Source of the DNA: Dipetalonema caudispina
Lineage: Eukaryota > Nematoda > Chromadorea > Rhabditida > Onchocercidae
DNA length: 64,000 nucleotides
Direction of reading: 5' to 3'
Assembly: GCA_013365325.1 (NCBI GenBank)
Contig: JABVXV010000065.1
Coordinates: forward strand, 62,001 to 126,000
A program made the translations under genes and the position numbers. This document shows positions 1-64,000 of the stretch, piece after piece. Position 1 is the first letter of the stretch. Each line of letters begins with the position of its first letter. Below the pieces are notes generated by a model, which was given only the letters and a program-made list of their open reading frames with translations, was not told the DNA's origin and did no database searches.

Positions 1-170
1 CCATAACATCTGCTGTGCTGGAAGAGCATCATTTGATCGTAGGTGTTGTGGTAATTGTTGATCCTGGAGTGGTACCTATAAACAGTCGAGGAGAAAAGCA
101 GCGAATGCATTTACGAGATGCTTTCTTAAAAGATATGCTTGATCCCATTTATGTTGCTTACAACATGTAA
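1..170 (+). CDS. 3' terminal exon of an unidentified protein (partial)
   Basis: An open frame from base 3 runs to a TAA at 168-170 and gives 55 residues. They include a hydrophobic, strand-like stretch (LIVGVVVIVDPG) followed by an amphipathic end (RMHLRDAFLKDMLDPIYVAYNM without its first residues). The composition is coding-like and unlike the AT-rich DNA that follows immediately. The 5' part lies outside the window, so neither the start nor the preceding splice junction can be seen. I do not recognise the family. It could also be the last part of a longer final exon that starts before base 1. Confidence 0.55.
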   Translation, partial: ITSAVLEEHHLIVGVVVIVDPGVVPINSRGEKQRMHLRDAFLKDMLDPIYVAYNM

Positions 171-1696
171 AAAATATGTAGGATGGTTCTAAATTAAATT
201 TGAAGTAACGTAGTCAAAAAATATGAAATTACTAACAAAATCAATAAAATATGAGTAAGTGTAATTCAATTTATTTATGCACTTTTTTTGATAAATATGT
301 TTAATTTTTGGTACCATTCGCATATTTTCTAATTAGCTATATTTTAATTGCTGTTATTGTATGTATCTTTTTCAAGTGAAATGTGAATAGTCTGAGAGGG
401 AATGTTTTTCAAATTTAATATGATGGAAAATTCCATAAAATATCGAAAATTCTGCGAAAGTTAAATCTGCACTTTTATTCTTATAAAATTATAAAAATGA
501 ATATTTGAAAGAAAGGGGAAAGAAATTTTTAGAAAATTTGTTTGAAAAAAAATTCTTTTTCCTCGGGAAATTTCAATAAATCTAGAACTTGAATAAAAAT
601 ATCATGTTAGGAATAATATAAAATTATATATTTCAATTGTGAAATAATGTTTATACAATTTTGCATTGCTCATTTGCCAGTGTATTACCTAAAAAATTGT
701 AAGATAAGAATATTGCCTCCTGGATTATTTCCAGTTTATTCTGCGTTAATTTGCATTACAAAATTTTCCATCTTTCTCTCCCTTCATTGCTCTAACTTTG
801 AAAATTATTCCTGAACAATTTTGCAATGTAGTTATTTTTTCATTTTTTAATTACATAAATTTTATTGCTGCTAATAGATTTATTCTAATTATTGTTAATA
901 TTAAAATCCTAATTGTATGTTTAGGGTGAGGAGAAACCGAAGACTAAATGTTAGTATGGCTTATAAAATATTGAAAAATTTCAATTTGATATTGGATTGA
1001 TTCGACTCATTAAATTAACAAGATTTGAAAATTTTCAATAATGAAATAATTGAACAGATGAACAAAAACGAATGCTTGAAAATGAAAAGTAATTTCAACT
1101 TTGTTAGCATTATTTTTAGGTAATCGAGTTTGCTAAAAGTGGGTTAGAATAAATCATTGGAGGTAATTTGGAATGAATAATGAGTATTAACAGTTAATTA
1201 TTTCATCGTGAAAATTCCAACAAGTAAATTTTAATTGGATTTATACTTTTTTTATTCAAAATCTACACCAAAATTGCTTCAATTAATAGAAATATTTTTT
1301 TTTTTTCATTTTGACATTATTTTCTACCTGTACTATCTAAATGCTTAAAATATTTTTATATTTGTTATATTATCATCAATTTACTTTATATCATTTATTG
1401 ATTAAATATTTTAGTACCACATGTGATATCCCATCCTGTATTGATTTTCATCATTGTAGGAAGATAGATGTATCAGTGATAGATAGATGATATTCAATTT
1501 CGTCTAGGTTACATCATTCGGGAAATATAACATTGGGATATAAGCTTTTAGGATTATTCTTACACTATGCTATAGTTTTGATGATTTTCCGATTCTTCTA
1601 GTTTTTGCAATTCCTATGGTTGTAGTATGATTCATTTCTCATTTAACAGTAGTAATTTCAAAATTCCAAATTATTTTCTAACAAGTAAATGGTTTC

Positions 1697-1700
1697 AGAA

Positions 1701-1792
<92 letters not shown>

Positions 1793-1804
1793 TATTATTA
1801 TCAC

Positions 1805-1859
<55 letters not shown>

Positions 1860-1925
1860 GTTATCACTATTATTACTATTATTATTGCTATTATTATTAC
1901 TATTAATATTATTATCATTGCTTTC
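1697..1925. repeat. (ATT)n trinucleotide microsatellite, about 230 bp
   Basis: An almost uninterrupted TTA/ATT triplet array from about 1697 to 1870, followed by a degenerate tail to about 1925 with TTG, TCA and TAC interruptions. Its triplet period produces long artificial poly-Leu and poly-Ile frames on both strands. These are not genes. Confidence 0.95.
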
Positions 1926-2303
1926 ATTTTGGTTTTCAAATTTTTTAGATTTCGGAATATGACAATCATTTAGTTTTATAGAAATTACACTTTTCTTATT
2001 AAAAGGAAAAGATTTCTTTTCTTTTTTTCATTGCTATTTTTGTTGTCTAATTTTAGCTTTTTGAAAAATTTGTTTTGCTTTGTTTAAAAAAAAAAAAAAC
2101 AAAATAAAACAAATAAGAAAATTTATGAATTCGCTCAATTTAATCGTATTGTTATTGTTTTTGCAATATTTGCTACGCCCATTTCATTTGTGCATTTTTT
2201 TTTTTAATGCTATCATTTACTTATCAGTTTTCAATTTCTTTAAATTTGTTTAAAAAATTTAAATTCTTAGAAAGAAAACTGTTATTTGTTTGTTCTCTCT
2301 TTC

Positions 2304-2348
<45 letters not shown>

Positions 2349-2349
2349 A
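2304..2349. repeat. T25-A21 homopolymer pair (perfect self-complementary tract)
   Basis: Twenty-five T residues (2304-2328) are followed directly by twenty-one A residues (2329-2349). The two halves are complementary, so the tract could extrude a hairpin. It could also be a polymerase-slippage or assembly-prone site. It is the most extreme of many T or A runs of 15 or more in this window. Confidence 0.85.
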
Positions 2350-2887
2350 GAAAAAAGGATCGAATAGAAGAAAATTTTTGCAAATTTCATTAAGTTTGTT
2401 TAATAGTTCTGTGATTTTTTTTATTTGAAATTGTAATTATTACAACAGTTTATAAAAATTATTTTATTGAAAAAATAAAGAATAAAAAAGAAAAAAAGAA
2501 AAAACATAAATTTACATATTATTACAGAAAAGTTGTTGAAATTTCTGGTCATTTTAATGGAATAAGATATATCCATAAATTCTTACAAATATCATGGATT
2601 TTCCAAGGAGATATTAGAGAAATTTTATACAATTTTATATAAATATTCGAAAAAGATATGAGGATAATATTTTTGCGTTACATTTGAGCAAATGTATGTA
2701 AATTAGATCGTGAAATTCTCTGGGATAGATTGTTTTCGAGTTTTATTTCAATTAAGCATTATCATTATTCTATTTTATAATTTGAATATTTGAGTATATT
2801 AATGTATAAAGCATTGATGGCTTTTATATTAATATACAATTTCGATTAAAACAAGTAAGTTTAGTGAAAATTTGACGACTAGTAAAT

Positions 2888-5800
2888 ATGGTTGGTCGTT
2901 CAACATTACGTAATCGACATCATGCTAATCGACCTTGCGCTTCTGTTACGCCATCTACGCCGAGCAATCTTGTACGGGTTGACGATAGAAAAAGGTATGA
3001 ATTATTTACATTTAATTTAGAAATGAAAGGATAATTTTGAATTTATGAAGAATTCTACTAGAGTGGATACATATTGTTAGATAATATTAAAAGATTTCTA
3101 AAGGTCATATTAATAAATTAAAGTTTGCAAAAGTTAAGATGATATGAATTAACAGAAGATTTTGCTAGATATGTCTTATTTTGATAATGAAAGCTAAATA
3201 GAAGCTAATATGTAGCACTAGTTAATCACAGAGTACTCTTTAATAATATATGTTGTAATAAAAAAAGATATTTAGGTAAATGATAACTGAAAAGATACGT
3301 ATAGAAAATAATAAAATAACAAGATAATAGAATGATATTTTCTCTATTATAAAAATTTTTTGAAATAAGAAATAGTATAGTTGGAATTTGATTTACAATT
3401 AATAAGTAAATGAAGTATGGAATGAATTTTTACAATTTATTTATCATAAAGTTTTTCATATTTTTCAATATCATTCGCTTCATTCATTTAATAATGATAA
3501 TAGTGTAAATTTTTATCTATTTAAATATAATTTTAAAAAAAAAAAATGAAAAAGAAGAAGATATGGAATTGATTTATAGGAATGAAGAATATGGTAGAAT
3601 AATTGCACAAATTCATCCAATTTGGCCAGAAATGCCTCAAGGACAAGGTGAATTATTCTTCGAATGCACATTATTCCTTTATTCCGTATTAGCACTCTTC
3701 TTGCAATATCTCAATTTGTATAAGACAATGTGGTGGTTACCAAAATCATATTGGCATTATTCATTGGTAATTTTTCACAAATATTTTGATTATTTATTTG
3801 ATTTATTCCCTGATAATCGATTAAGCTTATCGTTGATTGCTACATGTATATGTATATATATAAGTCATTGTGAAACAGAACACAAACAATTTGAGCATGT
3901 TGCTAATAAGTTAATCATTTTTTTTTTTTTAATTTATTTATTTTAGAAATTTCATTTAATTAATCCATATTTGCTATCATGTGTTGGTCTTTTACTTGGT
4001 ATACGGGTAACAAAATGTTTTTGGAAAACGGTAAGTGGAGAAAAATTTGGTTGTTTCTTTTTTTTTTTTTTTTTTTTTTTCTTTATCTTATTTTAATTAT
4101 TTGTGAAGGAAAAATAATTGAAGCTAAAAAATTTTTTGTAAATTAAATTTAATAAAAACCTTTAAATAGATAACCGAATTAGCAACAAATGCCAGACAAG
4201 ATGCATCAAAAGCTCATTGCTTATTATGGGATATTATTGAATGGGCAGCCGTTAAAACACCAATGTTTACGATGGTTGCAACATCATTTCTTTTTAGTTT
4301 TACACGTGTTTATTTTGATTTTCCATTCAAATCATTACTCTATTTTGGGCATCCGTAAGTTTGCTATTAAAATTTTTTTTTTCAAAAAACATAGTGAAAA
4401 TAATTAACAATAGAAGATAGGGAAGGATAATGAAAAAAGGAAGTAGCAAATAAATGAAATAATAAGTAAGAGTAAAAATTTTTCAATAGCAAGAGAATTT
4501 TAATTTTCATAAATGAGCATTAGACGAAAGAGGATATATTTTATCATATAATATTTATTAAAAATCCTTCTTAAGAGTTTACATGAGATATTTTCTTTTT
4601 ATTCTAGTTAGAAATGTAAGTTACATCGTGAAATCCATGGAAAGAAGAATTTAAGAAAGACTGAGTGAGTATTTACGCAATAAACAATTATAATTTTAAA
4701 TTTTCGTTGTTTTTTTTCATCGTCCTTGATATCAGCTAATTTAATTCTGATTATAATTTGCAGTTTACTGTTTAAGAAAAATTAATTTTTAGGATTCTTT
4801 TCTTTTTATACTTATTCCATGGTAACGTATCATATAAAATACGCTGTTATGCTACAAAGTTATGGTTTGTTCTTAATGGAAAATCACTATCGGAAATATC
4901 CAAGATAACTACTATGTATCGCGGTATTATGCATCCTCCTACGCTTATTGACGTTGATAGTGTTGTGCATATGTGTAGCACTAATCCATGTATGTAATGG
5001 TTTTTTGTTTTCTTATAAATTACTGATCTACTTGGAAAAAATCTTTTTTTTTTTTTTTTTTTTTTAATAACTGAAGAACATATATGATTTTCAGTACAAA
5101 TACGTGAAGAAGTTTCGGTTTTAATGAGAGATTTTAGCCTACGAATTAAACATTGCTTTTTTTCTGGTCTAACAACGGCATATCTTTCAATTTTTGTTCC
5201 ATGTGTATTTACACCTGTAAGTTTTCATTTTCATTTCCAGTTTTTTTTTTTAAATTATGGATACATACTAATCTGATTTTTTACAAGATAGTTTAATACC
5301 GAAAACACGTTTTTAAAAATAGATGGATAATATTTCCACATGAAAGTATAGATTGTAACGAAAAGACAAACCTTTTAATGTAAAAGTAACTATTATAATT
5401 ATAACTGACAATAGATTTGCTTTCGTTTTTTTATTTCTCAATAACCTTTGGAATTTTTCAACCTGAAATTTGCAATTAAAAGGAATTTTGAATTGGAAAA
5501 TTTTCAGCAACGATCACCATCCGGCTTGCCACAACTAATATACATTGACATTTTATGGGTTTCGGAACTATTTTGTATCGTATTTTTAACATCATTTTCA
5601 CTTTATGCAACCTATCTGCTACCATTACAATACTGTGATTTGATACATCGTTGTGCGGCACATCTTGGAAAATGGGAGCGGTTGGATCGGTTAACGATAG
5701 CTACAATTGGTAGTAATGGTGGTAGTAGTAATTGTTGTTATAATAGTACTAGTAGTAGTAGTGGCAGTAGTTGTAGTAGTAGTAGTAGTAGTGGTAGTAG

Positions 5801-7404
5801 CAGTAGTAACAGTAGTAGTTGCATTGGTGCTATTGGTGGAGGTGATGGTAGTTCGACACAAACAACGAATTCTGCCGCAATAAATACTGCATATTCAGAG
5901 TAAGTATGTAGTTTATTATTTTTTCTATGCTATTGAATAAGTTTAAGAAAATTAACTAATATCCAATCAATAAGTAGGATTGAATAGAATAATTTAAGAG
6001 CATTTCTACTATCAGAAGATTCGTTGTACTAAATGATTGGATAGTGTAATTCAGTTAACTTTTATTAATTTTCAAATTTCCAACGATTCGTTATAAGCTG
6101 TAAGTAAAGCTGTTTATTCTTTTTTTTTATTTTATGAAAATAAAATTTAATTTAAGTACATTGAGGAAACTTTTGAAAAAGTAGGAGTAAATTATTACTT
6201 TTTTTTTTTTTTTTTTTGCCTTGAACAATGAATTCTTCAAGATTAATGTTTGCAGTTGGTCCGAGCATGATGGCCTTTATACAGATGGTTCGATTGTTCG
6301 TCATCAAGGACAACTGTACAAAGCTGTTGCTAATATTGGTACATTAGGTGTCGCTGCGGAACCCGGAGATTCAGATCATTCTCGTTTTTATGTGAGCTTA
6401 CTTTATTATTTAAAGAAAAAAAAAAAAGAAAAAATTGATTTGAAATAAATATTAATATGATTCCTTCTGTGGAAAAACAATTTAGGGGTGTTCGTAAGAT
6501 GTAATGCCGTAGATAGAGGCGGAAAACTTTTATCGTAGAAACTCCACTTAACTTTTGGCCAAATCGCAACCAACGGTGATTGAATATTTAAATCATTAAC
6601 AAATGAGTGTTAGAAACGATGCTTTTTAATATCTCCGATATCATAAAGCTTTTCGAGATATTGTTGCCGAACCATATATAGAATGCAATTATCCTACTAC
6701 CAATTGATTAGCTATATGGGTTGAAATGCAGAAGTATTCAGTTTGTTATATGTTTTTATATTCAGCGAATTGGTGGTGATCCGGTTACTTTGATCAGTAC
6801 TATGGCAATTTTTCAAGTTGTTTTAATTGCTACTCAATTTTGGATGTTGATATTAACAACAGATTGGCAACATATTGTTACGCTCGTACTACTTATATTT
6901 GCTAATTATCTCTTACTAGCAAAGGTTACTTTTTAAAAAAACTAATTTTTTTATCCGGTTGAAAATTGTTTTTTTGTGCAGCTACTGTAAGGTTCAAATA
7001 GTATCATTTCGGTGGTATCATCATAATTGTTCAGCTATTCTCTGCGGTATTTTTCCTCATGATAGCTGGATTTGATGATATGTGGACTTTTAAGAAGTAG
7101 TTGTAATTAACGATATAATATTATTATCAAACTATTCTGTTCACTTCACCTTTAACAGCCATTATTTGTGTAAATGCGATGTAAAATATGTTTTACTCAC
7201 TTAAATTACAATTAAGTTTTGGATTAAGGATTCCCGTAAATTACATTTCATGTTGACTACCAGCTGCTTATTAGAATTGCTTCCGATTTTGCTTATTTAA
7301 CTAGAAATTTTCAGACATTTAAAGATCGTGTAATTATTGGGAGGATATATAAGCCTTCTCCTGAAGATTTGCTATTAATTAAGCAGATGCAACAATATGA
7401 ATAA
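2888..7404 (+). CDS. TMEM39: TMEM39 family ER membrane protein
   Basis: Ten exons: 2888-2994, 3580-3766, 3947-4030, 4170-4354, 4793-4989, 5095-5216, 5508-5899, 6256-6391, 6766-6924 and 7315-7404. They total 1659 nt and encode 552 aa, with phases consistent throughout. Hallmarks of human TMEM39A/B are easy to see: an early Q-G-x-L-F-E-x-x-F-x-Y then N-L-Y-K-T-x-W-W block (about residues 55-90), Y-C-D-L-I-H-R-C-A-A-H-L-G-K-W (about 336-350), W-S-E-H-D-G, V-R-H-Q-G-Q-L-Y-K-A, and near the C-terminus K-D-R-V-I-I-G-R. Several hydrophobic membrane segments are present. TMEM39 proteins sit in the ER membrane; in C. elegans the family is known to support collagen secretion through COPII/TRAPP contacts, which would matter for cuticle. 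Exon 7 carries a Ser/Gly-rich insert (about residues 362-410) not found in vertebrates. The start is the first ATG of an exon that splices in phase to exon 2. The exact N-terminus is less certain than the rest. Confidence 0.9.
5710..5870 (+). repeat. Coding AGT/GGT triplet repeat (Ser/Gly-rich insert in TMEM39)
   Basis: A purine-T triplet array (AGT, GGT, with some TGT/TGC) inside TMEM39 exon 7 encodes a Ser-rich, Gly/Asn/Cys-containing linker just after the conserved H-L-G-K-W-E-R block. The triplet purity suggests expansion by replication slippage. It would place a flexible loop between two conserved regions. Confidence 0.85.
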
Positions 7405-8354
7405 AGAAAAATGTTCGCTGTGATTTGCTTCAAATGGTTATTTATAAATGTGATGATATCTTTCTTGTTGATTGCACTTAATGATTTGTGATGGTAACAT
7501 GTGATGATTTTTACGAATTTAAATATTTTTAATTTATGCAAATATGCTTTAGGATTAAAAATGAAAAGGAAAATTGAATTTGGAAGAAAAGGTTATGAAG
7601 TACTCCAGGAATTTTCATTCCATATTTGCTAAATTTTTTATATCTAAACTGTTAATATCATTATGGGTTTCTTAAAAAATATTTTCAATTTATGAAGGGA
7701 TAAATAAATTGTTCATATTTACAATGTACTTTGAGTGAAATTTATGAATTTGAAAATATTTTTCGTATTTACTACTATTTGAACGGGCATTTATTCTCAT
7801 TTATATGTGACATCAAAGTCATCAACGATTGTGGATCAATATTTTTGTGAAAAATGTTAGCAATCAACTATAAATATTAAATTGATAAGATTTGAAAAAT
7901 AGATTTTGAGATCATAACATCATCTATCATCGTTGGTTTCATCCTGCCCTTCGTTATGAAGGATAACTATTATGAACTATGCTAATCAAGTTTTCTTGAA
8001 ATTGATTTGACTACCAAACTGTTCGTATAATACAATCAATAATTATTAGATTTTTTCTAATAGTAACTGAAGTTTGAAAATAAATTATCAAGTTAAGTAA
8101 GCAAATGATTTCTGAATAAGTAAAGAGTTAATGACGGGGGAAAATTTGAAAGTGAAATATAGCATTACGGTATGTGGAAATTTCCGAATGGATATTTGGC
8201 GATATTTTAGTGATAACTTCATACGAGAATACACAGATATAGCATTGGAATGGTCATTTTCCGGTGTAATTTTCCGTAAAAGGGGGTTTTTTTTTTTTCA
8301 TAGAAGAAAAAAAAGAGAAATGAATTTTTTAATGTGTTTTCAGATTTCTGAAAT
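7405..8354. other. Intergenic region between TMEM39 and POT1
   Basis: About 950 bp between two same-strand genes. I see no coding-like frame; a 75-aa frame at 8131-8358 overlaps the POT1 5' end and is lysine/phenylalanine-rich by chance. A strong splice acceptor lies just before the POT1 ATG (separate entry). The spacing is at the upper limit for a nematode operon. Confidence 0.6.
8337..8343 (+). promoter_or_regulatory. Splice acceptor 11 nt upstream of POT1 ATG (candidate spliced-leader site)
   Basis: TTTTCAG ends at 8343 and the POT1 start codon is at 8355, with no in-frame ATG between. In nematodes a consensus acceptor this close to the start usually marks spliced-leader trans-splicing. 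A cis-spliced 5' UTR intron is the alternative. Confidence 0.5.
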
Positions 8355-11300
8355 ATGAAAGAGTATCAATATGTTACGCTTGCAGAGCTGGATGATTTAT
8401 CACATATAGCTAATGAAAATTTGAAGGTAAATTTACTACAATAACGTAGAAAATTTTCAACGATATTTAAAAGCGAAATTAGTTGAATGATGAATAATAA
8501 AGTAGTAGTGGTAATGAAATGATTACTTATAATTTCCTTACTAATTCGTTAACAATCAAAAAAAAAAAAGTAAGGATACAAATTTTTAAATCTTTATGGA
8601 TTTTTTTAGGGCAAAATTTATTATTCTATTCAAAATAATCAAGAATTGTTTCGTTTATTTACATAATGGATTAATAATTGATCATATCAAAGCCTTTTAT
8701 ATGTTCATGTAAAATAGGATAAAGTTATATGATAAAGAAACAAAATTAATTGTTCATTAAAATATATTATCATCATATATATATATGTTTAGATGTATGT
8801 TGTATTTGATAACAGAATTATCATTTAAATGAAAATCTTAATCACATTTCAATTTATATGACGAATAATAGAATTATTTATTACAGGTTAACATATATGC
8901 ATTTATAGCTGATATAAAGATACGTTCACGACCGATAGATGTATTAGAAGATGGTATGATTGTTTTTATATTTTTACCATTTATTTTGAAATATTTAAAC
9001 GAAATTATAATAATTGTTGTTTACGATAAATTATTTGTCACAAAGGTAGTGGAATAATTTTATTATTGGAAATGAATTAAGAATTTCAATCCATTTAGCC
9101 TCTGTTATGACGCAATTGGAATTACGTGATGGTAGCTCAAATAGCAATACAACGTGTATCATTTATAGTCAATCATTGGAAAGTTTTTCGGATCAAATAC
9201 AAAATGGTCAAATCATTCGAATGCATCGTGCTAAAGTACTCTTTTTTCAGTAATTTATTCATTTCACACATTTTATGACTTGATACTATTTTGCTTTATT
9301 TTCATTTTTAGTGTCCTAATTCATTATTTCTCTATGATTTGGTTTTAACCATTTTTTGAGGCAGACGTGGTGGAATTTCGCGGCACTCTTATCTTATATT
9401 TTCAATTTTTTGAATTAAATAGTGTGGTAACTGGTATCATTAACATCTGGAAATTATCATTTCTGCCAGTTGTATCATTATTAGATAGATATGTTGCAGT
9501 AAATGAATGGTATTGCATGAGGTTTTTGATATGAGTCAACTCTCATTAGTGAATTATAGCATTGATTCGTTTATCGTTGCTTATTATCTCTGAATCGTTT
9601 TATTCAGATCAAAAAATTGACAGAGCGGAAGTTGTTTCTTTATGGAAAGCTTAAAATAGCTGGTTTTGCTGTTCTTCTCTTCAGTGGTCAACTTGATGAT
9701 GGTTTTACTCCTATATATCAGTCATCAGCAAAGTTTACTCTAGTATCAGATTATAAAGAGAGGGTTGGTTTCATTATTTTAAAATACTGCAAGGTTGGAG
9801 ACCATTTTAAATTAATCTTTGATAACAAGGATATGAATTTGAATAATATTTTGAATTGCATTTAAGATCTATCAGTCAAATTATTTACGGTTAAAAGTAG
9901 CAACACAGGAGGATAGCGAAATAGCGATGCTTTTGTTTCAGATAAATTTATTACGCACGTTATTCGTAAGGGATCAGCCGATGGTATTAGAAGATCCACC
10001 TGCACTTTCAGATGATCCTGGAAATTTGGATGGTCAACTTGTTGCTACAACATCGGTATCACCCATGAACCAAAAAGTAGCATATGCTAATGAGGAGGGA
10101 GTGTATGATATAATCAGAAATGCGAATGTTCATCGCTTGAATGAATTCGTTCTTGGTGGTTACAGTGATATTACCGTACAAGTAAATTTTGTTGATGATT
10201 TTAATGTTTGAAAACAACGTTTACATCTTACCCATTTAATTTTTCCTTAAATTTCCGGAAAAAAAAACATAGAGAAATAAAAATATTGAATGATTCTTTC
10301 CTATCTTTTATTGGAATTGTGAACTCGTCGAAGCACAACATTTTTGATGATACAAATATTTTAGACTTTAATGATAAGTTATTTGTATTTTTAGACAATA
10401 GCTCTATTTGTTAGTGATCGAAATAATGTGATATTGCGCTGTTGGGATACCACTTCACCACCGAGGTATTTCCGTTAATAATGAATTTTATACAAAAATA
10501 TGAAGACTATTTAGACATAGATACATAATGTGTACTAATAGTAAAAGAATTAATCTTTTGCTTAAAGAATCACTCGAATGGTTTAGTTGGTGAAATTATT
10601 CATTCAAAAGTTATTTTGTCATCAGATTATGAAGTTAAAATTTGTCCGCTTTAAATCGTGCATTATTCAGTCACTTTTGCATACTATTCATATAGCATGC
10701 TATTCTTAGTTAAATTGTTATAATTAAAATGATTAAAGGAAAATATTTGTTCTTGATGCTGACTTTATTCACGAAGTTATATGTCGAGATGAGAAGCTCG
10801 AAATGACAGCAGCAAACTATTGGTGTGATGTTGTGTTATATGAAGAACATGCTAATTTTGCTCGAAATAATGTAAAGGTATTAATTTAAAGTATAAATGT
10901 TTACTTATTTTAAATTTAAATGATTAAATAGGATGATGTAAGTGAAATGATTTTGTCTTGAGTTATTGGTCGATACGTTTTTTTTTTTTTCATTACAAAT
11001 GACTAACTTGTACTACAAAACTTTCGATTTGGTTGGGTAGTCATAAACGTTTGTTCTTAAGTTTATTTGAAAGAACTTTGTTTATGAGCAGTAATCATTA
11101 ACGCTGTGCTTACAGTATTCTTATGGCGACAATTTCCGTCTAGTTTTTTTTTATGAAAATTAAAATTTTGGCAAGTAATTTCCGACTTTTTTGTTGTTTT
11201 ATATGAAATAATTGAACCAAATGTTTTTACAGTGTGGTGATATTCTGCTACTTACTAACACGCACTTATATCACTCAAAGAATGGTGTAACCCTAACAAT

Positions 11301-14300
11301 GCATGGTGATGGTCAACGTTACAACAGATCAATTATCATTTTGGATGATAACAATGAATTAAAACTTGACCTTTTACGGTTAGTTACTTGCCTATTTTCA
11401 AATTTAAAGATTTATTTCACAGATGTAATGTATCGGAACTTTTTCAGCACTTCAATATTTTTATTAGTGAAATTAGGATTATTAGATCTTCTACAACAGT
11501 AATCGATTTTATGAAGAATTTTTCTCCTTCTTTTTAAGCGATGTTCAAAAAAAGACTTTTTGTTTAAAATGTTAAGCCGTACTTTTACTTAGCGAACAGC
11601 GTGGTAAACAATTAGCAGAAGAGTTTCTCTTTCACATGTGGTAGAAAATTCGATTTTTAGGAATATTGATGAATTCAATGCTAACAAGGTTTCGCTTCTC
11701 GTAGATATGGAAGCTGACATTGAAAATAGAAGAAATGTCGAAGATGTACAACAATATCCATATACAGACATACTGGTGGCTGTTTCTCTGTATCGGATTT
11801 TTTTTTATACTTCAGATATTTTGTAATAATTAGATGCATTTTTCAATTGATTTTTGAAGTTATCAAATCATTATAGGTTAGGTTTTGGTTTCGCAACTTG
11901 AAAATTTATTTCAATCATGGCATATTTAATTGTTGCCTGATTAATGATATTAGGTTTTTTTTTCTTCAAGTGAAAGAATAAATGGATAAGTTGATGGATT
12001 CTGATGTCATGTTAAGTTAATCGATAAACTTATTGGATCAGATTTTTTAATGATTTCTCAACCGAGATGACAGGGATTTCTGAGAAGTGTACAACGGGGA
12101 ATTGAAACTTGTACTATTTCTTCAATAAATTCAAAACTGAATATTCAGTTAAGATATTTGGGAAACCGATAAAAATTCTTTTATTATTATTATTGTTACA
12201 ATTAATTATTTAAAAACAAAAATTTTTTAGCAAATCGCTCCAGCGCAATCACTTGACGAAACATTGGAGAATCAAGAGAGAGAATTATGGAAATGTTGGG
12301 CTGGAGAACGGATGCGACATATGCACGCCATACAATTGGCATGGATTCATATGTATGCCTGGAAGAAAAAACATCAGCCAAATGGAGAACTTCAACGATC
12401 ATTCAATTTAGCAAGAATGGCAGTGCAATTCATTGTCCGACAAGTTCTTGAACGCCTCTTTGTTTATAATAAAGGCAAGTTATTTTTTGTTTTAGTAATA
12501 GCTAAATATTTTCCTCTATTTCTATGTGAATAAAAATTAGCAGTGTTTCGTTGTGTTGAAGAGTATGTGAAGTGAACCTTGTTATCGTAGATGATAGTGA
12601 TGCCGCTTGAAATATTAAAGTTGAAATAGCACACTGTATATCTATAATAATTGGTTGGAATAATTAAGCTTTGTAGTGTATCAAATCTTTGTTAATCATA
12701 ATTTTGAGCAATTATCGCAGATGAAACTAGATCACAAATGGATAATAATCATGTTTGTATTAAGACGTCGAAATAAAGAAATAATTGAAATATTTAAAGA
12801 AAGGCGAAGGAGTGAAGCGATCCATTAATTTTAATTAAAAAACTTTTCTATTTTGAATTTTATTTATTCATTAAAATGATGAGTTACCGAAGTGTGGAAA
12901 ACTATGGTGTCTTTCGGTTGTAACATATTTAATTTCCGGATATGGCTATTAAGCAATTTCTAGGACATAGTTCAGATTATTGGTTACCAAACAATTCATT
13001 GATCTAACTTTCGATAGCTTGAAACTGTCATTGGTATTATGTAGTTGCATTGAAGAAATATAATATCTGATTTTTCATGAAACGAAATTGAATTGTTAAT
13101 TGAAATTTTTTGAAGATCTATTTGCAAATCTAACGAAGCTATTACGTCGACAACGAAATATTTTATTTACGAATTTCTTATTGACATATATGGAGGGAGC
13201 ATATGGGGATGCAGTAACTTCGAGGCTAACAAACGTAAGTGACTTATGTGATTCATGCTAAAAATATAAGCATTTCGAAAATATTTCTAAATTATTTATT
13301 CATTTTTCAACACTTAGAGTTATCTTGCAGTCAGAATTTGTGCTACTCTTCTTCCCTATTTCTATCCGTATGATTCCTGCTATGGCGATAAATATATCAT
13401 AGTATAAAATAAAGTCACAAAATTATGTCATTTATTTTATACACATTATGTATAGTGATCAATATTTTTCAACTTTTATTTATTTTATTCTTTATGTGAA
13501 ATATTTGAGGATGATAAACAATCGAATGAGAAGTGTAAACTTGTGAATGTTCCCAAAATGAGAAAAGTTGGAAGCTCAAAAGATGATGCTGGATGGAATT
13601 TGCTGTGCAGTTTGTTGCCAGGAACAGTTCTGAAATTATCAGGGTTTGGTTTGCTTGTTTTTACTTTTTATATAACTAAAAAATATTTTCAGCGTACTTT
13701 CTCATTAATCAAATTAATGTGGGAATTTAGCGAAATAATTCAATGCTTTATATCATTAGACTGCTTTAAAAAGCTTGTATATGATTATGTTCATTATGAA
13801 GTTGTGAGCAGTATCTAAGATTTATTATATTGAATAATCATCTATAACTTTTTATCGTACTAACACTCGTTTGTCCTTTTTATACTTTTTTTTTTTTCAA
13901 AATATTAGACTGATGTGCTTCATATCTTTTGTTAGCATTCATCTTAGGGCCTAGTGTTAGTATATTTTACTATATAGCTGCAAGTAATATTACTATTCAT
14001 CATTCTACCCATTTCGATAATACCTAATCTAACGCACCCAAGAAAAGCTAACAACTACATAATGTTATTGACTTCAATGATACAAAGAAGCATTTGATTA
14101 TCTTTATTGTTTTTAATTACAATTAATATTACCACTTGTTAATATTTTAGCTGGAAAGTTAACTTTTCGTATAATGCAAATACGAAAATATTTTTTGCAT
14201 TACTCTGCAATAAATGCAATCTGTGGTGTACTGTATCAGCTAGGAACTTCGATATGACTCCGTTATGTCCCGTTTGCTTCAAACGTACGATATTCTTGTT

Positions 14301-15983
14301 TGATTTTGTTAATTTTTGATATTTTTTAAATTATATACCAAAGAATTTCGATCGCATGGTTACTGTAATTTAAAGGTGTTACTTTTTAATGATTATTATC
14401 GTATATTCGTTTAATGTTTTTTTTTTTTTTTTTTTTTTTTTTTATATATAGCCGACTTACTAGTAAATAAATAAGTTCACATACTTTCTCTTAATTTTAA
14501 ATATATGTTTCAGGCGAAATTACTGACTCTCATTTATTCCTTCAGTGCTACTTCCTTTTCAACGGAATACCAAATGAAGCGGTATAATTTTGCAAATTTC
14601 AATTGGAGAAAAAAAAATTTCATTGTTTATCCATTGTTCTTAAAAAAAAAAAAAAGAATGAATGAATCACGAGCTTATTAAGGTGATGATAGCTTTGTTG
14701 AAAAAGTTGATATGATGATTAAATGCAAACAGATTATTATCATTTTTTTCCGAGTCATTATCCATGTACTGTTCTCTTCCATATCATTTATCAATTTATT
14801 GATTCAAACTGGAATCACCATTTTCCAATATATATTTTGAAATGAAGAAAGAAAAAAAAATTATGTTGATTTTTTTTCGGGTAGAGAAAATGTTTACTTT
14901 ATGAGAAATTTTAAATTAGCTTCAAGAATAATCATATCTTTCCTAATTCAATAGACAAGTAAAATGAAATAATTTAAAATGAAATCTGTACAACATTCGC
15001 TATTATACTCATTCATTTTCAGGAAGCTGGAAGTAAAAAATATTACTTTCTGTTCCCGATTCAACTATTGGTAAATAATTAAAGATTCAAAGAAATTTTT
15101 TATCATAATGAAATCTTCGTGATTCTAATTATCATTTTTTTGAAATTCGCTTGAAGTGTTTTTTTTTTCCCAACTACTATTGAGGATTTTACAGGAATCA
15201 ATAAAAATACATGCGAATAAATTTCATAATCAATATGGATATCATTGCTCATTTTACAAATTTTGATATTTTTTGCAACAGAAAATTTTGCAGTTCAAGA
15301 TAACAATCATTTTAGGCTTTTTTTCTTGTTGATGTACCCGAAAATGCACGAGAAGCTGCTCAAAATTACAGAAGAGGCATTCCTGATAACGAACGGGAAG
15401 CTTTGGCTGCATCAATTCAAGTTAGTGCTATGTTTCGCCGTTCGAAACTGCTTTCATTGAAAGAGAAGTAGCTGAAAAAAAAGTCCACTTATTTAATGAA
15501 ATTTCAAATAAATAGTTTTTTAATCATCAGGTCTCAGTAATCGTCTTATATCAAAATTTTGTTTGCATTTCATTTCCGTGCAAATCCATCAAATGAAGGA
15601 TAAAATTCGACAGGATTATTTTTTTCTCTCGTCGTATTAGTTGAATAAATAGCTTAAACATAGGAGTCAGAAAACAAGTATTCCTAAAAAAAGAAAAAAC
15701 GCGGACGTATTTTCCAACTGCCTCTCTATGTTTGGCTTCTCGATGCAAATTTTCTTTTTAAGATGAATCCAATTATGAAATCTTCCAAATATTGCTTATG
15801 AAAAGTACTTTCGAAGACATTCATTGATTTCTTTTTTAATTTGAACAACAAAAAATTTGATTAATTTTTCAGAAACAAATGTTGTCTAAATATTCATTCA
15901 TTTTGAACGAAGTTATCATTCGGAAGATTAAAGCAAATGTCGCAATTGTTGAAGTTGGGAAGCTTACGTTTGCAGATCGATGA
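8355..15983 (+). CDS. POT1: Protection of telomeres protein POT1 (OB1 + OB2 + zinc-ribbon C-terminal region)
   Basis: Eighteen exons: 8355-8426, 8887-8953, 9099-9235, 9608-9763, 9867-10181, 10395-10465, 10739-10877, 11233-11378, 11661-11775, 12231-12474, 13116-13234, 13318-13401, 13510-13643, 14151-14284, 14514-14581, 15023-15070, 15316-15420 and 15873-15983. Total 2265 nt, 754 aa; human POT1 is 634 aa. Residues 1-150 form the telomeric OB1 fold: V-N-I-Y-A-F near the start, then T-T-C-I-I-Y-S, then N-G-Q-I-I-R-M-H-R-A-K, then G-F-A-V-L-L-F-S-G. These follow the human VNVYGVV / LTCLLFSG / NGDIVRFHRLKI / GFASLTFEG order. Residues 225-370 form OB2 (D-I-T-V-Q, then W-D-T-T-S-P-P, F-A-R-N-N-V-K-C-G-D, L-T-M-H-G-D-G-Q-R-Y-N-R). 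Residues 370-600 are helical and unrecognised. Residues 600-754 hold C619-x2-C622 and C639-x2-C642, then a strand-rich OB-like end. POT1 binds the single-stranded telomere overhang. Exons 1-8 are secure; 12-14 are the least certain. Confidence 0.88.
12475..13115 (+). other. GC-AG intron within POT1
   Basis: The exon 10 / exon 11 junction uses a GC donor in the classical strong context AAAG|GCAAGT and an AG acceptor after TTTTTTGA. Only this junction keeps phase (1 into 2) and an open frame across both exons; the nearest GT (12479-12480) breaks the frame. GC-AG introns are a known small minority in nematodes. Confidence 0.7.
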
Positions 15984-16828
15984 AAGTGATAATTCTATAG
16001 TTTAGAAAATCTGGCATTCCATATCGTTATTTTAATTTTGTTTTATTTTTGAATTTCTGCTTTTGTGATATATTTTTGACTTAATATCAAGTTTAAATTT
16101 AAATCTCATGATGTGTTGTTGTCAATTTTTACTTCATTTTTTTTTTCTTTTTTTTTTTGTTACTTTGCAAAACTTGTCTACTTACTTGCTATGAATATTA
16201 CAAATGTCGAAGTTGTTATTTTAGCTTTTCGAAATTTCAGCACTAATTAAATCTGTATAGAAATAATTCGCAATGTATGCTATAATGTCACATAAATTCT
16301 TTAGCAGTTTTTTTTTTTTTGCCTTCTCTTTAGTCTTCTATTATCCTTACAATAATAATCGGGAAATTTCCACTGGTACGATATGCTTCTAAATCTTTTA
16401 TTTTAAGAGAATACTGTATCATTAATGATTCAGTTGTTTGATTTATTTGATCATTCATTCCTTCACAAAATTTCACTGCAAAATAGCTACAATGTAAATA
16501 TTTGTTTTGATACTATTATTGAATCGTTGAAAAAAAAAAAAAAAAAAAAAAATTTTTTTTACGATTTATTTTCTTGATGATAGCAAATATATTAATTGCT
16601 TGTTTATGGGAAAATAATCTTTTGGAATATAAGTGATTACATAGATGTATATATTTTTTTTTCATCTTTAAATATTCTTTAAAAAAAAAAATCGTTATTT
16701 CAAGAAATTGCATTTGATTGAAATCTTTTTTTAATCTTCTGTCTTGTTTCAAAAAAAAAAAAAAACTACTGTAATGCTTTATTTTACACGAAATATAAAA
16801 CAATCAATTTATCAAATAAATTTGCAAA
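15984..16828. other. Convergent 3' intergenic region (POT1 / cathepsin)
   Basis: About 850 bp separate the tail-to-tail POT1 and cathepsin L-like genes. It contains T-rich and A-rich runs, including a self-complementary A/T tract at about 16530-16560, and presumably both polyadenylation regions. I see no coding-like frame; the Lys/Phe-rich minus-strand frame at 16516-16803 is a composition artefact. Confidence 0.65.
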
Positions 16829-19423
<2,595 letters not shown>

Positions 19424-22227
19424 TGCTGATTATGATAATACCTTTTGTAATTATTGCATTGCCTTTTTATAAGAAAAATAAATTACTGATAACAATGCTA
19501 TTAATATGATATCATATTAATAGATTATTTTCCATTCTTCCTCCTCCATTTCTATTTCTTTCTTCAATCATTCATTTTTTTTTTTTGTAATGATTTAAAA
19601 ATATTTAGATATTTTAAGCTTAAATGTAAAGATATTTTAAACTTCACACATCATTCTAATACTTCTTCTTTTTCTTCTTCTTTAACATAGCATATTTTAT
19701 CATTTTAATAGATTAATCCGTTCATTTTTATTTTATTATTAATCAATCATTTTTAGATTATATCTAATAAAAATTATAATATTCTCTTTTACAATAGTAA
19801 TATTTTCTCCTTTTTTTCCTTTTTTTTTTTTTTTATTACAAAAATGTTCGATACTTAAGATTAAGTGCAAAGACATAACTTTTACTTATAAGCTTTATTA
19901 TCATTGTAATACATCTCAAATAAGTTACTGATAATATAGCAACGTATCTTAAAAATTAACACCATTAATTTTTTTTTTTTTTCTACATAAATGTTCGTTA
20001 TGACAAAAATTCCTTTTCTTTTTTACATCAATAAAAATGAAAAAAGGAAAAAAAAAAAAACTTTGCCTTATGAGCATTTTTGATTTTTTGATCATCAAAT
20101 TTTCTTATCTTAACAATAAATTGCTATGAATATTCATTTTTAAATATAATTTTAAAATTGGTATAGAATATGTAATAAAGAAAAGATTAAATTAATTTTA
20201 AAAAAAACAAAAAAAAAACAGGAAAAAAATTGAACCGAAATTTCTTTGTACCAATTATTCAAATTTATTCACTCATCCAAAATAATATTTTTATCTTCTT
20301 TCGAAATTTTTTCAATCATACATTGCTATAAATTAGACAGTTAATTAAATACAACAAATCATTGTAGAATGATAAGATTTAAAATATATGTCAGTAAAAG
20401 TAAGGATTAAATAATTTTCAATAATAATCTTTTTAGATGACATACTTTCGAACAATCAATAAATTTTCAATTTAAATTATTTGCATAGAAATGGAAAAGT
20501 TCTAATTCAATATTGTTGAATATGATGAAATTTGGAGATTTTATCACAGTCAAATGAATATTACTACCAAAGAACAAAAATTTCTGATTGATATTAAAAT
20601 AAATTTTTTGTTCCATTGATGATAACAACAATTTCAACTATCTGAAAAAGAAATTATTAGAAAATACTAATTATGGAATATTTCTTGTATTATTCAATAT
20701 GAACATGTAACTTATCACATTCATTTCCTTCAACATTGATAACAGTATCAAAGAAAAAGAATTCTGATATGTAATATCTATGATTTACATCCATTTTATT
20801 TAATATTAAAAGATGCAAATATTTAAAGTAATTAATAATATCATCAAGATAATTTATAAAATATATGCTAAAAATTTAACTTCCTAAGAGATCCAAGATT
20901 AGTATCTGAGTTATAAATAGCTAACAATTTTATGAATGCTTCGAAAAATACACCACCAGAGAATATTACAAATATTACAAAAGTTTATATGAATGAAAAT
21001 AATACTACAAATTAAATGTTGAAAAAAAATTATTTAAAAGATAAAAGAAAAAAGTGCATTGATGTAATTTTATTTATTGCATTAATTTTACATATAACAA
21101 ATTTTGCATAGTATTAATAATTACATTACCAAATGAGATTAATGGGAAATTGTAAAGTATTAGCTGTTGTATCAAAGTTATTTATTTGATAATTTATATA
21201 ATGAGATAAAATATTTGCATACTTAATTGCAGTAATTGAATATGTTCTACTATAATATTCAATTTTCAAACTTTTATGCTAATTATCGATTTCCAATTGA
21301 ATTCAATGTTCTGACTTGTGAATCATGCTCAAGAGACAGACAATTTTCATATTGTCCCCATCAGAGTTGTGCAAAAAGTTAACATTGTCATCCAACGATT
21401 TGCTTGAAGATAAGATTGAAGCCAAAGAGATGAAAATTTTCACAGTGTCCACCTTGTCTTTTCACTATGTTGTGTCACATGTTGCTATTGTTAATTTCAG
21501 TTTGGAATTTAAGTATTCCATTTCTGATTTAGCATTTCATTACTTCACAATACACATTAGTTGCTATTTATTAATTCTTATGCTCATATGTTCAAGTTTC
21601 CATTTTGAAGTTAATTTGATAGGAAGGAATTCTTAGCAATTACACGATAACCATAATAGATTAAATGTTTGTAATGAGTACTTGAATTCCTGTTTAAGAT
21701 ATAGGGAAAGAAAAAGAAAATTAGTTAAATATGAGTACATTATTTGCACGGATTGTCAGATATTTTGATGGATTGTGTAAAGTTTCGAGAAGATTACTTC
21801 TTACTTGGATCTTTATTAAAGATTTGACATGCAATATTTTTTGTAGTGTATGCACAGTTATTAATGTTCCGATGCTGTTCAGTGTATCTGAATTGTTCAA
21901 AAATTTCATCTATTCTGAATGTTTGCGATAGATTCTGTCTTTTCCTCTTCCATAATTGTAAAATTGTAAAGTTCTGCTTATATTATTACATTACATGGTG
22001 TAATTTTATTAAAAATTCATTTATTTTCCAGCTATGATAGTTTTGACTAAGCAATTTGATCATTCTCATCTTAATTCATGCATTGAAATTGCATATTTTG
22101 TTTTATTTTCTTTGCATATTCATGTAGTTATTCTGTCAGGTTTGTTTCAGATTTGAACATTATCGTCTTCCCTATCATTTGATATACGTTTCAACTCATT
22201 TACTGACGAAAAATTATACACAATAAT
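19424..22227. other. AT-rich intergenic region upstream of cathepsin and Gemin6
   Basis: A 2.8-kb shared upstream region of two divergent genes, the minus-strand cathepsin and plus-strand Gemin6. It is mostly very AT-rich with poly-T tracts. Composition is less extreme at about 21310-21930, where several 60-100 aa frames occur on both strands, but none has recognisable motifs or splice structure. I do not call a gene. Confidence 0.55.
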
Positions 22228-23409
22228 ATGGAAGAAGCGTGTACGTCATCAGTATTCAATTTGTCCGTGTCCGCGATGTATCATTTATGTGGTGAACCAG
22301 TAGCTCTTGATTTGGTCAACAACAAAACTGTTTGTGGCAATATATTTACATTCGATCCAATCACTCATTCAGCCGTAATCATTATTTTCTCAAGTGACGC
22401 AGGTATGGTCTTAAATATTGGTTGACCAAACCTGATCAGATTAATGATCCGATTTTAATTAAATTTCTTTATTTCCTCATTTCCACTTGTTGTATCTATC
22501 CATGAGTTCCGGACCCTTTATTGGTGATAGAATGTATATAGTAGAAATAATATTTACATTGGCTATAAGGAATACCGTAAACTTCACAGTAATCTATGCT
22601 GTGAAATGGGATATGTCGTAGTTGTTGCTCATAGCATGTTTATATGATTTGATTTGTTGTGGAAGATCGATTTTCATATGCGTAATAATGTTTATTTTAG
22701 AGCCAAAGACATTGAAAGTTGTTCCCGGTATATCAATAAAACAATTGAGAAAATTGGATGATGATCAATTATCGGATGGATGCATTAAAAAGACGCCGAA
22801 GCTGGAATATTGGCTTGGAAAGTTACTTAGAGCAGCACCACAATCATCTAAACAACAAGTTTTGGAGAGGTTTCTTTGTTGACTTTGAATTTTTAATGCA
22901 GATATCTTCAGTGACGTCTTCTTTAAAATTATTTTATTCAGTCATTTTTTTATCCTACCTTTTCGTTATTCTTTGCTGTCGTGATTTGAGGCAAGATTAT
23001 TAAAATTATCATGTATTTGCGAAATGTGTTTCGTTGGATCATTGGTGTTGAAAAAGGGACACATACTTTCCGGAAAGGTTCAGCGTAGACATCAAATGTT
23101 GGATTCAGTCCATGCAGATTTTTGGCTTTGGATGTCAATGTTAACGATTTAAGTAGCATTAAATTTGACCACCTGATGTACGTGTGATTTTTTAGGCGGA
23201 AAAGGCTGATTGAATGGTTAGAACAGAATCAGATACGAGTGAAAAGCAACAATGACGGATCAATTACTGTGTTTGATGCCGTACGAATCGTCGCACCCTT
23301 CACGGCAGAGGATTGTTTTTGTGATAATGCTGTCATTTTATCACGAATGAAAAGACTGATTTCAAAAGTTCCCGAAATGAACTCTTCGTCAGAAAATCAA
23401 TCCATCTGA
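22228..23409 (+). CDS. GEMIN6: Gemin6-like component of the SMN complex
   Basis: Three exons: 22228-22402, 22701-22869 and 23196-23409. Total 558 nt, 185 aa; human Gemin6 is 167 aa. The N-terminal half has an Sm-like strand pattern (hydrophobic strand, N-K-T-V-C-G-N, D-P-I-T-H-S-A-V-I-I-I-F) equivalent to human Y-K-G-W-V-L-T-T-D-P-V-S-A-N-I-V-L-V. The C-terminal half has R-K-R-L-I-E-W-L-E-Q-N-Q-I, then a strand, then V-R-I-V-A-P-F-T-A-E-D-C and D-N-A-V-I-L-S-R-M-K-R-L-I. These align in order with human L-K-K-W-L-E-K-N-H-I, V-L-T-I-D-P-P-Y-G-P-E-N-C and N-E-I-I-L-S-R-V-Q-D-L-I. Gemin6 pairs with Gemin7 in the SMN complex that loads Sm rings on spliceosomal snRNAs. An AATAAA lies 65 bp after the stop (23474-23479). 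The next gene begins 537 bp downstream on the same strand. Confidence 0.85.
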
Positions 23410-23946
23410 TTGAAAATTTCTCCATTTGCTGTTACTGTTGATTCATTACTGAAATTGTATATGTACACTTATTAATAAACGAGGAATATATAGAGGTCCC
23501 TTCGATGATTCAATTTTTTTTATGGTGGAATTTACATCATCCTTAGAGGAATACTTCGATTTTTTGCTGTTTTACGGAGATAATTGATTATTTTAGTTTT
23601 ATGAATCTTGCTAACTTTATAAATTAGTTAGCTGCTTTTGGGTTCTAAGGTTTTATTTCCTAACAAATTGCAGACCATGCATTTATTTATCAATTGGCTG
23701 GTTTAAGATGATAAGTAGATAAATTTACTGGCTGCAGGAAAAAATGGTCCTTTGAGAGCTGGCTGGCTTCTGAGCAGTCATGACAGATACCTGATAAATA
23801 GACTTTTTCATGATGTGAACAAATTATCGAAACTATTCGATAAACAAGCGTATGTTATGCTTGCTATTTCAGTTATATCTCCTATTCAAATAATTTTAAT
23901 TACATAAGTATTTTAAGAAAGAAAAGACGTTGTAAAAAGTGAAGAA
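23410..23946. other. Short intergenic region, Gemin6 to FLYWCH-like gene
   Basis: A 537-bp gap between two same-strand genes. It contains a polyadenylation signal (AATAAA, 23474-23479) and a consensus acceptor TATTTCAG at 23865-23872, 74 nt upstream of the next ATG. This arrangement is typical of, but does not prove, a nematode operon with trans-splicing of the downstream gene. Confidence 0.6.
23865..23872 (+). promoter_or_regulatory. Candidate trans-splice acceptor for the FLYWCH-like gene
   Basis: TATTTCAG is followed by a 74-nt AT-rich leader up to the ATG at 23947. No ATG in that leader opens a competing long frame. It could equally be the end of a 5' UTR cis-intron. Confidence 0.4.
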
Positions 23947-26900
23947 ATGGAAATGCTTTACAATGACAATAAAGTAGCAACAGTGATAGGAGCTGAACAG
24001 GATAATGAAAGAAATACTGGCAGTCAAATGATTATGGGTGAGGAACTTTCAACGGAGGATCGGAATTTCAAGGAAAGATTTCTGGTTGGTAATCAAAGAG
24101 AGGTAGTTGACGAAGAGCATGAAGATAACAAGTGTGATAGTAATGGAATCGTGGAAGATGCGCTAGAGAGGACGATAAATGAAGTTGCGGAGGTATGTGA
24201 TTTAGTTATACCCATAGAGTTTCCATTGTTATATTTCATTGGAGAGTAACATAACTTCATAATTGTTGTTATTATTTTTGGTCGTATCTTGCAGACAAGT
24301 TTGCAAAGTGCTGCTGTTGAAGGAGAAGATCTGACTAACGAAGATTCGAAGTATGTTGAATTTAAATATGAAAAGCGCAAGGTTTTGATATTCCAGGAAA
24401 TCTCCTATGTTTCGAAACTTCAGAACTATGTTAAGACGATTTAACTGTATTGAACCGACTCATCTAAGCATATTGCGTTCATATCGTAGTTTTAGATAAT
24501 TGGTCGAATATTTGCTTCCAATTTTGATGATGTTGAGGACTCGTTACTTTAAATTTAATCCTTATATACATTGCAAAGTTTTGTATAATGATTCCTTATA
24601 TGCATGTTTAGTTAGGATTTTACTTTTTGAAACATGTATTTTGCTGTTTCTTACCTGTGCAGATGTCTTCTAAGGGGGAGTAGAGCTCTTATTTACTTGT
24701 GAGGGTTCGTTTTTAAATTAAATCAGTTTTAAAAAATCGATATATCATTAAGGAGAAAAAGCAAATACGACTGGGATGCACCGATCGTTAAAGATATTGT
24801 CCGACGAGTAAAAAATCACCGATTATCTCATGCTAAAGCAGCTGAACAGCTTTCTTTACTAATGGATGGAAAAGTAACATCTATTGGAGTTCGGTTGCAA
24901 GTTGTTAAAATGGCAAACGATGAAGCGCTGGCGGTGAGTTGTGTGCAATTTTAAGATTATAATTCAGATCTTTTTGTGCACAGTTATCTTCTATGTATAA
25001 TGTGGCATAATGTGTTACATGTATGCACTTAGGCATTTCACTTGCAAATAGGACCATGCTAGAAAAACAGTTTTTGGTGCACCCAAAAGAAAATTAGATG
25101 ACTTACATGCAAGCAAACGCAATTCATTTGTTGAATGTGTGATTTTCTGGTTTTTCGATCTTTAATTTTAGCCGAAAATATTTTTGAATAAAAATCATAG
25201 AACGAGATCCGGGAATCTTTGATTTCCTGATTTGACAGAAATCAAAAGTGACGTGTAATAATTTCATGAATGATTTAAAGAAGCAGGATCAACGGAGTGG
25301 CTGTTCAAAGACATTCAGAAGTGGCAATTCTTCCCCAAGTAAAGTTGCAAGTAAACCAGCAAATACATCGATAAGAGAACGTGAAAGTAAATCACCTGTT
25401 TCTTATCGTACTAGAAGCAAAACAGGTGTAAAACAAAGTGCAAGCAGTTCACAAAGTAGTAAATCGGATAATGGTATGGAAGTTCATGTTGCATCACCAG
25501 TTGTAGGCGACATTGGTAGTCAGTGTACTGGGAATACCAGTAATGGAATCAGGTAATGGCTTTTGTTTGAATATGTTATTGAGAGACACAAGTACTTTTT
25601 TAAAAAAATTCATTTGAAATTGACCAAATTTTTGAAGTTTGGTTTACGCTTTACAAGTCGCAGCATATTTACGAGTAAAGGAATAAAGCGATAGGGAGAG
25701 ATATCTTTCCCTTCTTTTTAATTTTGTTTTGATAGTTTATCGCTAGGATACTTTTTTTCTGATGCATACTTTAATAAAACAATCCTCTCTTTAATTAGAA
25801 AATGTGGGACACAGTTTCTTTGCTGTTTAACAGATGCATGGTTGGCAACTTTTTTGAATCGCATTAACAGTTTTACGGTGATAATTTTAGCTAGCTAGTC
25901 CATTTAGTAAAATGCTAAAGAACGAAACGTTTACAGTTTACCAATGACAACAATGCAAAATGATGCAGCAAATAATCAGCTTTATTTGCCTATCATCATT
26001 TCACAGCCATCATCCGCAGCAGCAATGGCCACTAAAATGGTGCCACCAGTCATTCGTCTTTTGGATAACGAAGGGAAATTGACACATATTGCAGTCGCTG
26101 AAAATGGTAGCTACAAATTATATCGTGTCAGTGAGGGAGGTACAAATGCCGAGCATATGCAGATGGTAAATCAGGCTGTATCGACTGGTGCTGCATCGTG
26201 TATGTATTGGAGAAAAACATTAATTTTTTCCGAGTATTTGCATAATTTCTTATTAATATCTTGTTAGTAGCTTTAATATAGCGAGTAAATTAAACTAGGA
26301 TCGGACTGCTGAATTGTTTGAATTAAAGTACTTAGCTGTCTTAGCTTGTTAACCTGCATTTGCGCCTTATTACTTTCATTTTCCCGTTGTCCTCAACAGT
26401 AAAATGGGTTTTCAATGTTGTACTAATATTTTGAATTGTTAGATGATCTTCTGGTAAGTGAATCATATCGTTTCTTTATGAAATGGCAGTCTAGAACCCT
26501 AATGTCTAAATTTCCTCCAGCTGTTAAAAATTTTTAGCAGTCACTGAATCTTCTACAAACAGCATGGCCACATCGGGAACCCAGGGAACGACGAAGCCGG
26601 AAAAAAGTATGACACCTAGTTGCAGTGCGAATTATTATATCGAAAGTGTTCCAGCTCAACAAACTTTGGGAGCTCTGGTGGGTATACCAAAATTCGTCAA
26701 TCCGCAGCGTTATGGTGGAAGTAATGTATACACTAGGACAATTGGACCTGTATGTTATTCGTTTAAATGCCTTAATATTTTTTTTTCTTTTTGATATTTT
26801 CAATTTATCGAATTTTATCGAACGTGAATTTCCGACAACTCTTATGCAGTGTTTCAAAATCTTGTGTTGTGAATGAACAAGTTGTGAAAAAATGAACAAA

Positions 26901-29119
26901 GTGTGCTTACTTGAAAGTTTCAGAACTTAGAAGTAAAATATTAAAAAAAATCATGTACTTTTTCTTTCCAGGTAGGCACAACTAATACAATTCCATGCGC
27001 AAGCGGCATGCGGTAACTTTTTTTCACAGTGTGTAAAGGAAATTTTTTTCATGGATTTCATATTTAGTTCATGTTTAGCTCATAAAATCATTGGTTCATT
27101 TATTTTTCGGGGGTGATAATGCGAATGCACATGAATTAATTTATATTATGTAGGTCTCGAAGTGAAATAAAAGACGAAGTTAAAAGATTGATTCGCTGCT
27201 TGAAATCTCAGCATATTACTTGTGAAGAAGCTGTGAAACAACTATTCGAATATGCTGCACTAAATCCATCAAACATTATTTTACCTACGACAAAGGTAAG
27301 TCGTTTTTATAAAAAATAAAGCATTACATTTTGTAATCTATGAAAAAGAAAAGATTTCTGGAATTTTCAACAGAATTTCTGCTAAAATGTTATAAGGTCC
27401 TATCACTATCTGTAAAAACTATATCATGATTTATTGTTTAATATTTCAATAATCCCTGCGATAGGGTTTCATTTTATTGAAGATGGGACATGTTAAAATT
27501 AGGCGTGATCATAGCTCATTTCAATTTATTTATATATTTTTTGTAATTGCAGCAATTAGTTCAGAGAAGCATTCTCTTTCTTGAGATACAAATAGTTGTT
27601 AAAATTTAAAAGGATGCATAATTCGTTGGTTGCTTTGAAATTTTATGATGTCTTGGTCAGATGCAAATCATCCATAATTTAGCAAAATCATTTCATGTTA
27701 GTTGTCTGCTTTTTTAATATATCAAAACATTTATTTATAGCAAATGAACGATACTGACGAGAATAAACAGAAAGCGGACAGCAGGTTAGATTTGCTCATT
27801 TACAGAATGAAATGTGTATGCAATAGATTAGTTTTGTTTCTAAAATCGAATCGATTACTTTGGTCGCACGAGACCTATGTTTTCGAGTTCTAGGAAGATT
27901 TTCAACATATATATGTAGCTAATATAGGATAGGAAATCGCTTCGCGTCATTGTTTTACAATTACGCGACATTTGTGTTCCAAAGTGTGTTTCATCAAAGG
28001 ATTCTGATATGAGAAGCCGTAACGAGTTCATGAAATTTATTGAGTAATAAAGAAATGTTGTAAATAAAAAATATACAGATAAATATTGGCATTGATTACA
28101 GTGTAGATTACGAGCCACCACTACAACGGGAATGTAGTGCCGAAGATGGAAACGAACCGTACACAAGGCTAGTTGATGAGCAGGGAAATATGAATATTGC
28201 CATTGCAGAAAGCGAAGGTTATCGTGTCTACCGGTTGAATAAGGCAACGCAAAATCACGAATTATATAAATGCGCCGATTGTGATTTATTACATAAAATC
28301 AAAAAAGATCCAGTAAGTGATACATGACAAATACGGTGATCTTTGCTCATTTCATAGAAAATGCTCATTACACAATAGTATAAATAGATAATAAATAATA
28401 TCTGTACAACGTCGACCGAGATTGATGATAATTGTTTTGGAGCATGAAGAAATGATGTGTAGTTCATGAGTTAAATTTGTTTCTCTAATAGGTATCTTGA
28501 AGAAACGATCCTCAGTTGTCGAATAAATTTATCAGGTGACCCAAAAATTGTGTTGTCTCATTTACTCTACAGACAAAAATCTAATCCAAAAAAGACTCTT
28601 TATTGTCAGGAAATATATTTTTATTTATTTATTTCAAGATCGCGATAGTTGAAATTGTTGATGGCATATTGATTGGTGATATCCATCCTTCACACCACCC
28701 AAGATGTCCCTTGCAAACATTATCAGTAAAAGATTGTGAACAGAATTCGATGAGCGACGAAAGAGAGTCTTTGTTATTCCCCGAAGCGACCACGGCACGT
28801 TGTTTTTATTGATTTTTCTGCACGTAATTTAAAAGAAAAAAATTGGTTTTAGAATATTTTAGGTACGTTTTTTGCTAATATCCTTATTTTTTTTCTTCAG
28901 GATGTTGAGGAAAGTCGAAGAGGAGGCGAAATGAGGAAAAGTCGTAGTGCAAAGCGTACGCCAAAACAAAATGGTCGCAAAAATCGACAAGCGACTAAAT
29001 CACCAGTCAGAAAAAAACCTCACGTTATCCCAGAACGAAGTTTGGGAATGACATTAAGAAAACGGAAAGCGAGGACCTTAACAAGTCCGGGAATTTATGA
29101 CTCTGAAGTAATGAGTTAA
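23947..29119 (+). CDS. Nuclear-type protein with duplicated helix/strand unit and FLYWCH-like zinc module
   Basis: Twelve exons: 23947-24192, 24295-24350, 24753-24933, 25239-25552, 25937-26199, 26538-26749, 26972-27012, 27154-27295, 27741-27784, 28102-28312, 28639-28725 and 28901-29119. Total 2016 nt, 671 aa. Residues 1-100 are acidic. A helical module (about 101-161, V-K-D-I-V-R-R-V-K...A-A-E-Q-L) and a strand module (about 304-336, R-L-L-D-N-E-G...Y-K-L-Y-R-V) recur as 438-485 (V-K-R-L-I-R-C-L-K...A-V-K-Q-L) and 520-546 (R-L-V-D-E-Q-G...Y-R-V-Y-R-L). Only the second copy continues into a putative zinc site: C557-x2-C560, then H586, H589/H590 and C593, an arrangement reminiscent of FLYWCH fingers. 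A Ser-rich linker and a strongly basic C-terminus (about 605-665, NLS-like) suggest a chromatin or DNA-binding role. I cannot name an orthologue; the FLYWCH link is inference. The exon 11 donor (28726) was chosen because it alone keeps phase. Confidence 0.75.
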
Positions 29120-30846
29120 AAGGAAATTTCCCTCACTTTAGGTTTGTATGTTATGATATGATTTGAGGGTACTTGGTGAGTTCGAAAATGATAGAATTTT
29201 TGGTACACTGGTACGAAGTGGAAGTAAATAGAATTTGAATGAAATTTACTGTTCCCATGGATGCTGTTATTGGGATATTATTTTCGATGATTGATTGAAT
29301 TTGTATGAATAGTTCACAACTATAATGTAACTCTTAAAATAATTCTTTTAAAATCCAATTCTCCATATATTTTGTTTCTGTCGTTTTCTAGTAGAGGAAT
29401 TGGAGAATAGGAACAGAAATTCGATAATATAACATTCACACCATATCCAGGAAGTAAGGTTTAACAAACTTCCTGTACTTGCAAAATGAATTGAACTTAA
29501 GGATATTTTAGATTAATTAGATGACTTCACGGCTTATCAAGTTTCCGAAAAAAATCGAGATCATTATAATAATGTTCGATATCATTTCCATGTTTTGCGT
29601 CTAAAACAGTCACCATAATGAGTTGTTTCATAATGTTTCTTATATATCCTGCTTAATGCATTTACAGAAGCATGACATTATTATTTAAATGGAGATTTTC
29701 TGAGTCGCATTTTGTTGTTTTATATTGCTTCTCAGAATATATCTAAAACATTTCCTTTCTCCTTTTTTTTGTATGGGCAAAAAGTGGTAAACGATTCATC
29801 CCGGTCTTTCATTTTGCTGATGTTAATGTTATGATTTGGAAGTGCAAAGAATGAAAGAATCAGTGTTATGTAGGATAATATAAGAAGAGTAGAACAAATA
29901 ATTCCATTATTTTTATTATTGTTTCGGAATCATCTGTCCTAGTATGTTTTCATTTCTTTTAAAAAAGGTTGTGGTCGGATTATGGCATGGAATTAAATCA
30001 CCTAATCAATCACTCATCTGACTAAATGGATTAAGTTGAAAGCTAGATAATATGTAATTTTTCTTTTTTTTTACAATTCAATAGTGCGAAAATGAATGAA
30101 TAAGATTAAATTCGGGATATGCTTGATGATTGCTTTCTTTATACTATGATATTTTATGAAAAAATGATGTTAAATGATTATTTTTCCCCTCTTTTTTGAT
30201 TCACTTTCATTCTATTTGATGTATTTGTACTTGTTTCATTTACCAGTCAATCAATAAATCGGCTAAAACAAACTTTTATTGTGAAGGGAAGAAACTTTCG
30301 TACATTAATTGAGCACTTTTTCTCTCCTCAATAAAATAATATTAATAAAAAAATTTGATATTCAAGAAAATTTTCACAATAAATGAAAAGAAAAATCTGG
30401 ATTTATTTCGAAAGTAATTTACAAATTCAAAAAGAAAAAAAACAATAATATTCAGAGCAATAAATGGACGAATAAATGATAGTTCTGATTAACGTCAAAC
30501 ACTATCTCATATTTTCTGTAGTGTAAAAAAAATTGTCACCATAGTTGTGGAAAAATTTGCCAGATTCGATTAGGATAGAATGGAAATGTGAAAAAAAATG
30601 AGGGAGAAAAAAATGTTGGAAAAGATTTGATGCAAATTGATTATCATTATAGCATGCAAAAATTAAGCTTTATTAATAATCTATTACATGAATGGAAAGA
30701 TGGACAAAAAGAGTAGGGAATCTTTAATCTGCCTTCTCTTTATAACATTAATATATTTTATTTAAATTGAAAATAAATTTTTACCTTTATTAGAGAGAAA
30801 CTATGAATGTAATCAATCCATACATTTTAGTGTTAGAGCAATTAAT

Positions 30847-30926
30847 ACTTACCTGATCTATATACAATTGATAATGTCAGATTATTACTTACCTGATCTA
30901 TATACAATTGATAATGACAGATTTTT
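30847..30926. repeat. 40-bp tandem duplication, two copies
   Basis: The unit beginning ACTTACCTGATCTATATACA occurs at 30847-30886 and again at 30887-30926. The copies differ at a few positions near the end (for example GTCAG versus GACAG). The near identity points to a recent local duplication. Confidence 0.9.
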
Positions 30927-31428
30927 CGAACTTATAAAATGAAATAGTCAATATGAATGATTAAATATTGATGAGCATCTTTTAGCTTGAATAAATTATG
31001 CATTCCAAATGGTTTTTTCTCGATTCATTTCGAAAAAGATTTTCAGATATAAGTTTTATCGATTGATCATTGATTATTCCAGTATATGGATATCGTAGCA
31101 TCTTAACTTAAAGATAGAAGTAAAAGAAAGGAATCCTTTGGGAAGAAAAAGTCAAAGGGCAAAGGTGAAATTGGTATCCATAACATATCCTTCATGAAAC
31201 TCTTTTATACTAATTTATTTAATCATTAAGTGTAGTAGGAAGAGGAGAGAATGTGAATTTTATGGAGATAGCAGACAATGGAAGAGAAGTAAATAGTGTA
31301 CAATATGATGAAATAAGGATAGATGATTGGAATTAGTTTGTTGCGAAAAGAGGTTAAGACAAAGTGTAGGAATTAGGTTGGGGTAGCGTTAAGGTACAGG
31401 GGTTTGGTCCGGGTATTTAGTTGGGATT

Positions 31429-31698
31429 TCGTGATGAGTCTCTGGTATTTCCGAGATTTCTTTGTCAGGAATAATATATGAATGATGAAGGAATTATGAA
31501 ATGTTTATAAAATTATTTCGCAACATATTATACTACGAAATATCGGTCTGTTCACTTAGTGATATCGTGATGAATCTCTGGTATTCCCAAGACTTCTTTT
31601 GTCAGGAATAATATATGAATGATGAGGGAATGATGAGATTTTATAAAATTATTTCACAAGATATTATACTATGAAATATCGGTCTGTTCATTTAGTGG
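31429..31698. repeat. 136-bp tandem duplication, two diverged copies
   Basis: The segment starting TCGTGATGAGTCTCTGG (31429) recurs from 31565 with about 10 per cent divergence. It includes the shared internal blocks GTCAGGAATAATATATGAAT and AAATATCGGTCTGTTCA. I see no terminal inverted repeat or coding potential, so this looks like a local duplication rather than a transposon. Confidence 0.88.
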
Positions 31699-32018
31699 TA
31701 AATGTGGAAAGAATCTTTTAAGATGTGCAAAGTTTGAGATGCATTTTACTCATCATATTTCTTCTCGAATAAGATTATTTAGAATTTTTTTTTCTAATTG
31801 TTGAATCATTTTCTAATTTCATTCATTTTTTGGGCATAATGTTAGCGGTGTTTCATTTATCTGTTGACACCGATAATACCGGGATACATAGTTTTTTGGT
31901 TTTCTTTTAGTTCGCAAATCTGATCTAGAAGTTTATCATATATATCACTCTTTGTTATTCTTTTCATAGTCTTTGTTTAATTTTGTAGTTCTTTATCAGT
32001 GTGATGATAGCGTAGTTA

Positions 32019-32049
<31 letters not shown>

Positions 32050-32411
32050 TTTCAGGTTTGCATAACCTTCTGACAAATTTTCCATACTCATTCCTTTCAT
32101 GACAGAATAATGAAAGTAGTATTCTTGTCCTTTCTAGAAATGCTTGGAATAGTTGTTTTATCCGGAATTCCTTCTTTTCTGTCATCATTTATTATTTCTA
32201 TCCTTTTGTACTTTGCTTTACCATCCTATACTACTTTTTCATATCTTTCTTTTTTCATAAAATGATAAATAACAGGTACATTTGTACTAGATTATATTGT
32301 AAATGTATTTCTCACTTGTCATTTTCCATTAGCATGAAAAGAAAAGATATAATTGGAAATGCTGAGCTGGAAATGAGTAGTTAACGTTTATTATAATTAG
32401 TTATCTTGTTG

Positions 32412-32419
32412 AAATTCAG
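32412..32419 (+). promoter_or_regulatory. Candidate trans-splice acceptor for PNISR
   Basis: AAATTCAG ends at 32419, 77 nt before the PNISR ATG. If used, the two E-boxes downstream would fall in the 5' UTR; if not, they would be proximal promoter elements. Confidence 0.35.
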
Positions 32420-32449
32420 TTAAAAAAAAGTTTTCTAAATTGAAGGATA

Positions 32450-32475
32450 CACGTGGAAATCCATGAGATCACGTG
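32450..32475. promoter_or_regulatory. Paired CACGTG E-boxes upstream of PNISR
   Basis: Two CACGTG hexamers lie at 32450-32455 and 32470-32475, exactly 20 bp apart. The second sits in the 10-bp palindrome ATCACGTGAT, which contains TCACGTGA, the type of site bound by bHLH-zip factors of the TFEB/HLH-30 or MITF class. They lie 22-47 bp upstream of the PNISR start codon. Binding is inferred from motif and spacing only. Confidence 0.5.
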
Positions 32476-32496
32476 ATACATTATTAGTCCATAAAA

Positions 32497-35400
32497 ATGG
32501 CAGAAACTAATGCGAAATGGTTGGATGCATCGTATTATCAGAACATACCGAATTCGGAAGGTAAGGATGGCAAATGCACAGCAAATTAAATTTGCTGATC
32601 TTTTCAATCTAAGATTTATTGAAAAGTTTGAACTTGGGAACTTTAGGAATAAAAAATTGAATTTGAACTTGTCTCTGCTAATCCTTTTTAAGTCTGTTTC
32701 TGAAATTATCTCTTTTAAAAATACTGGTAAGATAGTGATAACAAAATGAGGATAACGACTGCTTAGATCATACCTGATAACCCATTATGTTTTTCCATCA
32801 TCATTTATTATGTCCATGGGTTAGTGTAAAATCTGTTTGTACTTTATGCCTTGCAAATCTGACATTATACTGTTAACTAAAGCGCTTCCGGATAAATAAA
32901 CGATTTAGATAACGCAAATTCAAGAAACATTTTGTAATATATATAGTTTTTGAATCAACAATTCGTATTTATCAATAAATTATAGTAAATTGGGCGCAGC
33001 TAGCACAAAAATGGATGCAAATGCGAGATGCCGGTGAAGTTCCTCCGGTAACATCGAATGATTCTATACCGCCACCGCCAAGCAAGGAGCTACCACCATC
33101 GCATCCGCCACCGGCACCCGATGGAATACCGGTAAATGGGTCTTTTTTGCCACCTGGTGGGTATTTGCCTACTATGCCTGTTGGTACGTTTTCGAATTGT
33201 ATTGTTTACTTCAGTAAATTTAAAAACTTTAGTGAAATCGTGCGCATTTATGATACTGCCTGGATATTTGCTGTTGCTAGTCTTACACAGCCTAATTTTA
33301 TCTATGAAATTTTCAGATGCAAATTTTGCTACACCGTCGCCTTGTTGGATACCACCCTTACCACCAAGTAATTTTGGACCTCCAGCTGGTGGCGCATTTC
33401 CTCCTTTTATGCCACCAGTTCCGCCATGGATGGGCGTCGCACCGGTACCACCTGGCCCGTTTCCACCGGCGCCTCCGTACGGTGATGCAAAGCTAAGTGT
33501 TGACGAGGAGGAAGGGGGTGAAGCAAGTTTTTTCGTATCATTTTCGATTTACGTTATTCTTAATGCATTTTGTTTTACTTTACCTAACCTGTTCAGATTT
33601 TCCAGTTGTATTTCATGTGTGTAGAAGAGATATCATTTTGTTGAGTAAGTCAAGCAGTAGTTTAAGGGGCAGGATGAATATTAATCTATAGTTGTAGGTC
33701 AGACTATAAGCCAAGTCTCATTTTATGCGGATAAGCCGGGTATCATTAGATTTTAAATGATTATATTGCAGTACTCGCATTATTACAAAGAATGGGATGA
33801 GAAGCAGAAAAGTGGTCGACGTGACAATGATTCAGATGATTCGGAAACAGTTCCAGAAGGTGCTATGGCTCATTGGCTTAAGCCTGGTCCTGGTTGGGCA
33901 CCACCACCAAATTGGTATCACCCGTCACGTCGGGATTCTCCTTCAAATTCTCATTCTATGCCTTTCATCGGTTAGTTTTGGCAGTTGAACCTATTCCTTG
34001 CAAGTAACGGTAGCGTTGGCGTAGCAATATCATATATATATTCTGACGGCATTAAAATCATGCTTTTCAGATCAACAAACACGAAAAGCTTTACCAGCAT
34101 GGATCCGTGAAGGTTTAGAAAAAGCTGAGCAAGAAAGGCAAAAGAAACAGACGAAAGAAGCTAAATTACGAGCTGCTGAAGAGGCAGTAAAAGCTCGTCG
34201 TGCTGCTAAAGGATTGGGAAAATTTGTCAGTTCATGCTTTTTGCTTATTATATAAATGTATTAGTTTGATGTTTATATTAGAAAACAATATTTATCATTT
34301 TATTTTACTTAATGGTGCGAGTTTTAGGATTCTGATAGTAGTGAAGATGAGAATGGAACTGAAGACTCAAAAGAAAGGACTAAACTTGATGAAGAGCCAG
34401 TATTCCTCAAGAAAAAGAGATTGGAAAAGCAGCAGGAGCAACCGATCAAGGATACAACGGAAATCGATTACCGAACCGAGGAAGAAACACGAGAAGATGC
34501 AGTAAGTATCTAGATATTTTTGCGCGCTATCCTTCTGCTGTCTTCAGAAAGAGAGTTAGGTGGAAAGGTAGAAGGAAGAAAATGTCGATTTCATTGTACC
34601 GCGTCTCACACTTGTTGCACTGCTGAATGTTTTATATATCTTATTCCTTTTACTGTTCAACAGAAGAGTTACTATTTCGTGAATTGTTATGTCTGTTGTG
34701 ATTTACACAATCATAAAGGTTAGTCACTTCAAGTTGGACATGTCTCAATTCGCGACATAGTATTCTTTTGTGAAACTTCCACAACAAAAGGTTCGAAACC
34801 CATTTTCTAGTCAGACTTTTTTTTTATTTGAAAACGTTAACTTAATGAGTTTTTGACGAATCAAAGGAAACAATACTTCATGATTTTCCATATGCCTTTA
34901 CTCAGCCATTCATGCTAACTTATTTGCAGCTTATGCTTTTGCGACGTTTCATGACTGAAATTTTGTTGGAAACAACAGATGATGAGTTGAACCGTATTGC
35001 TAGGGATCAAATCGAACTTGCTAAACGTTCTGGTACATATTTTTAATTTTAAAATTTAACGTTCAACAAATGGTACACGACCTCTTTTTTTGGCATTCGT
35101 CACTTGAAATTGTTCCTGCAATTTCTGCCCTTTTTGGTTTGAAAAGGCAGCAGTGATCTCAATAAAAAAATATCCCAGTTTCCAAGGTAACAGGTTATAT
35201 CATTCATGTTTTTAAAACTATCAGACAAGTCACTTCCGTCTTGTGACTTCTACATTTTAACGCCACAATATCGATTTTGAAAACGATCAATTAATCAAGT
35301 TGAATATATGTTTAGCCCAGCCAAAAGTTCTCGCCCAAAGCTCGGCTCTCGCCGCTTTGTGTACACTTGGTAAGCTTTTACTACATTTTTTGCAGCTTTT

Positions 35401-37945
35401 CTTTTTTGACTATCCGTTTAAGTATTGATTGTTTTCTATCATACTCTGTTGATTCTCTTCTGAGGGTTCATGTTTGGCGCTGTCCATTACATGTTTGCAA
35501 AATTTCGTCCAATGAAAGTTAAAATTGCATCCTATTGAATGTCTGGTCAGTACTTATATTCTTAGAATTTCTTTAAGAAGAACATTATCCTCCACTTCCA
35601 AATTTTAAGTCCCTTTTTCAATGAAATTACGCATTCGAATTAATTAATCAGTAGAGTCCGTAATTGTTTCAGCCTTGAGCATACATCCAGCTAGTGTGAC
35701 GGTTCGAGTTTGTTTGTTTGTCATTTGTTTTCATTTGGTACCACTTATGACCTTCGTCAAGCTCAATCGTCCTAGCTTTTAATCCCTCCTACAAAACATG
35801 ATAAATTAAATTCGGCTAGCTTTCCAACGTTATCCAGAATGCATTTACCGATCCTTACCTTATGTCATACATAAATCTCTTATTTTAATCATTAGTTCAA
35901 AATCATGATCAATTTAGGTGCTGAAAGCGATGATGAATCGAGTGAAGAAGCTGACGTAAAGCAGTTGGACGATTCGACGATTAAAAGGAAAGGCGAAGAA
36001 CTCCTGAAGAAGTCAAGTATTATTGGTGATGGTAATAATGGTGGTAATGAAGATGATGCTTTGTTCAGTGTGCCACTTCTTCCAGTACTATCGTCGGGTG
36101 CTAAGAGTAAGGCCAAGTTAAGTAGCAATGATGGATTCTCTTCCACAGAATCCTCCCAAGGTATTACTATGCATCTCAGTCCATGTGACACACTCACTAA
36201 TACATATAAAGCTTCAGTTCGAAGCCAAGGATAAACCACCTGCCGTGGGTGCCACTTTTTCAACTTTTAAACAGAAAAACGCTTAATTCATGGAAATGAA
36301 TAAAGTTTCATTTACTCGTTTACTCATTTCCGTGGATTAAGCATTTCAAGAAACATATAGTTCCCTTTTCCATAAGGGCAGTATTTTGAAGGTACTGATT
36401 TTTTCGTCAACTTGCACTTATTCCGATGGGTTGGCACCCATGGATTTTTTGGTATGGATTAACTTCCGTACTATTTTCACGTGCTTGTCGTAGTACTTAT
36501 AGATATGGCTGAACTGGAAATTTTGATTTTCAGGTGTTGAAAAGAAAAAAACTACTGTCCAGGAAAAGAAGAATGGCGATGACGGGTCGTCACGTGTCGC
36601 GCTTTCAAAAAATGAAAATAATGCATGCAAGGAAATAGGTGAGATTTCAACGTATCCTTATTTTTGAAGAAATTTCCTCAGCTTCCGTGATAATAGTCAT
36701 TGTTTCGGAAGATAATTGTAGTTTGAAGTGTTGGAATGTCATTGTATTGTATGTTCAGTACTGCTTTAATTACGTTGAGCAGTATCTTTTCAGTATATTA
36801 ATAATGATGTATCGTTTGTCTTGCAGTATTTTACGGTTAGAAAACATGAAACAATTTAATGCCACGAATTTCATATCTTCTTTCTCTTTTTGAAAGTTTA
36901 TTGGTTTAATTTTATACAACATTCAACAGCATTTGTTACACAATATATCTAGTTTAATTTCGCAAAAAGCGGTAATGTTTCGTAAGCTCCACTGTTTTTT
37001 GACTATGGTTGTTGAGTTTAACGTAATTTATATGGCCAGTGTTATATTTTTGCATTTCCGGTGGGCTTGATTTCCAATTTAAGTGTTTCCAGGTGAAAAG
37101 AAGTTCGATTCCAATAGCGATGAAGGGAATAAAAAAGATAAGAAGGAAAAGCTTGCTGGCGAGTCAAAGAAGCAACATCAGCGGAAGAAATCACGAAGTA
37201 AGGAGCGTCTGAAGAAACGGTAATCACTTCTTTTTTTTTAATTTGTGTAGAAGAGATATTTTACACTTTTTGTGGAGTCAGTGGTTCTGATTTTATAAAT
37301 TTCCTCCGCTATCATTTGGTCATTTGACTTCTTTTTTCGAGAAATGAGTTGAGGGATGAGGACACTGAGTTTTAATGTATTTAACATATATATCTTTAAT
37401 TTCATATTTTTGGATTTTTCAGACGTCGTGGCAATAGTAAGGAAGATTCGACCAAAAAAAGCGCTGACAATACGTTAGATGCGTAAGTTTATTCGAAAAA
37501 TTTAATTTTGAAAATGAGTTTGTTGCGGTAAAACTGGACGAAGTCTTTCTGGGTTTATGTTTGATAAAATAGCAAGACAAATGCTTCAGATCAGATAGTG
37601 ACAAAAGTGGATCCCGAACTCCCGAACGTTATCGTCGAAGATCAAGTAGTAGAGAATCTTATCACAAACGGCGTCGTTCAAGAAGTCACAAAAGGTTGAG
37701 ATCACGTTCTCGATCACGTACTAAAAGAGGCCGAAGGTATTCTTTAATATTATGCTTGGAAAATACGAATAGAACACTTACAGTGATGTTTGAACATAAG
37801 CTGAGTGTGTCAAGTGCGTGTCATGATATTTTCCAGTTTTTTTAGGTTTGAGGAACGACGTAATTCACGTTCGCGAAGCCGTGAAAGGAGACGATCTGGC
37901 GAAAGGCATCACCGAGATAGGTATTCCAGAAGATCGCGTTCATAA
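32497..37945 (+). CDS. PNISR: PNISR-like SR-related splicing protein
   Basis: Fourteen exons: 32497-32560, 32986-33183, 33317-33534 (donor uncertain; 33498 also keeps phase), 33772-33970, 34071-34225, 34328-34501, 34930-35032, 35316-35369, 35918-36160, 36534-36638, 37093-37219, 37423-37482, 37590-37736 and 37846-37945. About 648 aa. Conserved PNISR blocks occur in order: V-N-W-A-Q-L-A-Q-K-W-M (human I-D-W-A-A-L-A-Q-A-W-I), a long Pro/Gly-rich stretch, K-A-L-P-A-W-I-R-E-G-L-E-K (near-identical in human), M-L-L...F-M-T-E-I-L-L-E-T-T-D-D-E, and V-L-A-Q-S-S-A-L-A-A-L. An acidic Ser region and an Arg/Ser-rich tail (last 120 residues, many RS and RR pairs) follow. PNISR binds pinin and localises to nuclear speckles. 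It is shorter than human PNISR (805 aa), mainly in the RS tail. Confidence 0.9.
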
Positions 37946-39986
37946 CTCAGAATGCCTGTGCTCTATATATATAAACATATATATACTTCTATATATATGT
38001 AGAAGAAACATTCCATTGGTTGGTTTGTCGCAGGAATTGTGTAAAACCCTTTGTCATATGTTTCTTAGCCAGGCATGCGCTTGCGATTATTCCAAGCACC
38101 TAGAGACGGGTAAGAGTGAGTAATCGGTTAAGGAATACGTAAAACAATCTGCGTAGAACGTAATGTGTTCAGAATTTTAGTTGAATTTATTCGTTTTTAG
38201 TTGTTATCTGTTCAGAATCAATTTATTTATCTCTTCACGTTCTTCTCAATGTCAGTTGTTTTTCTTTTTTTATGTGTTTGTGCAAGGTTTTCAATTGTTT
38301 ATGCCATTTGGATATATGATTGTTATTTCACATTGATTGACTAAAGATCTTCGATGTAAGCCGATGGTTGTCTTACATCTTCGTCGATAGATGAAACGAA
38401 ATGTTGATATTGGAAAATTATGACTGCAAGAATGCATGTACGGTTGTGTTCAGCAATGACTACGTAATCATATCCGTATTGAAGGATGGGTCATATGCGA
38501 ATAACGGTTGATAGCTATATGCTCGATTTGTATTGCTTAGGATTACCTTGAAGTTTCTCGTAATCACCTGTTTCTGAGATTCATTTTAAAATATAATATA
38601 AGTAGCATTTATTGAATTAATAATTGATTTCACTAAATGTACACGTGAACAACTGAGCGAAATATTTGTGGATTCTGAACTTTCGGTTAAATTATTTCTG
38701 AGAATCTCAGCTACTTTGCTGTTTTTTTTTTTTTTTTTTTTTTTTTATATATTCATTTTACACTCCTCTGCATTGTACTTAGAAGAGAAACTTGCAGTAT
38801 TAAAAGAAAAAAAAAATATCTCGAACCGGTTGGCTAAAATAATCTTACATCTTTGTTTGACCTTCCTACATTTATATGCTTTGCTAAAAATCCGCAAAGT
38901 TTTCAGTACATCTGGGAAGTTTTTTTTTTTTTACAGAATCTTTTGATTCTCTACTTAAATTTCTTTTTTTTTTTTTTTTTTTTTTTTCCTTGTAAAATTG
39001 TCCAAATACGAAATTTCGTTTTTAATTCTGGAGTAATATGATAATGGGAATGGTATAAAGGAGGAGTAAACATGCAAAAGATCGATCTTTTTTTTTTTTT
39101 GTTTTTTTTTTTTGTTTTTTTTTTTTAAGACGAAAATAGAGCATATGTAAGTGTTTGGTTTCTGTTGTTGTTTTATATGTGAAGTTCAAAAACTTTCATA
39201 ATATTTGTGATTACATTGTAGAAACTACTCTTTGTCATTTCCGGGAAATTCATCTCTTTTAAACTAATAGCTTAAATATCGGGAAAAAAAAAAAAAAAAA
39301 GAAAAAAGTACTCATCCTTATGCTATCGATTTATCAACCAGTCATTTTCTATTCATTTAAATGTTTATTCTTTATGCGTAAACTGTTGAAAAATAATTTA
39401 AATAATATAGGGGACATTTTTTTTTTTTTGCCTTGCAATTTACAACTAAATTAACTTTTCAAAAATTAATTCTTTTTATTGTACCGCTGGATTAATTTTT
39501 TTTTTTTTTTTTTTTTAAAAATTATACCTCAGAATGTAGTGCAAATGATCGTGAAAGTTACAACATCAATTTATTCTTATAATATAAATTCAGTAAATAA
39601 TTAGTTTGATAGTTTTATTACTATATTGGGAGGATAATTTTCTTTTTTTTTTTTTGTTTATTTTCTTATAAATATTTACAAAATTATCTTCTTGTATATT
39701 GTAAGCAAAATATAGCATGACAATTAATTTCCGGAATAGCATTATGAATGAAGTAATAGATCTCCTTAATCTGATTTGTATTTTTGCCCAAAATTATTTA
39801 ATCATATTTATTATTATTCTTGTTCTTTTTTCAAATTCATATGAGTGATTTAATTGATCATTTGATCTTCTTATTCATTTCTTGATCAATTTTTTTTAAT
39901 TGATATAGATTTTGTTTTTTTTTTTTTTTTTCCTTTTTTTCTGTTGGTCTCAGCGTAACGTTAAACGTCATAAGCTATTCCAAGCA

Positions 39987-40058
39987 TTACGTAATAATAA
40001 TATCTCAGGTGTGTAACATTACGTGATAAGGATATGTGAATCGTTTAACATTACGTAA
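39987..40058. promoter_or_regulatory. Cluster of three TTACGT(A/G)A palindromic sites
   Basis: TTACGTAA at 39987-39994, TTACGTGA at 40019-40026 and TTACGTAA at 40051-40058, each preceded by CA, with exactly 32 bp between starts. TTACGTAA is the core of PAR/NFIL3 (CES-2, ATF-2 type in nematodes) bZIP sites. An AACGTCAT-like half-CRE sits just upstream at about 39964-39971. No gene starts within 2 kb, so this could be a distal element or a decayed 32-bp tandem repeat. Confidence 0.45.
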
Positions 40059-42120
40059 CGATCACTTTATTTTCATCACAGACATATATGAGGAAATAAT
40101 TCCCTTTTTGCTGTTATTATTTGTCATTTTTTTATCTTACTATATTGAAATTAGTTAAGAATTTTTTTGTTCATTAAATTTGCGTTTTTTTTTTCCTTTT
40201 TTTTTTTTGTTCTAAATTGAAAACGGGCAATTATTCCGTTATGTTTATGTTTTTTTTTTCTAATTTTCTTTTCATGTTATATTGCAATTTATTGATTTCC
40301 TTGGAAATAACTATGATATATATTAATACTTTTTTAAAAATAAGTAAAAGATTTGTTTTTGTATGCTTCTTCTACATATACAATAAGCCATATAAAAAAG
40401 TGAATAATTGTAAATTTTTTTTTTTGTACGAACAAAATAATAAATGATATTATCGTAATTATGATCCAATACATAATAGCAAATGATCTAAATCAATAAG
40501 AATTGTAATGATGAGAATTGTGATAACAATAACATACAATCATAAAGTAAAGTATTTTTTACAATGCGGTAAGATGATGAATGATATAACAATCATAAAT
40601 TGCTATTAAATGTTATCTTTGCAATTCATATTTATATCATAGTATTATAATAAAAAAAAAAAAAAAAAAAAAAAAAAACACTTTACGGCAATTTAATTAC
40701 AACTCTCTTATTTGTTGCGCAAAATTGGCATATGATAATTTGTACTTAAATTTTTTTTTTTTTTACATTTACAAAAATATTATATTTAATTGGTAAATAA
40801 ATTAAAAATTTAACAAGCATGAAATGCACATTAATGAAAGAAACTAGAAAAAAAAAGATTTTAAAATTATGTACTAAAACATTCTCTCATATGTAATACA
40901 ATAAGATATTATTCTTATTTGATAATCATTAATTGTTAACTATTGAATTACTAAACATTTTATCATTTGATTTGTTTTCGTATAATTATAGTTAATTGAT
41001 GCAAATTAGGAATTATAGAAGAAATGAAAGGAAATGTTTTATTTTCAAATTAAATATTAAAAGTTAATTCAAACATAAAATATGACAAAATTTGTCAAAT
41101 TTAAATTCAAAACTCTTTACATACCTTTTTACACTCATTCTATAATTGCATATTTAATATGAAATCTGAAGTGGAGTTGAACTTAAAGCAATAGCGAATT
41201 CTTTTAGCTATTTCTATTTCAATGAAATTTCCAATATATCAAGTTCAGAAGTTGTATTAAAAGAAGTGAAACTTGAAATTTAAAATTTATGAAGGATTCG
41301 AGTAATGATAATTGTTCTAAACAAATTAGTGAAATAATTAAATAATATGATATTTTAATTTATTTTCACTTCATTGGAACAAAAAAAAAAAAAATTGATA
41401 CATAAATTTGAAAAGTAACACTGTTCATTTTCATTTAATTTTCATTAATCAATTTCTTATTTTTTTTTTCTCTTTCTTTCTTTCGTCTTTCATATATTTT
41501 TGCAAATAAATATTTGTTTGATTAAAAAATATACAACAAAATATTTTCATTATTTTCAATAAAAATAAGAAATTTTTCATCGACACTTTTTTTTTTTCCT
41601 TTCACTTATCTTTATTTTCATATTAGAGAAGATATGTTAGTTAAGAGGGCAGCAAATTTAAAGAAATCTTCAACAATTTATTGAAACTAAATGAAAGAAT
41701 GAAAAGTGAGGAAGAAAGAGAAACAGAGACAGAGAGAGAGGGGGAGAGAGAGAGAGAGAGGATGTTGAAGTTTAGTTAAAAATTGTGAATGTTAGAAATG
41801 CTTATTACTTACTTACTGTTAGTTTTAAAGCAGTAACATCTGCTATGTGGAAAATTTTACACAATTTTATCTCTTCTCTTTTTTTTTTTTTTTTTCTTTT
41901 TCTTTTTCTTTATCATCTTTTCTAAACTCTTTCTAGTTGATTTACATTTTATTCAAGCATAATAACAATAACAATAACAATAACAACAACAACAACAATA
42001 ATTTTGAACTTCTCTTCTCCTCTCTTCTTTTCCATTTATCTTTTAAAATAAAATATTATTCAACTTTTTTTCCTTTACTCATTTTAGTACATATTATCAC
42101 TGTTAAAAAAATAACCCATA

Positions 42121-42130
42121 CACAACACAC

Positions 42131-42171
<41 letters not shown>

Positions 42172-42190
42172 ACACACACACAGATACACA
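42121..42190. repeat. (CA)n dinucleotide microsatellite
   Basis: A CA/AC array of about 60 bp with a few interruptions (ACAACA at the start, CATACA internally, GATACA at the end). It is non-coding; the His/Thr frame across it is an artefact. Confidence 0.95.
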
Positions 42191-42659
42191 TATATATCTA
42201 TAAACAATCTGTATCTTCAACTTATCTTATTTTTCTACGATATTTTGCTGCATAATACATACGATTGAGGGAAAGTTATTTGATCTTATTTTAAAATATA
42301 TTTTTAAAAAAATAAGAAAAAATAAAAGCACATATTCATTTCTTTTTTTTTTTTTTTTTAGGTTTATTCCAATTCGAAGTATTTAATTCTTTTCCTATTA
42401 TATAATTAGCTTCCTTTTTTTTTTTTCATTCTTCTTCCAACACTACACGTTGGATTTATTCGTATTTTACGTATGTTACATACGTAAGTGTATACATCAA
42501 CTATCGAATTTCTATTCTTCTACTATTGATATTAATTGAATATTTCTATTTTTATGAATAATAATAATAATTGTTATTATTATTATTATTATTACTGTTA
42601 TTACTATTATTGTTATTAGTATTAAATATATAAAAGAAGTATAAATATATTATATCACA

Positions 42660-45600
42660 ATGAATTATGCTCCATTATTATTTCTACTATTATCAACATT
42701 ATGTATATTGGAAGCAAAACGAAGTAAATCATCAAAATTAGACGATACATTCAATGATCATCATCAACAACAACAACAACAACAATCTCATGCAACGCAT
42801 TCTGCTAAAAATAATGCAAAAAAGGTAAACTCATTGTTAAATTTTAATTATTATTCAATCTTTTATTTCTATCATTTTTGAATTAATTATTTATTTTAAT
42901 ACTCAAAATTTCTATTATTAATTCATTTTATATTTTGGAAAAAAATTATTACAATAATATATAAGATTAAAATGCAAATATTAATGATAAAATTTGTTTA
43001 ATTGCTTAATTAACAGAAAGATAACGATATTACTGTAAGAATTTGGAAAATTAAAATTAAATAATAGATGTGAAAATTTTTGTCAAATTAATGATGACAA
43101 ATATTCCGATAGATTTTAATAAAAGTGAAAGTTTAATGAAATATTAATTACACTTCTCATTTCCTACCATATTCTATTTATATTTGCAGAAGGAAACACG
43201 TCGGATAACGTCATCACGTCAAGATGCTATGCAAGATGAAGATAATACGATAGAAGATGTTGATGAGGATAAAATTGATGAAATTATTCGTGATGCAACA
43301 AAAAATCTTGTCATATTTTTTTGTTAGCTTTTCTTTTTTGTTGTTCTAAAGTAAATTAGTACTAAAAAAAAGTAATTTACTACATTTATTTAAATAGTAA
43401 TAGGCTAGAAATAATAATGATAATAATGACAATGATGATAAGCAATAATAATAATAACAGTAATAATAATAATAATAATAATAATGAGAACAATAAAATA
43501 AAAGCAATAACAATGTTTGTCATAGATAATAGAATAATAAAATATCATTAAGGTAGTTTAAATAAAAATTTCCATTTTAGTCTAATTTTTTCATTCTTTT
43601 TTTTCATCAAAAGAATGATTTAGTCGTAAAGGAATGAATTATAACTGAGTAAGTTACATTTAATTTTATAATTATGATTAAAAATTAATTTCATTGATAA
43701 TCGAAAAGTATATTCCTGTTGTAGATGACGGATATGCGAAATGTCCAACTTGTGGTGAAGCACTTGCAGAAATGGAAGAAATCGATGATGATATTGAAGC
43801 GACCGGATATATTGAAGTTTGTTTAGAATTATTTTCTTTTCTTTTTCTTTTTTTTTTTTTTCGTTGTTGAAAAATTATTGTAATTTTTTCTCTTCCCCTA
43901 ACAAAAATTCTATTAGCATATTACTTACATTTCATGCATGTAATTTTCATCTTTTATATAAACATTTTTTAAAAAATTACCAAAATTGCTTAAATTTTCA
44001 ATTGTCTTTATATAAAATTTAATAGTTTAATTCTTTTTCTTTGTAAAATTTTAACGTCTACAAATTAACTCATCAAAAAGGAATAGAAAAATAAATTTAC
44101 GAAATATTATTATCGTGAAAAAGTATGCACTTATGTGTTTTTTTTTCTTTTATTTTTCTGAATATAAAAATAAATCATTTGGTCACTATTACATTTTAAT
44201 GTGGTAATTAATTTTAAGAATTATTTGAAGGTCGTTAAAACGGATGACCGAAGTGTTGCTCGTGAACTTGGTGTTGCAACATTTCCAGCCCTGGTTTATT
44301 TTAGGCGAAAAAATCCGATCACGTATGATGGTTAGTACCTGTGCATATTATTTTAAAAGTTATTTTAAAATTTATATCTTTAAATTTAAAAAATTCCACA
44401 ATGTCAAATTTTCATTTATTCAATATTTAAAGCTTCTAATTAATCTGTTAGATTATAGTTATGATAATCAAATTAATTTATATTTCTGTCAAATTGGTTA
44501 ATTTTAAAACTAAATTTAAAAATTTTTAAGCTACATCTTGTTCTCTTAGGTGATTTCAAGGATTCCAATACAATACTACGATGGTTACGATCTCATGAAG
44601 AAGTTGTCACATGGGTTCTTACTGATGATAATTTTGAAGATTATACGGATAGTTATTCACCGGATGAAAGTGCACTAGATTGGTTTGTCATGTTGTAAGT
44701 GCTTTATTTAGCATTATGATTAAAATTAAAAAGAAAAAATTTAATTATTAAACATTTAAATGTTTAATGATAGTTTCTGAAACAACTTTTTTTTTCCAAT
44801 GATAAATTTTAATTAATTCCAAAAATTTTAGATGATTAATTTTTTGTTCCTTTTTTTTTACAGTTATAATTCGGAGGAACCGGATTGCAATGCATTTGTT
44901 TCATCATGGGAATCTGTAGCACATAAGTAAGTAGCATTTTTCATTAAATTTTAAAAGTTTAGAAATGAAAAATTTTGAGAATAATTTTTGATCAATGAAA
45001 TATTTTTCTTTTTTTTTTTTTTTTTTTTTATAGATTACGTGGCTTAGTAAATGTTGGCAAAGTGGACATGTCAATTAATGATGATGTTACGGATCGTTTT
45101 CGTCTGGATGATGGACAATGTCCGGTTTTCCTTCTGTAAGTTATCATATCAATTATTTATTTAATTTTTTTGTTATCAGCAATTTTTTTTTAACTTTTTA
45201 CAATTTCCAAATTTTTAATTTTTATGTCAAGTTTTTCTATCAATAAAAATGCATAATCATTTTGTTTTTTTAATTTTAAATTTTAATCATTTCAAAATTT
45301 TCAAATTTATAGTTTTCATCGTGGAAAAATGTATCGTTATAAAGATGCAGCAAAAAATATTCGAAGTTTAACAGCATTTGCAATGTATAAATTCAAAGAT
45401 TTACGTGGTTATCAAGTACCCGAACCACCAACAGCATTGGAAAATTTTTATGAACATGTTAAGGAACGAATTGCAGATATTTTGGTATATTTATTCTATT
45501 TTCCATTTTTTGCATTATCTTTGATTTGAATTCAATTTATCAGATTGTTTTTTTTTTTTTTTTTTTCATCAAGCAAATCTCAGTGTTAGATATGTGTATT

Positions 45601-46110
45601 TTTCGATCTTTCAATTTATCAGTCTTATCAATGGTACGATTATTATTTGATTAGCTTTATCAGTTTCCTACTTTCATCTGTAAAATTCAGATTACAGCTA
45701 CATTTAACATATTTTTTAAGCAATGTTAAGATATACAGTTTGAAAGTTTTAGATAAACTTTTAAGATTTGTTTCAAATTTTAACGGATCAGTTTAATTGA
45801 TAGTATGTATTAATAGAAATCTGTTTTCAATATATATTCATATCCGGCATATAGTTATAATTACGAACCAGAATAGTTCACAAATGATAATCTTCTTCCA
45901 ATATCAATCTTTTACTTATTCAATCTCGTTTTTTCCTTTTTTTTTTTTTTCTCTCAATCTTTGCAAATATTTCAGGATGATAGTCAAGCGCTTACCGTAA
46001 TTGGTATCGGTGGATTGATTGCAATCGTTGCTGCAACAATTTATGCAAATGCTAGGCGAAAACAACATATGATAATTGTAACTGATAATAACAAATCGAA
46101 AACCAATTAA
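42660..46110 (+). CDS. ER-type transmembrane protein with two thioredoxin folds (one CPTC active site)
   Basis: Nine exons: 42660-42824, 43190-43322, 43725-43816, 44231-44330, 44550-44694, 44864-44926, 45034-45135, 45313-45484 and 45976-46110. Total 1107 nt, 368 aa. A signal peptide (M-N-Y-A-P-L-L-F-L-L-L-S-T-L, cleavage near residue 19) precedes a short polyGln run and a charged linker. Thioredoxin domain 1 (about 85-165) has N-L-V-I-F-F-Y-D then C106-P-T-C109 and a cis-Pro motif V-A-T-F-P-A-L-V-Y-F. Domain 2 (about 190-300) has W-F-V-M-F-Y and cis-Pro C-P-V-F-L-L-F but only one Cys (E-P-D-C) in the active-site position. A membrane helix (about 330-348) and a short basic tail follow. The layout resembles TMX/PDI-family oxidoreductases with a lumenal catalytic part. 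I do not recognise a specific orthologue. A dithiol role for domain 1 and a binding role for domain 2 are inferred. Confidence 0.82.
43403..43490. repeat. Intronic (AAT)n-rich microsatellite
   Basis: A degenerate AAT/GAT triplet array inside intron 2 of the thioredoxin-like gene. It has no coding role. Confidence 0.85.
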
Positions 46111-47276
46111 CAATTTGATCATTCAATGATTGTATCATATCTTGTGATCAAAAAGATGCGAGTATTATTGCCAAATGAAGGCTATATATAATTAGGCTAA
46201 ATTTCATAATTATATCATATTAATTAACCATGTTTTTTTTTTCTTCCTTTGTTTCCTTTTTGATTAAAATTTGAAAGCATTCAAATTGTCAATTTTAAAT
46301 TCATAAAGATTATTTAATTCTTCTAGCTTGATATATAATATTACCAGGCTATTACAATTGCAAAGTTTCATTCAAGAGATTATTGAATAATTTGGATTGT
46401 ATCCGATAAGTATATATAGCTGAAATATTAATCTAAAAAATTGATTGACGCATATCGAATATGCAAACAATTTGAATATCACACTTCAATTATATCACAT
46501 TTTCAACAAATATTGAAAAATTTTTCCGTTACTACAACATTTTATCGTATTCATTTTCATTTACGGATATATTTTGCATTCTTTCTTCCTATCAGATTTT
46601 ATCATATGTGGAAATTTCAATAATGCAGAAATCTAAGAATATTTATATGATCAGAATTTGACGATAAGTTTGGCAAGATTTTATCAGAAAAAAATTCATT
46701 CAAATTTTGAAAACTTTAAAACTACTTTAAACTATCATTATTTTTATGTTACACATAATTTTGTCCACTTTTTTTTTTTTCTTTAATATACTATTAAAGT
46801 TTTATGTACTACTTCAATGTAAGCAAATTATTAGTTAAATTATTTAACTTTTTGGATGATAAAATATTTCTAAAATATTTTTCACAAATTCAAGAAGTAT
46901 GAAAACAAATGACAAAACATATAACAAATATAAATTATCGTTTATTCTTCTATTTAGCAAATAATAATCTGAAATTAATTGATGAAGCTTAAATTAAGTC
47001 ATATAAATTTATGGAAAATTTTTGATTAAATTAAATCATTCATCTTATTATAAGCAATAAATAAGTTCATCAATGAAAAGCAATTCTATTTATTCAAAAA
47101 AAAAAAAACAAAACGGAACAAATTTGATGAATAGTTAATTCGACAATAATTTTTTTCAACATTTCATTTGCTCAAAATTTTTCTTCTTTCTTCCTCACTC
47201 TCTCTCTCTCTCTCTCATTCATTCTTTTATCTCTCTATTTTAAAAAAGGAAATATTTTGAGAAATGAAACAATATG

Positions 47277-47330
47277 TTATCAAAATAAATATGTTATTAT
47301 TGTAAGATAATAACATATTTATTTTGATAA
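47277..47330. repeat. Perfect inverted repeat, 24-bp arms, 6-nt loop
   Basis: The left arm 47277-47300 is exactly complementary to the right arm 47307-47330, around the loop TGTAAG. The arms are AT-rich (TTATCAAAATAAATATG...). As RNA it would form a 24-bp hairpin; as DNA it could extrude a cruciform. I see no flanking target-site duplication. Confidence 0.9.
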
Positions 47331-48298
47331 GATTACAATATTATTAATTATGATAATTTGATTAATATATATATTAAACAATAGATAATTTATAATACAT
47401 AATTATGATAATAATAGTTCTTCCAGTTGTATTAATTCTTTATTTCTTCTTATTAATTATGTTAATTATATGAATTTATGATATTCTAATTAAAAGTATG
47501 ATGTGAAGTAGGAGTAAAAAAGATAAAAGAAGCATATGTTTGAAATAAGAAATTGAAATTTTCATGTAATAATTATATATTTGTTAACATGTTTCTATAC
47601 AATTCTTTTTTTGTTAAAATTAATAATTTTTTCTTTCTTTATCTTTATCTCGGAGAGAAAAAGAGAGAGAGGGAGAGAGAGAAAGGGAGAAAGAAAACAG
47701 ACCTTTAAAATTTGCCTGTCTACTCGAATATAAAAATTATACAAAATGATAATCATTTCTTATAATAACAATAATTTATTCCTATTTGACATCATTTATT
47801 TGTTTACTGATATCAGCCGATTTTATATTCATTAAAACTATTCAATTAATTAAATCATCAAACATTACAACTTTATTTGACTCCTAAAGGGTAAATGAGA
47901 AATATGAATTTCTTCTGTTGGCAATAATTTTTAATATTTCAAAAATATATGATCAATTATATATTAATTATGGGTATTAATTATATGTGTATATGAATTA
48001 TACCAGATAATAATTAGATTAACCTACGAAGTCAGAAATCACAATTACTTCTTGGAATTATGATTTCTTTATAACTCATAAAAATTGCTCATTATTTGGG
48101 TTAATGCTTTTACCTGATCCTCACCTGAAAATTTTCGTAAAGAGAATTTTTTGGAGGAAAAAGTTATGCTGATAAGAATTGAAAGAAAAAAAGTGTTATT
48201 CCTTACCTATTAAAGTATTAATATGCTATCTATTGTTTTAAGTTAATAAAATGAAAACGATAAATTGTAGAATTTTTTCCTTATTTTCTTTCCTGCTC

Positions 48299-48541
48299 AA
48301 ATTTAAATTTTAATTTGTAAAAAATCATTTCAATGATTTTCGCCAATTTTATTTTGCACAAACTAATTTTCCCCTTTTGAAATTTAAATTTCAGTTTATA
48401 AAAAATTATTTCAATGGTTTTCGCCAATTTTATTTTGCACGAACTAATTTTCTCCTTTTGAAATTTAAATTTCAGTTTATAAAAAATTATTTCAATGATT
48501 GTAGTAAATTTTATTTTGCAAAAATTAATTTTAGTAGTTGT
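48299..48541. repeat. 81-bp tandem repeat, three copies
   Basis: Copies begin at 48299, 48380 and 48461, each with AAATTTAAATTT, at a constant 81-bp period. The middle copy is the best conserved and the third diverges in its second half. Because 81 is a multiple of three, the minus strand stays open (a Lys/Ile-rich 95-aa frame with a 27-residue period), but I see no start or splice context for a gene. Confidence 0.9.
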
Positions 48542-49494
48542 AGAAGTAAATGAGAAAATTCTCCTCAAATTACATTTTTATTACATGAAATTAGAAATAT
48601 AATAATCAAATGATTAATTAATGTTTGCATAAGAAAGAGAAGTAAATATCTTATCAGATATTATTAACAATACTGGAAAGTATCATAATTTTTAATTGCA
48701 TTATCTTTTTATGGATCAAATTCTTTGTTTAGTCTTACCTATCCATATATTAATTTGTAAAATGTTTCAAACTAAGGCAAAGAAATGCATATTTCTTTCC
48801 TTTGATCTTTAACATCGTATTTAAAAAAAGAGAAAAAAAATATCCCTTAATTTTTTCGGTTTTGCTTTTTTAACATTTCAATTATTGATATCTACTTTCA
48901 ATAAATAGATTATTATTTCATATTCTTGAAGTTACAATTTTCCTCCTTCAGCTATTTTTATGTTGATTCAATTATTTAATGCTTTTTGTTACAAATTTAT
49001 GCAAGTATATTATTCTAATTATTGCCTAATCTATGCAACAAATGTATTTTTCTTGATCATAAGTTCCTATCGTAACATTTGAATACCTTCATCTATTTAA
49101 ATTATTCTAGAAATTTACACTTTTTTTTTTGTCTTCCACATCTACAAACTTATCTCCTTTCCAAGCATAGGCTATATTATCATTTCATTCAAATTACATT
49201 AAATTAATGCACTCTTTCATGCTTCTTCAGTACTTCAAATATGATGAATTTATTAACAGTATTATTAAAATATATCTTACACAAACTATGAGTATATCGA
49301 GAAAACCCTTTAATTATTACTTTTCTCTTACAATGTTATTTGTTATACATCCATATTTTAAAACATGGTAGTAGTATCGTACAACCGGAATACAGCAGCA
49401 CTAATGATCTTTATGGCAATAGTATTTCCTTCGTTTACCTCTACATGATTCCTTGTAATCATTTTTTCGCTGCTAGCGTAATAGTCGAAATCCA

Positions 49495-52400
49495 TTAAAA
49501 TTGTAAATTCTTCGGATCGGAGGTTGGAGGTATAACCTCTCGAATCTCATCTGTTGATTCTGGAGGTGGACGATAAGCAACAAAAATCAATCGGGCTTCT
49601 ACTGTTTTAAGTAAATGTCGTGCAACTGCTATCTTCGAATTTTGCGTTAAAAGCGTTGATAATCGGTTCCAATCTCCGATACTTGCAGCTAGCAAAGAGC
49701 ACAAATTCTAAAATGCATTAAAATGATATTGGAAACGGTGAAAATCGAAAGTCGAAAAGAAAGGAAGCAAATTAATCCGATTATAACTTACCTTTTGCGA
49801 TTTCGATGTTGCTAAATGTTCAATCCATTTATTACCAACATCTTTCCAGTCGTCGAAACCAAGCTGAAATAATGTCGGAAATTTAAAATTCTATGACAAT
49901 ATTGGAAGAACTTCAACTTTTTCATCCTTCTGTATATTCTATAGCTTAATGAATAGTTCAATTCGGATAAGCTTTTCCTCGTAACTCGTTGATTCATTAG
50001 GAAATCCTATTCATCTTAAATATCACAATTAGGCGCCAAATTTTTATGAGAAAGGCCATTACTGAACCGAAAATTGTCATGTGTATTTCTTTCTACCAAA
50101 GAAACAGGAATGAAATGAGAAAGATCACAGCTAGTATTACATTAGCATTATTTTTTCCATAGAAAAAAATCGTTCATATCGAGATTAAGAATATCGTAAC
50201 AAGGAACATGCGATCTTGAAAACTTCCTTCTTTTCCTAATAACTGATAATCTTTTCTTATATTCCAGTAGTCATAATTGTAAGATATATTCTAGGATAAA
50301 TTTAACAATACAGAATGAATGACCTTAGCGAAATGAAAGCTTTTCCTCCAGAAGCCATGAGCCTGTAGATAACGACAAGCATCATCACCATGTCCAATCA
50401 AAAATAACATTTGTACACCATCTGCAAATCTATCTCATGCAAAATAAATTTAAAATCAATAAAACAAACAATAAGATGAGATCCTAAAACGAAGAAATAC
50501 TAAACAGAAATGTAGCACAAGAATTATGAACAGTTATGAAAGAAGATTTCAAATTTTTAGCAATATATTTTAACAAATCTTTATTACCTGTCATACATTC
50601 ATTTGCGATAAGATTAGTTGCAACAAGTTTGATAATACTTTGAGCTCCTTCCGATGAAACATCAGAAGCAAGAAGGCAAGCTCGCAAAGCGCTGGTACGA
50701 CATTCCTCGTGTGAACCAAGTAACAACTGCATTGCCCAATCGCGCTTGAAAAGACACTAATTTCTTGCAAAATTTATTAGAACGTAACAAAATTTTTCGA
50801 AATTTAATACAACCAAGTAAACAAAACTTTTTTGACAAAATTCAAATAACCAACTAACCTTTTGCAAAACAACTGCAAGATGAACTAAAGCGTCAACTTG
50901 AGCAGAATTCAGATCGGGTAAGCTCATCAAACATGCAAGAAGCTGTTCAACTCTTCGCTGAAGCAAATTAAGCATTCAATATGATTAAGTAGAAGATAAA
51001 AAGGAGAAACATAATATCATACATCAAGAAAAAAGATACTTTTAAATGGGATGGACTCCAAAATATTTGTAGTCGCGATGAAAGCGATGTATCATGGAGT
51101 GTAGATATCACCACTGACCACAGATCATACAACCATCGTTCGCCGAAAAGTCGATGTACTATGGGATATCGATGAAGACTATTACAATCAGATGGGATCC
51201 TGTTATTTAATCTCAAAAGTCCATGCAAAAGCGCAATATTCGAATCATCATTCAAAACTTCTGTTAAAAGCTGCGAAGAATCAACTTCAAGTAGTAGAGG
51301 AAGATCTGTAAAATATTTAAAGTAACGATAGCAAGGAACAGTAACAATAATGTACTATAGTAATTTTAAAATACTCGTCAAGTAACTGATTGATTCATGA
51401 GAAATCGGAATCGAATAACTAAAAATTGTGGGATTCGTAATTTTATGGAATGCACAAGTTTTGAACCTGAATGACGATGGACCTCTGAAGGAACAAGCGA
51501 TATACAACGAAACGAATTATCTGAACAAACTACAAGCGGACACATGCCATGCAAATCGATATCCAAGAATGAAACTGAAGTACAGATAGTATTGCATTGC
51601 TGAAAAACGAATAACGTTTGCACGTTAATATGAATAATCAATGAATACAAATGAAATCAAAGTTATGTAAATTTGCCAGAAATGATGGACAAAAACAATG
51701 TTGACAGATTGGAAAATAATTTGGAATAAATATATGTGCTTGCTTTAAACGTAATGATATTGTGACCTGCCATATGTAACTTAAATTATGATAAAACAGT
51801 GGTTACCTTATAAGCTCAAAACGAAGATGTGCTAAAGTATGAGAATGAAATTATTGAGAAAAGAATTTTTACAAATTTCAACAAATCAGAGCTGATAAAT
51901 AATTATGATGCAAGCTTCATTAACTTCTTTTCAAAAAGTTGAACTAAAGAAGTTTTCATTTGATTTAGTTTGGTACAATATATACCTGAAGTACGACAAG
52001 CTGCTCAGAGTCCCATAAAACGACGGTATGCTGGTGCAGCACTGCAAGCGTATGATCATCGGGAATCCGTGAAAAAACAAGCTTCAAAATTGGTCCTCTT
52101 GTAGTGCTACGTGTTTGATGGCATTGTCGTCGGCCTAAATCCCACACACCTAAACGTCCCCAAGCATCACCCATTGCCAATAAATCATCTTTCCATACCA
52201 AACACTTCACTGACGCACCACTTTTCCACTGCAAAAACCTTTTAGGAAAACGTTAATGAAGACTTGAAAGTTAGTAATCTTAAATTATTCACTTCTATGC
52301 TTCTTCCTTAAAGTTATTAACGTTGAAATTAAGAATATTTGGGATCAATAAGCAAACTAAATGAAATTTTCGAGAATAAGATTCAAAAACTTTCTCCCAA

Positions 52401-55400
52401 AAAACTTAAAGGAATTTCTATTAAAAAAAAGCAATACGTGTACGTAATGTATTTAAAATGATACCGTACAAATTCAACTGTGTTTATACCTGTGAATTCA
52501 CTTCCTTTCCATCCCTTACGTGTAAGCCTTTTACTACTACATGGTACAAATGGCATTCTTCATCTAAAACAACAAGATTCTCGCGGAAGACAGGCTCATC
52601 TCCATGTGAGATCTGTTTTGCCGCATGATGTTTCCCGGACCAAGCCTGCAAATAGAATAATTTTGAAAATTTAACCTTAGAAGCGTAGGAATTAACGAAC
52701 TTTAAATCCAGAAATTGAAATGGATTTAATTAAAACCTTTAACAAAAGAACTCATGAAAGAGTACCATATCAACAATAATAGGGCATGATCGAGACATTC
52801 TTCTTAACAAACGCATCGATTTCAGGTGCCAAATCTCCAACGGTTCATTACGGAAACCAATTGCAACGTAGCAACTAAACATGAAATACCGTCAATATAG
52901 CAGATTATATTTTCGGAAACTGGAGATATGTAATCTTAATACGGTAAACCAAAAACAATAAAACAATAAGTTGAGAAAAATTTGGAAAAAGTGATGTAAA
53001 ACTTTATGCATTTTAACCATTTAAAGATCCTACAAATCAACGACGGTATAGATGCATGAATTGAATTTATTTGATTGCGGGTATGACAATACATGCCTTT
53101 TAAAAGATGGGAAAGAGGATTAGGAAGAGAGGAAAATTGTGCAGTCTGATCGTTCTCGAACGATGATAAGAGGTGACAAATCTTAGTAAAGAGTAAATCA
53201 ACTTACTGGTAGAACGATACCCGTAACATTTCTACAGGTGTCTCTTCCACTTCTGGTCGTAATCTCCTACCTTCACCTGCAAAGAAAATATTATAAATAT
53301 CATCCATAAGTTGTGGTAATTGTAAATATTCAATAAGAATGCACTGAAATATTGCACCTGTTCGAATATCCGTAATAAAAATATCATTCTTGACTAGCGA
53401 TGAAGTGCTTAAGGAGTGAACATATGCGGCTGAGATAAGTTTATGTGGTCCACACCAATCTATGCATCTGAAACTGCTTTACATAGTATTCTTTGACCTT
53501 TTTAACTAGAAAATTTGAAATTTCATACAAAACAGCAAATTTCTTCCAACTATGAAATTGACAATTTGTTGTCATATAACATATAATACATGACAACAAA
53601 CTTTCAACTTTATAATTGCAATGAAATACAGTTCAACAGATGAAACATTACGCGCTGAAATTAAAAATGAATGAGTTGAATATCATTTTTAATCAATGCG
53701 ACAAAATATAGTCATTAAGTGTAAGTTTCGAAGATAACTGAAATAACTATATCAAAAAAAAAAAACACGTTCTCTGTCTACGAAAGAAAAGACATGACTA
53801 GCGGGATATCCAATTGTATACAAAATCTGTAAGTGTTAAATAGTTAATACACGTTTACTGAATTAATTCTCAAAACAGTACAGAATCGGTGTAATTGAAT
53901 ATTGGAATTAAATGAAAATAGATAAGTTACTTAATAGGACATGTATGAACATGCAGCTCTCGGAAGATTATTCCTGTTGTAATGTCCACCAATCGTACAA
54001 TTCCTTGATTATTTCCCAGAGCAGTTAATTGCATTATTTTACTATTTCCCTCAGCATGTACCGGCTGCATGCGCACTGTTGTCACTCCTTGACCTAGTGA
54101 AAACATCTGTGCTATGTTTGACAACCTAAATTGGATATATTAATTACAATGAAAGGAATCAAGTGATTTAAAAAAAAAAATAAAAAATAAACAGAATACC
54201 ACTTACTTCAGGTGACCATTTACTGAGCAGCGCAAATCTTCATCAACACTAATTATATCTGTGATGTAACACGCCCGATAAGGCAATACCATATCGTCTT
54301 CTTTTAAACTCTATAAATCAGAAAATCTAACAATAAAAATTTCCAAATATTTCAAACAGCGAAAAAATTAGAAAATAAAAATTGCATTTTTAAGCTGGAA
54401 GTTTTCGAACTTTCAAATATTTGTACAATTTTTGAGGGTTCAAATGGTCTTGTAATTGGAATAAAAGAAACAGATGACAAGACAAGGATGAAGCCAATAT
54501 AACTGTAAATAAAAACAAAACAAATAACTGGATAACTGAACAGCGAAAAGAAGACTAAATTAATAAGTAAAAAGTATAAAGAGATAAATGTTTTACAAAT
54601 AAACATGTGTTTGTTTGCCGCAAAATAAACAAATATGCATATATCGAACGAAATTTAGAGTTATAATGTTCACGTGGTAAAACTGAAGCAAGGTCTAAGA
54701 GTTTGATAGATAATTTTCTGCACCATTGCTTTTTAAGCCACAAACAGGAATTGTTCAACTATAAAAATCCAATTTTCTGGAAATTTTAACGACTTGAGTT
54801 GAATACTTGCTATAATTTCATCAGAATTTACGATGATTCATCTATAAATTTATTGCTGCTGCTGAAACTTCCAGGGGAATGTATTTTCCAGGGGAAAGTT
54901 ATTCCTTACATAAACTGGAAAAAAAAAATCTACCTACCAACTGGTAAATCGAAATATTTCCTGAATTATACAATAAAGCAACAGTAGTTTGCGTGATAGG
55001 GCATAATGCTGCAGCAGATATCCGACAGTGATGTGTTATTCGCTGTGTTTCACCCGAATACAGCAATTCATAATTCAGTGTCGTTTTGCCCTTCTCGTCC
55101 TCCATTATTTTACAAGCTCTCCATTCAATGTTACCATTGGAATGCACAGTTACGATAATATCACGTTCACTACATGTCATCAAGCGCAGTAATGGTGCAT
55201 GACATAAGTACCGCCAAATAATGCAACAACATTCCAGTTCAATGCATGCAATCTAAAACAATGATTAATCGAAATTTTGATTGAAATTTAAATTGTAAAA
55301 TTTGTATTTCCACAGGAATAAGTAATAAAGGCATCTATCGATAGCTGATACTACATTCCTGAATAAATTATGACCACCACGAATATTCTGTCATTTAATA

Positions 55401-57832
55401 CAACCAATATCGTTCTGAAAGTGATTACGTGATAAGGATACTGATCCTCAAACAATTTCGTTTAACTAGCTATTCAAAATATTTCTTTGTTCTGATTAAG
55501 ATAAATTTCGAAAAGAGAGCATAGTGATACAACAACTTTGCCCTCTGCTGAAATCCTAACAAATTTCAAATTCATTTTTTCGTTAACTTTTCTCCTTTTC
55601 CACAAAAAAGCCACAAGTTCCAGAAATTGAATTTTAATCTTATCCCATTTATTCCAATTTTTAACACTTTTCCACCAAGCAGCACCATTCTAAATGCTCA
55701 ATAAAATTGTTAAAAACGTTTAAGTATAAACGCAAGTAATATTTGAAATAAACACGATGTTCGAACCTCATTTTGACTTGCTGCAAAAAGGATATTTGGA
55801 AAAGCATTGTGATATTCAATTTGTATTATCGGTATTGTAGCTGATACAGTACCGAATACCAACAACGAAGTACCTTTTCCTAACGGAGCTTTATGAAGCA
55901 TAACGTTGTCAACGAACATCAGGGAACCAATATCTGCTAGACTAACTGCAAATCAACTGTTTCAATTTAATATGGGATTAATTTTTAAAATAAAGGAAAC
56001 AGTATTGAAAAAACTTCTCAGTACTTTGGAGCAAAAGCAATTGCATTTTGACAAGAAAAATGAAAATCTAACAAATGAAATTACAATTTAAAACGACAGC
56101 TCGAATATCTATTGGACTGTAGAGTTAAAAGAAAAATTCGGTGAAGATTTTTTCAAGTTTCATATCTCCACCAATTTCAAGTAATTGGCGAATTTAGCCG
56201 AATAAGACTTATATTTAAAAAATTGCACCAACAAGTAATATTGCGTGAATCGAATGGATCAATTGAAAAACCACTAAAAGTTTGTGAATACGTGACATTC
56301 CAAATTCGATCTCCAGTTACTATATTCCATAAAATTAAATTATTCGGGGAATGTAATACCAAAAGAAAATCACGACTTGTATCTTCCCAAGGGAACCAAG
56401 CAAGACCTGAAAAACTTCAACAAACAAAATCAAACAGTATGGGATAAATATTGATATTTTCTTTTGGTAAACAATATATATTTCACAACGAACAACTAAA
56501 AGATTAGCACATTTATTCATTTAAAGTTGGTTTTAGTAAAATAATATCGTCAGAAATCCTATATATGTACCATAATTTTAATTTCACAAAAATGGATGAT
56601 AATTGCAGTAAAAATTTATAATATTTCCTAACCTAAGAAAGCGAAAACTCACTCAAAACCGCACTATTCGGAATAGAAAAAGATGACAGTTCAAGACCTT
56701 CCACAATATCCCACACAACTACTGTACCGCCAACATCAGCAGATGCACACCGTAATCGAACTTCGGCCGAAAAACCTACTTCGTCCTCTGATGAGCAACA
56801 AATCTGAAAGTATTCTCAACATCAAGGTTTGAAAATTTAAATTTGAAACATTTTATTCTCATTGCTGCAAATTTATTCAAAACTGTTAGATTCTATATAA
56901 AACTTTAATGATTTTCGAAAAAGATAACACATTGCAATGTAATCTTCCATATTATTGCGATTGGCTACTGTTGCCTTATTCCATATTCCCAATATACTAC
57001 ATATAAATTTAACGATCATAGCAAAATCTTCTTTCTTTCGATCAACGATAACAATCACTGCAGTGCCAAAATTAGTAGATAAGAAAAGGCAACGAAACTC
57101 AACGAAGAATTCAATCTAAGAAAACAAAGCTTTAATATAATAATAAACACATTGTGGATAATAAATGGTGTGAGCGGTTGTTGATTAAAGTAAAATTTCT
57201 GAGTGCCGAAAAAAAGAACTTACATTTGTAATAGCTGAAGTATGTCGCTCGAGAGTCTGGATAATTTTATTACGAAGTACATCAATTACTACAATTGTGC
57301 AATGAGCCCCATACACCAGTAAGCCTTTTTCATTCCTGAAAATGTAGGATAATATATACTATTGATAAAAACTGTAACAAATACCATCCATCACTAGAAA
57401 TTTATTCATCCATCAATTCTTTTTAAAATCTAATAACAGCATAATAATACAAAATTTGAACTACCAAATTTTTTCCTATCTTCACTTCAAGAATTCATAT
57501 GTTATTATAATTTCCGGAAGTGATTAAGAAAACTGTCAGTTTCATATTCCGTTAAACTAGAAGAACAAAAAATTTTCATAACACTTTCTTCTTGAAGGAA
57601 TAAAAGAAAGTATCAATATTCAATACTACAATTTAATGTTTTTTTTGTTCAATGCTACAATAACTTTGACATACTTCTTTTGAAAAAAAAAAGCAAAAAA
57701 AAGAAACTTAAATATCGAGAAGCGAAGTTTTGTTCGTCATCGCATTGAACTACAGGAATTATTCTCAACTTACCATGATAATGCACTTTTATTGCTGGGA
57801 TGCAAAGAACCAGGTAACGTCACCGTTAACAT
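49495..57832 (-). CDS. WDR11: WDR11-like WD40 trafficking protein
   Basis: Twenty exons in coding order: 57832-57774, 57335-57224, 56803-56653, 56406-56233, 55945-55767, 55252-54938, 54310-54207, 54125-53931, 53467-53358, 53276-53207, 52874-52766, 52645-52490, 52228-51986, 51599-51467, 51305-51040, 50957-50859, 50744-50588, 50421-50324, 49863-49792 and 49707-49495. Total 3015 nt, 1004 aa; human WDR11 is 1224 aa. Human-like blocks appear in order: W-N-E-K-G-L-L-V-Y-G, S-P-N-N-L-I-L-W-N, S-I-D-P-F-D-S, F-R-N-E-P-L-E-I-W, L-L-A-M-G-D-A-W-G-R-L-G-V-W-D-L, Q-S-I-I-K-L-V-A-T-N-L-I-A-N and D-D-A-C-R-Y-L-Q. About residues 1-703 form WD40 propellers and 704-1004 an alpha-solenoid. WDR11, with FAM91A1 and C17orf75 in other animals, acts in endosome-to-Golgi capture, and in vertebrates in ciliary Hedgehog signalling. 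The C-terminus is shorter and divergent. RPS19 lies 671 bp upstream on the same strand. Confidence 0.92.
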
Positions 57833-58503
57833 TCTTCTTTAATTTAACGAATAATTACGATATCGATATCGGACTCTTGAAATTATGCGCATAAGCCAAA
57901 ACTGATTTCCACCACATTATAAACCAACTCCATTTGCAGTATCTGGAAGAAACATCTATCTCGTATAATCGTATCTACCAGATCCACAAATATACGGCTA
58001 AATAAACGCTTATCAACACATCAAGAATGAATCTATCGAAGGTTTCCGTAAAAGTTGAAAACTTCTCAAGGATAATAGTAAGAAAACATATTGATTATTG
58101 GATTGTAACATTCCCTTCTAAATCGGAAAAAAAAAAAAAAATCCGATACAAGAGACAAGATAGCAATTCCTTCTTTATCGTAGCATCTGCAACATACTGT
58201 TGAATTATGCCTTGCATCTTAAGCGTTGTAAGAAGTTTTCCGCAACAGAGAAATCAAATTAATTTTTGAATTCAAACAATTTCGTTTCCTTCGTCAAATA
58301 TTTTCGGAGTGCTGATATTTCTACGTAATTCTTTTATGTCAAAGCAACAGTAACAACGACAAAAAGGACTATGCCGTTTAAATTATCAGTTTATTATGAC
58401 AAAAAAACATGCAGTATCTTCAAAAATATTTTCTTATATTAAACAAAAGAATCATTTTAATTATTCAAAAAAATGTTCCCCATCATCATAATCATCCATA
58501 AAT
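57833..58503. other. Short intergenic gap between RPS19 and WDR11 (minus strand)
   Basis: 671 bp between the RPS19 stop and the WDR11 start, both on the minus strand. A minus-strand AATAAA (58395-58390) lies 109 bp after the RPS19 stop. A weak acceptor (TTTCAAG, minus strand) lies about 50 nt before the WDR11 ATG. No gene was seen. Confidence 0.55.
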
Positions 58504-59599
58504 TCATGACTCGAATGAATGCTTTGTATTTTGACGCAGCTGTGACGCAATACGATCCAAATCTTTGCGACCCTAAAACAACAGATAAAAATGAACTTAA
58601 CAATTCAAAATTGATAACTGAAATGAATGTCAAAAATTTTCTTTTTAGCAATAATAAAAATTAATCTATAAAGAAGATTCATTTGATAAACTGTCAACGA
58701 TAAGACAGAAATTTTCTTAATTGGAACAATATGTAACAGAAAAAAAAAAAAAAAAACCACTTAAAAACGCAAGGAGACTAAATCGGATTTGATGGATATT
58801 AGTAATTTCGAATTTCAATAAAAAACCAAGGAAATCTTATAAGTTATACTGAAAGATGGTTTCATGCTTATCCAGATAACTCAACTACAAACCTGTTTAG
58901 TCAATACGCGTCCCTTACCATCAGGATCTTTCTCTACCCATTTGATGGCTTCCAATGTTTGCAAAGCTTTACGTATAACCGAACCGGATGATTTCACAAA
59001 ATGATTCGGTGATACACCATGCCGTTTATTACCACCATATACACGTCTTAGTGCACCAACACCTAAACGGTATTTAAACTATTGAAGAAAATCGTTCCAG
59101 TGATTTCGGCGTTCTGTTTGTTGGTATTAGCCTGAAGTTATTATTCTCCTTCTCACATAATATAGGAAGAAAAATGGAATCTTAAATTGAATAGATTATG
59201 TTTAAATTTATAATTTGCAGGATAAAACAATGATAATATTATATGTTAAATAAATTTACGATTACAAAAATAACCATTAAATAGTGCCAAGTTTCTGGTG
59301 GCAATATAAAAATGAAATATGAGAAGAAACGAATAATATGATCCTCATATAAATAACAATGAAAAATATGACATTAAGTTTTTACCAGTTGGTGAACGAA
59401 TATATAAACGACGCGCAATACTCGCTGTTCGAATGTAGTACCAATCGCTATCAATCGGTGCTAATTCCTTATTCTGGCCCAATTTAACAACATCTGACCA
59501 ATCTGGCACTCTTACTTTACCACTTTTTTTCAAGAAACCCGCAATCTGACGTACAATTTCATGTTGATCAACATCTTTAACGCTTGTCGGTTTCACCAT
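58504..59599 (-). CDS. RPS19: 40S ribosomal protein S19 (eS19)
   Basis: Three exons in coding order: 59599-59386, 59062-58893 and 58572-58504. Total 453 nt, 150 aa; human eS19 is 145 aa. Family signatures are clear: V-K-D-V-D-Q-H-E near the N-terminus, [62 protein letters not shown], and R-K-D-L-D-R-I-A. eS19 sits in the head of the small subunit and is needed for 18S rRNA maturation. The ATG matches the family start. The protein is complete with no missing blocks. It is transcribed away from NDUFA13. Confidence 0.97.
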
Positions 59600-60623
59600 C
59601 CCCGTTAATCTTGATCTAATTCTAAATTTTAAAATAAATTTCGAAGTAAAATTTATCAATAATATTCCAACAGCATAGGTAACATATACGTATCGTACAA
59701 ATCAAATATTCCATATAAATCTCACATAATAAAAGTTTTTTCTTCTTTTTTTTTTACATAAAATTGATGTTTATTTAAAGGATACGTTAAAAATATCTAT
59801 TCATATCCTATCTACTCTTAAAGTTTTATCAGAGGCTTTATCCAAAGCTTTTATCCAAAGCTAAAGCTTTATCCGTCATATTCCTTGCTTACCTGATGTT
59901 TATTGAAGTATCCTACCTCATCTAACTTTACTTAACGATTGCTTGCAAAATCTTACAAATTTTCATCATGTAAACTAAAAATCCACTGTCCATCCGGAAA
60001 TTCTAAATTTCCTCGGATTTTACTCACCCTTCTCTACTTCAGTAATAAAAGTGTTCATTCCGGAACATAAACCTGTTTCGAAAGAAAGGAACGGAAATTT
60101 GCACTTATTCCCTTAACATATTTTTAGCATAAAAACCAGGCCGTAAAATTTTTTGTTTACTTCCGTTCGTTTTGTTGTTTCATACGGTTACGGTATTTAC
60201 GAGTTGTTCCGGCATGCAACGTACACGTACGTAGACGTGAATATGTGGAATTAATTGAGTGGTCAATTACGAATATGAAATTACTTGACCGGAAATATAG
60301 GAAATTGTTAAGAGTAGTAAGATTAAACAATGTTTTATCCTTATTTTGCCTATCTGTTAATCCGTCCATGTTAGTAAATGGATAGCTTTTCCTAGTTTCT
60401 CATCAATTTTCTCTTCTTTTGATTTCTTTCCTACTCTACTACTACTACTACTACTGTATTTATCCGATAATTTCGATCGTTAATTTTTATATTGGATAGT
60501 TGATTTATCATTTACGGCTTATATACTCTTGTAGATTTGTTCGACGATTCCCAATTTGGAAATCAGCTGTTATGAAAATTTGTAGATTTCGTGAATATTT
60601 GAAAATTTTGAGGTATTTCAGCA
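59600..60623. other. Divergent upstream region of RPS19 and NDUFA13
   Basis: About 1 kb separating two divergently transcribed housekeeping genes. It contains an ACT triplet run near 60435-60456 and a small duplicated block (TTTATCCAAAGCTTTATCCAAAGC-type, about 59838-59875, given here only as motif). A 70-aa minus-strand frame at 60157-60369 has no recognisable motif. The region presumably holds both promoters; I identify no specific element. Confidence 0.6.
60614..60621 (+). promoter_or_regulatory. Splice acceptor 2 nt upstream of NDUFA13 ATG (candidate spliced-leader site)
   Basis: TATTTCAG ends at 60621 and the ATG is at 60624, leaving only CA between them. An acceptor this close to the start codon is highly typical of SL1 trans-splicing in nematodes. 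Confidence 0.6.
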
Positions 60624-63019
60624 ATGGTAACCGATTATCGTCAAGAGATGCCACCACCAGGTGGATATGGCAAATTTAATTGGTCGAGAACCTATCCAAA
60701 AATTCTTTGGAAACGTAATGTTATCCTTGAATTTTATTCATTTAAATTTTATATTCATTCATCTTTCTTCAATATATGGTTATTGTCAATTTTCAGTCTG
60801 GAATAACTTTTTTCATATTTCACTATACCGATCAAACAGAGTAGAGAATTTGTTCTATTACTCATTTGAATAAACTAGTAACTTTTCTGAAGTACTTAAG
60901 AGTTCCAGATTTCCTTTTAAATTTCAGTGTACCGTGATGTCAATCGTCAATGTTAATTTTTTAGATAACTGTAAAGTGAAGTACTTAGTAGCGATGCAAT
61001 AGAGGAGAATTGAAGAGTTATCTTGAAGATCCATCAATTAATGATAAGATAAAACATTTTGTTGAAAATGAAAAGTGAATTGTGGAAAGGATTGTGCGCT
61101 GGTGCTAATGCTACATTTTTCCATTCTTATTTTCGCTATTGTAGCTAAATTGATGGTAGTTGGCAGTTAAAAAGTTTTGCAAAAGTTGGAAAGGGAAGGT
61201 ATTATGAAAGTTTTGGAAGGACAGAAAATTCGCAGTTTCATTAATTCTAATTTTTTCAGCTGAAAAGTTACTGGGTGTTGTTATTTTCTTATTTGGATAT
61301 GGTCTTTTCCAAGCTCGAGCTCTTAAACGATCCATCCTGTAAGTTCTGTCTTCTCATGTAGTTCATTTGCTAGCTGTTTGGTCACTGGTACGGAGTTACT
61401 GTTTAAGAAATTTTGATTGATATCTTCATTAGTTAGAATTCTAATTGGACAAGATAACGAAATATCCACTTTCTAGTGTCAAGAGAAGAAACTGTTAGAT
61501 TTTCGATCGAAGTACTCTAGGGTAGTATATTCGGATAACATGTAGCACCACTGAATTGTTTCGTTGTGTAATTTCTTTAAGTAAAGTGGATTTTTTTCCC
61601 TTCTCAAACAAAATGTTCAGATGTTCTACTTTAATGAAAACTGTATTAAAATGAGCCATATATTTATGTGTTACAGCACGGAAAGATTTGAAGATAAGGA
61701 TTTATACATTGCGATGACGCCATTTCTATATGCTGAAAGAGATCGAAGGTTTTTTTTTTTTTTAATTTTCTTTCTGTTCAGTGCAGTGTTAACACTGGTT
61801 AATTATCCAGAACTTAATTGGAATATGGGTTCAGTGAGATAATTTTCTTAAAACCCTGTGTGAAATCCTCTTCGATGTGCTTGTGCAATTATCAAGTGAT
61901 TTGCTTTATCAGTACGCACCCAATCAATATCGTATGTATATATCCTAAAAAGATATGATCAAACTACGCCGTCTAACTCACGTTATGATGGAACTGTTGG
62001 TAATCCAGAAATTTCAGCCATGATCTCTTTTACAAAGATGTGGAAGACTGCAACAGAGTGGCTAAGACTTCTTCTTTCCTCTTATAGGTATTAGCATGTC
62101 TTAATTAGTTACGGCATTTTTCTGATATATGTGGCAGGTAAGAAGTGCATACTGCAGCCTTGTAATTTGAGTTATCTGTTTACCACTTTCATAAGCAGTC
62201 TCGAAATGTATTTTTGAAGATGAAGAGGTGAAACGCTGAGTTTTAAGATTTTTGGGCACTTCGTCATATTTCCCTCATCTACTGGACTAACTCGGTAACG
62301 ACTGTAAAATTTGTTTTGATATTCTTCTGATAACCAAATTTTGCAGGTGGCTCAAACTTCTGAAACAAAATCGCGACAATGAAATAAAACTGGCTGAAAT
62401 TAGTGATGATAAGGCATGGAGAGTTGGAACGTGGTACGGCGAACCTGTATATTTCACATTGCAGGATCGTTGGTGGGATCCATCACCTATTGTAGGTCTT
62501 TTCGGTAGAAAAGCTAAAATTCACTTTTATTGATCACAAACACGGCAACATCTACCCGTTGGCAATTTTTTTTTTTTTTTTTTGATATCCTTATTTGATA
62601 TACTTCCTTAACTGCTATTTCAAGACCTGAAATTAATAAGATTTGACACTTTTACTTGATGAGCAGATAGATTTTGAATGAACTACACTTCTTCTATTTA
62701 TATGTAGCGGTTCCATTAGTTTGCCTTGTGTTATAAATTATACTAGTATTAGAACCAAAGTTAGGCCAATCGGAAGTACGAACACATAATCTCTTCCTTT
62801 TTTATTTATCCAGTTCAAAAGATTCGCATTTCCATCAGCGATGTTAATCTTCTTTCGATTACGAACAATGTAACCTGAGGCGTTAGGTACCATTTTTTAT
62901 GTTTAAGATTTTAAAAAAAGTAGGTGAAATCGTTTTATTTGCAGGAGGCTTATGCTCATTCTCCGAAAAAGGATGTCTACAAAGATGTTGAATTTATTCA
63001 TCGTGCAGATCACGTTTAA
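60624..63019 (+). CDS. NDUFA13: NADH dehydrogenase (complex I) subunit NDUFA13 / GRIM-19
   Basis: Five exons: 60624-60714, 61260-61338, 61677-61748, 62347-62491 and 62945-63019. Total 462 nt, 153 aa; human 144 aa. The N-terminus has the diagnostic Q-E-M-P-P-P-G-G-Y-G-K-F-N-W (human Q-D-M-P-P-P-G-G-Y-G-P-I-D-Y). Exon 2 encodes the single membrane helix (L-L-G-V-V-I-F-L-F-G-Y-G-L-F), followed by R-F-E-D-K-D...P-F-L-Y-A-E-R-D-R-R-W-L and then W-R-V-G...V-Y-F-T-L-Q-D-R-W. NDUFA13 is a supernumerary subunit of mitochondrial complex I, anchored in the inner membrane. AATAAA at 63169-63174 is a plausible polyadenylation signal. Confidence 0.96.
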
Positions 63020-64000
63020 TGACGAAAGATGGTAGAGATTTTAGACATGCTGGAGTATGTAGTATGTAACGAATTCTCTCCATCGTCTTTTATTTCTATA
63101 AATTAGCTTCGTCATTATTAGCCAGCAATTGTAAATACTTCGTATTTTCATGAGTGTTTGCACAAGTAAATAAAAAACCCAGGCCGACTGGACTTTGCTT
63201 CAATCTATAAATGAATGTTTGCCAGGTGAATATTAATATGGATCTTAAATTCTAGTTCTGCAATTGGTGTGCTTCTACATTAAGCTAATATGCATCACTA
63301 TTTAGATGTATGTGCGGTTTTTTAATATCGTGAGCTGTTCGGGTAGAGCTTATGCATATCTTTATGCGACATAGACCCAGTGTGGGGGTTTTATGGGATA
63401 ATTTTGATGACGATGCTTCTGGAATCTGTAATACTTTACTCTGTTATGGTTGATTATTTAATATTAGAATAGAGTTTTGAAGTTGTGATTAAATTTTGCG
63501 GACTGCAAAAGATTAACTGTTTTAAGTAATGCTTTAATAAAACACTGTTCGAAAATGAAACACTGCAATATCAATTGGATATGGGATTAAATGAACTTTG
63601 TTTAACTATTCTGGAAGAGTTTATGCCTTATCTATTAAATATGTAACTTTTTCTCCATCTTTCTGTGTGAAATAGGACATAACATCAATATACACTACCT
63701 CAGTTATAAGAAAACAAGTGACATTTCGATAACTTTGGCGAGAACAATCACAGGCAACCGCTTTATAAAAGTGTTGAACTCTGTGGTACAATCAAAAAAT
63801 GATACGCCTTAAAATCTCTTTTATCACTGACGAAGGACAAATAAGAAATGCCATGTGACTCGAATATTTTTGAAATCTATCAACATGGCATCATTCCTCA
63901 CTAAGGTCAGATGGGATTTTATTGAAAAATATCTTCATTTTGGTACGGATGCCTATGAGTGTGAATTAGTGCACCTTGAGAACGAAGAGTGAAATACAAA
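63020..64000. other. 3' flank of NDUFA13 to window end
   Basis: About 980 bp with the NDUFA13 polyadenylation signal at its left end. A 35-aa frame at 63885-63992 (starting M-A-S-F-L-T-K) is near the window edge and could be a first exon, but nothing confirms it. Nothing else is recognisable. Confidence 0.5.

What the first reader, a model, noticed from the sequence alone, without database searches (positions are those of the whole stretch)
8355..15983. A nematode POT1 that keeps OB1, OB2 and a zinc-bearing C-terminal OB region in one protein
C. elegans telomere proteins POT-1, POT-2, POT-3 and MRT-1 each carry a single POT1-type OB fold (established). This window encodes OB1 and OB2 in tandem plus a C-terminal part with two CxxC pairs, as in vertebrate POT1. 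All 18 exons join in phase. This suggests the single-OB layout of Caenorhabditis is derived and that this lineage keeps the ancestral full-length form.
Basis: partly seen in the sequence, partly recalled or inferred. Interest (0 to 1): 0.8.

Follow-up and report, generated by a model that had tools for sequence, protein, structure and literature searches.

The report
Full-length telomere-cap gene in filarial worm
This stretch of a filarial worm's genome holds one gene for the telomere-capping protein POT1, with both DNA-binding domains and a cysteine-bearing tail in a single protein, whereas Caenorhabditis elegans uses several one-domain proteins; the gene family is known, but the same genome also carries the decayed remains of a second POT1 gene.

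Summary
Window 8355-15983 (+) encodes one POT1 gene: 17 exons, 701 aa in my model (reader: 18, 754), all junctions in phase. It has OB1 (Pfam POT1, aa 16-149, E 6e-13), OB2 (POT1PC, aa 210-350, E 1e-25) and a tail with two CxxC pairs, predicted as an OB-like barrel. Full-length relatives in other worms (46-76% identity) are collinear, so it is no chance join; databases already call several 'Protection of telomeres protein 1'. The tail is not 'as in vertebrate POT1': 16 residues separate the CxxC pairs (117 in human), leaving no room for HJRL; helices are predicted before it; no OB-N was found. No sequence profile links the tail to human OB3; that rests on a middling model. New here: these worms have two POT1 paralogues, A (beside TMEM39, this gene) and B (beside a spartin-like gene, OB1 diverged). 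In this genome B is a decayed relic and A the only POT1 found. A published survey suggested that POT-1/2/3 homologues are absent from clade III. No C. elegans sequence was compared, so 'single-OB is derived' stays an inference.

The parts
8355..15983 (+). POT1 (paralogue A) coding span, 17 exons, 701 aa
   Evidence: relatives
8335..8343 (+). acceptor-like TGTTTTCAG ending 11 bases before the ATG; possible SL trans-splice or 5'UTR acceptor (inference)
   Evidence: sequence
8355..8426 (+). exon 1
8887..8953 (+). exon 2
9099..9235 (+). exon 3
9608..9763 (+). exon 4
9942..10181 (+). exon 5 (acceptor set from relatives)
10395..10465 (+). exon 6
10739..10877 (+). exon 7
11233..11378 (+). exon 8
11661..11775 (+). 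exon 9
12231..12474 (+). exon 10, followed by a GC-AG intron (AAG|gcaagt)
13116..13234 (+). exon 11
13510..13643 (+). exon 12
14151..14284 (+). exon 13, carries both CxxC pairs
14514..14581 (+). exon 14
15023..15070 (+). exon 15
15316..15420 (+). exon 16
15873..15983 (+). exon 17 (terminal, with TGA; set from relatives)
8400..9956 (+). span coding OB1, Pfam POT1, aa 16-149 (exons 1-5)
10137..11682 (+). span coding OB2, Pfam POT1PC, aa 210-350 (exons 5-9)
12240..13608 (+). span coding the predicted helical region, roughly aa 385-535 (low confidence)
   Evidence: Dirofilaria model numbering carried over by eye
13627..15971 (+). span coding the OB3-like tail, roughly aa 542-698
   Evidence: Dirofilaria numbering less 3
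14206..14217 (+). C566-x2-C569
14266..14277 (+). C586-x2-C589

Best explanation
The locus is the POT1 gene (paralogue A) of a filarial nematode. Shown by sequence: one run of in-phase exons codes OB1, OB2, and a tail with four conserved cysteines; a region between them is predicted helical. Inferred: OB1 and OB2 together bind the single-stranded TTAGGC overhang and cap it against repair and over-extension. Inferred with less certainty: the tail is OB3 carrying a compact zinc ribbon, and docks a partner protein (a TPP1-like or TEBP-like link), as human POT1 OB3 does with TPP1. C. [quoted passage not shown] the filarial gene is the unsplit form. A second, diverged POT1 (B, beside a spartin-like gene) exists in related worms and has decayed in this genome, leaving A as the only POT1 found.
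Against: No transcript. Sequence methods do not link the tail to OB3: the only PDB hit of its profile is an alginate lyase at E 2.1; against five pieces of human POT1C, shuffles equal or beat the HMM score in 12 to 206 of 500 and the hhalign score in 5 to 22 of 100. The tail's model confidence is uneven (block means 38-82), lowest (38-44) at the second CxxC pair; the helical region has block means 32-62. The VIA answer warns that residues beyond 354 are barely tested by its list, and the rmsd of the 8soj_D row shows loosely superposed domains. Of 27 human OB1/OB2 positions looked at, 12 are identical in the window protein; F31, Y36, D42, Q94 and H266 are not, and Y89 falls in a gap. Several public models are short or fused. 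The assembly shows no long TTAGGC array.
Confidence: 0.85

Rival explanations
1. Two neighbouring genes were joined on paper: an OB1-OB2 protein (ending near exon 9) and a separate cysteine protein (exons 10-17).
For: Public models in Acanthocheilonema viteae (P0013, 387 aa) and Litomosoides (P0014, 380 aa) stop soon after OB2. Introns here are 229-641 bases, and trans-spliced nematode genes can lie closer than that, so intron size does not exclude it.
Against: Four public A models (P0001-P0004) and two of paralogue B (P0012, P0018) run through; P0002 has no gap at any of 16 junctions. Gene models are predictions, not RNA.
Confidence: 0.05
2. The tail is a zinc-ribbon domain unrelated to OB3, so the protein is OB1-OB2 plus something else.
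For: No significant sequence match to human OB3. The weak Pfam hit of the tail alone is zf-RVT, E 0.0011, 20 bits against a cut-off of 27.5, in 2 of 6 rows.
Against: Predicted strand order fits the OB3 topology described in PMC5394241 and the place after OB2 fits; the best hhalign block pairs worm CNKCNLW with human CPKCHLL, without significance; the VIA alignment to 8soj_D reaches chain residue 632.
Confidence: 0.15
3. The full-length layout is a secondary fusion in clade III of separate OB proteins, so the Caenorhabditis layout is the older one.
For: No Caenorhabditis or clade I sequence was compared here; OB1 is below the Pfam cut-off in B (P0012, 17.8 bits of 29) and Ascaris (14.6 bits).
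Against: The domain order is that of human POT1 and ciliate TEBP-alpha; a re-fusion in the same order is less likely than a split.
Confidence: 0.05

Closest known systems
Human POT1 (OB1-OB2-OB3 with HJRL)
   Same: OB1 and OB2 in tandem, seven OB2 positions identical in 9 of 9 rows, two CxxC pairs in the C-terminal part, similar length (634 and 701 aa)
   Different: CxxC pairs 16 residues apart against 117; no room for HJRL; predicted helices between OB2 and the tail; tail not linked by sequence profile; 12 of 27 chosen OB1/OB2 positions identical
Annotated filarial POT1 proteins (P0001 Cercopithifilaria, P0002 Dirofilaria, P0003 Elaeophora)
   Same: Same gene, collinear, 69-76% identity
   Different: Small gene-model differences
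Paralogue B (P0012 Onchocerca volvulus, P0018 Setaria)
   Same: OB2, the four cysteines and the tail
   Different: 31% BLASTP identity to A (P0012); OB1 below the Pfam cut-off or not found; positions of human H82/R83 changed; beside a spartin-like gene in Brugia and Thelazia; a relic in this genome
C. elegans POT-1, POT-2, POT-3, MRT-1
   Same: POT1-type OB folds for telomeric single strands (papers, passages)
   Different: One OB each; no sequence compared here
Oxytricha TEBP-alpha
   Different: Very distant; cysteine motif not compared

Membership tests
POT1 family | OB1 of the Pfam POT1 type | tested here: met
   PF02765 aa 16-149, 49.1 bits against cut-off 29
POT1 family | OB2 of the POT1PC type in tandem after OB1 | tested here: met
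   PF16686 aa 210-350, 90.7 bits against cut-off 27.2
POT1 family | C-terminal OB3 | tested here: inconclusive
   OB-like strand order and VIA alignment to 8soj_D; sequence profiles not significant
POT1 family | Four-cysteine zinc motif in the C-terminal part | tested here: met
   CxxC-x16-CxxC in 7 of 8 rows compared, the eighth (P0003) lacking the first cysteine through a skipped stretch; the metal was not tested
POT1 family | Binds telomeric single-stranded DNA | not testable with these tools
   Only residue conservation
POT1 family | One transcript across all domains | not testable with these tools
   No RNA data; collinear relatives only
Vertebrate-type POT1 | HJRL domain inserted in OB3 between the CxxC pairs | tested here: not met
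   16 residues between the pairs against 117 in human
Four-OB metazoan POT1 | N-terminal OB-N before OB1 | tested here: inconclusive
   Gene model begins at OB1; 8 of 13 A proteins in the database start at the same Met; one upstream open frame tested has no Pfam match; a distant 5' exon is not excluded
Caenorhabditis single-OB POT proteins | A single POT1-type OB fold | tested here: not met
   Two OB domains over cut-off

The most novel reading that the evidence does not exclude
[quoted passage not shown] Clade III keeps A intact and can lose B, as in this genome. The compact cysteine ribbon of the filarial tail would then show OB3 as it was without the HJRL insert.
Probability: 0.2. Interest if true: 0.7.

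Novelty: new member of a known kind. Interest (0 to 1): 0.5.

Why it matters
A survey of 69 nematode species (PMC10844300, passages) found single-strand telomere-binding domains in clade III but orthology only for MRT-1, and suggested that the other POT-1 homologues were absent. The gene here and its relatives show a POT1 with OB1, OB2 and a tail in that clade. It gives a nematode reference point for how the C. elegans one-domain proteins arose, and a natural loss of the second copy in one species against which the role of that copy can be asked.

Tried and rejected
Pfam POT1 over the own genome in six frames rang nowhere, controls included; the gene is cut by introns. A weak POT1PC match on contig C8 (E 0.005) lies among frames that read like APC2 (by eye, recalled) and POT1 queries do not hit it, so I dropped it. 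Telomere repeat: no run of six TTAGGC units, five overlapping hits of three units at three places. Telomerase RNA-binding domain: one match just over cut-off on C33, one below, not followed. SNM1/DRMBL as a way to an MRT-1 gene: one match over cut-off on C9, two below, not followed. The first AlphaFold job (14 rows, mean pLDDT 45.1) and its searches are superseded by the second. A tree with human and Ascaris on the OB1-OB2 part did not settle whether the A/B duplication predates Ascaris: the human branch is over 3 changes long, the Ascaris-human join has 67/49, and A falls to 90/99. DNA-contact residues: one paper looked into held none of the terms, one listing was not opened, so they stay recalled. 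Papers: none devoted to filarial POT1 among the titles listed (14 of 14; 10 of 11; 1 of 1; 20 of 25; 10 of 1,711; 12 of 98); the library holds open-licence papers only. The paper on metazoan shelterin evolution is not held; I know it through PMC9119445 and recall. The protein searches find only relatives that share short words with the query, so absence from the lists shows nothing.

Full report
What is there. The gene is filarial: BLASTP identity is 76% to Cercopithifilaria (718 columns), 77% to Acanthocheilonema viteae (377 columns), 73% to Litomosoides (380 columns), 72% to Dirofilaria (704 columns). Between 8355 and 15983 on the plus strand 17 exons join in phase into 701 codons and a stop. 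Two boundaries in my first model were corrected from relatives: the exon 5 acceptor and the last exon. Fifteen introns are GT-AG; the one after exon 10 is GC-AG with donor AAG|gcaagt, which may explain the extra residues of the Elaeophora model (P0003) at that place.

Is it chance? No. The protein aligns over its whole length with public proteins: 76% over 718 columns (P0001), 72% over 704 (P0002), 69% over 710 (P0003), 62% over 709 (P0004), 46% over 737 (Thelazia, P0009). P0002 has no gap within about five residues of any of the 16 junctions; the six other models compared have 10 to 15 of 16. The first protein search returned 12 proteins, a profile search 15 and a search with paralogue B 9; they overlap and make 20 proteins. 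Several of these carry the database name 'Protection of telomeres protein 1'.

N-terminus. Most metazoan POT1s are reported to have a fourth OB before OB1 (PMC9119445, passages). Here the gene model starts at OB1. Of the 13 A proteins from the database, 8 start at the same methionine, P0004 starts nine residues earlier, P0003 has a different first exon, P0006 and P0009 are fused to the upstream gene, and P0010 has no start. The upstream gene ends at 7404; one open frame in between that I tested has no Pfam match. An acceptor-like sequence ends 11 bases before the ATG. The upstream gene reads as TMEM39 by eye against P0009, whose own match to Pfam Tmp39 has E 7.6e-90. An operon is possible; untested.

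A second POT1. The Onchocerca volvulus protein P0012 is 31% identical to the window protein but has OB2, the four cysteines and the same tail; its OB1 is below the Pfam cut-off (17.8 bits of 29), and in Setaria P0018 Pfam finds no OB1. With it go proteins from O. ochengi, O. flexuosa, Setaria, Brugia pahangi and Thelazia. A maximum-likelihood tree of 19 rows splits into 13 A and 6 B rows, 100/100, and Setaria, Thelazia and O. ochengi have one of each; the tool warned that the long Thelazia branches may be misplaced. On the OB1-OB2 part with human and Ascaris added, A has 90/99 and B 100/99. In Brugia and Thelazia B is annotated fused to a Senescence-domain gene, which I take for spartin. An Ascaris protein (P0020) has OB2, a weak OB1 (14.6 bits of 29) and the last part of the tail; its place relative to the duplication is unresolved.

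In this genome B is a relic. On contig C256, beside the spartin-like gene (matches at L020:2761-5719), pieces of B lie at L020:7257-9270, i.e. C256:49256-51269: parts of OB1 with in-frame stops and a change of frame, then a piece up to the beginning of OB2 (to about 8666), then 535 bases, then the last 23 residues of P0017. In those 535 bases falls only one weak hit (P0012 residues 199-223, E 0.58). The OB2 core beyond that, the helical part and the cysteines are missing, and the 10 kb stretch holds no N. As a control, the same B proteins do find the OB2 core at the A locus of this genome. No third POT1 locus was found with A, B or Ascaris queries nor, apart from the dropped C8 match, with the POT1PC family; exon-by-exon search can miss diverged copies.

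Against what is known. C. [quoted passage not shown] A survey of 69 nematodes suggested that POT-1, 2 and 3 homologues are absent from clade III although the domain is found there (PMC10844300, passages). The present gene and its relatives make that statement incomplete. The family itself is not new.

Verdict. A real, intact-looking gene and a new member of a known family, with a distinctive C-terminus and a history of duplication and loss. Moderately interesting; the origin of the Caenorhabditis layout becomes testable but was not tested here.

Noticed in passing
L020:7257-9270 (G000:C256:49256-51269): Decayed second POT1 (paralogue B) beside a spartin-like gene; most of OB2 and the cysteine stretch missing, stops in the OB1 part.
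   Followed up: yes
window 2888-7404 (+): TMEM39-type gene (by eye against P0009) directly upstream of POT1; fused with POT1 in public Onchocerca ochengi and Thelazia models, possibly an operon.
   Followed up: partly
window 12475: GC-AG intron with donor AAG|gcaagt; a public Elaeophora model carries extra residues here.
   Followed up: partly
window 1690-1960: Long (TTA)n-like simple repeat that opens several artificial reading frames.
   Followed up: no
window 33090-33624: Overlapping open frames on both strands over a glycine/proline-rich stretch, the only two of 150 aa or more in 17000-64000.
   Followed up: no
G000:C33:141857-141964: Match to the telomerase RNA-binding domain at the Pfam cut-off.
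   Followed up: no
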